A stretch of 64,000 nt of DNA from Streptacidiphilus sp. 4-A2 (GTDB taxonomy: Bacteria > Actinomycetota > Actinomycetes > Streptomycetales > Streptomycetaceae), in assembly GCA_014284505.1 (NCBI GenBank), contig JAAFYY010000001.1, forward strand, positions 7,613,845 to 7,677,844. Direction: 5' to 3'. The translations under genes were made by a program, and so were the position numbers. The notes below the pieces were generated by a model. That model had not been told where the DNA came from and did not search any database. It was given only the letters and a program-made list of their open reading frames with translations. Within the stretch, counting starts at the first letter, position 1. Each line of letters begins with the position of its first letter. Below, in pieces: positions 1 to 64,000 of the stretch.

Positions 1-933
1 GTGGTCGCTGCCCTTGCGCAGGATGAGGCTGGCCCGCCCACGGGTGGGGGCGACGTTCTCCACCAGGTTGGGGCGGTTGATGGTGCGCCAGACCTGGCGG
101 CCGTAGTCCAGTGCCTCCGCCTCCGGGACCTCGGTGAAGCGGCGGAAGTACGAGACGGGTCCTGGAAGGCGGTCTCCCGCAGCTGCGGAAGCGCTCCAGG
201 TACCAGCGCTCGATGTCGTCGGCGCGGGCGTCCACGTAGATGGAGAAGTCGAAGAATCGCGACGGCGACCGGGTGCGGCCGTCCAGGCCGGCAGCGCCGG
301 CTGGAGCACGTTCAGCCCCTCCACGATCAGGATGTCCGGCCGCCGGACCACCAGCCGCTCGCCCTGGACGATGTCGTACACCAGGTGCGAGTACACCGGG
401 CGGTGACCTCGTCCTTGCCCGACTTCACGTCGGCGACGAAGCGGGTCAGCGCCCGGCGGTCGTAGGACTCGGGGAAGCCCTTGCGGGACATCAGGCCCCG
501 GCGCCGCAGTTCCGCGTTGGGCAGCAGGAAGCCGTCGGTGGTGACCAGCTCCACCCGGGGTGCTCCGGCCAGCGGGCCAGCATCGCCTGGAGCACGCGCG
601 CGGTGGTGGACTTGCCGACGGCGACACTCCCGGCGACGCCGATCACGAACGTACCGGCCTGGGTGTGGTGTGCTCGTTGTCGTCGAGGAAGTCGTTCAGC
701 GCCCCGCGCAGCCGCCCGGTGGCGGTGACTACAGGTTGAGCAGCCGGACAGCGGCAGATAGACGTCCTGGACCTCCTGGAGGTCGATGACGTCACCGAGC
801 CCGCGCAGCCCTCCACCTCATCGGCGGTCAGCGGTAGCGGCGTGCGCTGGTGCAGCACGCTCCACTCCGCACGGTCGAGGTCGACGAAGGGGGACGCGTC
901 AGCGCGGCGTTGGGCTTCGAGCGTTGTCGGCAC
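1..933 (-). CDS. coaA: Type I pantothenate kinase, 3' end cut by window edge
   Basis: Phosphorylates pantothenate with ATP, the first and controlling step of coenzyme A synthesis in the cytoplasm. Read from a GTG at 933 with GGAG upstream. Recognisable blocks in order are [11 protein letters not shown], the Walker [14 protein letters not shown] (about 610-645), [13 protein letters not shown] (about 510-550), [16 protein letters not shown] (about 440-480), [12 protein letters not shown] (about 300), DFSIYVDAR (about 235) and [13 protein letters not shown] at the edge. Only about the last ten residues of the roughly 325-residue family lie outside. The frame breaks about nine times (near 810, 751, 733, 665, 558, 401, 288, 185 and 163), nearly all repaired by adding one base, so I infer base-calling errors rather than a dead gene, because this enzyme is essential in most bacteria. 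It is divergent from acpS, which uses CoA. Confidence 0.9.
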
Positions 934-1073
934 CAGACCATTCTCCGGCCAACGGATCGTGAGTGGAGGTTCCGTCGGCGGCCGGGGAGGAGAGATTCGT
1001 CTCAGCGGCGGGCCGGGGCGTCCCCGGGTGGTGGACGATGAGGGGCTGACACGAGCGTCGAGGGAGACAGTTG

Positions 1074-1435
1074 ATGATTATCGGGGTCGGTATCGACGTG
1101 GCGGCGATCGACCGCTTCGAGGAGTCCATGCGGCGTACCCCACCCTGGCCGCGCGGCTGTTCACCGAGCAGGAGCTCTACTGCCCAGCGGCGAGCGCCGC
1201 GGCGGTGCCTCGCTGGCGGCGCGGTTCGCGCCAAGGAGGCGGTGGCCAAGGCCTGGGCGCGCCCGGCGACCTGCACTGGACCGACGCCGAGGTCCGCACC
1301 GAGCCCTCCGGCCGCCGGTGCTGGAGGTGCGGGGACGGTCGCGGCCCGGGCGGCCGAGCTCGGCGTCCGGATGTGGCATCTCTCGCTGAGCCATGACGCG
1401 GGCGTAGCGTCGGCGGTGGTGATCGCCGAGGCTGA
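1074..1435 (+). CDS. acpS: Holo-[acyl-carrier-protein] synthase, frame-broken
   Basis: Transfers 4'-phosphopantetheine from CoA to a serine of apo-ACP, activating it for fatty acid synthesis. The ATG at 1074 follows GGGAGACAGTTG, and the protein opens MIIGVGIDVAAIDRF, with the Mg-binding Asp of the GxGIDxxxIxR motif. Further blocks are TLAARLFTEQELY, AKEAVAKA (second metal ligand region) and WHLSLSHDAGVASAVVIAEA at the C-terminus. The frame breaks near 1140, 1180, 1250 and 1312. The stop is inferred as the TGA at 1433, reached after one further missing base; without it the frame would run on into nnr. The length of about 121 residues is normal. It is likely cotranscribed with nnr. Confidence 0.85.
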
Positions 1436-1454
1436 GCGGGCCCCGGGACTCCCC

Positions 1455-1525
1455 GGAACCCCGGAGCCCCGGACCCCGAATCCGGACCCCGAATCCGGAA
1501 CCCGAACCCGGAACCCGAACCGAGG
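1455..1525 (+). repeat. Imperfect tandem repeat between acpS and nnr
   Basis: A C/G/A-only stretch of imperfect 12-14-base units around CCCCGAATCCGGA and CCCGAACCCGGA, at least four copies. It fills the spacer between acpS and the nnr ribosome-binding site. No function is evident. Confidence 0.6.
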
Positions 1526-1535
1526 AGCTGCACGC

Positions 1536-3065
1536 ATGCGGTACGCGCACACGGTCGAACAGGTAAGGGCGGCCGAGGCCGAGCTGATGGCCCGGCTGCC
1601 GGAGGGCACGCTGATGGCGCGGGCGGCGGCCGGACTGGCCGCGGTCTGCCTGGAGCTGCTGGCGCCGGACCGGGAGCGGACCGAGCCGCTGACCGGGGCC
1701 CGGCGCCGCGGCCCGGTCCGCGGCCGCCGGGTGGTGGTGCTGGCGGGCAGCGGCGACAACGGCGGCGACGCGCTGTTCGCCGGTGCCCGGCTGGCGGCGC
1801 GGGGCGTGCGGGTGCACGCGGTGCTGCTCGCGCCGGACCGCGCCCACCCCGGCGGACTGGCCGCGCTGCTCGCCGCCGGCGGGGTGCTCGCCGCGGACCA
1901 GCGGCAGGCGGAGCAGGAGACCGCCCGGGCGGATCTGCTGCTGGACGGGGTGGTCGGCATCGGCGGCCGGGGCGGGCTGCGCGAGTCCGCGCTGCCCTGC
2001 GTCCGTGCCGCCGGCAGGCGGGTGTGCCGGTGGTCGCGGTGGACCTGCCCAGCGGGGTGGACGCCGACACCGGCGAGGTCGCCGGGAGGCCGTCCCGCGG
2101 TCACCGTGACCTTCGGCACCCACAAGCCCGGTCTGTTCATCGACCCGGGCGCGAGCCGGGCCGGGGTACTGCGGCTGGTCGACATCGGCATCGAGCCCGG
2201 CGCCCCGGCGGCCGAGGTGCTCCAGCACGCCGATGTGGCCGCACTGCTGCCCGCGCCCGCGGCCGAGAGCGACAAGTACCGGCGCGGGTGGTCGGCATCG
2301 CCGCGGGCTCCGAGCGCTACCCGGGCGCGGCCGTGCTGGCCGTCTCGGCGGCGCTGCGCGGCGGAGCGGGCGCGGTCCGCTACGCCGGTACGGCGGCCCG
2401 CGAGGTGGTCCGGCGCACCCGGAGACCCTGGTCACCGAGGGCGGGCCGAAGGCGGCCGGCCGGGTGCAGGCCTGGGTGGTCGGCCCCGGCCTGGCGGACG
2501 GCGACGCGGCCGAACGCACCCTGGACGAGGCCTTGGCCGCGGGCGTGCCGACCCTGGTCGACGCGGACGGGCTGCGGCTGCTCGCCCGCCGTCCGGACGG
2601 CCCGCCCCGCGGCGCGCTGCTGCTGACCCCGCACGCCGGGGAGGCGGCGGCGCTGCTCGCCGGGGTCGGCGTGACTGTGACCTCGGCGCAGGTCGAGGCG
2701 GAGCGGCTGCGCCATGCCCGGCTGATCGCTCAGCGGTACGGCTGCACGGTGCTGCTCAAGGGCTCCACCACGGTGGTCGCCGGCCCGGATCCGGCGACGC
2801 CGGTGCGGGTCAATCCGACCGGGACGCCCTGGCTGGCCACGGCCGGCAGCGGCGACGTCCTCTCCGGGCTGGCCGGGGCGCTGCTGGCGGCCGGCCTGGC
2901 GCCGCTGGACGCCGCCTCCGTCGCGGCCTACCTGCACGGCCTGGCCGGGAGGACCGCCGCGTTCGGCGGCGGCGGAGAGGGGCACGGCGGGTACGCCCGG
3001 TCACCGCCTCGGACGTGGCCGCCGCGCTGCCTGCGGCGTGGCGGAACGTGACCGGCGCCCCGTAG
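1536..3065 (+). CDS. nnr: Bifunctional NAD(P)HX epimerase/dehydratase
   Basis: Repairs hydrated NADH and NADPH: the N-terminal YjeF domain epimerises R-NAD(P)HX and the C-terminal ribokinase-like domain dehydrates S-NAD(P)HX using ATP or ADP. The ATG at 1536 has GAGGAG 8 bases upstream. The epimerase half shows VVVLAGSGDNGGDALFAGA and VVAVDLPSGVDADTGEVAG. The dehydratase half shows LLTPHAGEAAALL, VLLKGSTTVVAG and the nucleotide-binding TAGSGDVLSGLAGA. It ends SDVAAALPAAWRNVTGAP at a TAG. About 505 residues, usual for the fusion. The frame breaks near 2020, 2092, 2285, 2420 and 2990. Downstream of acpS, as in other actinomycetes. Confidence 0.9.
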   Translation: MRYAHTVEQVRAAEAELMARLPEGTLMARAAAGLAAVCLELLAPDRERTEPLTGARRRGPVRGRRVVVLAGSGDNGGDALFAGARLAARGVRVHAVLLAPDRAHPGGLAALLAAGGVLAADQRQAEQETARADLLLDGVVGIGGRGGLRESALPCVRAAGRRVCRWSRWTCPAGWTPTPARSPGGRPAVTVTFGTHKPGLFIDPGASRAGVLRLVDIGIEPGAPAAEVLQHADVAALLPAPAAESDKYRRGWSASPRAPSATRARPCWPSRRRCAAERARSATPVRRPARWSGAPGDPGHRGRAEGGRPGAGLGGRPRPGGRRRGRTHPGRGLGRGRADPGRRGRAAAARPPSGRPAPRRAAADPARRGGGGAARRGRRDCDLGAGRGGAAAPCPADRSAVRLHGAAQGLHHGGRRPGSGDAGAGQSDRDALAGHGRQRRRPLRAGRGAAGGRPGAAGRRLRRGLPARPGREDRRVRRRRRGARRVRPVTASDVAAALPAAWRNVTGAP

Positions 3066-3167
3066 AACGTACTGTCCGTTCCGACCGTCACCTGAGCACA
3101 CGAGCGCGGGCGGGGGACCGGTCGCGAGCCGAGCGGCAGCGAGCCGGCCGGAGAGGGAGAGGGCGAC

Positions 3168-3873
3168 GTGGATCCGAAGAAGCAGCCCCGGGGGCGGTGA
3201 CGGTCCGGTCCCGGTCCCGGCTCCGCGCGGTCCGGGGGCGGCGCTGCTGGCCGCCGCGCGGTGCTGGCCGCCGGAACCGCCGGGACGGCCCAGGCCGCCT
3301 CCGGCCGCGCGCCCAGCCCGCCCCGCACCGCCACCCCCGCCGCCCCGCGCCCGGCCGTCCCGCCCCGTCCCGCTGCCGCGGACCACCCCGCCGTCCTGCA
3401 CCACCCGGCCGACCCGCGCCCGGCCGTCGCCTCCCGGCCCGTCGCCGCGCCCCGGCCCGGGGTCCGGCACCCGGGCGGGCGGCCCGGGCTGTCCCCGACT
3501 GCCCGACCGATCTGGGCCGGATCGCCTGTGTGGACCTCACCCGCCAGCGGATGTGGGTGCAGATCGGTGCCCGGGTGGTGTTCGGCCCGGTGCCGGTCCG
3601 CACCGGACGCCGCGGCCATGTCACCCGCGACGGCCTGTGGCACGTCTATCTGCGCAGCCGCGACCAGTGGTCCAGGCCCTACGACGTGGCCATGCCGTAC
3701 AGCCAGTTCTTCTCCGCGGGGAGGCGTTCCACGGCCTCGACGGCGAGTCGATGGACGCCCCGCCCGGCTCGCACGGGTGTGTGAACATGAACACCTGGGA
3801 CGCCAGAAAGCTGTGGGGCGTCCTGCGCGTGGGCGATCCGGTGGAGGTCTTCGGACACAAGCAGGGCATCTGA
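3168..3873 (+). CDS. Exported L,D-transpeptidase (YkuD domain), frame-broken
   Basis: Probably forms 3-3 peptidoglycan cross-links or anchors proteins outside the membrane. A GTG at 3168 lies behind GAGAGGGAGAGGG. A hydrophobic Ala/Leu run (about 3225-3300) suggests a signal peptide, then a long Pro/Ala-rich linker. The catalytic domain runs from IACVDLTRQRMWVQIG to the end and holds the family signature: His in FHGLDGES and the nucleophile Cys in SHGCVNMNTWDA. It ends at TGA 3871. Frame breaks fall in 3190-3260, near 3485 and near 3720, so the exact start is uncertain. Confidence 0.75.
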
Positions 3874-3929
3874 GCGGGCACCCCCGCTGCCCTCCCGGAG
3901 GTCCTGCCGACCAGCGGGGTGCCCCGCTG
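3874..3929 (+). terminator. Hairpin after the L,D-transpeptidase
   Basis: Near-perfect 15-16-base arms GCGGGCACCCCCGCTG (3874-3889) and CAGCGGGGTGCCCCGC (3914-3929) lie directly behind the stop codon and before the alr promoter region. There is no U tract, which is usual for this group. Confidence 0.6.
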
Positions 3930-3957
3930 GTGGCGCGGTCTGGGACACTGATCGGCA

Positions 3958-5132
3958 ATGGAATCTGCGATGAGTGCCGAAGCCGTGGTCGACCTGGCGG
4001 CGCTGCGAGGGAACATCCGTGCCCTGCGCGCCCGCATCGGGTCCGCCGCTGTCATGTCCGTGGTCAAGGCTGACGCCTACGGCCACGGCATGCTCCCTGT
4101 GCCCGCGCGGCGGTGGAGGCAGGCGCGACCTGGCTCGGCACCGCCGTCCCCCAGGAGGCCCTGGCCCTGCGTGCGGCCGGGATCGGCCCTGACCAGGCCC
4201 GGATCCTGTGCTGGCTGTGGACGCCGGAGAGCCCCTGGGAGCAGGTCGTCGCGGCCGACATCGACATCTCGGTGAGCGGCGAGTGGGCCCTGAGCCGGGT
4301 CGTGGCGGCGGTCCGGGCCACAGGCCGTCCGGCCAGGATCCACCTCAAGGCCGACACCGGCCTCGGCCGCAACGGCGCGCAGCCGCACGACTGGCCGGGG
4401 CTGGTCCGGGCCGCCCGGGCCGCCGAGGCCGAGGGGCAGCTCACGGTCTCCGGCGTCTGGTCGCACTTCGCCTGCGCCGACGAGCCCGGGCACCCGTCGA
4501 TCGAGGCGCAGCTGGTCCGCTTCCGCGAGGCGCTGGCCATGGCCGAGGCGGCCGGGCTGCGCCCGGAGGTGCGGCACATGGCGAACTCCCCGGCGACGCT
4601 GCTGCTCCCGCAGGCCCACTTCGACCTGGTGCGTCCTGGCCTCGCGCAGTACGGGCTCTCGCCGGTTCCCGAGGTCGGCGGACCGGCCGACTTCGGCCTG
4701 CGGCCGGTGATGACCCTGCGTGCCCGGCTGGCCGGGGTCAAGACCGTGCCCGCCGGGCACGGCGTCAGCTACGGCCACAGCTATGTCACACCCACGGACA
4801 CCACGCTCGCCCTGGTCCCGCTCGGCTACGCCGACGGCGTGCCCAGGCACGCCAGCGACGCCGGGCCGGTCTGGCTCGGCGGCAAGTGGCGCACTGTCGC
4901 CGGGCGGGTCGCCATGGACCAGTTCGTGGTGGACCTCGGCGGCGACCAGGCCGAGGTGGGCGACGAGGTGGTGCTGTTCGGCCCGGGCGACCGGGGCGAG
5001 CCCACCGCCGAGGACTGGGCCCGCGCCAGCGGCACCATCTCCTACGAGATCGTCACCCGGATCGGACCCCGGGTGCCCCGGCGGTACACCGGGGTTGATC
5101 GGACCGGGGTCGGTGAGGCGGGCGGCGGATGA
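3958..5132 (+). CDS. alr: Alanine racemase
   Basis: PLP enzyme interconverting L- and D-alanine for peptidoglycan. The ATG at 3958 opens MESAMSAEAVVDLAALRGN. The PLP lysine is in VVKADAYGHG and the catalytic tyrosine in GHGVSYGHSY; other family blocks are HLKADTGLGRNG, VRPGLAQYGLSP, VPLGYADGVPR and GRVAMDQFVVD. About 391 residues, normal length. One frame break near 4100. The stop at 5130-5132 overlaps the start region of the following hydrolase gene, so the two are probably translated together. Confidence 0.95.
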
Positions 5133-6693
5133 GTCCGGAACCGGGGAGAGCCCTGCGAGCGGAGCGGTCCAGCAGGTCAGGTCCGCGGCCGGGGCGCTGG
5201 TCGACGACATGGCCGAGGGCCGCTGGCGCCGCGCCGGGCTGGTCGGCCTCTCGCTGGGCGTGGTCGCCGCGGGTGCGGCGGCCGGGGTCGCGGTGGAGCG
5301 GCTGACCGTCGGCCGGGACATGCGCCGCCGGGCCCGCGCCGAGGTGGACGCCGCCGCGCCCTTCGGCTCGCTGCACGGCATCCCGTACACCGTGGCCGCC
5401 CCCGACGGCACCGAGCTCTATGTGGAACTGGACGGCACCGGCTGGACCGGCACCCCCTTCGCCAAGGGCCAGCCCTCCGCCCAGGCCGAACCAGGAGCAG
5501 AATCCGAGCCTCACCCGGAGCCCGAGCCCGAGCCCCAGTCCCCGCCCGAGCCCGAGTCCGAGCCTCAGCCTGAACCGCAGGCAGAGACCGAGTCGGCGGA
5601 GGGGCCCGAGCCCGCTCCGCGCCGGAACTGGCTCGGACGGCTGCTGCCTGCCGCCGTCCCGGCCGCCGCGGCCCGTGGCGGACAGCTGGGCGGGCAGCTC
5701 GGCGGGGTGCTGTCCAGCACGGTCGGCGGCTGGCTCGGCCTGACCACCGGCCCGCCGCTGACGGTGGTGTTCTGCCACGGCTACTGCCTCAACCAGGACA
5801 GCTGGCACTTCCAGCGCGCCGCCTTCCAGGACGGCCTGCGGCTGGTGCTGTGGGACCAGCGCAGCCACGGCCGGTCCGAGCGCGGGCGCTCCGGGGCGGC
5901 CGGGCAGCAGGTCGGCATCGACCAGCTCGGCGGGGACCTCAAGGCGGTGATCGACGCGGTCGCGCCCACCGGACCGCTGGTGCTGGTCGGCCACTCGATG
6001 GGTGGCATGACCGTGATGGCGCTCGCCGAGCAGTACCCCGAACTGATCCGCGAGCGGGTCGCCGCGGTCGCGTTCCTCGGGACCACCGCCGGCGGCTGGA
6101 GCGGCAACAGCCTGGGCCTGCCCTCCTACAGCGCGAAGATGCTGCACTGGGTCGCGCCCGGGGTGCTGCGCGCCCTCGGCAAGCAGGCCGAGCTGGTGGA
6201 GCGCACCCGCCGCCTCGGCAGCGAGCTCACCTCGGCGCTGTACCGCCGCTATTCCTTCGGCACGGAGCAGGTCGACCCGGCTGTCGAGCGCTTCGCCCAG
6301 CGGATGCTGGAGTCCACCCCGATCGATGTCGTGGCCGAGTTCTTCCCGGCCTTCGACCTGCACGAGAAGGTCGCGGCGCTGGCGGCCTTCGGCACTGTCC
6401 CGACGCTGGTGATGGTGGGTACCAGGGACCTGCTCACGCCGCCCGAGCACAGCCGGGCCATCGCCGCCGAACTCCCGGAGGCGGAGCTGGTCGTCGTCCA
6501 GGACGCCGGACATCTGCTCATACTGGAGCGTCCCGACCTGGTGAACGGACAGCTGGCGCGGCTGCTGGAGCAGGCCGCGAAGCGCTCCGGCGCCCCGCTG
6601 CCGCAGTCCGTCCGCGAACTGGCCGCGACCCTGGAGACCGACGGCCCCGCCGATGCCCCCGGGGCCGCCGACGCTCCCGGGGCCGGGGCCTGA
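5113..6693 (+). CDS. Alpha/beta hydrolase with N-terminal membrane helix and Pro-Glu insert
   Basis: Serine hydrolase of unknown substrate that commonly follows alr in streptomycetes. The GTG at 5113 is in frame. An ATG at 5129 overlapping the alr stop (ATGA) is an attractive alternative but needs a one-base shift. Residues about 37-61 form one hydrophobic helix (LVGLSLGVVAAGAAAGVAVE). A Pro/Glu/Ser/Gln-rich stretch (about 5490-5615) then separates the N-terminal part from the hydrolase core. The nucleophile is in LVGHSMGGMT, the acid in MVGTRDLLTPP and the His in DAGHLLILE; HGYCLNQDSW supplies the oxyanion region. About 526 residues, long for the family because of the insert and an Ala/Pro tail. 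The frame is intact. Confidence 0.85.
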   Translation: MRRAADESGTGESPASGAVQQVRSAAGALVDDMAEGRWRRAGLVGLSLGVVAAGAAAGVAVERLTVGRDMRRRARAEVDAAAPFGSLHGIPYTVAAPDGTELYVELDGTGWTGTPFAKGQPSAQAEPGAESEPHPEPEPEPQSPPEPESEPQPEPQAETESAEGPEPAPRRNWLGRLLPAAVPAAAARGGQLGGQLGGVLSSTVGGWLGLTTGPPLTVVFCHGYCLNQDSWHFQRAAFQDGLRLVLWDQRSHGRSERGRSGAAGQQVGIDQLGGDLKAVIDAVAPTGPLVLVGHSMGGMTVMALAEQYPELIRERVAAVAFLGTTAGGWSGNSLGLPSYSAKMLHWVAPGVLRALGKQAELVERTRRLGSELTSALYRRYSFGTEQVDPAVERFAQRMLESTPIDVVAEFFPAFDLHEKVAALAAFGTVPTLVMVGTRDLLTPPEHSRAIAAELPEAELVVVQDAGHLLILERPDLVNGQLARLLEQAAKRSGAPLPQSVRELAATLETDGPADAPGAADAPGAGA

Positions 6694-6764
6694 ACGGCCC
6701 GGCCCGCACCATCCGACCCGCACCATCCCCCGCCACCCGACCCGCACCACCCGGAAGGACCGCC

Positions 6765-7264
6765 ATGCGGCTCACCGTCTCCGACCCCGACGCCATGCGG
6801 GCCCTCGGCCAGGCCCTGGCCCGGCTGCTCCGTCCGGGTGATCTGGTCCTGCTGTCCGGGGAGCTGGGCGCGGGCAAGACCACGCTGACCCGGGGCCTGG
6901 GCGAGGGCCTGGGTGTGCGCGGCGCGGTCACCTCGCCGACCTTTGTGATCGCCCGGGTCCACCCCCGCTCGGGCAGGGGCCGGCGCTGGTCCATGTGGAC
7001 GCCTACCGCCTCGGCGGCGGCCTGGACCAGATGGAGGATCTGGACCTGGACGTCTCGCTGCCCGAGTCGGTGATCGTCGTCGAGTGGGGTGAGGGCAGGG
7101 TCGAGGAGCTCTCCGACTCCCGGCTGGAGGTCCGCATCGAGCGGGCGCTCGGCGGCGACGCACTGGCGGCCGACGACGCCGACCCGCGCACGGTCACCCT
7201 CACCGGCCTGGGCGAACGCTGGAACGGCGTGGACTGGGGACTGCTCGTGGCGGATCCGGCCTGA
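6765..7264 (+). CDS. tsaE: tRNA t6A synthesis ATPase TsaE
   Basis: ATPase that drives the TsaB-TsaD complex in making N6-threonylcarbamoyladenosine at position 37 of ANN-decoding tRNAs. The ATG at 6765 has GGAAGGA upstream. The Walker A is SGELGAGKTTLTRGL, followed by VTSPTFVIARVH, LVHVDAYRLGGG and VIVVEWGEG. One frame break near 6975. It ends at TGA 7262. About 166 residues. tsaB and tsaD lie about 1.2 and 2.5 kb downstream, so the full set is in one neighbourhood. Confidence 0.93.
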
Positions 7265-7352
7265 CCCGCGGACGTCGGCGGTTGTCTTTCCGACGCTGTG
7301 TCGGGAAGATATGGGTAAGAGCCCGTCGGCAGGACGAACACCGGGAGGCGAC

Positions 7353-7640
7353 ATGTCCGGCACGACCCCCCGTCGAGCCCGCACCACCGCGATTGCCACC
7401 GGCGCCGGTACCGCCGCCCGCGAGGCCGGCCCGGACGCGACCGTCGGCCCCGGCGCGGGCACAGCCGGCACAGGACGAAGCGGCATCGGTGCCGTGCTCG
7501 CCGCCTCCGGCGCGGCCAGGGCGGTCAGCTGCCCGCCCCCGCCGCCGAGCCGCTGCGCGAGCTCCAGGCCGAACCGTCCGTGCCCGCCGCCCGTACCGAC
7601 CCGGGGCGGAGACGGGCCGCGCCGCCGCGTGACCGTGTGA
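7353..7640 (+). CDS. Small hypothetical protein between tsaE and tsaB
   Basis: The ATG at 7353 follows GGGAGGCGAC. The product is about 95 residues, Ala/Gly/Thr-rich with no membrane helix and no recognised domain. One frame break near 7550 is likely, because after it the text reads LRELQAEPSVPAARTDPGRR, a more protein-like ending than the unshifted Pro/Cys/Ser run. Position and compact charged C-terminus fit a small protein often seen beside tsaE in streptomycetes (from memory, not searched). Function unknown. Confidence 0.5.
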   Translation: MSGTTPRRARTTAIATGAGTAAREAGPDATVGPGAGTAGTGRSGIGAVLAASGAARAVSCPPPPPSRCASSRPNRPCPPPVPTRGGDGPRRRVTV

Positions 7641-7670
7641 CCCTGGCCGGGACGTGCCCTGGCCGGGGAG

Positions 7671-8238
7671 CTACGGGACGACCACCACCGGGGTGTCCAT
7701 GGTGGTGAAGATCAGCAGTGCCTTGCCGTCGGCGACGCTCTCGCGGATGCCGCCGGTGTGCTTGTCCGGCGGCGGCGAGGCCATGCTGCCGTCCACCGCC
7801 GCGCTGAAGCCGACGGTCGCGCCCTCGTGCGCGGTGAACAGCACGCCGTCCTGCACCAGCGTTCCGTCCGAGCCGGTGTAGGGGTCCGGCAACTGCTTGT
7901 AGACCCGGTAGCTGCCCACCAGCGGGCTGACCGCGCTCGGCTGCACCGTGAAGGTCATGGCCGCGGTCTTGGCGCCGGAGTCCACCAGCCACACCCGCCG
8001 CTGGCCCAGCGAGTAGACCACCCGCTTGCCCGTGCCGCTGTTGGCCGGCAGGGGCCGCGCCCGGCGCGCCGCTCCTGCCGGCCTTGGGCGAGGCCGATCC
8101 GTCGACCGGCAGCCCGCCCCTTGAACCGGCGCTGGTCACCGTCGCCGAGCTCTTCGCCTGGAGCCCCATCATGGTGACCACGGCGAGCGCCGACGCGGTG
8201 AGCCCGGTGACGACGATGCCGGAACCGATCTTCGCCAC
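7671..8238 (-). CDS. Hypothetical protein with N-terminal membrane anchor or signal
   Basis: The GTG at 8238 has GGAGGAC just upstream. The N-terminus (AKIGSGIVVTGLTASALAVV) is a membrane anchor or signal peptide, so most of the roughly 190 residues would lie outside the cell. The C-terminal part is beta-rich with RRVWLVDSGAKTAAMTFTV and VGSYRVYKQLPDPYTGSDG, followed by LLIFTTMDTPVVVVP at the end. No catalytic motif recognised. One frame break in the Ser/Gly/Pro-rich middle, near 8045. It is convergent with the small gene at 7353 and divergent from tsaB. Confidence 0.6.
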
Positions 8239-8479
8239 AAGTCCTCCTGCGCCTGACTGACATTCCGATGAACAGCATGCCCATCCTGCCAGGCTCTCCC
8301 GGCCGCAGGGACGCGGGCGCTCCATCGACAGGGCGTTCTAACCTGGATGGGCGCTGATCCAGGACATGGGCACATCCGTTCGGCGGCCCCGGATCAGGAC
8401 TCAGCGGGGGCCCCGGGCGTTTTGCCGGGAAGTAGCATGGGGGCTCGTCAGCGGCTCCGACCGAAGGTTGCAAGTTCCC

Positions 8480-9149
8480 GTGCTAGTCCTCGCGTTCGAC
8501 ACCGCCACCCCCGCCGTCACCGTCGCCCTCTACGACACCGCGGCGGCGACCGCCCTCGCCGCCTGCGACCGGATCGACGCCCGGCGCCACGGCGAACTGC
8601 TGCTGCCCTCCATCGACGAGGTGCTGCGCACCGCCGGTGTGCCCAAGGAGCAACTGGGCGCGATCGTGGTCGGCACCGGGCCCGGCCCCTACACCGGGCT
8701 GCGGGTCGGCCTGGCCACGGCCGCCGCCCTCGGCCACGCGCTGGGCATCCCGGTGCACGGGTCTGCACGCTGGACGGCATCGCCGAGGCCGCCCGCGGCG
8801 CCGGCCTGGAGGGCCCGTTCGTCGCGGCCACGGACGCCCGCCGCAAGGAGGTCTACTGGCCCGCTACGACGAGCAGGGCCACCGGGTGGACGGCCCCCGG
8901 GTCGACCGTCCGGCCGAGATCGCGGAGCTGGTGCGGGGCGTGGCGGCGGTGGGCGCGGGTGCGCTGCTCCCCGAGGTCTTCGCCGCGCCCGCTCCCGGGA
9001 TGCCGGAGTACCAGTCCGCGACGGCGCTGGCCGTCTACGCGGCGCGGGAACTCGGCGCCGGGCGGGCGCTGCCGGAGCCGGTGCCGCTGTACCTGCGCCG
9101 ACCGGACGCCGAGGTGCCGAAGAACTACAAGACGGTCCTCCCGGCATGA
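8480..9149 (+). CDS. tsaB: tRNA t6A synthesis protein TsaB
   Basis: Inactive paralogue of TsaD that forms the TsaB-TsaD heterodimer and recruits TsaE. The GTG at 8480 is chosen because the family begins within a few residues of VLAFDTATPAVTVAL; the ribosome-binding site is weak. Other blocks are RRHGELLLPSIDEVL, IVVGTGPGPYTGLRVGLA and FVAATDARRKEVYWA. Frame breaks near 8760 (a lost G in GGGG) and 8868. About 223 residues. Its TGA overlaps the rimI ATG, giving translational coupling. Confidence 0.93.
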
Positions 9150-9775
9150 TCCTGTTGCGTGCGATGCGCTGGTGGGACATCGCCCCGGTGCTGGAACTGG
9201 AGCGGCGGCTGTTCCCCGAGGACGCCTGGTCGCCCGGGATGTTCTGGTCCGAGCTCGCCGACACCCGCCACCCCCGGGCCACCCGCTGGTACACCGTCGC
9301 TGAGGACGCGGACGGCCGGGTGGCCGGGTACGCCGGGCTGATGGCCGTCGCCGGTGAGGCCGACGTGCAGACCATCGCCGTGGACGAGCGGCACTGGGGC
9401 AGCGGCCTGGGCACCCGGCTGCTGATCCGGCTGCTGCGGCAGGCGGTGGAGGCGGAGTGCGAGGGCGTGCTGCTGGAGGTCAGGGTCGACAACGACCGCG
9501 CCCAGCGGCTCTACCGGCGCTTCGGCTTCGAGCCGGTCGGCTTCCGCCGGAACTACTACCAGCCGTCCGGCACCGACGCCCTGGTGATGCGCCTGGACCA
9601 CCCGGCCGACGCCCTGGCCGGCGCCTCGGCCGGCCCCGCCGAAGCGGCCCCCGAAGCCGACCCGCCGAAGCCGACCCCGCCGAAGCCGACGCTGCCGCCG
9701 GCCGCGCCGACGCCGCGCGCTGAGACAATGAACGCCAGAGCCTTGCAGGCCCGAGCCTTGAACGTAGGAGCATGA
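9146..9775 (+). CDS. rimI: Ribosomal protein N-acetyltransferase RimI family
   Basis: GNAT acetyltransferase; the family model acetylates the N-terminus of ribosomal protein bS18, though substrate is not proven here. The ATG overlaps the tsaB stop (ATGA). The acetyl-CoA pyrophosphate loop is [12 protein letters not shown], preceded by [10 protein letters not shown] and followed by [20 protein letters not shown]. The core of about 150 residues is intact. An extra tail of about 60 Ala/Pro-rich residues, with [15 protein letters not shown], is not part of the usual family. tsaD begins 6 bases after the stop. Confidence 0.92.
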
Positions 9776-9781
9776 CCCGCC

Positions 9782-10856
9782 ATGGCTGACGAACCGCTGG
9801 TCCTCGGCATCGAGACCTCCTGCGACGAGACCGGAGTCGGCATCGTCCGGGCACCACCCTGCTCGCCGACGCCGTCGCCACCAGCGTCGAGGAGCACGGC
9901 CGCTTCGGCGGGGTGGTCCCGGAGATCGCCAGCCGGGCGCATCTGGAGTCGATGGTCCCCACGGTCCAGCGCGCCCTGGACGAGGCCGGGATCAAGGCGA
10001 GCGACCTCGACGGCATCGCCGTCACCGCGGGCCCCGGGCTGGCCGGCGCGCTGCTGGTCGGCGTCTCCGCCGCCAAGGCCTACGCCTACGCCCTGGGCAA
10101 GCCGCTCTACGGGGTGAACCACCTGGCCTCGCACATCTGCGTGGACCAGCTGGAGCACGGGCGGCTGCCGGAGCCGACGATGGCGCTGCTGGTGTCCCGG
10201 GCACTCCTCGCTGCTGCTCACCACGGACATCACCAGTGACGTCCCCCGCTCGGCTCGACCATCGACGACGCCGCGGGGGAGGCCTTCGACAAGGTCGCCC
10301 GGGTGCTCGGGCTCGGCTTCCCGGGCGGGCCGGTGATCGACCGCTACGCCACCGAGGGCGACCCGAAGGCTATCGCCTTCCCGCGCGGGCTGAGCGGCCC
10401 GCGGGACCCGGCCTACGACTTCTCCTTCTCCGGGCTGAAGACCGCCGTGGCCCGCTGGGTGGAGGCCAGGCGCCGCGCGGGCGAGGAGATCCCGGTGCGC
10501 GATGTCGCGGCGTCCTTCCAGGAGGCCGTCACCGACGTGCTGACCCGCAAGGCGGTCCGGGCCTGCCAGGACAACGGGGTGGACCATCTGATGGTCGGCG
10601 GCGCGTGGCCGCCAACTCGCGGCTGCGCGCGATGGCGCAGGAGCGCTGCGACCGGGCCGGGATCACCCTGCGGGTGCCCCGGATGAAGCTGTGCACGGAC
10701 AACGGCGCGATGGTGGCCGCCCTGGGCGCGGAGATGGTCCGGCGCAACCGTGCGCCCTCGGCCCTGGACCTGTCCGCGGACTCCTCGCTGCCGGTGACCG
10801 AGACCCATGTCCCGGCGCCCTCCCACGACGAACTGCACCGGTTGTCCGAGGGCTGA
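9782..10856 (+). CDS. tsaD: tRNA N6-threonylcarbamoyladenosine transferase TsaD
   Basis: Transfers threonylcarbamoyl from its adenylate to A37 of tRNA; iron-dependent, works with TsaB and TsaE. Opens [20 protein letters not shown], the ASKHA phosphate loop. The metal ligands are the two His of [11 protein letters not shown]; later blocks are [21 protein letters not shown] and [15 protein letters not shown]. Frame breaks near 9853, 10200, 10240 and 10603. The length of about 357 residues is normal. Last gene of the tsaB-rimI-tsaD operon. Confidence 0.93.
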
Positions 10857-10929
10857 GCGATTACTGGGAACTGGCTGTGAGTCGCTAGCGTCTGTGCCGA
10901 CAGCAGTCGACACCTCGGGAGCTCACAGC

Positions 10930-11813
10930 GTGAAGCGGTACGGCAGGACGCTCGGCACGGCGGCGGTGGCACTCGCTCTGGCGGCGCTCGCGGCGGGTGC
11001 GGCGGCACCTCCCCGGCGGGCGCCCCGGCGGCATCAGGGACCTCCTCCGCGCCCGGTGGCGGCGACGCGGGCGACGGCCTCGGCCTCCGCGGCGCCTCGG
11101 CCTCGGCCGCCGCGCAGGCGGCCGTCTGGGCCAAGTGGGGCCTGAAGCCGTTGGCGCCCACACCCGCACCGCCCGCGGACCGCCCGGTCAAGCTGACCCG
11201 GAGCGGCAAGGTCCCGGTGATCAAGCAGGTCCCGACCGACCAGAAGGTCGTCTTCATCACGGTGGACGACGGGGCGGAGAAGGACCCGGCTTTCATCCGG
11301 ATGGAACAGGACCTGCGCGTCCCGATCACCATGTTCCTGATGAACGACACCATCAAGGACGACTACGGCTACTTCAAGCCACTCCAGGCGCTGGGCAACA
11401 GCATCCAGAACCACACCCTGCACCACCCGGCGATGAACACCATCTCCGAGGCCCGCCAGCAGCAGGAGATCTGCGGGGACCAGAAGATCCTCACCGCCCA
11501 GTACGGCACCGCCCCGTTCCTGTTCCGCCCCCCGTACGGCGCCGGCGCCTACTCCTCCGCGCTCAACACCGCCGTCCAGGCCTGCGGCCCGCGTGCCATC
11601 GTCTACTGGAGCGAGACCATGGAGATCACCGGCCTGGAGTACCAGACCCCCAGCCGCAAGCTCCAGGACGGCGACATCATCCTGGCCCACTTCCGCGGCC
11701 CCTCGGAGCTCAAGGGCGAGAGCATGACCAAGATGTTCGCCAACATGATCAAGCGCATCGAGGAACAGGGCTTCGCCGTCGCCCGCCTGGACGACTACAT
11801 CCAGCAGCCCTAG
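10930..11813 (+). CDS. Polysaccharide deacetylase family lipoprotein
   Basis: NodB-type carbohydrate esterase probably acting on a wall or envelope polysaccharide outside the membrane. The GTG at 10930 has GGGAG 8 bases upstream. The N-terminus VKRYGRTLGTAAVALALAAL is a signal peptide; restoring one base near 11000 gives a lipobox LAAGC with the Cys as lipidation site, then a Ser/Gly/Ala linker. The catalytic domain shows VFITVDDGAEKDP (metal and base Asp pair), NHTLHHPAM (metal His) and FLFRPPYGAGAY. About 294 residues. It ends almost on the stop of the convergent Uma2 gene. Confidence 0.85.
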
Positions 11814-12409
11814 TCCTCGACCAGCGGCGCCGTGTCCAGCACCGGGTAGGGGGCGGGCAGCGGCAGCTTCCCGCCGAGCGGGACGCTGAGGTGGACCAGG
11901 TAGCTCCTGGCGTCCGGGTCGGGCTCGCTGTACACGTGGACCATGCGGTCCCGCCGGTCCACGATGACGTACACGGGCACCGCGGCTGCGGCGTACGTCC
12001 GGTACTTCGGACCGATGTCGGTCTCCCGGTTGCTGGAAGTCACCTCCCCCACCAGGGCGAGCATGCTGATCGGGTACCAGCCCTTGTTCGTCTTGCGGAA
12101 CGCCTCGTCCAGTTCGGTCGCTCGCCGGTACCGAACGTAGAAGTCCGGGATCACCAGGGCCCGGTCGTCGGGAGGCGCGGACTCGGTGGTGTAGCCGTTG
12201 CCTGTTCCGGCCAACACCACGCCGGCCACGCGGAACTGGAAGATCAGCTCCATGATCCCGTGGCTGTGGTTGTCATCAGGTTGCGGCGGAATGATGACCG
12301 TCCCCTCGATGTACTCGGGCCGGATCGGATAGCCGGCGGCTTCCTCCAGCGCGATCAGCAGATCGATGGGGTCACAAGGCATGGGCTCGGTCACGGGGTC
12401 GGCGCTCAT
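11810..12409 (-). CDS. Uma2 family endonuclease-fold protein (first copy)
   Basis: PD-(D/E)XK-fold protein of the Uma2/DUF820 family, abundant in streptomycetes and cyanobacteria; cellular role unknown. The ATG at 12409 follows GGGAGGACAGCGAA. The family core is visible: LVIPDFYVRYR, then EVTSSNRETDIGPKYRTYA with the Glu and Lys of the active site, and VPVYVIVDRRD. 199 residues, frame intact. Its stop overlaps the end of the deacetylase gene, tail to tail. Confidence 0.85.
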   Translation of the reverse strand: MSADPVTEPMPCDPIDLLIALEEAAGYPIRPEYIEGTVIIPPQPDDNHSHGIMELIFQFRVAGVVLAGTGNGYTTESAPPDDRALVIPDFYVRYRRATELDEAFRKTNKGWYPISMLALVGEVTSSNRETDIGPKYRTYAAAAVPVYVIVDRRDRMVHVYSEPDPDARSYLVHLSVPLGGKLPLPAPYPVLDTAPLVED

Positions 12410-12440
12410 TTCGCTGTCCTCCCTGGATGCTCTTGCCAGG

Positions 12441-13664
12441 CTACGCCCGGGCGGGCTGCCCCAGCAGCATCGTCGGGGCACCCGCTACCCGGGTGAGGAA
12501 GACCGTGCAGGAGTTCACTCCTTCGGGTTTGAGTTTGCGGCGCAGTTCCTCGGGTTCGACCGCCGAGCCGCGCTTCTTGATCACGACCGTGCCCACGCCG
12601 CGCTCGCGCAGCAGCGCCTTGAGCTTCTTCAGGCCGAACGGCAGCACATCGCTGATCTCGTACCCGGTGGCGTACGGGGTCGGGCGCAGCCGGTCGGCGG
12701 TGAGGTAGGCGATGGTCGGGTCGATCAGCGTCGCGTCCAGCTGCCCGGCCACCTCGGCGACCAGGTGGGCGCGGATCACCGCGCCGTCGGGCTCGTACAG
12801 GTAGCGGCGGACCGGTCCCGGCTCGGGGTCGGGCAGCCGGCCGCCGGTGAGGGTCGCGCCGGACGGCAGCAGGGTCGCCCGGTGCGGCTGGTCGGCTGCG
12901 GTGCCGAACCACAGCACGGCCTCCTTGACGTCCCCGCTGTCGGAGACCCACTCCGCCTCGGCGTCCTCGGGCACGGCGTCGTGCGGGATGCCCGGCGCGA
13001 CCTTCAGCGCCGCGTACGGTGTCCGCCGCGCCGCGCCGACCGCCCAGCTGAGCGGCGGCGAGTACGCCTCGGGGTCGAAGATCCGCCCGCCCGTCGCCCG
13101 ACCACCGCCCCTGCCGGAGGCGCTTCGCGCCGCCCCTCCTGCGCCGCCGCGTCGCGCCGGGTCGACGAAGACCGCGTCGAAGCCGTCCAGGCTCACGTCG
13201 GCGACATCGGCGCAGCGCTGCTCGATCAGCCCGGACAGCCCCAGCGCGGCCGCGTTGGCCTCGGCGACGGCGCAGGTGAGCGGGTCGCGGTCGACCGCGA
13301 CCACCGCGATCCCGGCGCGGGCCAGGGCGATGGCGTCGCCGCCCACGCCGGAGCACAGATCCGCGAGCCGGCGCACGCCGAGCTCCGCGAACCGCTGGGC
13401 CCGCCACTGCGCCACGCTCGTCCGGGTGGCCTGCTCGAAGCCGTTGGGGGTGAAGTACATCCGCTCCGCGTCGGCGCCGAACTTCGCCTCCGCCCGCTGC
13501 CGCAGCCGGGCCTGGCCGATCGCGGCCGAGACCAGGTCGGCCGGATGGCTCCGGCGCAGCCGGGTCACCAGCGCCAGCTCCTCGCCGGGCGTATGGCCAC
13601 GGGCCTCGTTCAGCAGGGCCTGGCCCTGGTCGGTCAGCAGCGCCTGGAAGGTCTCGATCTCCAC
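12441..13664 (-). CDS. Class I SAM-dependent methyltransferase with THUMP-like C-terminus
   Basis: Probable RNA methyltransferase. I prefer the GTG at 13664 (VEIETFQALLTDQGQALL), since a longer in-frame start at 13697 would run into the groES operator. Motif I is LADLCSGVGGDAIALA, the acidic loop VDRDPLTCAVAEANA, and the catalytic-type loop DAVFVDPARRGG. The C-terminal part (LKALLRERGVGTVVIKKRG) resembles the THUMP-like domain of this family. About 407 residues, frame intact. It ends 31 bases before the Uma2 start, so the two may form one unit. Confidence 0.85.
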   Translation of the reverse strand: MEIETFQALLTDQGQALLNEARGHTPGEELALVTRLRRSHPADLVSAAIGQARLRQRAEAKFGADAERMYFTPNGFEQATRTSVAQWRAQRFAELGVRRLADLCSGVGGDAIALARAGIAVVAVDRDPLTCAVAEANAAALGLSGLIEQRCADVADVSLDGFDAVFVDPARRGGAGGAARSASGRGGGRATGGRIFDPEAYSPPLSWAVGAARRTPYAALKVAPGIPHDAVPEDAEAEWVSDSGDVKEAVLWFGTAADQPHRATLLPSGATLTGGRLPDPEPGPVRRYLYEPDGAVIRAHLVAEVAGQLDATLIDPTIAYLTADRLRPTPYATGYEISDVLPFGLKKLKALLRERGVGTVVIKKRGSAVEPEELRRKLKPEGVNSCTVFLTRVAGAPTMLLGQPARA

Positions 13665-13690
13665 GGGTTCATCATTGCCTAAGCGACTCG

Positions 13691-13717
13691 TTGGCACTCT
13701 GGTTGACTGAGTGCTAA
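13691..13717. promoter_or_regulatory. CIRCE operator 1 (HrcA site)
   Basis: TTGGCACTC, nine bases, GAGTGCTAA, which matches the CIRCE consensus TTAGCACTC-N9-GAGTGCTAA at all but one position. It covers the -35 of the groES promoter, so HrcA bound here should block transcription. Confidence 0.93.
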
Positions 13718-13731
13718 CCGCGGCCTAGTGT
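13703..13731 (+). promoter_or_regulatory. groES-groEL1 promoter
   Basis: -35 TTGACT (13703-13708), 17-base spacer and -10 TAGTGT (13726-13731) fit a principal-sigma promoter. It sits between and within the two CIRCE copies. Confidence 0.75.
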
Positions 13732-13736
13732 CGTCG

Positions 13737-13763
13737 TTGGCACTCTCCACTGGAGAGCGCTAA
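13737..13763. promoter_or_regulatory. CIRCE operator 2 (HrcA site)
   Basis: TTGGCACTC, nine bases, GAGCGCTAA, with two differences from consensus. It lies just downstream of the predicted transcription start, 20 bases after the first copy. Confidence 0.88.
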
Positions 13764-13865
13764 CCGCGAAGAGGGCGTTTCCGGCACCGCGACGACGGCT
13801 GCGCCTGTTCCTTCGCAACCCAAGACATGAATCACCCCGTGATCTCCGAAGGGGGAGGTCGGAAC

Positions 13866-14174
13866 GTGACGACCACCAGCTCCAAGGTTGCCATCAAGCC
13901 GCTTGAGGACCGCATTGTGGTCCAGCCGCTCGAAGCCGAGCAGACCACGGCCTCTGGCCTGGTCATCCCGGACACTGCCAAGGAGAAGCCCCAGGAGGGC
14001 GCTGTCCTGGCTATCGGCCCGGGCCGCTTCGAGGACGGCCAGCGTCTGCCGCTCGACGTCGCCGTCGGCGACATCGTGCTCTACAGCAAGTACGGCGGCA
14101 CCGAGGTCAAGTACAACGGCCAGGAGTACCTGGTCCTCTCGGCGCGCGACGTCCTCGCGATCATCGAGAAGTAG
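13866..14174 (+). CDS. groES: Co-chaperonin GroES
   Basis: Seven-subunit lid of the GroEL folding chamber. The GTG at 13866 is preferred over an in-frame ATG at 13827: GGGGGAGG lies just upstream and the resulting 102-residue protein beginning [18 protein letters not shown] has the length usual in this group. The mobile loop [19 protein letters not shown] is complete. Frame intact. First gene of the operon with groEL1, controlled through the two CIRCE sites. Confidence 0.97.
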
Positions 14175-14243
14175 GACCCAGCTGTCCGCAGCTGCGACGC
14201 TGACCGCAGAGTCGTGACCCGCCCGGGCCCCAGTAATCACTGA

Positions 14244-15922
<1,679 letters not shown>

Positions 15923-15962
15923 GCCACTGAAGCGCTGAGGCGGTAAGCCCCAGCCAGGCCGG

Positions 15963-15996
15963 AGGCCCGGCCACCCGTTCGCGGGTGGCCGGGCCT
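15963..15996 (+). terminator. groESL terminator
   Basis: Perfect 15-base arms AGGCCCGGCCACCCG and CGGGTGGCCGGGCCT around a TTCG tetraloop, 40 bases after the groEL1 stop. Confidence 0.92.
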
Positions 15997-16027
15997 CGGT
16001 GCGTCCGCCTGCCGGAAGCCCGGGATG

Positions 16028-16086
16028 TTCCGGGAGCCCGGGAGCCCGGGAAAGCCGGGAAAGCCGGGAAAAGCGGGAAGGCCGGG
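16028..16086. repeat. Short tandem G-rich repeats
   Basis: GGGAGCCC twice, then GGGAAAGCC units two to four times with decay. They lie between the groEL1 terminator and the end of the MOSC gene. Confidence 0.6.
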
Positions 16087-16090
16087 GAGC

Positions 16091-16768
16091 TCAGGCCGTG
16101 GCGGCGGGGCTGTCCACCCGCCGGACGGCCCGTTCGCGCTGGTGCCCGCCCAGCTCGCGGACGTCCACCAGCAGCGGCAGCAGTTCCGGCTCCAGCGTCA
16201 GCGCCCGGAACACCACCGCGCTGGTCACCGTGTGGTCCGGGCGGGACAGCACAGTCACCGGGTCACCGGTCTGGATCTCCCCGGGCGTGATCACCCGCAG
16301 ATACGCGCCGGGAAGCGCCTGCGCGGTGAACCGCTTGAGCCAGCCCTGCTCGTCCAGCCATCCGGCGAAGGTCCGGCAGGGGATCCTGGTCGCGCAGACC
16401 TCCAGCACCAGCTCCGGGCCGACCCGCCAGCGCTCGCCGATCAGCGCGTGGGAGGTCTCCAGCCCGACCGTGGTGAGGTTCTCGCCGAAGACCCCGTTCG
16501 GCAGCTCCCGGCCGAGCTCCCGCGCCCACCAGTCGAGTTCTTCCCGGCTGTAGGCGTAGACGGCCTGGTCGTCCCCGCCGTGGTAGCGGTGGTCGCAGAT
16601 CTCGTCGCCGCCGAGGGCGCTGCCGGTGCTGCCCGCTGTGCCGCGCGGGCCGGGGGCGGTGACCGCGACCCGGTGCTGGACCGGACGCTTGTCGATGGCG
16701 GTACGGCCGATGTCGCTGTGCGTGGTGGCACGGGCCCGGCCGGTATTGAGCGACAGCAGCTTCCCCAT
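16091..16768 (-). CDS. MOSC domain protein (YiiM-like)
   Basis: MOSC domains bind sulfur or molybdenum cofactor intermediates; YiiM relatives reduce N-hydroxylated bases and similar compounds. The ATG at 16768 opens MGKLLSLNTGRAR. Blocks are GDEICDHRYHGGDDQAVYAY, NGVFGENLTTVGL and the conserved Cys in CATRIPCRTFAGWL. 225 residues, frame intact. It is divergent from a LysR gene, with a 101-base intergenic gap, so that regulator may control it. Confidence 0.88.
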   Translation of the reverse strand: MGKLLSLNTGRARATTHSDIGRTAIDKRPVQHRVAVTAPGPRGTAGSTGSALGGDEICDHRYHGGDDQAVYAYSREELDWWARELGRELPNGVFGENLTTVGLETSHALIGERWRVGPELVLEVCATRIPCRTFAGWLDEQGWLKRFTAQALPGAYLRVITPGEIQTGDPVTVLSRPDHTVTSAVVFRALTLEPELLPLLVDVRELGGHQRERAVRRVDSPAATA

Positions 16769-16869
16769 GCGGCGAGGGTAGCCCGCGGCCCGGGCCGCGC
16801 AGAAGCGGATTTCCGGCGCCCTGCCGGACGCTGCGAGGGGCCGCCGCGGGGCCGACCTATGCTGTCGGC

Positions 16870-17879
16870 ATGATCGAGGCCCGGCATCTGCGAGTGCTCC
16901 GCGCCGTCGCCCGGACCGGTTCGCTGTCGGCGGTGGCGCGGGAGCTGGGCTGCACCCAGCCCGCGGTGAGCCAGCAGATGAAGGCGCTGGAGAAGGCGGT
17001 GGGCACCCCGCTGGTGGTGCGGGCCGGGCGCGGGGTGCGGCTGAGCGAGGCCGGCGAGGTGCTGGTCCGGCATGCCGGAGGGATCCTGGCCGGGCTGGCG
17101 GCGGCGGAGCAGGAGCTGGCGGCGATCACCGGGCTGCGCTCCGGGCGGGTGCGGCTGGTGTCCTTCCCGACCGCCAGCTCCACCCTGGTCCCGGCCGCGG
17201 TGGCCGAGGTCCGGGCGGCGGAGCCGGGGATCAGGGTGTCGCTGACCGAGGCGGAGCCGCCGGAGTCGCTGGCGCTGCTGCGGGCGGGGGAGTGCGAGAT
17301 CGCGCTGGCGTTCCGCTATCCGGGCTGGGCACAGGGCCCGCGGCTGCCCGTGGCCGCGGCGGCCGGATCGCGCCGGGAGGCGCGCGCGGCGGCGGTGGTC
17401 GAGGCGGCCGCCACCGCCGGGGCCGGTGACTGGGCCGGGCTGAGGGTGCGGCCGCTGCTGGCGGACCGGCTGGTGGGTGTGGTCCCGGTGGATCATCCGC
17501 TGGCCGGACGCGGCTCCGGCCGGCCGCTGGAGCTGTCCGAGCTGGCGGCGGAGCAGTGGATCGCCGGCTGCCCGCAGTGCCGGGGCCATCTGGTGGAGCT
17601 CTGCGAGCAGGCGGGCTTCTCGCCGCGGATCGACTTCGCCACGGACGACTACCCGGCGGTGCTGGGGCTGGTCGGCGCGGGCCTGGGGTCGCGGTACTGC
17701 CGGAGCTGGCGCTCTCCTCGGTGCGTTCGGAGCAGGTGGCGGTGCTGCCGCTGGCCTGCGGGGTGAGCCGGGAGGTGGTCGCGCTGACCCTGCCGGACCT
17801 GGCGCCGGTCCCGGCGGTCGGGCTGATGCTGGACCGGCTGTCGCTGGTCGCCACGCGCCGTACCGCCGTCCGGGGCTGA
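16870..17879 (+). CDS. LysR family transcriptional regulator
   Basis: DNA-binding regulator with an effector domain. The ATG at 16870 starts the usual N-terminus MIEARHLRVLRAVARTGSLS, with helix-turn-helix LGCTQPAVSQQMKALEKAVG. The effector domain runs from about residue 90, with LVSFPTASSTLVPAAVAEVR. One frame break near 17690 (GAGLG then VAVLPEL). About 336 residues. TATGCT ends 6 bases before the ATG, suggesting a leaderless transcript. Natural target: the divergent MOSC gene. Confidence 0.9.
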
Positions 17880-17996
17880 GCGGGCCTGCCGCGCCGGACC
17901 CGGACGGCCTCCGGCGCGCAGGGGCCCCTCGGCCCGATCGGCCGGTCGTTCAGTGCGCTGATTGCTCAGTGCGCCGGTCGTTCGGGTGCCGGTTGT

Positions 17997-18320
17997 TCAG
18001 TTGCTGATCAGCGTGGTGTCCAGCGGCCGGTCGGCCGGACGCTGCCGGGCCCGCCCGAGGAGTTCCTCGCGCTCGTCCTCGGTGAGGCCGCCCCATACGC
18101 CGTAGGGCTCACGCACGGTCAGAGCGTGGGCGGCGCACTCGGCCCGGACCGGGCAGCGGGTGCACACCTCCTTGGCGGACTGTTCGCGCGAGCTGCGGGC
18201 CGCGCCGCGCTCGCCTTCCGGATGGAAGAACAGTGAGCTGTCCACACCGCGGCAGGCGGCGGCCAGTTGCCAGTCCCAGAGATCCGCGTTCGGGCCGGGG
18301 AGTCGGGAGAAGTCTGCCAT
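17997..18320 (-). CDS. whiD: WhiB-family sporulation regulator WhiD
   Basis: Iron-sulfur transcription factor needed for late spore maturation in Streptomyces. The ATG at 18320 has GAGGGA 8 bases upstream. The four cluster ligands are Cys23, Cys53, Cys56 and Cys62 (AACRGVD, KEVCTRCPVRAEC), followed by the turn motif EPYGVWGGLTEDER. 107 residues; the first 96 follow the WhiD pattern (MADFSRLPGPNADLWDWQL) and only the tail after RAR differs in length. Divergent from bldM, as in Streptomyces coelicolor. The symbol rests on this pairing and on sequence recall. Confidence 0.92.
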   Translation of the reverse strand: MADFSRLPGPNADLWDWQLAAACRGVDSSLFFHPEGERGAARSSREQSAKEVCTRCPVRAECAAHALTVREPYGVWGGLTEDEREELLGRARQRPADRPLDTTLISN

Positions 18321-18697
18321 TGCTCATTCCCTCGTGGGTTCAGGTGCGACGGTCAGCGGTGGATACAAGTCATATAACCCCAAAAAGCGATGGAAAGGGA
18401 CAAAAGGCGCGTAAATCCCTCCAGTCGGCGGGGTTCCCAGGGGCTCCGGTGCCCCGGCGCACCGCCGCCGGGACGCGCCGGAGGCAGACACGCCGAATGC
18501 GTACCCCCGACTGCGCGACGTGGTGGATGATCTGTAGTGGCGTGGCCACGTAGAGTGCCGAAGGCGGCGGCCGACCCCGTAACTCATTCGAGTGACGGTC
18601 GTTGGGAGTGCTGAGAGCGGTCAACAGTGCTGGTGTCGGGGAAGACTTCAGCCGTCGTGATCGCGGGTGACGATTCGTAACAGCCAGGAGGCTCAAC
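18321..18697. other. whiD-bldM divergent regulatory region
   Basis: No gene. On the whiD side lies an unusually A/T-rich patch (about 18362-18405) likely to hold the whiD promoter. On the bldM side lies the sigma-BldN-type promoter at 18578-18605 and a leader of about 110 bases. Confidence 0.7.
18578..18605 (+). promoter_or_regulatory. Sigma-BldN-type promoter of bldM
   Basis: CGTAAC (18578-18583), 16 bases, CGTTGG (18600-18605), against the published consensus CGTAAC-N16-CGTTGA: eleven of twelve positions and exact spacing. bldM is a known sigma-BldN target in Streptomyces. Confidence 0.8.
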
Positions 18698-18730
18698 GTG
18701 ACGCGGATCAGCTGCGGAGGACGGTCATGA
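18698..18730 (+). CDS. Ten-codon upstream ORF coupled to bldM
   Basis: GTG at 18698 preceded by AGGAGG (18686-18691) encodes VTRISCGGRS and stops at TGA 18728-18730. That stop overlaps the bldM ATG (18727-18729) as ATGA. The bldM ribosome-binding site GGAGG lies inside this ORF. The arrangement predicts translational coupling. Its conservation is unknown. Confidence 0.55.
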   Translation: MTRISCGGRS

Positions 18731-19338
18731 CTTCCGTCCTCGTCTGTGATGATTCACCGCTTGCCCGCGAGGCGCTGCGCCGCGCGGTGGCGACCGTTCC
18801 CGGTGTCGACCGGGTGACCACGGCGACCAACGGCGAGGAGGTGCTCCGCCGTTGGGTGGCCGACCGCTCCGACCTGGTCCTGATGGACGTGCGGATGCCC
18901 GGCCTCGGCGGCGTCGAGACCGTACGGCGGCTGCTGTCCGCGGATCCGGGCGCCCGCATCATCATGCTCACCGTCGCCGAGGACCTCGACGGGGTGGCGC
19001 TCGCGGTGGCCGCCGGAGCCCGGGGCTACCTGCACAAGGACGCCTCCCGGGCGGAGCTGCGCGCCACCGTGACCCAGGCCCTGGCGGACCCGACCTGGCG
19101 GCTCGCGCCGCGTCGGCTGCGCTGCGCCGAGATGGGCGCGGCCCCGACGCTGACCGCCCGGGAGATCCAGGTGCTCGAAGGTATGAGCCACGGCCGCAGC
19201 AATGCCGAGATCGGCCGGGAGCTGTTCCTCTCCGAGGACACGGTCAAGACCCATGCGCGGCGCCTCTTCAAGAAGCTCGGCGCCTCCGACCGTGCCCACG
19301 CGGTCGCGCTGGGTTTCCGCTGGGGCCTGGTCCGCTGA
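18727..19338 (+). CDS. bldM: Developmental response regulator BldM
   Basis: Orphan NarL/FixJ-type regulator that, as homodimer or BldM-WhiI heterodimer, activates aerial growth and sporulation genes in Streptomyces. The ATG at 18727 has GGAGG upstream. Receiver domain 1-120 with VLVCDDSPLAREAL and the Asp54 of LVLMDVRMPG; C-terminal LuxR helix-turn-helix LTAREIQVLEGMSHGRSNAE and LSEDTVKTHARRLFKKL. 203 residues, intact. Known family data: the phosphorylation pocket of BldM is degenerate and Asp54 is not required. Confidence 0.95.
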   Translation: MTSVLVCDDSPLAREALRRAVATVPGVDRVTTATNGEEVLRRWVADRSDLVLMDVRMPGLGGVETVRRLLSADPGARIIMLTVAEDLDGVALAVAAGARGYLHKDASRAELRATVTQALADPTWRLAPRRLRCAEMGAAPTLTAREIQVLEGMSHGRSNAEIGRELFLSEDTVKTHARRLFKKLGASDRAHAVALGFRWGLVR

Positions 19339-19417
19339 CCGCGGACCGCAGGTGCTGCCCGGATCCGCGCCGCGGAACCGGGCGATGGGACCGCGTGGCA
19401 GGTCCTCCAGGCGGTGA

Positions 19418-19464
19418 GTCCTCGTTGGGAGGGAGCGGGTATCGCCCGCTTCCTCGTCGAGGAC
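19418..19464 (+). terminator. Nested hairpin after bldM
   Basis: Outer arms GTCCTCG (19418-19424) and CGAGGAC (19458-19464), inner arms AGCGGG (19434-19439) and CCCGCT (19445-19450). Could end the bldM transcript. The rest of the bldM-shbA gap shows nothing convincing. Confidence 0.35.
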
Positions 19465-19584
19465 GCACCATGGGGGTATGAGGTTTCTCGGGGAGTTGCT
19501 GGCGGGGGTGGCCGACCGTGGCGCATAACGTTCCGATGCACAAGTCGGGGTGCGGTGCCGCGTTTCCCGACGTGACCAGGCACC

Positions 19585-20232
19585 ATGGAAGCAGTGCGCG
19601 ACGACGATGTGACCGCGGCCCCCGGCGGCGGACAGCCTTCCGGTGGGTTGCCCGTGCCCATCGGGGCTCTGGTGGTCCGCGCCGTGAGCGGTGACCAGGG
19701 GGCGATCGACGCGCTGTTGGCGCAGGTCCACCCGCTGGTGCTGCGCTACTGCCGAGGCAAGCTGGTCCGGCTGCCCGGCGGCGCCAGGCACCATGTGGAC
19801 GATGTCGCGCAGGAGGTCTGCCTGGCGGTGCTCTGCGCGCTGCCGCGCTACCGCGACGAGGGCCGGCCCTTCGAAGCCTTTGTCTTCAGCATCGCCGCCC
19901 ACAAGATCGCCGACCTTCAGCGGGCCGCCATGCGCGGGCCCGGGCAGCCGCTCTCGCTCGCCGAGGAGCTGCCGGAGAAGCCCGACGAGGCCCTCGGCCC
20001 GGAGGAGCGCGCCCTGCTCAGCAGTGACGCGGCCTGGGCCAGGGAACTGCTCGCCTGCCTGCCCGCGCGCCAGCGCGAGCTGGTGCTGCTGCGGATCGCG
20101 GCCGGGCTGACCGCGGAGGAGACCGGGGAGGTGCTCGGCATGTCCGCCGGGGCCGTCCGGGTCGCCCAGCACCGCGCCCTCAGCCGGCTCCGCGCGCTGG
20201 CCGGCGGCGCCCACGAGGACCTCTCCGCCTGA
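19585..20232 (+). CDS. shbA: Group 4 sigma factor ShbA (SigD-like)
   Basis: RNA polymerase sigma factor. In Streptomyces griseus the orthologue drives transcription of the principal sigma gene hrdB. Region 2: [20 protein letters not shown] and [16 protein letters not shown]. Region 4: [20 protein letters not shown] and [20 protein letters not shown] at 19585; a GTG at 19594 behind GGAAG is possible. 215 residues, intact. In mycobacteria the equivalent sigD has an anti-sigma gene beside it; none exists here. Identification rests on position between bldM and guaB plus domain content. Confidence 0.88.
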
Positions 20233-22072
<1,840 letters not shown>

Positions 22073-22095
22073 CGCGCGGGATTCCGCCATCCGGA

Positions 22096-22125
22096 CGCAG
22101 GGGGCCGCCGCGGCGGCCCCCTGCG
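22096..22125 (+). terminator. guaB terminator
   Basis: Perfect 14-base arms CGCAGGGGGCCGCC and GGCGGCCCCCTGCG with a two-base gap, 24 bases after the guaB stop. Confidence 0.9.
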
Positions 22126-22179
22126 GCATGTGCGGGATACTGGTCCACGGCAGGAGCACGCTGAACGAAGGGCTGGGAC

Positions 22180-23289
22180 GTGACCGAGATCGAGATCGGG
22201 CGGGGCAAGCGGGGTCGACGGGCGTACGCCTTCGACGACATCGCCGTCGTACCGAGCCGCCGGACCCGGGACCCGAAGGAGGTCTCGATCGCCTGGCAGA
22301 TCGACGCCTACCGGTTCGAGCTCCCGTTCCTGGCCGCCCCCATGGACAGCGTGGTCTCACCCGAGCAGGCCATCGCCTTCGGCAGGCTCGGCGGCCTCGG
22401 CGTGCTCAACCTCGAAGGGCTGTGGACCCGCTACGAGGACCCGCGCCCGCTGCTCCAGGAGATCACCGAGGTCAAGGACGAGGCGCTGGCCACCCGTCGG
22501 CTCCAGGAGATCTACCGCGAGCCGATCAAGGCCGAGCTGATCGGGCAGCGGCTGAAGGAGATCCGCGACTCCGGGGTGGTCACCGCCGCCGCGCTGTCGC
22601 CGCAGCGCACCGCCGAGTTCTCCAAGGTCGTGGTGGACGCCGGGGTCGACATCTTCGTCATCCGCGGCACCACCGTCTCCGCCGAGCACGTCTCCGGCGC
22701 CTTCGAGCCGCTGAACCTCAAGCAGTTCATCTACGAGCTCGACGTCCCGGTGATCGTCGGCGGCTGCGCCACCTACACGGCGGCGCTGCACCTGATGCGC
22801 ACCGGCGCGGCCGGCGTGCTGGTCGGCTTCGGGCGGCGCCGCGCACACCACCCGCACCGTGCTGGGCATCCAGGTGCCCATGGCCACCGCCGTCGCGGAC
22901 GTGGCCGCCGCCCGCCGCGACTACATGGACGAGTCCGGCGGCCGGTATGTCCACGTGATCGCGGACGGCGGCGTCGGCTACAGCGGCGACCTGGCCAAGG
23001 CCGTGGCCTGCGGCGCGGACGCGGTGATGATCGGCGCCGCGCTGGCCCGCGCCAACGACGCGCCGGGCCGGGGCTTCCACTGGGGCATGGAGGCCGTGCA
23101 CGAGGAGCTGCCGCGCGGCAAGCGGGTGGACCTGGGCACGGTCGGCACCACCGAGGAGATCCTCTCCGGTCCCTCGCACACCCCCGACGGCACCATGAAC
23201 CTGTTCGGCGCGCTGCGCCGGGCGATGGCCACCACCGGCTACTCGGAGCTCAAGGAGTCCAGCGGGTCGAGGTCACGGTCGCCCGCTGA
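22180..23289 (+). CDS. guaB3: GuaB3 family IMP dehydrogenase-related protein
   Basis: TIM-barrel paralogue of IMP dehydrogenase lacking CBS domains. The GTG at 22180 opens VTEIEIGRGKRGRRAYAFDD. Barrel blocks: FLAAPMDSVVSPEQAIAFGR, VPVIVGGCATYTAALH, HVIADGGVGYSGDLAKAVA and ADAVMIGAALARA. The loop that carries the catalytic Cys in true IMP dehydrogenases reads VGFGRGAAHTTRTVLG here, with no Cys. About 370 residues. Frame breaks near 22835 and 23262. The guaB-guaB3 pair is conserved in actinobacteria, including mycobacteria. The reaction, if any, is unknown. Confidence 0.9.
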   Translation: MTEIEIGRGKRGRRAYAFDDIAVVPSRRTRDPKEVSIAWQIDAYRFELPFLAAPMDSVVSPEQAIAFGRLGGLGVLNLEGLWTRYEDPRPLLQEITEVKDEALATRRLQEIYREPIKAELIGQRLKEIRDSGVVTAAALSPQRTAEFSKVVVDAGVDIFVIRGTTVSAEHVSGAFEPLNLKQFIYELDVPVIVGGCATYTAALHLMRTGAAGVLVGFGRRRAHHPHRAGHPGAHGHRRRGRGRRPPRLHGRVRRPVCPRDRGRRRRLQRRPGQGRGLRRGRGDDRRRAGPRQRRAGPGLPLGHGGRARGAAARQAGGPGHGRHHRGDPLRSLAHPRRHHEPVRRAAPGDGHHRLLGAQGVQRVEVTVAR

Positions 23290-23308
23290 GGCGGTAGCCG
23301 TTGCGCGG

Positions 23309-23340
23309 AGGTCCCCGGTGCGCGTGCGCACCGGGGACCT
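23309..23340 (+). terminator. guaB3 terminator
   Basis: Perfect 15-base arms AGGTCCCCGGTGCGC and GCGCACCGGGGACCT around GT, 19 bases after the guaB3 stop. Confidence 0.9.
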
Positions 23341-23358
23341 CTGTCGTTACCGGGAGCC

Positions 23359-23430
23359 GTTCCGGCCGTCGTTCCGGCCGTTGTTCCGGCGATTGTTCCG
23401 GCCTTTGTTCCCGCAGTCGTTCCGACCGGT
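23359..23430. repeat. Six tandem 12-base repeats
   Basis: Six units of GTTCCGGCCGTC and variants (GTTCCGGCCGTT, GTTCCGGCGATT, GTTCCGGCCTTT, GTTCCCGCAGTC, GTTCCGACCGGT), the last ending on the stop codon of the minus-strand gene. Confidence 0.85.
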
Positions 23431-24100
23431 CAGCGGCGGCGGATCCGGCGCGGCTGGGCCGCCCCGCTGAAGCGGCGGGTGAAGACGAACGCCTCCAGGC
23501 CGCCGATGGCGAAGAAGAACGCCGACATCGCGTCGGTGCCGGCCTTCCAGGCGCTGAACAGGTCACCCAGATGGCTGAAGATGGTGCCGAAGTCGATCCC
23601 GTCCTGGTTGTGCAGCAGCAGCGCGATGCCCAGCAGCTCGCCGAGGAAGATGCCGATCAGGGCCAGCACCACACCGATGAAGGGCAGCGCGGGCTGCCGT
23701 CCGCCGATCCTGCCCAGCGCCAGCCCGATCACCAGGCCGACGGCCAGCGCGAGATAGCCGATCTCGTGCTTGGTGAGGTCGATGACCCCGGCGTAGACCG
23801 CGGCGGAGGCCAGGGTCGCACCCACCGCGGCCACCACGGCCAGGCCCGGCCGGCCGGAGTCGGGGACGGGCTGGGCGGCCGGGTAGCCGCCGCCGAAGGC
23901 CGCTCCGCCCTGGGCGGCCGGAACAGCCCAGCCCTGCGGCTGCGGCTGCCCGGGCTGGGCCGCTGACGGCCCGTAGCCCGGGGCGGCGGGTGCAGGACCC
24001 GGCGCGGGGGCCGGGCGGCGGGCGCCTCGGCGGCGGGGCCGAAGCCGGGGGCTGCGCCCGGCTGCTGTTCGGCGGCGGGCGGTGGTGCGAGGTCACTCAT
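23430..24100 (-). CDS. Membrane protein with Pro/Gly/Gln-rich N-terminus
   Basis: The ATG at 24100 opens MSDLAPPPAAEQQPGAAPG, a low-complexity cytoplasmic tail of about 85 residues. Four hydrophobic segments follow: VVAAVGATLASAAVYAGV, IGYLALAVGLVIGLALG, FIGVVLALIGIFLGELLG and MSAFFFAIGGLEAFVF. About 223 residues. At least one frame break in the Pro/Ala tail (near 24020). Function unknown; the layout is common for streptomycete membrane proteins next to kinase genes. Divergent from the first kinase, so it may be a substrate or partner (inference). Confidence 0.7.
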
Positions 24101-24458
24101 TCTGCGGTCCCCCGGGGATGCGGCACGGTGCCATGCGGGCAGGCCGGAGCCCGGGCCCGGCATGGCGGAGTCGGCGGCAGGCTAGCAGCTGCGAACGGCT
24201 GTTCCCATAGGTTTGCGGCTCGGCCCCGAATCGTGATCGTGGCCGGTGGGAGGCGGTGCGCCGGGCACCGGCGGAGCCGGAACCCGCTGCTCCGAAGGCA
24301 TCTGGCGGGGCGTCGACTGCCGGGGGCGGGTTCCGGCCCCGGGCGCCGCCGGACGAACTGTCGGCGAACGCTGCCAGACTGGGGGCGGAGGACAGCGTCC
24401 CGCTGGGGTAGGGGACCATGTGGCTGGGAGAATCACGCGCGGAGGGGACCTCATCCAG
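24101..24458. other. Divergent intergenic region upstream of the first kinase
   Basis: No gene seen. Uniformly G+C-rich. GGAGGGG at 24441-24447 is the only ribosome-binding candidate, 11 bases from the kinase ATG, which is long and leaves the kinase start a little uncertain. Confidence 0.5.
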
Positions 24459-26189
24459 ATGACCGCTAATCAGGACACGTCGGGGAGGCTGCTGGCGAGC
24501 CGCTACCGGCTCGTGTCCGTGCTCGGCCAGGGTGGCATGGGAACGGTCTGGCGGGCCGTGGACGAGGTGCTCGGGCGGGCGGTCGCGGTGAAGGAACTGC
24601 GTTTCGCCGCCGGGGTGGACGAGGACGAACGCCGCCGGCTGATCGCCCGCACGCTGACCGAGGCCAAGGCCATCGCCCGGGTCCGGCACACCTCCGCGAT
24701 CACCGTCTACGACGTGGTCGAGGAGGACGACCGCCCGTGGATCGTGATGGAGCTGGTGGAGTCCCGCTCGCTGAGCGAGGTGATCAGCACCGAGGGCGTG
24801 CTGCCGCCGCTGCGGGCCGCCGAGATCGGCCTTGAGCTGCTGTCCGTGCTCGGGCAGGCGCACCGCTCGGATCCTGCACCGTGACGTCAAGCCGTCCAAT
24901 GTGCTGATCGGCCACGACGGCCGGGTGGTGCTCACCGACTTCGGCATCGCCCGGGTGGAGGGCGACCCTCGGTGACCTCCACCGGGATGCTGGTCGGCGC
25001 CCCCTCGTACATCTCCCCGGAGCGGGCCCGGGGCCGGGTGCCGGGCGCCCCCTCCGACCTGTGGTCGCTCGGGGCCACCATGTACGCGATGGTCGAGGGC
25101 CGTCCGCCGTACGACCGGGGTTCGGCGCTGTCCACGCTCACCGCGGTGATGACCGAGGAGCTGCCGCCGTTGGCCAACGGCGGCCCGCTGGTCCCGGTGA
25201 TCACCGGGCTGCTGCAGAAGAACCCGGAGCGGCGGTTCGACGAGCCGACCACCCGGCAGCTGCTGCTGCGGGTGCTCGCCGAGGCCGATGCCCAGTCGGA
25301 GGGCGGGCCCCAGCCCGAGGCCCGGGCCCAGGCAGTGGCCCAGGCCCAGGGGCAGGGCCGGGCGCAGGCCCCGACCCCGACCCAGGCCCCTACCCAGGCC
25401 CGGACGCCGGCCCAGGCCTGGGCGCAGCCGCAGACCCGCTCCCGGAGCCAGGTGCCGCCGCAGCGCGGCCGGAGCCCGGCGGCCGGCGTACGACCCGCCG
25501 ACCCACCGGCTGCGCGAGCCGCAGCGGCCCGGCTTCGACGGCGGCTTCGACGGCGGTCCCAGCACCGAGGCGATGGCGCTGCCCGGGATGCGGCCGGGTC
25601 CGGCTTCGCAGGCGGCCGCGCCGCTGCTGTCCGGCGCGCGCCCCCGCAGGCGGGCGGCCCGGCTGCTGGTGGCCGTGCTGGTACTGCTGGTGCTGCTGGC
25701 CGGCGGCGGAGTGTGGGCGGCGATGGCGCAGCAGACCAAGCCGTCCGCGACCGGCGCCCTGGAGCGGGTCGCCGCGCCCGGCGGGGCGACCATCGAGGTT
25801 CCCACCGGCTGGACGCTGAGCCGGCTGTCCGCCGACCGCTGGCGCTACCGGGGCCGTTCGGCTCGCTGGTGGTCGAGTGGAACGCGGATCCGAAGACCGG
25901 CGCGCTGGCGCAGCTGCGGGCGCTGGAGGCCAAGTCCTCGAAGGGCTTCCAGGACTATCAGCAGATCGGGTTGCAGTCGGTCGACTACCGGGGCTGGGAC
26001 GCCGCCGACTGGGAGTGGACCTACACCGACGGCAACGGCCAGGCCGAGCACGCGGTGGACCGGGCCTTCGTCACCGGCAGCCAGGCCGGCTACTCCATCG
26101 ACTGGACGGCCTCGGCCGCGAGTTGGGACGACTCCAGGAACCGCGCGCTGCTGAACGGCTTCTACAGCAGTATCCAGCCCGCGAGCTGA
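24459..26189 (+). CDS. Membrane Ser/Thr protein kinase (first of three)
   Basis: Hanks-type kinase. Motifs in order: GQGGMGTVW (glycine loop), AVAVKEL (Lys), [10 protein letters not shown] (catalytic loop), DFGIARVEG (metal), [10 protein letters not shown] (activation segment). The kinase domain is about residues 10-270. A juxtamembrane linker of about 60 residues rich in Gln/Ala/Pro (25310-25450) follows, then a helix [18 protein letters not shown] and an extracellular domain with several Trp ([13 protein letters not shown]). About 576 residues. Frame breaks near 24868, 24967, 25485 and 25852. It resembles the third kinase in layout and in the extracellular Trp-rich domain, so the two are paralogues. 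Confidence 0.9.
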
Positions 26190-26258
26190 GCGGCGGCCGC
26201 CGGGGAGCGGCCGCGGAGGGGCGGCGCGGAACGACAGGGCACCGAGGGAGGAGCAGGG

Positions 26259-27621
26259 ATGGGCAGGGGGCATCCCGGGGCGGCGCTCCCGGTCCGGCCG
26301 GGCCTGCCGGTGGGCGGACGCTGGCGCGGCGCTACCAGCTCTCCGGAGGTCCGCCGGGCGCCGGTGCCGCCGCGGTCGACCTCGGTACCGGCGCGGCGGT
26401 GCGGCTGGACGCGGTACCCCTGCCCGAGCTGGTCACCCCCTTCGACCAGGACCGGGAGCGGCCCCCGGGCGGTGACGGCACGGCGGCCCTGGTCCTGGAG
26501 GGGGCGGGGTTCGCGGCCGGAGCGGTGCCCGCACACCCCCGGCTGGTCCCGGTGTTCGAGGTCTTTGTCGAGGACGGCTGTCTGTGGGTGGTGACCGAGG
26601 CGGTCCGCGGCGTGCCCCTGGGCCTGCTGCTGGACCGTGACGGGCCGCTGACCGGCCACCGCGCCGCCGAGTTGGCGGACGACCTGGCCGGGGCGCTGCG
26701 GGCGGTGCACGCGGCGGGCCTGGTGCACGGCAATGTGACCGCCGAGACCGTGACCGTCTGCGACGACGGCGCGGCCCTGCTCGGCGGGCTGGCGGTGGGC
26801 GCGGCGCAGGAGGCGCTGTGCGGCGGTCCGGGCGCGGAGACACCGGGCGCGGGCGTCCCGGCCTCGGCCTGGACCCCGGCGCGGGTGCGCGCCCGGGACG
26901 CGCGGCGGTGGTCGTCGGCGAGGAGCCCGAGCGCTGGGCCCCGGAGCAGCGCGGCCCGGGCGCCCGCTCCGGCGCCCGCTCCGGCGCCGCGCCCGGCCAG
27001 GCCGCCGAGTTGGGGCCGTCGGCGGTGGGACCGGAGGCGGACGCCTGGGCGCTGGGCGCGCTGCTGTACCGCGCGCTGACCGGCGGCCCGCTGCCCGCGG
27101 ACGGCCCCGCGCCGGCGCCGACCGGTTCCGCACCGGCCGGGGAGCGCAGGCGCCCCGGGCAGCGGAAGGAACTGGGCAGCTCCACCCGCCCGCCGGATCC
27201 GCTGGGGCCGCTGGCCCCGCTGGTGCGCGGGCTGCTGGCGGCCGATCCGCGGGAGCGGCCGCAACTGGCCGAGGTCCAGCGGCAGTTGCGGCTGCTGCTG
27301 GCGCGCGCCCCGGAGCCGGTCGGCACGGGGGAGCGCATCGGCCCCGCCGCCCTGCCGCCTGGGCCGCGCCGGGCGGCGCTGACCGGACGCAGGCGCACCG
27401 CGATCCCGGCCCGCGCAGAGCACGGCACGGAGCGCCGGCCGGAGCACCGTTCCGCGCACCGGCCGGAGCAGTCGGCGCGGCCGCAGCAGCATGCCGCGCA
27501 CCACCATGCGGCCCCGCACCGGAGCGCCTCCCGGCCCTATCTGCTGGGTGTTGCGCTGGTAGGCGGCGTCCTATTGATAGTCATATCGGGTTTGGTGATA
27601 GTCGCCTTGACTGCGGGTTGA
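26259..27621 (+). CDS. Kinase-fold membrane protein lacking catalytic residues (pseudokinase)
   Basis: The ATG at 26259 follows GAGGAGCAGG. It has the shape of a kinase domain (LARRYQLSGG at the start, LVHGNVTAETVTV, ADAWALGALLYRALTGG, VRGLLAADPRERPQLAEV) but key residues are gone: the beta-3 Lys region reads AVRLDAVPL, the catalytic HRD is HGN, and the DFG position reads LLGGLAVG. The C-terminus is His/Arg-rich, then one helix YLLGVALVGGVLLIVISGL ending VIVALTAG, with no extracellular domain. About 454 residues. Frame breaks near 26312 and 26860. Lies between two intact kinases, 69 bases after the first. Confidence 0.8.
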
Positions 27622-27780
27622 GACGGATCCGCATCACATCAGGGTCACATGGCTGCCCCGCCGTTCCGGTCGGGCGGCTCGTTCCCTACTCTGGGCACCA
27701 CGAGCACTGGGGATAGGCACGGCGTCTGGCCACTGCCGCCGACTCGTCACTCGGCAGGGACCAGGCAAGGGGGAGCACGG

Positions 27781-29580
27781 GTGGGCACGGAAGAAGGTTC
27801 GGTCGTCGAGTCGGCGCGCGGGAGCACGCCACCGCAGGGGACGGGCACAGGGGCCACGGCCACCGCCGGACCGGAAGGCCGGATGCTGGCCGGACGCTAC
27901 CGGCTGGGCGCCCGGCTGGGCCGCGGCGGCATGGGCACCGTCTGGCACGCCGTGGACGAGATGCTCGACCGCGAGGTCGCCGTCAAGGAGCTCTCGGTCG
28001 GTCACCTCGCCGAGGAGGACCTCCAGATCGTCCAGTCCCGGATGAAGCAGGAGGCCCGCGCGGCGGCGCGGATCAAGCATCCCGGTGTGATCACCATCCA
28101 TGACGTGCTGGAGCAGGACGGCAAGCCGTGGATCGTGATGGAGCTGATCGACGGGCGCTCACTGGCCGAACTGGTCGAGCAGGAAGGCACCCTGAACGCC
28201 CGTGAGGCCGCCGGGATCGGGGCCCAGGTGCTGGCCGCGCTGCACCGGGGGCACCAGGTCGGGGTGATCCACCGCGATGTGAAGCCCGCCAATGTGCTGC
28301 TCGAGCGCAACACCGGCCGGGTGGTGCTCACCGACTTCGGCATCGCCACCTACGAGGGCGACTCCGCGCTCACCCGCACCGGCGACCTGATCGGCTCGCC
28401 CGACTACCTCGCCCCGGAGCGGGTGCACGGCTCCCGGCCGGGTCCGGCCTCCGACCTGTGGGGCCTCGGCGCGACGCTGTTCGCCGCGGTCGAGGGCGAG
28501 TCGCCGTTCCGCCGCGACTCGCCGCTGACCACGCTCACCGCCGTGGTCACCGACCCGCTGCCGGAGCCGCGCAACGCGGGACCGCTCACCCCGGTGCTGC
28601 GCGCCCTGCTGAGCAAGGACCCGGAGGAGCGCCCGAGCGCACCGGACGCCATCCGGCAGCTGGAGCGGGTCGCCGCCGGCGACACCACCACCATCGCCGC
28701 CCCGGCGAACCCGTTGCGCAGTCCCACCGCTGCCGTGCCGGTGGTGGACCGCAACCAGGCCACCCCCGTCCCGGTGCCGATCCCGGCCCCCCGGGCGGAG
28801 CCGACCAGGCCCGCCCTGGTCGAGTCGGAGTACCGCACCGAGTCGCTGGAGGAGGGCGCACCGCGCCCGGCCGCCGGGCCGGCCCCGGAGCGGCCCCGCT
28901 CCCGTTCCCGCCGCAGGCTCTGGCCGTGGCTGCTGGTGGCCGCGCTGCTGGCGGCGCTGGCCGGCGGCGGCGCGGCCTACGACGTGATGGTGCTGCGGCA
29001 CCGCTCGGCCGGTTCCGGCGGCAGCTCCGGCAATGCCTCCAGCAGCGGCACCAAGCACACCACCGTGCCCACCGACAGCTCGACCGCCGCGACCTACGTC
29101 CCGGTGTACCCCCCGGGCACCCAGAAGGTGAGCGACCCGGACGGCTTCACCTTCCCGCTGCCGGTGACCGACCCGCCGTTCACCCGGATGCCGGACAGCA
29201 CCCTGGTGGCCACCGACTACTCGCCCGTGGGCGACACCGACGAGGTGCACCTGATCCGCTTCGGGGTGACCCCCGGGCAGAACCTCACCCCCATCCAGCA
29301 CCTGGACCAGATGCGCGACGGCGACCTCGCCCACGACAAGACCTTTGTGGTGCTGAACGAGGGCCCGGACCTCTTCCACGGCTTCGCCGGTGCCCGCTGG
29401 AACTGGACCTACACCAAGAAGCTGTCGAACGGCACGCTCCAGCCGCACGAGGCGATCGAGCAGCTCTACCAGGACTCCACCGGGACCGAGTACGACATCA
29501 TGGTCGACTATCCGGCGACCGACTGGGACACCTGTTTCCAGCGCTTCCTGACCATCATCGACGGCTTCAGCGCTCCCTGA
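27781..29580 (+). CDS. Membrane Ser/Thr protein kinase (third of three)
   Basis: The GTG at 27781 has GGGGGAG upstream. 599 residues, intact. Kinase domain about residues 38-300: GRGGMGTVW, VAVKEL, HRDVKPANVL, DFGIATYEG, SPDYLAPERV, all catalytic residues present. Linker rich in Pro/Glu/Arg, helix LWPWLLVAALLAALAGGG at about residue 380, then a Ser/Gly/Thr stretch and an extracellular domain (PDGFTFPLPVTDPPFTR, GARWNWTYTKKL) of about 160 residues that resembles that of the first kinase. The ligand is unknown. A 159-base gap separates it from the pseudokinase, so it may have its own promoter. Confidence 0.95.
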   Translation: MGTEEGSVVESARGSTPPQGTGTGATATAGPEGRMLAGRYRLGARLGRGGMGTVWHAVDEMLDREVAVKELSVGHLAEEDLQIVQSRMKQEARAAARIKHPGVITIHDVLEQDGKPWIVMELIDGRSLAELVEQEGTLNAREAAGIGAQVLAALHRGHQVGVIHRDVKPANVLLERNTGRVVLTDFGIATYEGDSALTRTGDLIGSPDYLAPERVHGSRPGPASDLWGLGATLFAAVEGESPFRRDSPLTTLTAVVTDPLPEPRNAGPLTPVLRALLSKDPEERPSAPDAIRQLERVAAGDTTTIAAPANPLRSPTAAVPVVDRNQATPVPVPIPAPRAEPTRPALVESEYRTESLEEGAPRPAAGPAPERPRSRSRRRLWPWLLVAALLAALAGGGAAYDVMVLRHRSAGSGGSSGNASSSGTKHTTVPTDSSTAATYVPVYPPGTQKVSDPDGFTFPLPVTDPPFTRMPDSTLVATDYSPVGDTDEVHLIRFGVTPGQNLTPIQHLDQMRDGDLAHDKTFVVLNEGPDLFHGFAGARWNWTYTKKLSNGTLQPHEAIEQLYQDSTGTEYDIMVDYPATDWDTCFQRFLTIIDGFSAP

Positions 29581-29688
29581 GCCGGGCCCGGGCCGCGCGG
29601 CCAGGGCGTCGGCTTGCCCTGCGCGCCGCGGCCACTGCCGAGTACGGTGGAACGACACAGGCCAAACCCCTCTCCAAGGGAGCCGGTC

Positions 29689-31067
29689 ATGGTTGTCCCC
29701 GCTGTCGCCACCCCTGATGTCGTCGTGATCGGTCTGGGCCCCGGGGAGGAGGTGGCCGGGCGGCTCGCCGACGCGGGCCTGGAAGTCGTCGGGGTCGACG
29801 AGCGCCTGCTCGGGGGCGCGTGCCCCTACTGGGGCTGCATCCCCTCCAAGATCATGGTGCGGGCCGGGAACCTGGTCGCCGAGGCCCACCGGGTCCCCGG
29901 CAGCGCCGGGACCTGCCATGTGCACACGGAGTGGCGGCCGGTCGCCAGGCATGTCCGGGAGGCCACCGACGACTGGGACGACAAGGTCGCGGTGGACCGG
30001 CTGACCACCCGCGGCGCCCGCTTCCTGCGCGGCACCGGGCGGCTCACCGGGCCGCACGAGGTCACCGTGCTGCACAGCGACGACGGCCGCGAGACCGTGT
30101 TCCGGCCGCGCCGCGGGGTGGTCCTGGCCACCGGCTCCCGCCCCGGTGCCCCGCCCGTCCCGGGCCTGGCCGGAACGCCCTACTGGACCAACCGGGAGCT
30201 GATCGAGGCGGCCGAGCTGCCCGAGTCGCTGCTGGTGCTCGGCGGCGGGGCGGTCGGCCTGGAGCTCGGCCAGGCCCTCCAGCGGATGGGCTGCGCGGTC
30301 ACTGTGCTGGAGTCGCTGCCCCGGCTGCTGGCGCGGGAGGAGCCGGAGGCCGCCGAGCTGCTGACCCGGGTGCTGACCACCGAGGGCGTGGCCGTCCACA
30401 CCGGCACCGACGCCGCCGCGGTGAGCTGGCACGGCCGCTTCACGGTCACCGGCCGCCGGGGCGAGCGGCTCGGCGCCGAGCGGCTGCTGGTCGCCACCGG
30501 ACGCCGGGTGGAGCTGGACCGGCTGGGCGTGAGCGTGCTCGGGGTGCCGATGGACGCCCGGGCGCTGCCCGTGGACGACCGGATGCGGGTGATCGGCGCG
30601 CCCGGGGTGTGGGCCGTCGGCGACGCCACCGGCAAGGGCGCGTTCACCCATATGGCCATGTACCAGGCCGACATCGCGGTCCGGGCGATCCTGGGCCTCG
30701 GCGGCCGCGCGGCCGAGTACCACGCGGTGCCCCGGGTGACCTTCACCGATCCGGAGATCGGCGCGGTCGGGCTGACCGAGGCGCAGGCCAGAGCCCAGGG
30801 CCTGGTGGTGCGCACCGGCTCGACCGACCTGGCCACCGGCAGCCGGGGCTTCGTGCACGGCCGGGCGGCGAGGGCTTCATCAAACTGGTCGCGGCCGAGG
30901 ACCGCCTGGTCGGCGCGACGGCCGCCGGGCCGACCGGCGGCGAGGTCCTGGGGCTGCTGACCCTGGCGGTGCAGACCCGGACCCCGCTGGCCGACCTGGC
31001 GGCGACCATCTGGGCCTTCCCGACCTTCCACCGGGCCGTGGGCACGGCGCTCCAGCCGCTGCTCTGA
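29689..31067 (+). CDS. FAD-dependent pyridine nucleotide-disulfide oxidoreductase
   Basis: Class I flavin disulfide reductase related to dihydrolipoamide dehydrogenase and mercuric reductase. The ATG at 29689 follows AAGGGAGCC. FAD site VVVIGLGPGEEVAGRLADAG, redox disulfide GGACPYWGCIPSK, NAD(P) site LVLGGGAVGLELGQALQR, second FAD motif GVWAVGDATGKGAF. The C-terminal dimer domain ends IWAFPTFHRAVGTALQPLL: the usual catalytic HPT-x-x-E motif is replaced by FPTFHRAV. About 460 residues. One frame break near 30868. Physiological substrate unknown. Confidence 0.9.
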
Positions 31068-31188
31068 AGCCGCTGCTCCGAACCCGGCCGCGAGCGCGCG
31101 CGGGTACGCCGGAGCAGGGGCGCGGGGGCGCCCAGGAGATTGTTACCGCCGGGTACCCAAGGCCCTGAAAACGGCCTACGCTGCCGCC

Positions 31189-32798
31189 ATGACTGACATC
31201 AGCACCAGCGCCGTGGCCGGTGAGCGGAACCCCGTTGCCGAGCCGGGCCCCCGTACCGCCGCCGACGCCGTCACGCCCAGCTGGTCGCCCGACTGGTGCG
31301 CGGGATCACCGCGGGGGAGCAGCCCACCATGGGCATCAGCCGCAGCCCCTTCACCGGCGAGGTGCTGGCCGAGGTCCCCGAGTCCACCGTCGAGGACGTC
31401 GCGACCGCCTTCGCCCGCGCCCGCGCCGCTCAGCGGCTCTGGGCCGCCCGCCCCGTGGCCGAGCGGACGCGTTCATGCTGCGCTTCCACGACCTGCTGCT
31501 CGACGCGCAGCAGCGGAGCTGCTCGACCTGATCCAGGCGGAGACCGGCAAGACCCGGCCCAGCCTTTCGAGGAGGTCACCGTCGCCGCGGTGGAGGCCCG
31601 GCACTACGCCCGCGCCGGGGCCAGGTACCTGCGCCCGCGGCGCAGGCTCGGCGGTCCCGGTGCTCACCCAGACCACCGAGGTGCGCCACCCAAGGGCGTG
31701 ATCGGCCAGATCTCCCCGTGGAACTACCGCTGGCGCTGTTCGCGGGCGACGCCCTGCCGGCTTTGTCGCCGGCAACGCGTGGTCACCAAGCCGACACGCA
31801 GACCACGCTGACCGCGCTGCGCACCCGCGAGCTGCTGATCGAGGCCGGGCTGCCGGCCGAGCTGTGGCAGATCGTGGTCGGTGACGGCCCGGTCGTCGGC
31901 CCGCCGTGGTTCGACCGCCCGACTACGTCTCCTTCACCGGCTCCACCCGTACCGGCCGCGAGGTGGCCCAGCGCGCCGCCGCCCGGCTGGTCGGCGCGTC
32001 CATGGAACTCGGCGGCAAGAACGCCATGCTGGTCCTCGCCGACGCCGACCTGGACAAGGCGGCGAGGGCGCGGTCCGGGCCTGCTTCTCCTCCGGGCCAG
32101 CTGTGCGTGTCGGTCGAGCGGCTGTTTTGTCGCCCGCGAGATCGCCGACGCCTTCCTGGACCGGTTCGCCGCCCGGACCAGGGCGATGCGTCTGGGCAAC
32201 ACCCTCGGCTGGGGAGCCGACATGGGCAGCCTGGTCTCCCAGCGCCAGCTGGACACGGTCACCCGCCATGTCGACGAGGCGGTCGGCAACGGCGCCAAGG
32301 TGCTCGCGGGCGGGCCGGGCCCGGCCCGACGTCGGCCCGCTCTTCTACGAGCCGACCATCCTCGACGGCGTGGACGCCGGCAGCGCGGTCTGCGCCGAGG
32401 AGACCTTCGGCCCGGTGGTCTCGGTCTACCGCTTCGACAGCGAGGACGAGGCGGTGGCCCAGGCCAACAGCACCCCCTACGGGCTGAACTCCAGCGTCTG
32501 GAGCCGCAGCGCGGCGCACGGGCGGCGGGTGGCGCTGCGGCTGCACTCCGGCACGGTCAACGTCAACGAGGGCTATGCCGCCGCCTACGGCAGCGTGGCC
32601 GCGCCGATGGGCGGCATGGGTGACTCCGGCCTCGGCCGCCGCCACGGCTCCGAGGGCATCCTCAAGTACACCGAGCCGCAGAGTGTCGCCGTGCAGCGAC
32701 TGCTGCCGCTGGCCCCCTCCTTCGGCATGGACGACCAGGGTTACGCCCGGCTGATGACCCGGGCCCTGGGCGCGCTGAAGACCTTCCGGGTGAAGTAA
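31189..32798 (+). CDS. gabD2: Succinate-semialdehyde dehydrogenase-type aldehyde dehydrogenase, heavily frame-broken
   Basis: NAD(P)-dependent oxidation of an aldehyde, by family succinic semialdehyde to succinate in GABA use. The ATG at 31189 has TACGCT ending 6 bases upstream (leaderless pattern). Blocks: ISPWNYRWRC (true text ISPWNYPL after a base change or shift), YVSFTGSTRTGREVAQ, catalytic Glu in MELGGKNAMLVLADADLDKA, catalytic Cys in GQLCVSVERL, CAEETFGPVVSVYRF, GTVNVNEGYAAAYGS. About 535 residues. At least ten frame breaks between 31280 and 32325, the worst-affected gene here; the last 450 bases are clean. A real decaying gene cannot be excluded, but the break type matches the essential genes nearby. 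Confidence 0.85.
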
Positions 32799-32809
32799 CC
32801 CGCGCCGGC

Positions 32810-32881
32810 GGCGCCCCGGCGCCCCGGCGCCCCGGCGCCCGGCGCCCCGGCGCCCCGGCGCCCCGGCGCCCCGGCGCCCCC
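32810..32881. repeat. Nine tandem copies of an 8-base GC-only repeat
   Basis: GGCGCCCC repeated nine times directly after the aldehyde dehydrogenase stop; the fourth copy has seven bases. Each unit holds the palindrome GGCGCC, so the array can fold on itself in many registers and may act as a terminator. Confidence 0.9.
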
Positions 32882-32962
32882 GGCCGCAGGCCCCGGGCCC
32901 GCGCCCGCACGACCGCACGGTTCAGGCACTGCCCGCAGATCCAAGGCGACAGGGAGCGACAG

Positions 32963-34782
32963 ATGGTGACGGAAGGCCAGGACGGGCCGGTGGCGGAGCC
33001 CGGCTACGACTACGACGTGGTCGTCGTCGGCTCCGGCTTCGGCGGCTCGGTCTCCGCGCTGCGGCTGACCGAGAAGGGGTACAAGGTCGCGGTGCTGGAG
33101 GCGGGCCGCCGGTTCACCCCGCAGACCCTGCCGAAGAACTCCTGGGACACCCGCAGCTTCCTCTGGGCCCCGGCACTCGGCCTGTACGGGATCCAGCGGA
33201 TCCATGTGCTGAAGAACGTGATGGTGCTCGGCGGCGCGGGTGTCGGCGGTGGTTCGCTGAACTACGCCAACACCCTCTACGTCCCGCCGAAGGCCTTCTT
33301 CCAGGACCCGCAGTGGAAGGAGATCACCGACTGGTCGGCGGAGCTGGCGCCCTTCTACGACCAGGCCCAGCGGATGCTGGGGGTGCGCACCAACCCCACG
33401 CTCACCCCCTCGGACGTGCACCTGCGGGCCTCCGCGGAGAAGCTCGGCTACGGCGACACCTTCCACCTGGCCCCGGTCGGGGTGTTCTTCGGCGACGGCC
33501 GGGACGCAAGCGCGGAGGGCGAGGACGGCCCCCGGGCGGACCCGGGCAGCGAGGTCGACGACCCGTACTTCGGCGGCGCCGGACCGCGCCGCCGGGCCTG
33601 CACCGAGTGCGGCGAGTGCATGACCGGCTGCCGCCACGGCGCCAAGAACATGCTCACCGAGAACTACCTCTACCTGGCCGAGCGCAACGGCGCCGAGATC
33701 GTCCCGATGACCACGGTGCTGCGGATCCGCGAGGACGGCGAGGGCTTCGCGGTGGACGTCCGGGCCACCGACGCCCGCTCGCGCAACCTCGCCAGGAGCG
33801 GCATGCGCACCATCCGGGCGCGCCGGGTGGTGCTCTCGGCCGGGACCTACGGCACCCAGAAGCTGCTGCACCGGCTGCGCGACCACCGGGTGCTGCCGCG
33901 GATCTCGGACCGTCTCGGCGAGCTGACCCGGACCAACTCCGAGGCGCTGGTGGGCGCGCTGACCACCGACCGGCGCTACGGCAGCCGGGTGGACTTCACC
34001 AAGGGGGTCGCCATCACCTCCTCGGTCCACCCGGACGAGCACACCCACATCGAGCCGGTGCGCTACGGCAAGGGCTCCAACGCCATGGGGCTGATGTCCA
34101 TCGTGCAGGTCACCGGTGAGGGCAAGCTGCCGCCGCTGCTGCGGTTCCTGGGCACCCTGGTGACCCGTCCGGATCTGGTGCTGCGGTCGCTGAACAAGCG
34201 CCGCTGGTCCGAACGGGTGATCATCGGCCTGGTGATGCAGTCGCTGGACAACTCGGTGGTCGTCTCGCGGAAGAAGTCCGGCCTCGGCAAGGGCACGCTG
34301 ACCTCGCGTCAGGGTCACGGCGCGCCCAACCCGACCTGGATCCCGGCGGCGGAGGAGTCCGCCCGGTCGGTCGCCGCCGAGATCAACGGCTTCCCCGGCA
34401 GCGTCGCCAGCGACGTGGTGGGCCGCACCCTGACCGCGCACTTCCTCGGCGGCTGCGTGATCGGCGACTCGCCCGAGACGGGGTGATCGACCCCTACCAG
34501 CGGCTCTACGGCTACCCGGGGATCACCGTTGCCGACGGTTCCCTCCGTCTCGGCGAACCTCGCGTCAACCCCTCGCTGACGATCACCGCGCAGACCGAGC
34601 GGGCCATGTCGATGTGGCCCAACAAGGGCGAGCCGGACCCGCGTCCGGCTCAGAACGAGCCCTACCGGCGGGTCGCCGCAGTGGTCCCGGAGCACCCGGC
34701 CGTGCCCGAGGGGGCTTTCGCAGCACTGCGGCTGCCGCTGCTTCCGGTACCCGGCATTCCGCCTAAGTCCCCATCGGCGTAA
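32963..34782 (+). CDS. GMC family oxidoreductase (cholesterol oxidase-like)
   Basis: FAD-dependent alcohol/sterol oxidoreductase; substrate unproven. The ATG at 32963 follows AGGGAGCGACAG. FAD loop YDVVVVGSGFGGSVSALRL, GMC block GGAGVGGGSLNYANTLYV, a four-Cys cluster CTECGECMTGCRHGAKN (possible metal or cluster site), and C-terminal GRTLTAHFLGGCVIGDSPETG then VIDPYQRLYGYPG. About 606 residues. One frame break near 34484. It resembles mycobacterial ChoD, which also sits near guaB3 in mycobacteria, so this is an old neighbourhood. Confidence 0.88.
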
Positions 34783-34859
34783 GCGAACTGAGTCGCTCGT
34801 CACATTCGAGCGAAAGCCTGTCGACGACCCGTTATGACAAGTACATTCCCGATCAGAAC

Positions 34860-34895
34860 CCGCCCGCGCCGACGGTAAACCGTTGTCGCGGGCGG
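34860..34895 (+). terminator. Hairpin after the GMC oxidoreductase
   Basis: Arms CCGCCCGCG and CGCGGGCGG outside, CGACGGT and ACCGTTG inside, one C/T mismatch, two-base loop: a 17-pair stem 77 bases past the stop. Confidence 0.8.
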
Positions 34896-35028
34896 TGTCG
34901 TGTCCGGCGCCGGACGTCGCGGATCCGGTGGCCGGGCGCGCTTCGTACCCGGTGGCCGCCGAACCTCCGGAAGCCCTGAACGCCGTGTGGGGCGAGGGGC
35001 CGGCCGGAGCGGGCGCGGGCGGGCATGC

Positions 35029-35062
35029 CAGAGGGCCCCGTGGGGGAAGACGGGGCCCTCTG
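35029..35062. terminator. Strong orphan hairpin
   Basis: Arms AGAGGGCCCCGT (35030-35041) and ACGGGGCCCTCT (35050-35061), 13 pairs with the flanking C-G, loop GGGGGAAG. No assigned gene ends at it on either strand. Confidence 0.7.
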
Positions 35063-35362
35063 ACGTGCATGCACGCGGCGCCAGGGCAGCGCCGGTGCTG
35101 CGGAAACGGCACCAGGGGGAGGGTGCCGTCGGCCAGTCGGTCGATGGCTCGGGCCGGTGGACCGGCCCGTCGCGTGGTTCGAGCGCTCGCGATGCTTCAG
35201 CTGCCCGCGTGCTTCGGGCGCCCGCGCGGTCGGCGCGCTCGGGTGCTCCGTGCGCTCGGGTGCTCCGGGTGCCTGTGCGTTTCCCGTGCATCGGAGCACA
35301 TGGGGCGCGTGTCGAGCTGCTTGCGCCCCCGAGCTGCGGCGGTGTGCCCATGTCAGCGCCAT

Positions 35363-35383
35363 TTCGTCACGCAACGTGACGAA
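35363..35383. promoter_or_regulatory. Perfect palindrome, candidate operator
   Basis: TTCGTCACG-CAA-CGTGACGAA, nine-base arms with a three-base centre: the geometry of a dimeric regulator site. I do not recognise the regulator. Confidence 0.45.
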
Positions 35384-35496
35384 TATGGCCGCCCGGTCGA
35401 ACGGGGACCGTCCTCGTGGGATCGGCGGCTCGCTGGGTGCCGCAGTGCCTGTGGTCCACCCCCTCACCAGCATCGTGGGGGATACGTACCGGTCTT

Positions 35497-35757
35497 TGCA
35501 AGCAGTTCGCCCGATATCGGCATAGTCGATTTCCCGGACCGGCCGACCGGGATCTTCGGCCGGACGACAGTCACGCTCCGCAAGGAGGCACGGTGGGTAG
35601 CGCGGCGCGACCATGCGCCGGTGGGCGGCCCGCAGGGCGCGGCCGGGCAGCTGTGCGGGGGGCGGGGCAGGTGGGCCCGGCGGGACGAGCGGGCGGGCGC
35701 CCAAAAGCGATCAGGGGTGGTTCGGAGGCCCGGCGTCCCAGGTTCCGAACCACCCCT
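35497..35757 (+). other. Possible small transcription unit
   Basis: TTGCAA (35497-35502) with a TA-rich GCATAGTC about 18 bases on, an excellent ribosome-binding site AAGGAGG (35582-35588) and a GTG at 35593, then a strong terminator (35713-35757). As read, the GTG frame has no stop before the terminator and is Gly/Arg/Ala-rich. Either a frame error hides a peptide of about 40 residues or this is a small RNA. Confidence 0.3.
35713..35757 (+). terminator. Terminator hairpin
   Basis: Perfect 14-base arms AGGGGTGGTTCGGA (35713-35726) and TCCGAACCACCCCT (35744-35757), 17-base loop, followed by TCACTT. Confidence 0.75.
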
Positions 35758-36031
35758 TCACTTCAGTCACGGCCGGGTCGCTGTCCCCTGCTGACCGGCC
35801 GAAGCACCGACGCGAGGTCCCACGACGCGCCGGGATACCGGCACGTCTCATCGCTTCGGCGGACTGTTCTGCACACTCCACGCGTGGTCCTGCCTGCCGT
35901 GCGGAACCCCGGATACGGAAGGGGCGGGCGTACGTCCCTGGCGGAGACACGAGCCCAGCACGGTCAATCGGCACAACGATTCTGCTGACCGGGGGTCACG
36001 CCGGATCGGCCGTGGCGAACGGGTGAAGCGC

Positions 36032-36037
36032 TATGCT
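36032..36037 (+). promoter_or_regulatory. -10 element of the aroQ leader
   Basis: TATGCT ends 7 bases before the leader-peptide ATG, a spacing expected for leaderless transcripts. No clear -35. Confidence 0.5.
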
Positions 36038-36044
36038 GGTGCCC

Positions 36045-36116
36045 ATGTTCGCTGCGGCATACGTCTTTAGCTATGGCACCGGAGGCTCCGGTCGCCATGC
36101 TGATGCCGCCTGCTGA
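36045..36116 (+). CDS. Candidate aromatic leader peptide for chorismate mutase
   Basis: A 23-codon ORF, ATG 36045 to TGA 36114-36116. It opens MFAAAYVFSYGTGGSG and so packs two Phe and two Tyr into its first ten codons, including TTT and TAT, both rare at this G+C content. A self-complementary ACCGGAGGCTCCGGT lies inside it, a strong terminator follows 23 bases after its stop, and then comes the chorismate mutase gene, whose pathway makes Phe and Tyr. The layout fits transcription attenuation. No database match was checked. Confidence 0.6.
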   Translation: MFAAAYVFSYGTGGSGRHADAAC

Positions 36117-36138
36117 ACACCCACGAACAGGCATCGCA

Positions 36139-36171
36139 CAAGCGCCCCGGGCCACTGGCCCGGGGCGCTTG
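36139..36171 (+). terminator. Leader terminator (candidate attenuator)
   Basis: Perfect 15-base arms CAAGCGCCCCGGGCC and GGCCCGGGGCGCTTG around ACT, followed by CTGTTT. It lies between the leader peptide and the chorismate mutase start, so it must be read through for expression. Confidence 0.88.
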
Positions 36172-36217
36172 CTGTTTCCCGGGCCGGAGGCTCCCCGACA
36201 GGGAGGAAACCCCAGCC

Positions 36218-36621
36218 ATGAACAACACCCGACCCGCCGCCGACCCCGCGCCCGCCCGGCCGCCGCCGACCCCGCCGCCCGCCCGGCCGCCGCCGAGCCC
36301 GCCGCCGACTCCGCCAGCGACTCGGCCGCCGACTCCGCCACGGACCGCACCGCCGACCGCACCGCTGCCGTCATCGCCCAGGCCCGCAGCCGCATCGACG
36401 AACTGGACCGGCAGATCATCGCCCTGATCCGCAGCCGGACGGCGGTCTCCGCCGAGGTCCAGGCCGCCCGCATCGCCGGGGGCGGCGCCAGGGTCTCGCT
36501 GGCCCGCGAGCTGGAGATCCTCGCCCGCTACCGGGCCGAGCTCGGGCCCCAGGGCACCGAGGTCGCCATGCAGCTGCTGGAGCTCTGCCGGGGCCGGGCC
36601 GGCGCCGCCCGCACCGCCTGA
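36218..36621 (+). CDS. aroQ: Chorismate mutase, AroQ class
   Basis: Converts chorismate to prephenate, the branch to Phe and Tyr. The ATG at 36218 has GGAGGAAACC upstream. After a Pro/Ala/Asp/Ser-rich N-terminus of about 50 residues comes the helical domain: [52 protein letters not shown]. The Arg and Lys/Arg positions of the AroQ site are visible. About 134 residues. One frame break near 36255 in a GC run. Probably alone in its transcript behind the attenuator-like leader. Confidence 0.88.
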
Positions 36622-36829
36622 GCAGCGCCCGCACACCCGCCCGCGCAGCGCCGCACACCCGCCCGCGCCTGCCGGTACGCCCGCCTGCGCCGGCCCGTCC
36701 GCCGGTCCCGGCGCCGCCGTACGCCCGCGACCAGGACGTCCGCCGATGCCCGGCGGGCGTCCGTCCGGGCGGCCGGTACCATGGGGGCAACCCTTCTTGA
36801 CCCCCACCGCACCGCCGGAAGGCCGCCCA

Positions 36830-38435
36830 GTGGCATCAGCGACCCCCGACCACCAGCCGACGACTCCGGAGTCGGAAGGCGCCGTCCTCGTCGTCGACTT
36901 CGGCGCCCAGTACGCGCAGCTCATCGCCCGCCGGGTCCGTGAGGCCCGGGTCTACAGCGAGATCGTCCCGTCCACCACGCCGGTGGCCGAGATGCTGGCC
37001 AAGCGGCCCAAGGCGATCATCCTCTCCGGTGGCCCGTCCTCCGTCTACGAGAACGGCGCCCCCGCGCTCGACAGCGCGCTGTTCGAGGCCGGGGTTCCGG
37101 TCTTCGGCATGTGCTACGGCTTCCAGCTGATGGCCCAGGCCCTCGGCGGCACCGTCGACAACAGCGGTGCGCGCGAGTACGGCCGTACCGCGCTGACCGT
37201 CTCCCAGCCCGGGTCGACCCTGTTCGCGGGTACCCCGGAGGAGCAGTCGGTGTGGATGTCGCACGGCGACGCCTGCTCCGCCGCGCCTCCCGGGTTCACC
37301 GTCACCGCCTCCACCGGGGTCGTGCCGGTCGCCGCCTTCGAGGACGACCAGCGCAAGCTCTACGGCGTCCAGTACCACCCCGAGGTGATGCACTCCACCC
37401 ACGGCCAGGCGGTGCTGGAGCACTTCCTGTACCGGGGCGCGGGCATCGCTCCCGACTGGACCACCACCAACGTGGTCGAGGAGCAGGTCGCGCTGATCAA
37501 GGCGCAGGTCGGCGACAAGCGCGCGATCTGCGGCCTGTCCGGCGGCGTGGACTCGGCGGTTGCCGCCGCCCTCGTCCAGCGGGCCATCGGCGACCAGCTG
37601 ACCTGCGTCTATGTCGACCACGGGCTGATGCGCAAGGGCGAGTCCGAGCAGGTCGAGAAGGACTTCCGTGGCGGCCACCGGCGTCAAGCTGAAGGTCGTC
37701 GACGCCGAGGAGCGCTTCCTGACCGCGCTCGCCGGTGTGTCCGACCCGGAGCAGAAGCGCAAGATCATCGGCCGGGAGTTCATCCGGGTCTTCGAGCAGG
37801 CCGCCAGCGAGATCGTGGCCGAGGCCGGCGCCGACGGCGCGTCGGTCGAGTTCCTGGTCCAGGGCACGCTCTACCCGGACGTGGTCGAGTCCGGCGGCGG
37901 CACCGGCACCGCCAACATCAAGTCCCACCACAACGTCGGCGGTCTGCCCGAGGACCTCCAGTTCCAGCTGGTCGAGCCGCTGCGCAAGCTGTTCAAGGAC
38001 GAGGTCCGGCAGGTCGGCGCGGAGCTCGGGCTGCCCGACGAGATCGTCCACCGCCAGCCGTTCCCCGGCCCCGGCCTGGGCATCCGGATCGTCGGCGAGG
38101 TCACCAAGGAGCGCCTGGACCTGCTCCGCGAGGCCGACGCCATCGCCCGCGCCGAGCTGACCGCGGCCGGCCTGGACCGCAGCATCTGGCAGTGCCCGGT
38201 GGTCCTGCTCGCGGACGTCCGCTCGGTCGGCGTCCAGGGCGACGGCCGGACCTACGGCCACCCGATCGTGCTGCGCCCGGTCTCCTCCGAGGACGCCATG
38301 ACCGCCGACTGGTCCCGGGTGCCCTACGAGGTGCTGGCGCACATCTCCACCCGCATCACCAACGAGGTCCCCGACGTCAACCGGGTCGTGCTGGACGTCA
38401 CCAGCAAGCCCCCGGGCACCATCGAGTGGGAGTAA
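36830..38435 (+). CDS. guaA: GMP synthase (glutamine-hydrolysing)
   Basis: Makes GMP from XMP, glutamine and ATP. The GTG at 36830 has GGAAGG upstream. Glutaminase domain: [20 protein letters not shown], the nucleophile Cys in [13 protein letters not shown], and the His-Glu pair in [12 protein letters not shown]. The ATP pyrophosphatase loop is [14 protein letters not shown], and the C-terminal dimer domain ends [13 protein letters not shown]. About 535 residues. One frame break near 37665, where a base seems added (VEKDF then [11 protein letters not shown]). Completes the guanine pathway with guaB 15 kb upstream. Confidence 0.96.
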
Positions 38436-38454
38436 CCCTCCCGCACAGCGTCAA

Positions 38455-38493
38455 CAGTGCCGTCACCCGATACTCCCTCGGGTGACGGCGCTG
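38455..38493 (+). terminator. guaA terminator
   Basis: Arms CAGTGCCGTCACCCGA (38455-38470) and TCGGGTGACGGCGCTG (38478-38493), one mismatch (T-G pair), seven-base loop, 20 bases after the stop. Confidence 0.85.
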
Positions 38494-38552
38494 CCGTTTC
38501 CGGGCATCTACGCTGGGGGACGACAAGGATTCCGGGCATGGGAGGAAACCTG

Positions 38553-39158
38553 ATGACCGCCGAACCGATCGACGAGGTTGACCGGCTGTCCATCCCCGCC
38601 TGGCTGAGGCCGCCGATCGATGGCTTCACCACTGACTATTTCCTGAAGATGGACGGCCTCCCGCCGCATACCGAGTTGATCGACGGGAGCCTGGTCTTCG
38701 TGAGCCCGCAGCGGGATTTCCACAGCATCGTGATTGACCTGCTGACGGCGGGGTTGCGCCGGTCGGTCCCCGAGCACCTCCGGGTCCGGCGGGAGATGAG
38801 TGTGGTGCTCAGCGAGCGCAACTGCCCAGAGCCCGACGTTCTGGTGGTTCGGGCTGAGGGGGTCACCTCGCGGGAACAGACCTCTTACCAGGTGGCAGAT
38901 GTGATCCTGGCGGTCGAAGTGGTCTCGCCCAGCTCGGAGGTGCGGGACCGTGAGCGTAAGCCGCAGCTCTATGCCAAAGCGGGTATCCACCACCTCTGGC
39001 GCGTCGAGCTGGGTGACGACGCACGTCCGGTGGTTTATGTCTACGAGCTGGACGAGTCGACACACGCCTACGGATTGGTCGGCATCCACCACGACCGGCT
39101 CAAGCTCGGCTGGCCCTACGCCATCGACATCGACCTCGCCGAGGTGGACCGGCTCTAG
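38553..39158 (+). CDS. Uma2 family endonuclease-fold protein (second copy)
   Basis: The ATG at 38553 is behind GGGAGGAAACCTG. PD-(D/E)XK-fold blocks: PEPDVLVVRAEG, ILAVEVVSPSSEVRDRERKP with Glu and Lys of the site, QLYAKAGIHHLWRVE. 201 residues, intact. The two Uma2 genes are only distantly alike (different spacing around the core), so they are not a recent duplication. TACGCT 41 bases upstream may be its -10. Function unknown. Confidence 0.85.
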   Translation: MTAEPIDEVDRLSIPAWLRPPIDGFTTDYFLKMDGLPPHTELIDGSLVFVSPQRDFHSIVIDLLTAGLRRSVPEHLRVRREMSVVLSERNCPEPDVLVVRAEGVTSREQTSYQVADVILAVEVVSPSSEVRDRERKPQLYAKAGIHHLWRVELGDDARPVVYVYELDESTHAYGLVGIHHDRLKLGWPYAIDIDLAEVDRL

Positions 39159-39236
39159 GCGGGGACCTCTGGCCAACCGCGCTACCGGGGAGTAGCTTCC
39201 AGGACGAGGACAACGCCCGCGCCGAGGAGAGCTGCG

Positions 39237-40026
39237 ATGACCAACCCCCGCCCGAGCCGGTACCCATGGACCAGCTGCAGTTCGCGCTGCCGCAGAAGTT
39301 CGAGACGGTCGAGGAGGAGCGGCGGCACCGGAAGGAGCGGCTGGTCGCGGCGCTGCGGCTGTTCGGCCGGTTCGGCTTCGAGGAGGGCGTCGCCGGGCAC
39401 ATCACCGCCCGCGACCCGGAGTGGACGGACCACTTCTGGGTGAACCCCTTCGGCATGTCCTTCAAGCACATCAAGGTCAGCGACCTGATCCTGGTCAACC
39501 ACGAGGGCCAGGTGGTGGACGGCCGCCACCACGTGAACCAGGCCGCCTTCGCGATCCACGCGCAGGTGCACGCCGCCCGCCCGGACGTCGTCGCGGCGGC
39601 GCACAGCCACTCCCGCACGGCAAGACGCTGTCCTCGCTGGGCGAGCTGCTGGAGCCGCTCACACAGGACGTCTGCGCCTTCTACGAGGACCACGCGCTCT
39701 TCGACGACTACACCGGCGTGGTGCTGGACGCCGAGGAGGGCCGCCGCATCGCCACCGCGCTGGCCGGCCACAAGGCCGTCATCCTGCGCAACCACGGCCT
39801 GCTGACCGTGGGCGACAGTGTGGACGCCGCCGCCTGGTGGTTCATCACCATGGAGCGCTCCTGCCAGGTCCAGCTGCTGGCCAAGGCCGCCGGGAAGCCG
39901 GTGCACATCACCCACGAGAACGCCCTGCTGACCCGGGAGCAGCTGGGCAACGACCTGGTCGCCTGGATCAACTACCAGCCGCTCTACCAGCAGATCATCC
40001 GCACCGAGCCCGACCTGTTCGACTAG
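39237..40026 (+). CDS. Class II aldolase/adducin family protein
   Basis: Zinc-dependent aldolase fold (fuculose-phosphate aldolase-like). The ATG at 39237 has GAGGAGAGC upstream; a base must be restored near 39248 to join it to MDQLQFALPQKFETVEEER. Blocks: FGFEEGVAGHITARDPE, FWVNPFGMSFKHIKVSDLIL, VVAAAHSHS (zinc His pair), AVILRNHGLLTVGDS. Second frame break near 39617. About 264 residues. Substrate unknown. Confidence 0.88.
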
Positions 40027-40143
40027 CCGCCGCAGCCTCCCCCCTCTGCTCGCCGAACGCTCGCTGAACCTGCCGTCCGCCGGACGCGTAGAGCTGTGCG
40101 ACGCACGCCCGTGCGGTCGGCGGCCGAGCAGGGGAGCACAGCG

Positions 40144-40623
40144 ATGGCGGAGCAGGAGAGCGGATGGCAGGCGCTCGGCAGGCGGTACGCGCTGCTGCCG
40201 CTGCGGATGTTCCTGGGGTCACCTTTGTCTACGCGGGCCTGGACAAGCTGACCGACCCTCACTATCTGCACGGCCTCGGCGATCCACTGTCCTTCGCGGC
40301 GATGACCCAGGGCGTCCGTTCCAGCAGCCCGATCGGGCCGCTGCTGGGGCTGGCGCTGCACGCGCCGACGGCGGTCGCCCTGGCCGTTGCCCTGGGCGAG
40401 CTGGCGGTGGGCCTGGGCGCGCTGCTGGGGCTGCTGGGGCGGGTGGCGGCGCTGGGCGGGCGCTGCTGAACCTGAGCTTCTACCTCACCGTCAGCTGGCA
40501 GGTCACGCCCTACTACCTGGGCAACGACCTGATCTATCTGCTGGCCTGGCTGCCGTTCGTGCTGGCCGGCACGCCCTATCTGTCGGTGGACTCCTGGTGG
40601 GCCGCCCGATGTCCGACCGCTGA
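40144..40623 (+). CDS. DoxX family membrane protein
   Basis: Four-helix membrane protein; DoxX relatives link to thiol redox or quinone-linked reactions. The ATG at 40144 has GGGAGCACAG upstream. N-terminal LLPLRMFLGVTFVYAGLDKL is the family signature; helices continue through PLLGLALHAPTAVALAV, GELAVGLGALLGLLGRVAAL and NDLIYLLAWLPFVLAG. About 160 residues. Frame breaks near 40217 and 40465. The stop is followed by a TGAC-rich repeat tract. Confidence 0.85.
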
Positions 40624-40718
40624 CGCCGGACTGCTGACGCCTAACGGCTCACCACTGACAGCTGACCGGTGACGGCTGACAGCTGACAGATTTCAGAAAT
40701 CGTCTTTCAGAAATCGTC
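40621..40718. repeat. TGAC-rich tail and 14-base direct repeat
   Basis: Starting at the DoxX stop, TGAC recurs about seven times within CTGACAGCTGAC-like units. It ends in TTTCAGAAATCGTC repeated exactly twice (40691-40704, 40705-40718); the second copy holds the stop codon of the minus-strand gene. Confidence 0.8.
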
Positions 40719-40937
40719 CGGCTCAGGCCCGAGTTCGGGCTCCGGCTTGCGGCGGCGGGTCATCCGGTACAGCGCGCCGGCCAGCCCGCCGACGCCGAGC
40801 GCGATCAGCAGCAGCGGGATCACCAACCGCCCGTCCACGCGCAGCACCCCGGCCGAGTCCAGCAGGTAGAGCACCGCCACGACCACAAAGGACAAGCCGG
40901 TGACCAGCGAGAACAGGTCCGGCTCATGGCGCCTCAC
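40707..40937 (-). CDS. Small two-helix membrane protein
   Basis: The GTG at 40937 overlaps the stop of the upstream PspC gene (GTGA), so translation is coupled. 76 residues: two hydrophobic segments LFSLVTGLSFVVVAVLYLL and LVIPLLLIALGVGGLAGAL, then a basic-acidic tail MTRRRKPEPELGPEPDDF. No enzyme motif. The coupling suggests a partner of the PspC protein. Confidence 0.8.
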   Translation of the reverse strand: MRRHEPDLFSLVTGLSFVVVAVLYLLDSAGVLRVDGRLVIPLLLIALGVGGLAGALYRMTRRRKPEPELGPEPDDF

Positions 40938-42405
40938 TGGATGACCTCCGCTTGTCCCGCCCCGACCGAGAGGTCGAGGTCGATGGTTCCGTGGGCGGCC
41001 GCGCCCCCGGGTTCAGGTCCAGCGTGCGCGAGGCGGAGACCCCGCCGTTGTCGACGCCGTCCGGCAGCTCCAGCATGCCCACCCCCACCGTGACGTCCAC
41101 TTTGATCTCCGGGCCCGAGGGCAGCCGGACGACGAGCGCCCCCGCGCCCACCCGCACCCGGGTGTCCAGGGTCTGCCCCGGCGCCGGGGCCAGCGCGCGC
41201 AGGTCCAGCGTGGCCGCCCCCGAGCTCAGCTGGTAGGAGGGTTGCAGCGCCGCCGAACTGGCAGGTGTCCAGTGCACATTGTCGTAGGCGGTGCGCAGTT
41301 GCACCGGGCTGGCGCCGACGGCGGCCACGGCCAGGGTCAGCAGCGTCCCCCAGAGCACAAGCGAGCGGGCACGCCCCCAGCGCGCGCCCAGCACCAGGCC
41401 GAGGCCGAGCACCAGCAGTCCGGAGGAGAGCACCGCCAGCAGGCTGACCCCGTGCTGCGTCCGCTCGCCGACCAGCCACACCGTGCCGCTGGTGATCACC
41501 GCCAGGCAGAAGAAGACCGTGCCCAGGTAGGAGCGTTGCCGCTGCTCGGGCCGGGGCTTGCCGGGCCGGCGTGGCGGCTCCGGGGGCAGCGGCGGAACCG
41601 GCTCGAACGGGTCGGGCCCGGCCGGGAAGGGCTCAGCCAGGTGGGGCCCGGTCGGGTGGGGCCCGGCCGGGTAGGGCTCGGCCGCCTGCACCGTCGGCTG
41701 CTGGGCGGTCCGGTGGGCGGCGGCCCACAGGGCCCAGTCGGGGACCCCCGGTGGCGTCGCCGGTGGCGGCGTCGGCGGAGCGTCGGCGGGGGCGGCGGGC
41801 TCGGCCGGGGGCCGCTTGAGCAGCGGGTCCGGCCGCTGCCACCAGGCCGGGGCGGGGGTACTGGTCGTGTCGGTCGGGAGCACCGTGGTCGCGTCCGCGG
41901 CCCCGGACGTCTGCGCCGCCGCGGGCTGGGCCTGCCGCCGCCGGGCCTCGAAGGCGTCCGGGTTGTAGCGCAGCGCCGCGAAGGCCAGCAGCGCGATCAG
42001 CAGCAGCGGGAAGAGGTGCCCGGCGCTGTCCATGTAGGAGAAGAAGATCCCGGTGCCCAGCACGGTCACCAGCACCGCGCCCAGCGACTGCCAGTCGACC
42101 TTGCCGGAGAGCAGCCGCTGCAACTCGTTCTGCCCGGTCCGCTCGACCGGGATGATCAGCCAGGCCATGCCGTAGATGAACAGACCCACCCCGCCCGACA
42201 GGCAGAGCACGGCGATGACGACCCGGAACACCACCGGGTCGATGTCCAGGTGCTGCCCGATGCCGCCGCACACCCCGGCGACCACCCGGCGGCTGTCGCT
42301 GCGCTTCAGCGGCGGCCGGGTGCTGCGCGGCTGTTCCCCGGAGGCGGGGGTGGCCCCGCCCGGGGCGGCCTGCCCGTCCGGCGGGGGCACGGATTCCTCG
42401 GTCAT
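40934..42405 (-). CDS. PspC domain membrane protein
   Basis: The ATG at 42405 has GGAGG 8 bases upstream. The PspC domain (about residues 40-100) shows RRVVAGVCGGIGQHLDIDP and SGGVGLFIYGMAWLIIPVE. A Pro/Ala-rich cytoplasmic stretch with repeated GPH/GPD units follows, then several helices (LLAVLSSGLLVLGLGLVLGA, SLVLWGTLLTLAVAAVGAS) and a C-terminal beta-rich domain (IKVDVTVGVGMLELPDGV) of the cell-wall-active antibiotic response type. About 490 residues. One frame break near 41005. Divergent from the PspC histidine kinase, from which it probably receives control. Confidence 0.87.
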
Positions 42406-42556
42406 GCCACCATCCTCCGGCCCGCCCGGCGCCCTGCCCATCCGTCATCTCCCTGGTCCGACCCTGAGGGCAACCCTGACACAGCTCGGGGGAAGACCGG
42501 GAAGCTTCCTTGCCGACCCTGATGCCCGGCACCCCTCGGACATGTGACGATCGGGG

Positions 42557-43921
42557 GTGTCAGCAGCAGACGTCCCCACGGACAGCCCCGATCCGGCGCC
42601 CGCCCGCGTCCGCAAGCTCTACCGCGTCCCCGAGGGGCGGATGATCAGCGGGGTCGCCAGCGGGCTGGCCGCGCATCTCGGTGTGCCGGTGTTCTGGGTG
42701 CGGGCGGCCTTCGTGGTGCTGCTGCTCGGCAACGGACTCGGTGCGCTGCTCTACGCGGCGTTCTGGTTCGCGGTGCCGATGGGCATCCGCGCCGGGAGCC
42801 CGCCGACCAGCTGGCAGTCCGGCAATGTGGGGCCCTACTCGCTGGTCAAGCAGCCGAAGGGGTGGCGGCGCGGGCTCCAGGCGGTGCAGCAGACGCTCCA
42901 GGGCGAGCCGCTGGACGAGAACGGGCCGGGCGGGCGCGGCGCTGCCCGGGACGAGGCGCAGCGCGGCCCGCTGCTGGCCCTGATAGCGCTGGTGGCCGGG
43001 GTCCTGGTGCTGGTCAACACCTTGACCCGGCAGTCGAGTTCGCCCTATGTCTGGCCGTTCCTGGTGGCCGGGCTCGGGGTCGCCGTGGTCTGGCGGCAGG
43101 CCGACGACGTGCGCTGGTCCCGCTGGTTCTCGCTGGACGGCGGCAGGCGCAGCTCGGTGCTGCGGCTGTCGGCCGGGGTGGCGCTGGTGGTCGCCGGGGT
43201 GGTCGCCTTCCTGGTGGTCTCCGGCTCGCTCGGGGACTTCGCCAAGGTCGCGCAGGCGGTACTGGTGGTGCTGGCCGGTGCGCTGCTGCTGGGCGGCCCC
43301 TACCTGCTGCGGATGTGGCAGGACCTGACCGCCGAGCGCCGGGAGCGGATCCGGGCCCAGGAGCGGGCGGAGGTCGCCGCGCACATCCACGACTCGGTGC
43401 TGCACACGCTCACCCTGATCCTGCGCAACGCCGACGACTCCAAGGAGGTGTCCCGGCTGGCCCGGGCCCAGGAGCGGGACCTGCGGCAGTGGCTCTACCG
43501 GCCGACCGGCCCGGAGGAGCCGGACACCCCGGCCACCCTCGCCGAGAGCGTCCGCACCGTCGCCGCCGAGATCGAGGACCTGCACGGGGTCCCGGTGGAG
43601 GTGATCTGCGTCGGCGACTGCCCGATGGACGAGAAGCTCGCGGCGCAGCTCCAGGCGGCCCGGGAGGCGATGGTCAACGCGGCCAAGTACGGTGGCGGCG
43701 AGCCCGTGTCGGTGTATGCGGAGGTCGAGGGGAATACCGTGTGGGTATTCGTCCGCGACCGCGGTCCCGGGTTCGACCTGGCCTCGGTCCCCGAGGACAG
43801 GATGGGCGTGCGCGGGTCGATCATCGGCCGGATGGAGCGCCACGGCGGACACGCCCGGGTGCGACCGGCACCTGCCGGGGGCACCGAGGTCGAGCTGGAG
43901 ATGGAAAGGGCGAGCGGATGA
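42557..43921 (+). CDS. PspC-type sensor histidine kinase
   Basis: NarL-family sensor kinase with an N-terminal PspC domain (VPEGRMISGVASGLAAHLGVP, LLLGNGLGALLYAAFWFAVP), further helices and a cytoplasmic kinase. Phosphoacceptor His in AAHIHDSVLHTLTLILRNAD; ATP site AREAMVNAAKYGGGEPV and RDRGPGFDLASVPEDRMGVR. The GTG at 42557 gives 454 residues, intact. Its stop overlaps the regulator ATG. Pairs like this respond to envelope or membrane stress in Gram-positive bacteria. The family tie to LiaS/PspC is by domain, the signal unknown. Confidence 0.92.
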   Translation: MSAADVPTDSPDPAPARVRKLYRVPEGRMISGVASGLAAHLGVPVFWVRAAFVVLLLGNGLGALLYAAFWFAVPMGIRAGSPPTSWQSGNVGPYSLVKQPKGWRRGLQAVQQTLQGEPLDENGPGGRGAARDEAQRGPLLALIALVAGVLVLVNTLTRQSSSPYVWPFLVAGLGVAVVWRQADDVRWSRWFSLDGGRRSSVLRLSAGVALVVAGVVAFLVVSGSLGDFAKVAQAVLVVLAGALLLGGPYLLRMWQDLTAERRERIRAQERAEVAAHIHDSVLHTLTLILRNADDSKEVSRLARAQERDLRQWLYRPTGPEEPDTPATLAESVRTVAAEIEDLHGVPVEVICVGDCPMDEKLAAQLQAAREAMVNAAKYGGGEPVSVYAEVEGNTVWVFVRDRGPGFDLASVPEDRMGVRGSIIGRMERHGGHARVRPAPAGGTEVELEMERASG

Positions 43922-44667
43922 CGGGCGGGGAAGAGCGCAACGAGGCAGTGGACGGAGGGCCGGCCGAGGATCGGCCGGGCCGCCGGGCCCGGGTGGTCCT
44001 GGTCGACGACCACCGGATGTTCCGCACCGGGGTGCGGGCCGAGATCGGCCAGACGGCCGTGACCGGGGTGGACGTCGTCGGCGAGGCCGCCGACGTGGAG
44101 GAGGCGGTCGCTGTGGTCACCGCGACCCGCCCGGACGTGGTGCTGCTCGACGTCCACCTGCCCGGCGGCGGCGGGGTCGAGGTGCTGCGCCGCTGCGCCT
44201 CGCTGATGCCCGGCGGGACCTCGCCGGTCGGCTCGGCCGAGGGCGCGGGCGCGGTGCGGTTCCTGGCCCTGTCGGTCTCCGACGCGGCCGAGGACGTGAT
44301 CGGGGTGATCCGCGGCGGCGCGCGCGGCTATGTCACCAAGACGATCACCGGTGCCGACCTGGTCGACGCGGTCTTCCGGGTCGCCGACGGCGACGCGGTC
44401 TTCTCGCCGCGCCTGGCCGGCTTCGTGCTGGACGCCTTCGCCGCCACCGACACCCCGCCGGTCGACGAGGACCTGGACCGGCTCACCAGCCGCGAGCGCG
44501 AGGTGCTGCGGCTGATCGCCCGCGGCTACGCCTACAAGGAGATCGCCAAGCAGCTGTTCATCTCGGTGAAGACGGTGGAGAGCCATGTCTCCGCGGTGCT
44601 GCGCAAGCTCCAGCTGAGCAACCGCCACGAGCTCACCCGCTGGGCGGCCGCCCGCCGCCTGGTGTGA
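43918..44667 (+). CDS. LuxR/NarL family response regulator
   Basis: Partner of the PspC histidine kinase, coupled through an ATGA overlap. Receiver: VVLVDDHRMFRTGVRAEI, phosphorylatable Asp in VVLLDVHLPGGGGVEVL, switch residues LALSVSDAAEDV and YVTKTITGADL. Helix-turn-helix: LTSREREVLRLIARGYAYKE, SVKTVESHVSAVLRKLQL. 249 residues, intact; an insert of about 15 residues (MPGGTSPVGSAEGAGAV) extends the receiver. The divergent PspC operon is the natural target. Confidence 0.93.
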   Translation: MTGGEERNEAVDGGPAEDRPGRRARVVLVDDHRMFRTGVRAEIGQTAVTGVDVVGEAADVEEAVAVVTATRPDVVLLDVHLPGGGGVEVLRRCASLMPGGTSPVGSAEGAGAVRFLALSVSDAAEDVIGVIRGGARGYVTKTITGADLVDAVFRVADGDAVFSPRLAGFVLDAFAATDTPPVDEDLDRLTSREREVLRLIARGYAYKEIAKQLFISVKTVESHVSAVLRKLQLSNRHELTRWAAARRLV

Positions 44668-44719
44668 TCAGCGGATCACCGGCTGCTCAGGTGCTCAGGT
44701 ACCCAGCTGCTCCGGTTGC
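44668..44719. repeat. Repeat tail after the kptA stop
   Basis: Read on the minus strand past the kptA stop, CTGAGC-type units recur several times (GGCTGAGCAACC, CCTGAGCACCTGAGC). On the plus strand it is GCTCAGGTGCTCAGGT. Lies between convergent gene ends. Confidence 0.65.
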
Positions 44720-45306
44720 TCAGCCGCTCCAGCCGCTCAGGTACTGCGGGGGCACGGCGGCGGTCAGCCAGACGCGGTTGTCGCTGAGCCGGAACCGGTG
44801 GCCGTCGGCGGTCATGCGTGCGGCGTCCACGCCGAGGACCACCGCCCGCCCGCGGCGCGCTCCGACCCGGGCCGCGGTCTCCCGGTCCGCCGACAGGTGC
44901 ACGTCGTGGCGCTGCATCGGGCGCAGCCCCTCACGCCGGATCGCCGCCAGCGCGCCGGGGTGGGTGCCGTGGAACAGCCGGTCCGGCGGCCGGGCGTCGG
45001 CGTAGCCGAGATCGACCGCCACGCTGTGCCCCTGGCTGGCCCGGATCCGGGTGCCGGCGGCGTCGAAGGCGAAGCGCTGCTTGTCGTTCTCCGCGACCAC
45101 CCGGTCGAGCTGCGCACGGGACATGGGGCGCCCGTGCGCGGCCAGCGCGTCGAGCAGCGCGTCGACGTCGGCCCAGCCGTTGGGGTCGAGGGTCAGCCCG
45201 ATTCGGGCCGGATGGTGCCGCAGTACCAGGGAGAGAAACCGGGAGCGCTTCACCAGCTGCGGGTCGGGGGCGCGGCCTCCTGCTCGGATGGACGGGAATC
45301 GTTCAT
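44720..45306 (-). CDS. kptA: RNA 2'-phosphotransferase, KptA/Tpt1 family
   Basis: Removes an internal RNA 2'-phosphate using NAD, as in eukaryotic tRNA splicing; the bacterial role is unsettled. The ATG at 45306 opens MNDSRPSEQEAA; a base must be restored near 45262 to join VKRSRFLSLVLRHHPARIGL. Family blocks: LDPNGWADVDALLDAL, QRFAFDAAGTRIRASQGHS, RLFHGTHPGALAAIRREGL and MQRHDVHLSAD. The Arg-His, Arg and Arg catalytic set is present. About 195 residues. Divergent from pcrA. Confidence 0.9.
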
Positions 45307-45390
45307 GGCGGCGACGGTAGCGGCGGCGGGCGGGGCTGTCCTTCGGATTTCGGGCGGGACTGTCGGTGGAGCGCCCTAGACTCGTTGACG

Positions 45391-48022
45391 ATGAGCAGCC
45401 TCTTTGACGACATCCCTCTGCCCGGTCTGGACGCCTCTGTCCCGGCGCGGCCGGTCGGCGATGGCGCGTACCTCGATGCCCCGGTCTTCGACTTCGGCCC
45501 GCAGGACGGCCCCGAGACCGGGCCGTACGAGGGCGCGCCCGACGAGGACGCCCCCTACGAAGAGGCCCTCCCGCCGGACCTGTTCGCCGGGCGCTTCGAC
45601 GCGCCCCCGCCGGCCCGGGACGGGTTCCACCGCGACGGCGCGCCGCGCACCGTGATCGATCCGGCGCAGCTGCTGGACGGGATGAACCCGCAGCAGCGCG
45701 AGGCGGTGGTGCACTCCGGGGGGCCGCTGCTGATCGTGCCGGGGGCTCGTCGGGCAAGGACACGGGTGCGAGTCCCACCCACCGGATCGCCTATCTGCTG
45801 GGCGCCCGCCGGGTGCAGCCGGGGCGAGATCCTGGCGATCACCTTCACCAACAAGGCCGCAGCCGAGATGCGCGAGCGGGTTGAGCACCTGGTCGGCCCC
45901 CGGGCCAAGGCGATGTGGTGTCCACCTTCCACAGCGCCTGTGTGCGGATCCTGCGCCGGGAGAGCAAGCAGCTCGGTTTCACCTCCAGCTTCTCCATCTA
46001 CGACGCGGCGGACTCGCAGCGGCTGATGGCGCTGTGCTGCCGGGATCTGGACCTCGACCCGAAGCAGTTCCCGCCGAAGTCCTTCACGGCCAAGGTGTCC
46101 AACCTCAAGAACGAGCTGATCGACGAGGAGACCTACGCCGGGCAGGCCGAGAACCCGATGGAGCGCAAGCTCGCGGAGGCCTACACGCTGTACCAGCGGC
46201 GGCTGCGGCAGGCCAACGCGCTGGACTTCGACGACATCATCATGACCACGGTGCACCTGCTCCAGGCGTTCCCGGATGTCGCCGAGCACTACCGGCGGCG
46301 GTTCCGGCACATCCTGGTGGACGAGTACCAGGACACCAACCATGCCCAGTACATGCTGGTCAGGGAGCTGAGCGGCGGGTCGACCGGCTCCGCTCCGAAA
46401 CTGACGGTGGACGGCGAGCTGGTCAATCCGGCGGCGGCCGGACTGGCCTCGGTGCCCCCGGCGGAGCTCTGCGTGGTCGGTGACGCGGACCAGTCGATCT
46501 ACGCCTTCCGGGGCGCGACCATCCGCAACATCCTCGACTTCGAGGAGGACTACCCGAACGCGGTCACCATCCTGCTGGAGCAGAACTACCGTTCCACCCA
46601 GACCATCCTCAGCGCCGCCAACGCGGTGATCGAGCGCAACACCAACCGCCGGGCGAAGAACCTGTGGACGGCGGGCGCGGACGGCAGCCGGATCGTCGCC
46701 TATGTCGCCGACGACGAGCACGGCGAGGCGCAGTTCGTCGCCGACGAGGTCGACCGGCTGTGCGACGCCGGTGACGCCAGGCCGGGCGACGTCGCGGTGT
46801 TCTACCGGACCAACGCCCAGTCCCGGGTGTTCGAGGAGGTGTTCATCCGGGTCGGACTGCCCTACAAGGTGGTCGGCGGGTGCGCTTCTACGAGCGCAAG
46901 GAGGTCAGGGACGTCCTGGCGTACCTGCGGGTGCTGGCCAACCCGAGGACACCGTGCCGCTGCGGCGGATCCTCAACGTGCCCAAGCGCGGCATCGGCGA
47001 CCGGGCCGAGGCCATGATCGACGCGCTGGCACAGCGCGAACGGATCTCCTTCGCCGAGGCCCTGCGGCGGGTCGACGAGGCCTACGGGATGGCCGCGCGC
47101 TCGGCCAACGCGGTGAAGAAGTTCAACGAGCTGCTGGCGAAGCTGCGCGGCGTGGTCGAGTCCGGCGCGGGCGCGGCGGCCGTGCTGGAGGCGGTGCTGG
47201 AGGAGACCGGCTACCTGGCCGAGCTCCAGTCCTCGACCGACCCGCAGGACGAGACCCGGGTGGAGAACCTCCAGGAGCTGGCCGCGGTCGCGCTGGAGTT
47301 CGAGCAGGCGGAGGCCGCGGCCGAGCCCGACCCGACCCGGAGGCCGAGCCGGTGGCCACCGGCCTGGCCGGGTTCCTGGAGCGGGTCGCGCTGGTCGCCG
47401 ACTCCGACCAGATCCCGGACGACGAGGGCGGCGAGAGCAAGGGCGTCATCACCCTGATGACCCTGCACACCGCCAAGGGCCTGGAGTTCCCGGTGGTGTT
47501 CCTGACCGGCATGGAGGACGGCGTCTTCCCGCATCTGCGCGCGCTCGGCCAGCCCAAGGAGCTGGAGGAGGAGCGCCGGCTGGCCTATGTCGGGCTCACC
47601 CGCGCCCGCGAGCGGCTGTATCTCTCCCGGGCGGTGCTGCGCAGCGCCTGGGGCCAGCCCTCGTACAACCCGGCCTCGCGCTTCCTGGAGGAGATCCCGC
47701 CGACCCTGGTCGACGAGCGGCGCTCGGCCGCCGCCCCGCCCTCGGCCCGCGGTTCCTCCGGTTCGTCCTCGGGCCTGTCCTCCGGCTTCGGCGGGGGTGG
47801 CAAGCGCGGCGCGCCCGCGGGCTGGGGCAAGAGCGCCGGGCGGATGAAGGACCGGCCGGTGGTCTCGCTCGCCGTCGGCGACCGGGTCACCCATGACCGC
47901 TTCGGCCTGGGACGGTCGTGGCCGTCGCCGGCCCGGCCGACGACGCCAAGGCCACTATCGACTTCGGCTCCGAGGGCACCAAGCAGCTGTTGCTGCGCTA
48001 CGCCCCGGTGGAGAAGCTCTGA
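45391..48022 (+). CDS. pcrA: ATP-dependent DNA helicase PcrA/UvrD
   Basis: Superfamily 1 helicase for repair and replication-fork upkeep. The ATG at 45391 gives an acidic 95-residue N-terminal extension before the core (MNPQQREAVVHSGGPLLIV, GSGKTRVLTHRIAYLLG). Motif II is VDEYQDTNHAQY, then an insert of about 30 residues, motif III CVVGDADQSIYAFRGA, motif IV QNYRSTQTIL, motif V LMTLHTAKGLEFPVVFLTG, motif VI YVGLTRARERLYLS. A Ser/Gly linker and a C-terminal domain GDRVTHDRFGLGTVVAV complete it. About 877 residues. Frame breaks near 45747, 45918, 46880, 46948, 47338 and 47912. TAGACT lies 8 bases before the ATG. Confidence 0.95.
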
Positions 48023-48100
48023 ACCCTTGAGCAGCTGAGCTGAGCTGAGCGGCTGAGCTGAGCGACTGAGCTGAGCAACCGGGCGCCTGAGCTCCGGGCG
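48023..48100. repeat. TGAGC-rich repeat tail after pcrA
   Basis: GAGCTGAGCTGAGC-type units carry about nine extra TGA triplets within 75 bases past the pcrA stop. Confidence 0.8.
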
Positions 48101-48129
48101 CCTGGGCGGCGGGCCCTGGCGGCCGCTGC

Positions 48130-48920
48130 TCAGGCGCTCAGCTGCTCCGGCAGCCCGGGCGCCGCGGCGGCCCCGGTCAGCCGCTGCCGCAGCAGCGCGT
48201 GGACCCCGGGTGCACAGTCAGGCCCAGATGCCCCACCCCGGGCACCCGGATGTTCTCCGCCCGCAGATCCGGGTGCAGCAGCAGGGCGCTGTGACCGGGC
48301 AGGATCAGCGGGTCGTGGTCGCCCCACAGCGACAGGAACCGGGTGTCGCAGGCCGGTGCCGGGGCCTGGAGCGCCCGGATCACCGGGCTGCCCGGCAGCA
48401 GCTGGCGGGCAGCCGGCAGCGGCCCGAGCAGCAGCGCGCTGTAGCTGCCCGCGTGCGGGGTGCCCAGGGTGACCAGGGTGTGCACATGCGCACTGCCGCC
48501 GAGCAGCTGCACGTAGTAGCGGGCGATCAGCCCGCCCAGGCTGTGGCCCACCACCGCGATCCGCTCGCCGCCGTACCGCTGCCGGGCGCGGACCACCTGC
48601 CGTCCGAACTCGGCGGCGGCGCGGGGGACATCGGCCGTCAGCGGGCTGTAGTTGACCGCGTACAGGTGGTCGAAGCCGTCGGCAAGCAGTGAGCGGCGCA
48701 GCGGGGTGAACACCGCCCGGTTGTCGAGCAGGCCGTGCAGCAGCAGTACCGGGGGCGGGCCGGGCCGAGGGCCGGCGGCGGCCGGCCCTCGGCCGCGGGC
48801 GGTGGCCAGGGCTCGGCCCGACAGGCCGGTGGGATACAGCAGCAGATGCCGGGAGAACGCCGCGGTCTCCAGCGCGGCTGCGCGGACGGTGGCGGTGGTG
48901 CGACACAGAGGGCTGCTCAC
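48130..48920 (-). CDS. Lipase/esterase-like alpha/beta hydrolase
   Basis: Probable exported or membrane-associated triacylglycerol lipase-like enzyme. The GTG at 48920 has GGAGG upstream. PPVLLLHGLLDNRAVFTPL (oxyanion region), nucleophile in AVVGHSLGGLIARYYV, acid in SLWGDHDPLILPGH, His in VPGVGHLGLTVHPG. About 263 residues. One frame break near 48208, after which it ends LPEQLSA. No clear signal peptide: the N-terminus is short and Ala-rich. Convergent with pcrA. Confidence 0.87.
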
Positions 48921-49316
48921 GGGCTCGGGCCTCCCGGACACGGGCGCACGGGGCGGGCAGACCCGTTGTGCGCGGACACGGCGCCGCACTGCACCGGCGG
49001 CGGACGGGCACACCGGCGGCGGACGCCGTCAGCGGGCGCGATGCGGGGCGGTGGCGTGCGGCTCCCCGCTGCGGGCCGACCCGTCCGGACCGGAGGGTGG
49101 GTCTGCGGGGGCGGCTCGGGCCCGACGCGCAGCGGACGTTCCTTCCACGTGATTCTCCCCTCGTTAGGGACGGTGAAACGACGCCCGGGAGCGAGTGGCG
49201 ATAACGTTCGTCCGCCGGTTGCGAACGCCTGTTAACGTCAGGCCCGCAGAGCAGGCGATGAGTGAAGTGCAGCGGGTGCCCGTCGGGGCGTCCCGCTCCG
49301 ACGCAGGAGGCAAGCG
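48921..49316. other. Divergent region upstream of icmB
   Basis: No gene. Contains a CGTTCG/CGAACG inverted repeat (49205-49210 and 49222-49227) next to a TTAACG motif, the likely promoter zone of icmB. No cobalamin riboswitch features were recognised. Confidence 0.5.
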
Positions 49317-49723
49317 ATGGGCGTGTCCGGACCGATCCGCGTGGTGGTGGCCAAGCCGGGCCTGGACGGCCACGACCGGGGGGCGAAGGTGATCGCCCGG
49401 GCCCTGCGTGACGCGGGCATGGAGGTGATCTACACCGGGCTGCACCAGACCCCGCAGCAGATCGTCGACACCGCGATCCAGGAGGACGCCGACGGCATTG
49501 GCCTGTCGGTCCTCTCCGGGGCGCACATGACGCTCTTCGCGAAGGTCATGGAGCTGCTGCGGGAGCGCGAGGCCGAGGACATCAAGGTCTTCGGCGGCGG
49601 CATCGTCCCCGAGGACGACATCCCGCTGCTGCAGGAACTCGGCGTGGCGGCGATCTTCACCCCGGCGCCTCCACCCGGGACATCGTGGCCTGGGTGGAGG
49701 GCCACCTGCGCCCGGCCGCCTGA
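49317..49723 (+). CDS. icmB: Cobalamin-binding small subunit of isobutyryl-CoA mutase
   Basis: B12-binding subunit that, with the large IcmA subunit, interconverts isobutyryl-CoA and butyryl-CoA, linking valine breakdown to fatty-acid and polyketide precursors. The ATG at 49317 has AGGAGG upstream. [20 protein letters not shown] holds the DxHxxG motif with the cobalt-ligating His; [13 protein letters not shown] and [14 protein letters not shown] are the other two loops. One frame break near 49670, then [16 protein letters not shown]. About 136 residues, the size of known IcmB. The large subunit is not in the window. Confidence 0.9.
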
Positions 49724-49788
49724 GCCGCCCAGCGCTGAGCCGCCCGGCCCTGAGCCGCCCGGCCCTGAGCCGCCCAGCGCTGGCCTGC
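49721..49788. repeat. Tandem 15-base repeats after icmB
   Basis: CTGAGCCGCCCGGCC and close variants (CTGAGCCGCCCAGCG), about four units starting at the icmB stop codon, each with a TGA. Confidence 0.8.
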
Positions 49789-49799
49789 CGGAGACCGGC

Positions 49800-51455
49800 C
49801 TACCGGGGCCCGGGTATCTCCTCGGGGCGGGCCCGGGGGTCAGCTCGTCGAGCATCGCGGCCCGCAGCCGCAGCGTCGCGCCCAGGCGGCGAAGGTCTCG
49901 GCCAGGCCGGGACGGTGTGCTCGGCCAGGGCCGCGAGCTCGTCCGCCGCCTCCGGGGCGAGCGCGCGCTCGGCCACGCCGATCACCCCGCTGTGGCTCCA
50001 CGGGTAGCCGCCCGCGGCGGCGGCCCGGACCAGGGCGTCCAGCACCGCCCGGCCCAGCCCCCGTGGCCACGGCGCGGGGCAGGCCACCAGCAGCTGGAAG
50101 GCGTCCGCCAGCCCATGGTCGGCGAGGAAGGCGGCAGACCAGTCGGCCTGCTCCTCGGACGGCAGCACCGCGAGCAGTTTGGCGGCGCTGCCCACCGGCA
50201 CGGGCACCGGCGCGTCGGTGCTCCGGCCGTCCCGGTGCCTGGACGGCAGGGACAGCAGGGCCCGGGCCCAGCGGGCGTCGCCCTGCCGGACCGCCGCCCG
50301 CGCCCAGGCGTCCAGCAGATCCTGCTGCCAGGCGTCGGACACCGGCAGCGCCAGCAGTGCCTCCGGGGGCCCGTACGCGGTCACCCAGGTGTCCAGCGGG
50401 GTGGCGGCGACGATCTCACCGAGCCAGAAGGCCCGGTCGGCCCGGCCGGTCGGTGAGGCCGGGGCGATGCCGTCGTGCTGCATCTCCGGGTCGCAGACCG
50501 TGGGCGGGTGCACGGTCATCCGGGCGCCGTCGGCCGTGCCGGTGAGTACCACGCAGGCCAGCGCCCGCCGGGCCATCCGCCGGGCCAGCGCCGAACCGGG
50601 CAGCGTGGACAGCAGCTCGGCGGCGGTCAGCCGGACGTTCTTGGCCCGGTCTGTCAGCGCGGCCTCCAGGAACGGCTCGTCCCGGGCGGACAGGCCCTCC
50701 TGGAGGGCGTCCAGGAACAGCAGCCGGTCCTCCGCCCGCTCGCTGGACCAGGTGCTCCGCAGCAGCGCCAGGGCGGCCTGCGGGTCGCGTCGGCGCAGCC
50801 GGGTGAGATGGGTGACCCGCTCCGCGAACAGCCCCTCCTGCCAGAGCTGCCGGTCCGGTTCGGGACTGTCCCCGGCGGGGGGTGCGCAGGACGAAGCGCC
50901 AGTCGGGGTTGCGTTCCGCCAGCCACAGGCCCAGCGGACCGGCCAGGGCCACCGCGTCCGCCCGCAGCTCGCTGCGCGCCCGGGCCGCGTCCAGCAGCGG
51001 GGGACCAGCGGGGCCGGGCAGCGGTAGCCGTGCCGCCCGGCGGCGGCGAGCCACTGCGGCAGCAGCTCGTTGAGGTTGGCCAGGTTGCCGCCACCGCCCG
51101 CGCCGCCACCGCTGCCGGCGCCACCACTGCCGCCGCGGGCCGGCAGCAGCATCGTCAACCGGCGCCGGGCGGCCTCGGGCAGCGGCGGCCTCGGGTCGGC
51201 AGCGGCGGCGCCGGGCAGCGGTGCGGCCGGTCCTGGGCGCAGCCCCGCGCGTCGGGCCACGGCCTGCGTCGCGGCCAGGTCGAGCAGCGCGGGCACCGGC
51301 CGCCGGTCGGTCCCCAGCAGGGCCGCGGTGACCAGGTCGGGCCAGTCGGGCTCGGGCCGGTCGAGGCCGGCCCAGACCGGGCCGACCTGGCCGTCCTCCT
51401 GCGGGTTCCGGTTCTGGGCGGGGACGTTCTGCGGTCGGGTCCGGGTACACGTCAT
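49800..51455 (-). CDS. DUF5691 family protein
   Basis: Helical, HEAT-like repeat protein of unknown function found beside SWIM-domain and MoxR/VWA genes. The ATG at 51455 overlaps the SWIM gene stop (ATGA). Family block [20 protein letters not shown] at the N-terminus, then LPLLPARG-type Gly-rich break, [41 protein letters not shown] and [14 protein letters not shown]. About 552 residues. Frame breaks near 50890-51010 and near the C-terminus (49870-49930), so the last 40 residues and the stop are uncertain. Second gene of a two-gene operon. Confidence 0.8.
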
Positions 51456-52831
51456 GCGGTCACTCCCAGGGTGCGGATCCGGTTGCCGTCGGGGTACCAG
51501 GCGGTGATCGGGGTGAAGCCGCGGTGGCCGCACTCGCCGAACAGCGTCAGCGGCCGGCCGCCGGAGACGGCGGCCAGCCGCCACAGTCCGGAGTCGGGGG
51601 TGCTGCGCCGGTCCACGGGTATGGCCACCGGCTGCGGGCCGGTGTGGTCGGCGAGCTCCCAGCCGAGCGCGCCGGGCAGCGGCACCACCGCTTCCAGCAC
51701 CACCGGCCAGGAGTCAAGCCAGGGGTCGTCCTCCAGCGCCCGGCCGTAGGCGTCCAGTGCGGCGTCCAGGCTCAGGCCGGGCGGTACCGCCTCGGCGGCG
51801 GGCGGCGCGGCCGGTGCCGAGAAGCGCGTGCCCAGGGCGGCGCGCAGGGGGCGCGCGCCCGGGTGGAAGGCCAGCTCCGCGTCCAGCAGCATGCCGGTCG
51901 GCAGGGCGTATTCCGGGGCCGCGCCCGGGCGTCCGAAGGAGAGCAGCAGCGCCGGGCGGCCGCTGCGGCTGCCACGCAGCCAGATCCGCCGGGTCGTCAG
52001 CCGCTCGTCGGCACTGTCGCTGCTGCCGAGTACCAGCCAGCTGTCCCGGACCAGCGGCCCGCGCAGCAGTTCGGCGGTGTCCACGGTGAAGCCGACCCGG
52101 GCGCGCACGGTCGCGGCCAGGGCCTCGGGCAGGGTGTCCACCCGGCCGTAGCCGGAAGCCAGCAGATGCAGCAGCCCGTACTCCTCCAGCAGCCGGGAGG
52201 GCCAGCCGGGCCCGGACGCCGGTACGGCCCCCAGCTCCCGGGCGCGCGAGGCCAGCCCGGGCGCCTGGGCGTCGACCATCCGGGCGGCGACGCCGCCCCA
52301 GGCCGCCGCCCCCTGCCGCGGGGCGTCGGCCAGCCCGGACCGCAGCTGGTCCGCCATCCTGACCTGGAGCTCGGCGGCGCCGGCCGCCACCCGCCCGGAC
52401 CGGCGGGCGAGCCTTCCGGCGGCGGTGGCGCGCGCGGCCCCGCCGGCCGCGGCGCCGGCCGCGGCCGGCTCGCCCCGCGGGCGCTCCCGGCGTAGCCGGT
52501 CCTGCTCCCGGCGGGCGTCCAGCCAGCCGGCGGCCCAGTCGGGGGCCCGGTCCTGCCCGGTGCCACCGGCGGACCAGAGCAGCAGCAGGCCCAGCGCGTG
52601 CTTGCAGGGGAACTTCCGGCTGGGACAACTGCACTGGTAGGCGGGGCCTTCGAGATCGACCACGGTTCGGTAGGGCGAGCCCCCGCTGCCCTGGCAGTGC
52701 CCCCACAGGGCGCGGTCGTCCGAGCCCGTGCCCGTCCAGGGCGCGGGTGCGGAGAGTCGGGACGCCGCCTTGCGTGAGGCGGCGTCAGGGGAGAGTGAGA
52801 GAACGTGCTCCGGAGTCCAGCGATCGTCCAT
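51452..52831 (-). CDS. SWIM zinc finger protein
   Basis: The ATG at 52831 opens MDDRWTPEHVLSLSPDAASR. The SWIM motif CxC-x-CxH is YQCSCPSRKFPCKHALGLLL at about residues 70-90; it binds zinc and usually nucleic acid or protein. The rest is a long domain with no known enzyme motif (RDSWLVLGSSDSADERLTTR, GWELADHTGPQPVAIPVDRR). 459 residues, intact. First gene of the operon with DUF5691, divergent from moxR across 160 bases that hold a perfect inverted repeat. Confidence 0.88.
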   Translation of the reverse strand: MDDRWTPEHVLSLSPDAASRKAASRLSAPAPWTGTGSDDRALWGHCQGSGGSPYRTVVDLEGPAYQCSCPSRKFPCKHALGLLLLWSAGGTGQDRAPDWAAGWLDARREQDRLRRERPRGEPAAAGAAAGGAARATAAGRLARRSGRVAAGAAELQVRMADQLRSGLADAPRQGAAAWGGVAARMVDAQAPGLASRARELGAVPASGPGWPSRLLEEYGLLHLLASGYGRVDTLPEALAATVRARVGFTVDTAELLRGPLVRDSWLVLGSSDSADERLTTRRIWLRGSRSGRPALLLSFGRPGAAPEYALPTGMLLDAELAFHPGARPLRAALGTRFSAPAAPPAAEAVPPGLSLDAALDAYGRALEDDPWLDSWPVVLEAVVPLPGALGWELADHTGPQPVAIPVDRRSTPDSGLWRLAAVSGGRPLTLFGECGHRGFTPITAWYPDGNRIRTLGVTA

Positions 52832-52854
52832 GCCGACGAACGTAGAGGGAGGGT

Positions 52855-52882
52855 CTGACAATCCGTCGCGGCCGATTGTCAG
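52855..52882. promoter_or_regulatory. Inverted repeat between SWIM and moxR genes
   Basis: CTGACAATC (52855-52863), ten bases, GATTGTCAG (52874-52882). Each arm presents a TTGTCA hexamer outward, so it could be two back-to-back -35 elements or one regulator site serving both operons. Confidence 0.55.
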
Positions 52883-52991
52883 TGGCTGGGTGCAGAGTGG
52901 TTCTCGCGGGCGGCGCCGGGTATCGGCGCGGGCCTCGCCCTCTTCTGACGCGCACTCATCCAGGCGATCCCCACGGACCGAGGAGTTTGCC

Positions 52992-54104
52992 ATGCCCACA
53001 CGCACCCCGACCGAGCAGCCCGCCGAGGTCCTGCGGCCGCACGCGGAACACCTCTACGCCGACGAGCTGACCGCCCTCGCGGCCGCCGACGACCGGCCGC
53101 GCCCGGCCCGCTGGCGGCTGTCGCCCTGGGCCGTGGCCACCTACCTGCTCGGCGGGGTCCTTCCGGACGGCACGGTGATCAGCCCCAAGTACGTCGGCCC
53201 GCGCCGGATCGTCGAGGTCGCGGTCACCACCCTGGCCACCGACCGGGCGCTGCTGCTGCTCGGCGTGCCCGGCACCGCCAAGACCTGGGTGTCCGAGCAT
53301 CTGGCGGCCGCCGTCAGCGGCGACTCCACCCTGCTGGTCCAGGGCACCGCGGGTACCCCGGAGGAGGCCGTCCGCTACGGCTGGAACTACGCCAGGCTGC
53401 TGGCCGAGGGCCCGAGCCGGGAGGCGCTGGTGCCCGGCCCGGTGATGCGGGCCATGGCCGCCGGGCTGACCGCCCGGGTCGAGGAGCTCACCCGGATCCC
53501 GGCGGACGTCCAGGACTCGCTGATCACCATCCTCTCCGAGAAGACCCTGCCGATACCCGAACTGGGCGAGGAGGTGCAGGCGGTCCGCGGGTTCAACCTG
53601 ATAGCCACCGCCAATGACCGCGACCGGGGCGTCAACGAGCTCTCCAGCGCGCTGCGGCGGCGCTTCAACACCGTGGTGCTGCCGCTCCCGGCGACGCTGG
53701 AGGACGAGGTGGACATCGTCGCCCGCCGGGTCGGTGAGCTGGGCCGCTCACTGGATCTGCCCGAGGTCCCCAGCGGCTCCGCCGAGATCCGCCGGGTGGT
53801 CACGGTGTTCCGGGAACTGCGCGACGGGGTCACCGCCGACGGCCGGACCAAGGTCAAGTCGCCCTCCGGCAGCCTCTCCACGGCCGAGGCGATCTCGGTC
53901 GTCACCAGCGGCCTCGCGCTCGCCGCGCACTTCGGCGACGGGGTGCTGCGGCCCGGCGACATCGCCTCCGGGCTGCTCGGCGCGGTCGTCCGCGACCCGG
54001 TCGCGGACCGGGGCGTCTGGCAGGAGTACCTGGAGACGGTGGTGCGCGAACGCGACGACTGGAAGGACTTCTACCGCGGCTGCCGCGACGCAGAGCAGCG
54101 CTGA
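52992..54104 (+). CDS. MoxR family AAA+ ATPase
   Basis: Chaperone-like ATPase of the MoxR class, normally working with a VWA-domain partner, which here is two genes downstream. The ATG at 52992 has AGGAG upstream. Walker A LLLLGVPGTAKTWVSEHLAA; Walker B region is the LTRIPADVQDSLITILSEKT block; sensor 1 GFNLIATANDRDRGVNEL; arginine finger SSALRRRFNTVVLPLP. 370 residues, intact. DUF5682 starts 42 bases after the stop. Confidence 0.92.
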   Translation: MPTRTPTEQPAEVLRPHAEHLYADELTALAAADDRPRPARWRLSPWAVATYLLGGVLPDGTVISPKYVGPRRIVEVAVTTLATDRALLLLGVPGTAKTWVSEHLAAAVSGDSTLLVQGTAGTPEEAVRYGWNYARLLAEGPSREALVPGPVMRAMAAGLTARVEELTRIPADVQDSLITILSEKTLPIPELGEEVQAVRGFNLIATANDRDRGVNELSSALRRRFNTVVLPLPATLEDEVDIVARRVGELGRSLDLPEVPSGSAEIRRVVTVFRELRDGVTADGRTKVKSPSGSLSTAEAISVVTSGLALAAHFGDGVLRPGDIASGLLGAVVRDPVADRGVWQEYLETVVRERDDWKDFYRGCRDAEQR

Positions 54105-54146
54105 CCCGTCGACAGACACGCAGCAGCACACAGGGGGTGGACCCGT

Positions 54147-56640
<2,494 letters not shown>

Positions 56641-56644
<4 letters not shown>

Positions 56645-57840
56645 ACGCCCGGAGCACCAGCACCACCGAGGTCGCCGACGAGCGGCTGCGCCGCTGGCGG
56701 CTCGTCCTCGGCGGTACCGCGGACGGCACCGGCTGCCGGCTCACCGGGCGGGACGCCGCGATGGACCGCGCCCTCGCCGCCCTCTACCGGGGTACCGACC
56801 CCGGCGGCGACAGCCCGGGCGGCGCGGAGCGGAACCGTCCGCGCGGGGCCGGGCTCGGCGGCTCCGCGCCGGAGGTCGCCCGCTGGCTCGGCGACATCCG
56901 CGAGTACTTCCCCACCCGGGTGGTCCAGGTGATGCAGCAGGACGCCATCGACCGGCTGGGGCTGGCCCAGCTGCTGCTGGAACCGGAGATGCTGGAAGCG
57001 GTCGAGCCCGACGTGCACCTGGTCGGCACGCTGCTGTCGCTCGGCCGTGCCCTGCCGGAGACCACCAGGGAGTCCGCCCGCGCGGTCGTCCGCAAGGTGG
57101 TGGCGCAGCTGGAACGCCGGATAGCCACCCGCACCCGTTCCCTGGTCGGCGGCGCGCTCGACCGCAGCGCCCGGGTCAACCGCCCGCGCCACCGGGACAT
57201 CGACTGGAACCGCACCATCCGGGCCAACCTCGGCACCTACATCGAGCCGCAGGCCCGGGCGCCCCGGGCACGATCGTGCCCGAGCGGCTGGTCGGGTACG
57301 CCAGGGCGCCAACGCGGTGAAGAAGGAGGTGATCCTCTGCATCGACCAGTCGGGGTCGATGGCGGCCTCGGTCGTGCACTCCTCCGTCTTCGGCGCGGTG
57401 CTGGCCTCGATGCCCTCGCTCCGCACCCGGCTGGTGGTCTTCGACACCGCCGTGGTCGACCTCACCGAGGAGCTGGCCGACCCGGTGGACGTGCTGTTCG
57501 GCGTCCAGCTGGGCGGCGGCACCGACATCAACCGTGCGCTGGCCTACTGCCAGTCGCGGATCACCGCCCGGCGGACACCGTGGTGGTGCTGATCAGCGAC
57601 CTCTACGAGGGCGGCATCCGGGACGGCATGCTGAAGCGGGTGGCCGCGATGAAGGCCGCCGGGGTGCAGTTCATCGCGCTGCTGGCACTGTCGGACGAGG
57701 GCGCACCGGCGTACGACCGCTCCCACGCGGCCGCGCTCGCGGCCCTCGGCGCCCCGGCCTTCGCCTGCACCCCCGACCTGTTCCCGGAGATCATGGCCGC
57801 CGCCATCCAGAAGCAGCCGCTGCCGATACCGGAGGAGTGA
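56641..57840 (+). CDS. VWA domain protein, MoxR partner
   Basis: The ATG overlaps the DUF5682 stop (ATGA). N-terminal helical half (VLGGTADGTGCRLTGRDAAM, AQLLLEPEMLEAVEPDVHL), then a VWA domain whose metal site is ILCIDQSGSMAASVVHSS, with GVQLGGGTDINRALAYC and VVVLISDLYEGGIRDGM completing the DxSxS...T...D set. About 399 residues. Frame breaks near 57268 and 57572. Last gene of the moxR operon; VWA plus MoxR pairs usually load metal or assemble a complex. Confidence 0.9.
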
Positions 57841-57888
57841 CACCGGAGCAGCAGGGCGCCGGGGCGCCGGGGCGGCCGGCGGCCGGGC

Positions 57889-58476
57889 TCAGTCCAGCGG
57901 CAGCCGCAGCGCGGCCCACACCGTCTTTCCGGCGTCCTGGGCCGGGGGACGCTGCCCCAGGCCGTGGTGAAGGTCTCCACCAGGACCATCCCGCGTCCGT
58001 GCTCGTCGTCCTCGCGGCGGGCCCGGGGCGGGGCAGCTCGCGCGGCCCCTCGTCGTCCACCTCCAGGAAGAGCACCCCGCGGGCGCTCCACAACCGGCAG
58101 TGGACCCGGCGGCTGGCGGTGTGGGTGACCGCGTTGGAGACCAGTTCGGACATGCACAGCTCGACCTCGTCCACGGTGTCGGCCGACAGCCGCCACATGG
58201 CCGCGGTGATCCGCACGAAGCGCCGGGCGACGGCGACCGAGGCGGGCCTGCCGGGCAGGGTCGCCGCCGCCTGCCGGTCCATCGACCAGGTGCTCCTGGC
58301 CGTCCCCAGCGGGTTGCCCGGGCCCGCTGACGCGGGCTCCCCGTCGTCGGAATCGGCGTCAGGGCCGGAGCCCGCGCCTGAGTCGGGATCCGAGTCGGCG
58401 TCCGAGCCGGGTCGGAGTCGGCGTCGCCGGTGCCCTCGACCCGAGGGTGCTGGACGCTGTGGCGTGGGCTGTGCAT
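57889..58476 (-). CDS. SpoIIAB/RsbW-like ATP-binding protein
   Basis: GHKL ATPase of the anti-sigma-factor type. The ATG at 58476 has GAGAAG upstream. An acidic Asp/Ser/Gly/Pro linker (about 58325-58440) leads to the domain: RPASVAVARRFVRITAAMWR, N-box VELCMSELVSNAVTHT, VLFLEVDDEGPREL (G1), GMVLVETFTTAWG (G2). It ends GKTVWAALRLPLD. About 196 residues. Frame breaks near 58415, 58035 and 57955. Streptomycetes have dozens of such genes; no partner sigma or anti-anti-sigma gene lies beside it. Confidence 0.82.
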   Translation of the reverse strand: MHSPRHSVQHPRVEGTGDADSDPARTPTRIPTQARAPALTPIPTTGSPRQRARATRWGRPGAPGRWTGRRRRPCPAGPPRSPSPGASCGSPRPCGGCRPTPWTRSSCACPNWSPTRSPTPPAAGSTAGCGAPAGCSSWRWTTRGRASCPAPGPPRGRRARTRDGPGGDLHHGLGQRPPAQDAGKTVWAALRLPLD

Positions 58477-59001
58477 CGAAAATTCCGCTTCTCGGGCAGT
58501 CGTACGAAGGCAGTCGCACGAATCCGGCCGCCCGGCCGCTCACCACCGCCGGTGCCACCGTCCGTTCATCCCCCGTTACTCCTGAGACGGTCCCGGAGCG
58601 GGCCCGCAAATGCAAGCTCCCCCGGCGGGGTGGCGCGCTGCGAACCCGCTCCGTGGTTGCGCGGCGGGCCCGCGTGCTCCCCCGTTCGGCGGATGCTGCG
58701 CCCGTTGTGATGGTTATCACCGCCTTCAGTCGCCTGGGCGGCCCGATAGCCCCCTTCAGCGGAGATAACCTGCGAGGCGGACATGCCTGCCCGCCGGTGT
58801 CAGGCCCGTGTGCAAGCCGTGGCGATGGCGTCGGCCGCACGTTCGCGCTCGTAGTCGTTCGCCGAGTGCGTCGATCTGCGTACGCCTGCCACGACGAACC
58901 ACAGCGGCGACCCTGCGGGCGGCTGGCTGGGAAGATATTGGAGTGGCCGGCCCTCCCGTGACCGACCACTTCGGTAGTCGCGATCACAAGGACGGACGCG
59001 C
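58477..59001. other. Divergent region upstream of sucC
   Basis: No convincing gene; one minus-strand ORF (58566-58784) lacks a ribosome-binding site. GGTTATC (58713-58719) and GATAACC (58763-58769) form an inverted repeat spanning about 57 bases, with CCTTCAG repeated inside it. The sucC promoter should lie in the last 150 bases, where AGATATT (58932-58938) is the only -10-like A/T-rich spot. Confidence 0.45.
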
Positions 59002-60174
59002 GTGGACCTGTTCGAATACCAGGCGAGGGACATCTTCGCCAAGCACGGTGTACCGGTGCTGGGCGGTGCAGTCATCGAGCACGCCGAAGAGGCGCGGGCG
59101 ATCGCTGAGGAATGGGGCGGCCGGGCGGTCGTCAAGGCGCAGGTCAAGGTCGGTGGCCGCGGCAAGGCTGGCGGCGTCAAGCTGGCCTCGGACCCGGCGG
59201 ACGCCGTGGCCAAGGCCGGGGCGATCCTGGGCATGGACATCAAGGGCCACACGGTCCACAAGGTGATGCTCGCCCAGACGGCCGACATCAAGGACGAGTA
59301 CTACGTCTCGTTCCTGCTCGACCGGACCAACCGGACCTTCCTCGCCATGGCCTCCGTCGAGGGCGGCGTGGAGATCGAGGTCGTGGCGGTCGAGAAGCCC
59401 GAGGCGCTCGCCAAGATCCCGGTCGACGCGAACGAGGGCGTCACCGACGCCAAGGCCCGCGAGATCGTCGAGGCCGCGAAGTTCCCGGCCGACGTGGCGG
59501 ACCAGATCGCCGAGGTGCTGAAGAGCCTGTGGAAGGTCTTCATCGCCGAGGACGCGCTGCTGGTCGAGGTCAACCCGCTGGTCAAGACCGGTGACGGCAA
59601 GATCGTCGCGCTCGACGGCAAGGTCTCGCTGGACGAGAACGCCGACTTCCGCCAGCCGGAGCACGAGGCGCTGGTCGACCACGCCGCCGCCAACCCGCTC
59701 GAGGCGAAGGCCAAGGCCAAGAACCTCAACTACGTCAAGCTCGACGGCGAGGTCGGCATCATCGGCAACGGCGCGGGTCTCGTCATGAGCACCCTGGACG
59801 TCGTCGCCTACGCCGGTGAGAACCACGGCGGCGTGAAGCCCGCCAACTTCCTCGACATCGGTGGCGGCGCGTCCGCCGAGGTCATGGCCAACGGCCTGGA
59901 GATCATTCTCGGCGACCCGGACGTCAAGTCCGTGTTCGTCAACGTCTTCGGTGGCATCACCGCCTGTGACGAGGTCGCCAACGGCATCGTCCAGGCCCTG
60001 GAGCTGCTCAAGTCCAAGGGCGAGGACGTCAACAAGCCCCTGGTCGTCCGTCTGGACGGCAACAACGCGGAGCTGGGTCGCAAGATCCTCTCCGACGCCA
60101 ACCACCCGCTCGTGCAGCGCGTGGACACCATGGACGACGCGGCCGACAAGGCCGCCGAGCTGGCAGCGAAGTAA
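59002..60174 (+). CDS. sucC: Succinyl-CoA synthetase beta subunit (ADP-forming)
   Basis: With SucD interconverts succinyl-CoA and succinate with ATP formation in the TCA cycle. The GTG at 59002 follows AAGGACGGACGC. ATP-grasp blocks: [48 protein letters not shown] (metal), [18 protein letters not shown] and [18 protein letters not shown]. 390 residues, intact, among the cleanest genes here. sucD follows after 21 bases. Confidence 0.97.
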
Positions 60175-60195
60175 GGGACGAGGACTCCACACACC

Positions 60196-61073
60196 ATGGC
60201 TATCTTCCTCACCAAGGACAGCAAGGTCATCGTCCAGGGATGACCGGCGCCACCGGCATGAAGCACACCAAGCTCATGCTGGCCGATGGCACCAACATCG
60301 TCGGCGGCGTCAACCCGCGCAAGGCCGGCACCAGCGTTGACTTCGACGGCACCTCCGTCCCGGTCTTCGGCTCCGTCGCCGAGGCGATCGAGAAGACCGG
60401 CGCCGACGTCTCCGTCATCTTCGTGCCGCCGGCGTTCGCCAAGGCCGCCGTCGTCGAGGCGATCGACGCCGAGATCGGCCTGGCCGTCGTGATCACCGAG
60501 GGCATCGCGGTGCACGACTCCGCCTCCTTCTGGGCCTACGCGGGCGAGAAGGGCAAAAGACCCGGATCATCGGCCCGAACTGCCCGGCCTGATCACCCCG
60601 GCCAGTCCAACGCCGGCATCATCCCGGGCGACATCACCAAGCCCGGCCGCATCGGTCTGGTGTCCAAGTCGGGCACGCTGACCTACCAGATGATGTACGA
60701 GCTGCGTGACATCGGCTTCTCCTCGGCCGTGGGCATCGGTGGCGACCCGATCATCGGCACCACCCACATCGACGCCCTCCAGGCGTTCCAGGACGACGCC
60801 GACACCGACATCATCGTGATGATCGGTGAGATCGGCGGCGACGCCGAGGAGCGCGCGGCCGCGTACATCCAGGAGCACATCACCAAGCCGGTCGTCGGCT
60901 ACGTGGCGGGCTTCACCGCGCCCGAGGGCAAGACCATGGGCCACGCGGGCGCCATTGTGTCGGGCTCCTCCGGCACCGCGCAGGCGAAGAAGGAGGCCCT
61001 GGAGGCCGCCGGAGTCAAGGTCGGCAAGACCCCGTCGGAGACCGCGCGCCTGGCGCGCCAGCTCATCGGCTAG
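60196..61073 (+). CDS. sucD: Succinyl-CoA synthetase alpha subunit
   Basis: Carries the phosphohistidine and binds CoA. The ATG at 60196 opens [15 protein letters not shown]; a lost C near 60239 must be restored to reach [14 protein letters not shown]. Further breaks near 60555-60600 (ending in [15 protein letters not shown]). Active-site His in [14 protein letters not shown]; CoA site VNPRKAGT. About 294 residues. Its TAG overlaps the stop of the convergent gene in the tetranucleotide CTAG (61070-61073), with no terminator in between. Confidence 0.95.
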
Positions 61074-62146
61074 TCGAACGCCACCGGGGGCCGCTGGGCC
61101 CTCCTGCTGGACGAGTTGCCCCGCTCCGGAGTATTCCGGTGCGGGGCACCCTGCGTTGCAGGGCCGTGCCGGTGGTGCGCCCGGCCGCTGCCCAGCCCGG
61201 CCCCGATGGCCGCCAGCGCGGCGTCCTGGTTCGCGGGCCGCACCGGGGTGGGGGAGCCGCTTCCCCGCACCGTGACCGGCTGCGGTACCACCGACGGCTG
61301 CGTGGTGCCGTGGATGCTGCCGTAGGTCACGAACGGCGGCGCCGGGGGATGGAACGGGGTGCCCAGGAACACCCCGGCGAGCAGCGCGCCGGCCGCCGCA
61401 ACCGCGCTCAGCCCGGCCGCCGTGGTCACCGCCCGCTCGCGGAGCAGCGACCGCCGCCGCAGCGCATCGGGCTGGACGGCCTGCGCGACCTCTTCGCAGC
61501 CGTGTTCGGCGGTGGCCTTGAGCTGCGCCCCCAGCCGACGGCCGAACCCCGGTGCCAGCGGATCCGCGCCGACGATCCCCGGTGCGGCCTCGGCCAGGGC
61601 GCGCCTGGCCCGCACGACCCGGGCGTAGACGGCGGGGGTGGTTGCCTCGGCCTCCGTGCTGGTCTGCTTCCAGTCCAGGCCGACCACGTCGTGCAGCACC
61701 AGCGCGCGGCGCTGGGCGCGGGGCAGTTCCAGCAGCGCCCGCAGCAGCACCTGGTCCTTGTCGGTGAGGCCCTGCGGGTCGATCTGGACGGTCCGGTACC
61801 GCTCCCCGTGCGGAAGCCGGGCCAGCAGCCTCCGGTGGCCCTGGTGCCAGGGTGAGAGTGCGAGCTCGTGCACGGCCGCCCGGAGCCAGCCTTCGGGCGA
61901 GCGGTCCACGGAGACCTCGGGCCAGCGGTCCCAGGCCAGCTCGAAGGCCCGGTCGACGCAGTGGACCGAGCGGGAGCGGCAGCCGGTGAGCAGATATGCC
62001 TGGCCGGTCAGCCGGGCCGCGACCCGCTGGTGCAGCTCGTCGAAGCCCACGCCGGGGGTGCCGACGGGCGCCGGCCAGGCCGGGTGGGGCAGGCCGGCCG
62101 GTCCGGCTGTCGACGGGTCGGCTTTCGAGACGTCAATCACCGTCAC
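61070..62146 (-). CDS. ECF sigma-like protein with membrane helix and external tail
   Basis: The GTG at 62146 overlaps the stop of the upstream small ORF (GTGA). Residues about 35-120 look like a weak region 2 ([32 protein letters not shown]), residues about 135-190 like region 4 ([38 protein letters not shown]). Then a single helix [20 protein letters not shown] and a Pro/Ser/Thr/Arg-rich tail of about 90 residues. 358 residues, intact. Fusion of sigma-like regions to a membrane anchor is unusual; it may be a membrane-held regulator rather than a working sigma factor. Confidence 0.75.
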
Positions 62147-62466
62147 CTGAAGGGGTTTCGGGCCGGCCTTCGGGTCGGCGGGCGCCTGCTGCGCCTGCTG
62201 CGCCTGCTGGCGGCGATCGGCCGACGTCCCCCTGCTGCCGTCACCCCGTCTGTCGTTGCGTCAGCTGTCTGGCGCCCGGCCGAATCCCGCCCGGCCGAAT
62301 CCCGCTGGGCCGAATCCCGCCCGGCCGAATCGGGGCGCGGTGGGGGCGGCTGCTGGGGCCGGGCGGAGGCGGCGGCGTCGGTGCGCGGGCGGGAGGTTCC
62401 CGGCTTGGCGCCCCTGGCCCTGCCGGTGGACTTCCGTCCGGCACTGGGCTTTCCGGGGGCGGTCAT
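62143..62466 (-). CDS. Small basic disordered protein coupled to the sigma-like gene
   Basis: ATG at 62466 (MTAPGKPSAGRKSTGRARG), 107 residues, Arg/Ala/Ser/Pro-rich, no predicted fold. A 15-base repeat writes SAGRDSAQRDSAGRDSAGR in its middle. No clear ribosome-binding site. Its TGA overlaps the GTG of the sigma-like gene, which is the main reason to think it is translated. Confidence 0.45.
   Translation of the reverse strand: MTAPGKPSAGRKSTGRARGAKPGTSRPRTDAAASARPQQPPPPRPDSAGRDSAQRDSAGRDSAGRQTADATTDGVTAAGGRRPIAASRRSRRSRRPPTRRPARNPFR
62278..62334. repeat. Four tandem 15-base repeats
   Basis: CGGCCGAATCCCGCC and variants, about four copies (the third starts GGGCCGAATC, the last is cut to CGGCCGAATCGGG). 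In frame with the small basic protein on the minus strand. Confidence 0.85.
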
Positions 62467-62611
62467 GGGCGTGCCCGGAGGGTGGGGGCGTGACGGCTCC
62501 CGTAGACCCGATGAGTGGCATATCTGAATTCTTGGGGTGAATGCCCCGGATCGCCATGTCAATGGGCATATCGGGTGTCCGCGTGTCGCAAGGTGAGGCC
62601 ATGGTGTTTTG

Positions 62612-63943
62612 GTGCAGCGGTGGCAACCCAGGGCAGCGGGCGTCTCCGGGCCGGTGCTGCGCTCCGGACTGCTCAGCGGGGCGGCGGCCGGGGCATCGGT
62701 GTGGCCGCGATCGCCGTCCCGGTCTTCCTGCTGTGGGTCCTGTCGCCCTATGTCGAGGCGGGCAGCGGCGGTGTGCTCCGGCTGTCGGCCTGTCTGTGGC
62801 TGATGGCCCATGGCGCGGTGCTGCGCTTCGGCGGCACACCGCTCGGCGTGCCGCCGCTGCTGCTGACCGTGCCGGCGCTCGCGCTGCTGTACCGGACGGC
62901 GGTGCGGGCCGCCCGGGAGGCCGGGGCCGAGCGGGCCGGATCGCTGCTGGCCGGGGTGTGCGCGGGCTATCTGCTGGTCGGCGCGGCGGCGCTGGTGCTG
63001 GCGGTCGGCACGGGCGGGCCGCCGACGGTGGCCCCGGCGGGGGCGGCCGGACGACTGCTGCTGGTGGCGCTGCCGACGGCGGTGGCCGGGGTCCGCCGGG
63101 GGGCCGGGGCCTGGTGGTTCGATCCGCCGCTGTCCGCGCTGCTGCCCCAGCCGTCCTGGTCACGCCCGCTGCTGCGCGGCGCCGGCCGTCTGCTCGGCCG
63201 GGCCAGGGTGCCCGGCAGCGCCGGGGCGGTGCTGCGGGCCGGGCTGGGGCGGGCGCGGCCCTGTTCGGCGGGGAGCGCTGGCCTTCTCGGTGTCGCTGCT
63301 GCTGCGCTTCGGCAACGCCGGGACGGTCTCCGCGCAGCTGGCGCCGGATCTGGTCGGGCGGCTGGCGCTGCTGCTGCTGTGCGCGGTGATGCTGCCCAAC
63401 GCCGCGGTCTGGGCGGCGGCCTATGCGCTCGGTCCCGGCTTCGCGCTGGGCGGCGGCTTCGCGCCGCTGGCCGTCACGGCCGTCCAGCCACCGGCGTTTC
63501 CACTGTTCGCCGCGCTGCCCGCGCCCGGCCGGTCGTCGCTGGGGCTGCTGGCGCTGGCGGTGCCGGTGACGGCCGGGGTGGTGCTGGCCGCGCTCCTGGG
63601 GCGGGGCGGGGGAGTGGGGCGTGCTGGCGACGCTGCGCGCGGGCACCGCTGCCGCCGGATGCGCCGGGGCGCTGGTCGCCCTGTGCGCCTGGTTCTCCGG
63701 CGGGGCGCTGGGGTGGCGGCGCTGGCCCGGGTCGGCCCCTCGCCCTGGTGGACCGGTCTGGCGGCGTTCGGCTGGACGCTGCTGCTGGGCCTCCCCGGTG
63801 CGCTGCTGGTCCGCCGGCACCGGGGCGGCGGTCGCACCCCGGAGCCGGACGGCCCGAGCGGCCTCAGCCGCCGAGTTTCACCAGCCACTGCGGCGGCCGC
63901 GGTGACACGCTGGTGGCGCAGGTGTTGTAGACGGCCTGGGTGA
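62612..63943 (+). CDS. DUF6350 family multi-pass membrane protein
   Basis: Integral membrane protein of unknown function that usually precedes purN-purH in streptomycetes. GTG at 62612 (VQRWQPRAAGVSGPVLRSGL) chosen by frame; an ATG at 62601 would need a shift. About ten hydrophobic stretches, for example IAVPVFLLWVLSPYV, LLLTVPALALLYRTAV, GLLALAVPVTAGVVLAALLG and GLAAFGWTLLLGLPGALLV; the block LPNAAVWAAAYALGPGFALG is characteristic of the family. About 440 residues. Frame breaks near 62695, 63255, 63615 and 63715. The C-terminal 27 codons overlap the convergent gene, so the true stop may differ. Confidence 0.82.
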
Positions 63944-64000
63944 GGGCGTCGGTCTGGCAGTCGTAGTAATTCTTGTAGTACATCTGCACGCCGAAGGCCC
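63864..64000 (-). CDS. C-terminal end of an unidentified protein, cut by window edge
   Basis: A 45-codon open frame enters from the right edge and stops at TGA 63866-63864. Strong third-position GC bias and protein-like text (FGVQMYYKNYYDCQTDALTQ, then AVYNTC) show it is real: Tyr/Asn/Cys-rich, two Cys that could form a disulfide, and a final PPQWLVKLGG. Probably secreted or with an external domain. No family recognised. Confidence 0.7.
   Translation of the reverse strand, partial: AFGVQMYYKNYYDCQTDALTQAVYNTCATSVSPRPPQWLVKLGG

Follow-up and report, generated by a model that had tools for sequence, protein, structure and literature searches.

The window analyzed here, a stretch of 64,000 nucleotides from a 9.05-Mb assembly of Streptacidiphilus, a member of the Streptomycetaceae, carries on its forward strand a short open reading frame, a GC-rich inverted repeat and, beyond them, aroQ, which encodes a monofunctional chorismate mutase (Table 1). 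An earlier note, drawn from the letters of this stretch, had read the open reading frame and the repeat as a transcription attenuator in which stalling at Phe and Tyr codons raises expression of chorismate mutase. The present study compares the locus with its counterparts across the actinobacteria and assesses that reading.

Table 1. Features of the putative aroQ attenuator, in window coordinates
Feature	Position	Strand	Basis
-10 promoter element TATGCT	36032..36037	+	sequence; conserved hexamer in relatives
Leader peptide ORF MFAAAYVFSYGTGGSGRHADAAC, stop TGA	36045..36116	+	sequence; F-x-Y-G leader in 108/110 relatives
Core Phe control codon TTT (rare)	36066..36068	+	TTT in 106/108 relatives
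Region 1, 5' arm of pause hairpin (1:2)	36069..36083	+	folding; pairing in 39 relatives
Core Tyr control codon TAT	36072..36074	+	TAT in 107/108 relatives
Antiterminator strand GGCUCCGGUCGC, pairs with 36142-36153	36084..36095	+	minimum free energy fold of nascent RNA, ribosome at TTT/TAT
Region 2, 3' arm of pause hairpin; 5' part shared with antiterminator	36087..36101	+	folding; alignment
Region 3, 5' terminator arm, partner of region 2	36139..36153	+	inverted repeat; alignment
Region 4, 3' terminator arm, followed by CUGUUUCCC (weak U tract)	36157..36171	+	inverted repeat; alignment
Shine-Dalgarno-like AGGGAGGA of aroQ	36200..36207	+	sequence
aroQ, monofunctional chorismate mutase (TIGR01808 / NF005894)	36218..36621	+	profile matches; domain 36364-36621

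The leader ORF and its putative promoter

The leader ORF has 23 codons and a TGA stop codon and, as the earlier note described, contains two Phe codons (TTC at 36048, TTT at 36066) and two Tyr codons (TAC at 36060, TAT at 36072), with the TATGCT hexamer ending 7 nt ahead of its ATG. This placement would put the start of transcription at or beside the A of the ATG and so yield a leaderless mRNA. In 101 of 108 leaders of relatives, the ATG that was chosen follows the end of a [TC]A...T hexamer, mostly CATACT, by 6 or 7 nt, two of these hexamers being doubtful cases in which the script took a second ATG; the same choice of a second ATG gives rise to five of the seven misses. Such spacing is the geometry of a leaderless mRNA, a layout published for most leaders of Streptomyces lividans (PMC8079986). 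A consensus sigma-70 promoter scan of positions 35400-37000 returned no promoter at all and therefore cannot place the transcription start; the conserved -10 element speaks for a start at the leader and is compatible with a second start as well. Folding the leader had been proposed as a check, and the 176-nt leader RNA folds at z = -5.5, with none of 200 shuffles equally stable.

Conserved control codons

Among 297 Streptomycetaceae genomes searched, 233 match this mutase at E values up to 0.001, weak matches included, and the 110 loci compared here come from 110 of those 233 genomes, mostly from the top of the match list. Kept outside the set were L001, L002, L017 and L018, which are other mutases or duplicates, and eight Streptacidiphilus records (L115-L122), most of which repeat counted genomes. 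A regular expression for an F-x-Y-G leader upstream of aroQ found one in 108 of the 110 loci, in 0 of 110 when applied to the reverse strand of the same loci, and in 0 of 30 regions upstream of class II DAHP synthase. The two loci counted as misses lack the Tyr codon and bear FTQG (L022) and FSHG (L025) at the same place. In L329 and L330, further loci outside the 110 with weaker mutase matches, the former has a leader with TTC and TAC and the latter has no such leader. The variants that lack Tyr and the mutase of L330, a weak match, count against the attenuator reading.

When codons are numbered from the core Phe as 0, codon -2 encodes Phe or Tyr in 92 of the 108 leaders, Tyr replacing Phe in 19; codon -1 takes 16 different forms; TTT stands at codon 0 in 106 leaders, the other 2 having TTC; TAT stands at codon +2 in 107, with TAC in the remaining one; and codon +3 is GGC throughout (108/108). 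The search pattern demanded Phe at 0 and Tyr at +2 and left the choice of TTT and TAT free. Elsewhere in the same leaders Phe is encoded by TTC 117 times and by TTT three times, and the remaining Tyr codons are 26 TAC. Both core codons are rare, as the earlier note remarked: in the 29 long ORFs of the window, TTT accounts for 5 of 172 Phe codons and TAT for 11 of 129 Tyr codons. The note had named conservation of the leader codons between species as one of its tests, and the outcome favors its proposal: across species Phe and Tyr are fixed next to a codon that is free to change. The fixation of TAT can be explained in part by the pairing of its third base in hairpin 1:2 (34 U-A and 4 U-G among 39 aligned relatives), an explanation that does not extend to TTT. 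Differential charging of isoacceptors would not explain the fixed TTT either, since TTT and TTC are normally decoded by a single tRNA-Phe.

A typical leader of the largest genus (g9) is MLTHQTFLFTYGTRPAGCHGRAA (L110), and the distance from the Tyr codon to the stop is 14 codons in 89 of 108 leaders. That the window leader has only two Phe and two Tyr codons, with no tandem run, counts against an attenuator.

Terminator, pause hairpin and antiterminator

Regions 3 and 4 form the perfect 15-pair terminator stem that the earlier note had drawn, beginning 22 nt past the leader stop; a repeat search extends the hairpin to 16 pairs with a 1-nt loop. In a structure alignment of 39 sequences less than 86% alike, 96.6% of the terminator cells are paired, and 7 of the 15 pairs have changed on both sides, the compensatory pattern for which the note had recommended looking. 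The covariation score was reached by none of 500 shuffles. These changes fall at the outer end of the stem and in the pairs next to the loop. Region 3 has eight columns that pair also with region 2; two of them do vary and six hardly do so, which is expected if the near-invariant columns serve two helices.

The pause hairpin 1:2 is paired in 92.6% of cells across the same relatives (slid controls, 25-49%) and the shared core of the 2:3 helix in 96.1% (slid controls, 27-53%). Covariation was sought in both helices in the 39 relatives and none was found, a lack that dual pairing plus coding would explain but that still counts against the attenuator. For the 10-pair version of the 2:3 helix seen in the window, pairing drops to 77.4% of cells and no covariation stands out; at this level of pairing its outer pairs are not general. 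The sequence CCGGAGGCTCC is present twice in the window, as had been noted, with the first copy at 36079 rather than 36078 and the second at 36184. The second copy, previously taken for the alternative pairing partner, is confined to the window among the 108 loci compared; it is incidental, and we rejected it as a partner. The conserved alternative partner instead sits within the leader, at 36084-36095.

The U tract after the terminator is weak, with a mean of 4.7 T in 12 nt (n = 107), and a generic consensus terminator scan, which demands a U tract, missed the hairpin; both points count against the reading. An intrinsic terminator between the leader and aroQ is thus present as a predicted hairpin whose weak U tract leaves its strength unproved. 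A scan of positions 33000-39000 against Rfam listed no leader family and gave no match above a gathering score, the best hit, sX12, scoring 29 bits where 106 are required; assignment to an Rfam family or a T-box was rejected.

Predicted effect of a stalled ribosome

The nascent RNA was folded as far as region 3 only, with the ribosomal A site placed at TTT or TAT and the ribosome assumed to cover up to 15 nt from the P site. The 2:3 helix reaches five or more expected pairs in 109 of 110 sequences when the ribosome stands at the Phe codon (mean 9.6) and in 110 of 110 when it stands at the Tyr codon (mean 9.3). When region 2 and the spacer were shuffled in the Phe state (10 shuffles each), the mean was 3.7, and the real value was higher in 110 of 110 sequences. 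With the ribosome at the stop codon, the window RNA that is left free folds into the terminator, at -35.0 kcal/mol. In the fold of the window without a ribosome, 1:2 dominates 2:3 (11.7 vs 0.03 pairs). Across the family the ribosome-free state is mixed, the 2:3 helix already having at least five expected pairs in 49 of 110 sequences, and this counts against the proposed switch. Taken together, the models predict a mutually exclusive antiterminator that is favored by a ribosome stalled at Phe or Tyr. In 4 of the 110 sequences (L072, L085, L095, and L104) a frame change past the Tyr codon alters the C-terminal peptide and leaves the RNA and the F/Y codons as they are; there, the RNA rather than the peptide seems to be what is selected.

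The downstream gene

The domain encoded by aroQ matches NF005894 (102 bits) and TIGR01808 (61 bits), both above cut-off, and its nearest solved relative is Rv0948c (PDB 2qbv, E = 8e-15); these matches identify a monofunctional chorismate mutase of the high-GC type. The chorismate mutase that the earlier note had placed after the terminator is accordingly there as a domain, although the assembly puts the ATG at 36218 in a different reading frame from it, the sole such case among 108 loci. Within the stretch where the frame breaks lies a 27-base GC-rich repeat (36244-36297). The break is probably a sequencing indel, and we left the sequence unmended. Further downstream, guaA (window 36746-38485) is apparently split over two reading frames near 37660; this split and an assembly completeness of 76.5% fit an indel-rich assembly.

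The genome has a second strong chorismate mutase (PF01817 match), which was considered as a target and set aside; it belongs to another clade (TIGR01795) and has no model match nearby. Further copies of the element in the same genome were likewise discounted: a scan with covariance model R1, in which some hairpin pairs were misplaced, gave 26 matches, of which the other 25 are far weaker than that at aroQ (best E = 1.5e-7 vs 6e-27). Four of the weaker ones (L124, L126, L127, and L130) were read and resemble GC-rich terminators that have no leader in front.

Distribution of the element

All other scans used covariance model R2, which was built from the 39 relatives, so that its training sequences stem from genomes of the kind scanned. 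Within the order, 106 of 119 genomes match R2, comprising 101 of 104 Streptomycetaceae and 5 of 15 others. Of the three Streptomycetaceae without a match, two (G115 and G173) gave no hit for this mutase, and in the third (G219) the contig starts inside the terminator; no genome among the 104 that has this mutase together with its upstream DNA on the contig lacks the element. In 29 genomes mostly chosen because the mutase was absent or marginal, one (G081) has a real element, and the match in another (G059) is a bare terminator. In one genus of the family, g14, none of the 21 genomes scanned has a real element, the one match being a bare terminator; in these 21 the mutase search gave only weaker matches for 9 genomes and none for the other 12. 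Across the class, 26 of 246 genomes match R2, 22 of them in the Streptomycetaceae. Three of the four matches beyond the family precede this mutase or one like it, and the fourth (G419) precedes a class I DAHP synthase.

Similar leaders in other families and on other genes

Leaders before the mutase are found in five loci of another family of the same order, for example MSSRARRFSYGHRIVPAGLVVVR (L180), and also in families f37, f31, f35, and f14, as well as in f21, where they have two aromatic residues only. In family f4, 4 of 8 loci (L190-L193) have GTG-started leaders before the mutase, such as VLNMQRRFFYGYRPAVPVV (L190), and the same scan found no leader in the other four (L194-L197). The mutase of L190 is close to Rv0948c (128 bits), which makes f4 probably the Mycobacteriaceae. 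The four f4 leaders carry RRFFYGYR and are followed by a terminator, and the mutase is Rv0948c-like. Upstream of a chorismate mutase in family f18 (L209), a longer ORF whose end, DHFYQGPGLAPGLPRD, overlies a GC-rich hairpin was seen by eye and may represent a diverged version of this element.

A strict rule requiring a leaderless -10 element, at least three aromatic residues in six and a hairpin of at least eight pairs was satisfied by 96 of the 110 family loci and by 8 of 37 other mutase loci, many of which are weak matches that may be different mutases. It was also satisfied by 27 of 60 class I DAHP synthase loci (61 matches, of which 60 were read and G363 was left out) and by 0 of 30 class II DAHP synthase loci; loci L255 and L270, shortened by contig ends, were counted as misses. 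The corresponding reverse-strand controls gave 1 of 110, 0 of 37, 0 of 60, and 8 of 30. The 27 leaders found among the class I DAHP synthase loci (L220-L249 and L267-L296) come from several actinobacterial families; they are leaderless, contain Phe, Tyr and mostly Trp codons and are each followed by a hairpin, as in MQRNFWRFYGYRPISPVACKALR (L220). A Trp codon falls within the control cluster in 23 of the 27 leaders on class I DAHP synthase and in 5 of 104 on the mutase (Fisher p = 6e-17, an optimistic value, the sequences being related).

Both genes were read in seven genomes, a small number in which three of the mutase matches are weak, and in none does a leader stand on both. Four of them (G299, G316, G378, and G389) have a mutase above cut-off and a leader on it, one (G349) has a leader on the DAHP synthase only, and two (G307 and G383) have one on neither gene.

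On the opposite strand at class II DAHP synthase, the DNA that gave the 8 control hits, a looser rule that required no hairpin found nine ORFs. Eight are from Streptomycetaceae, contain WWW and closely resemble trpL1 of S. lividans; the ninth (L302, family f17) does not. We read the eight WWW ORFs, from their sequences, as true Trp leaders, and the recovery of leaders so like published trpL speaks for the attenuator reading. The S. lividans trpL peptide, MFAHSTRNWWWTAHPAAH, closely resembles these opposite-strand leaders. In the genome studied here, the opposite strand upstream of class II DAHP synthase has a WWW leader, MTHDPRTVQHTRCWWWTVPEAAH (L297), that resembles Streptomyces trpL.

Discussion

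Given its anatomy, conserved codons, covarying terminator and a codon content matched to the enzyme, this locus is far better read as a Phe/Tyr attenuator than as anything else, and we consider it very probable, from the sequences and the folding models, that the element is a ribosome-mediated transcription attenuator through which the supply of charged tRNA-Phe and tRNA-Tyr governs chorismate mutase. The features looked for in such an attenuator are there: a short upstream ORF with codons for the pathway products (108/110 loci; controls 0/110 and 0/30), a terminator and an exclusive antiterminator, the last in silico only and with no covariation in the 2:3 helix. The proposal of the earlier note is thus supported by the fixed codons, the compensatory changes in the terminator and the predicted competing 2:3 helix (109/110 with the ribosome at Phe, 110/110 at Tyr).

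Chorismate mutase catalyzes the first step of the Phe/Tyr branch. For the start site, translation, stalling, termination and amino acid response of the leader we infer the following course. Transcription would start at the leader ATG, where a ribosome would begin translation without a Shine-Dalgarno site and trail RNA polymerase. When Phe and Tyr are plentiful, the ribosome would reach the stop codon and cover part of region 2, leaving region 3 free for region 4, and transcription would end at about 36172-36180. When charged tRNA-Phe or tRNA-Tyr is scarce, the ribosome would stall at the aromatic-x-TTT-x-TAT codons and cover region 1; regions 2 and 3 would then pair before region 4 is made, no terminator would form, and aroQ would be transcribed. 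Without a ribosome, both 1:2 and 3:4 would form.

The alternative that survives best is that the leader answers to a single amino acid, Phe, the Tyr codon being kept mainly for RNA pairing. The pairing of the third base of TAT in hairpin 1:2 is consistent with this, as are the position of the fixed, rare TTT outside that hairpin and the C. glutamicum AroR leader, with Phe-Tyr-Phe, which is said in PMC11802643 to answer Phe and not Tyr. However, the mutase supplies both branches, and the 19 leaders in which Tyr replaces Phe at codon -2 do so outside the hairpin; we therefore regard a response to Phe alone as unlikely, though a reading to be taken seriously. Far less credible is a nascent arrest peptide that stops the ribosome, the RNA switch then answering to that arrest and not to tRNA charging. 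Several families do show a recognizable F-x-Y-G or something close to it, but the residues between and before the aromatic ones vary, those conserved past Tyr fall where hairpin 1 has its 5' arm, the C-terminal frame changes in 4 of 110 sequences with the RNA retained, and the Trp content tracks the pathway branch, all of which make arrest very improbable. Hardly better placed, and marginally less probable again, is the reading in which the hairpin constitutively ends transcription of a gene for a small RNA or a small protein and aroQ has a promoter of its own downstream of the hairpin. The sigma-70 scan, being unable to place a start, leaves room for it; against it stand the conserved -10 element before the leader, the conserved alternative 2:3 pairing, a codon content that tracks the downstream enzyme and the presence of the element in every one of the 104 Streptomycetaceae genomes that has the mutase with its upstream DNA. 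Least probable of all is translational attenuation by sequestration of the aroQ Shine-Dalgarno sequence (CUCCC at 36191-36195 with GGGAG at 36201-36205), a hairpin that appears in the fold of the window, since the conserved feature is the terminator with its compensatory changes and the post-terminator sequences differ between those relatives in which they were read.

A Phe/Tyr attenuator on chorismate mutase would have several near counterparts among known systems. The pheL leader is Phe-only, with long runs of Phe codons and a Shine-Dalgarno start. The aroQ leader, compared with it by description rather than by sequence, differs in its spaced Phe and Tyr codons, its leaderless layout and its monofunctional mutase. 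What the two share is a leader peptide and attenuation before a chorismate mutase activity, which in E. coli pheL-pheA is that of chorismate mutase-prephenate dehydratase (PMC11802643). Closer in host is the AroR leader that precedes aroF (DAHP synthase) in Corynebacterium glutamicum, which is likewise actinobacterial, has Phe-Tyr-Phe codons and attenuates a gene of the aromatic pathway (PMC11802643 and PMC4046766). Likened here by description and not by sequence, AroR differs in controlling DAHP synthase, the first step of the common pathway, and in its reported Phe-only response; the same sources, describing Neshat et al. 2014, state that this leader answers to Phe. The trpL attenuators of Streptomyces trpE have in common with the aroQ leader related hosts, a leaderless leader, a GC-rich terminator and an alternative helix, and differ in their three consecutive Trp codons and in gene and sequence (PMC1262725 and PMC8079986). 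Leader codons do not always act as predicted: as told in PMC1262725, putative control codons of the Streptomyces coelicolor ilvB leader were without effect when mutated, which counts against the present reading.

The reannotation of S. lividans TK24 names eight leaders (alaL, ilvL, thrL, trpL1, trpL2, leuL1, leuL2, and metL), which are also short ORFs, most of them leaderless, before amino acid genes; none of the eight lies before chorismate mutase or is described as Phe/Tyr-dependent (PMC8079986), and the words chorismate, phenylalanine and tyrosine are absent from its main text. That published list has no leader here, yet 108 of 110 Streptomycetaceae mutase loci carry one. For the Phe and Tyr operons of Actinobacteria, conserved RNA elements were reported to be absent in a comparative study from 2005, and PMC1173090 tabulates putative attenuators ahead of tyrA operons. 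The word chorismate is absent from PMC4833913, PMC13236596, PMC4633059, and PMC8914203, the last of which describes 79 premature transcription units in S. griseus; among open papers we found none on a leader before an actinobacterial chorismate mutase, and the peptide core FVFTYG had no literature match. The aroQ leader is therefore likely a new, Phe/Tyr example of a ribosome-mediated attenuator, its novelty being not certain.

The similar leaders raise the question of a common origin. Tentatively, and with slightly more doubt than confidence, we suggest a single old actinobacterial attenuator module, kept or moved between two control points of aromatic synthesis. Its core would be a leaderless aromatic-x-F-x-Y-G peptide, a pause hairpin starting at the Tyr codon and a GC-rich terminator. 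Its Phe/Tyr form would occur on the high-GC type mutase, both in Streptomycetaceae and in several further families, Mycobacteriaceae-like genomes among them; on class I DAHP synthase, in other genomes, it would mostly have gained Trp codons. The rare UUU codon, being fixed, would then be a tuned slow site.

If the attenuator reading is true, Streptomycetaceae possess a Phe/Tyr counterpart of the trpE attenuator. The comparison of leaders suggests that codon content follows the branch that the gene serves, be it Trp only, Phe/Tyr, or all three, and the fixed TTT codon offers a clean way to test how the choice of codon matters in attenuators. Many natural products of streptomycetes draw on chorismate, so that the switch would be a practical handle as well.
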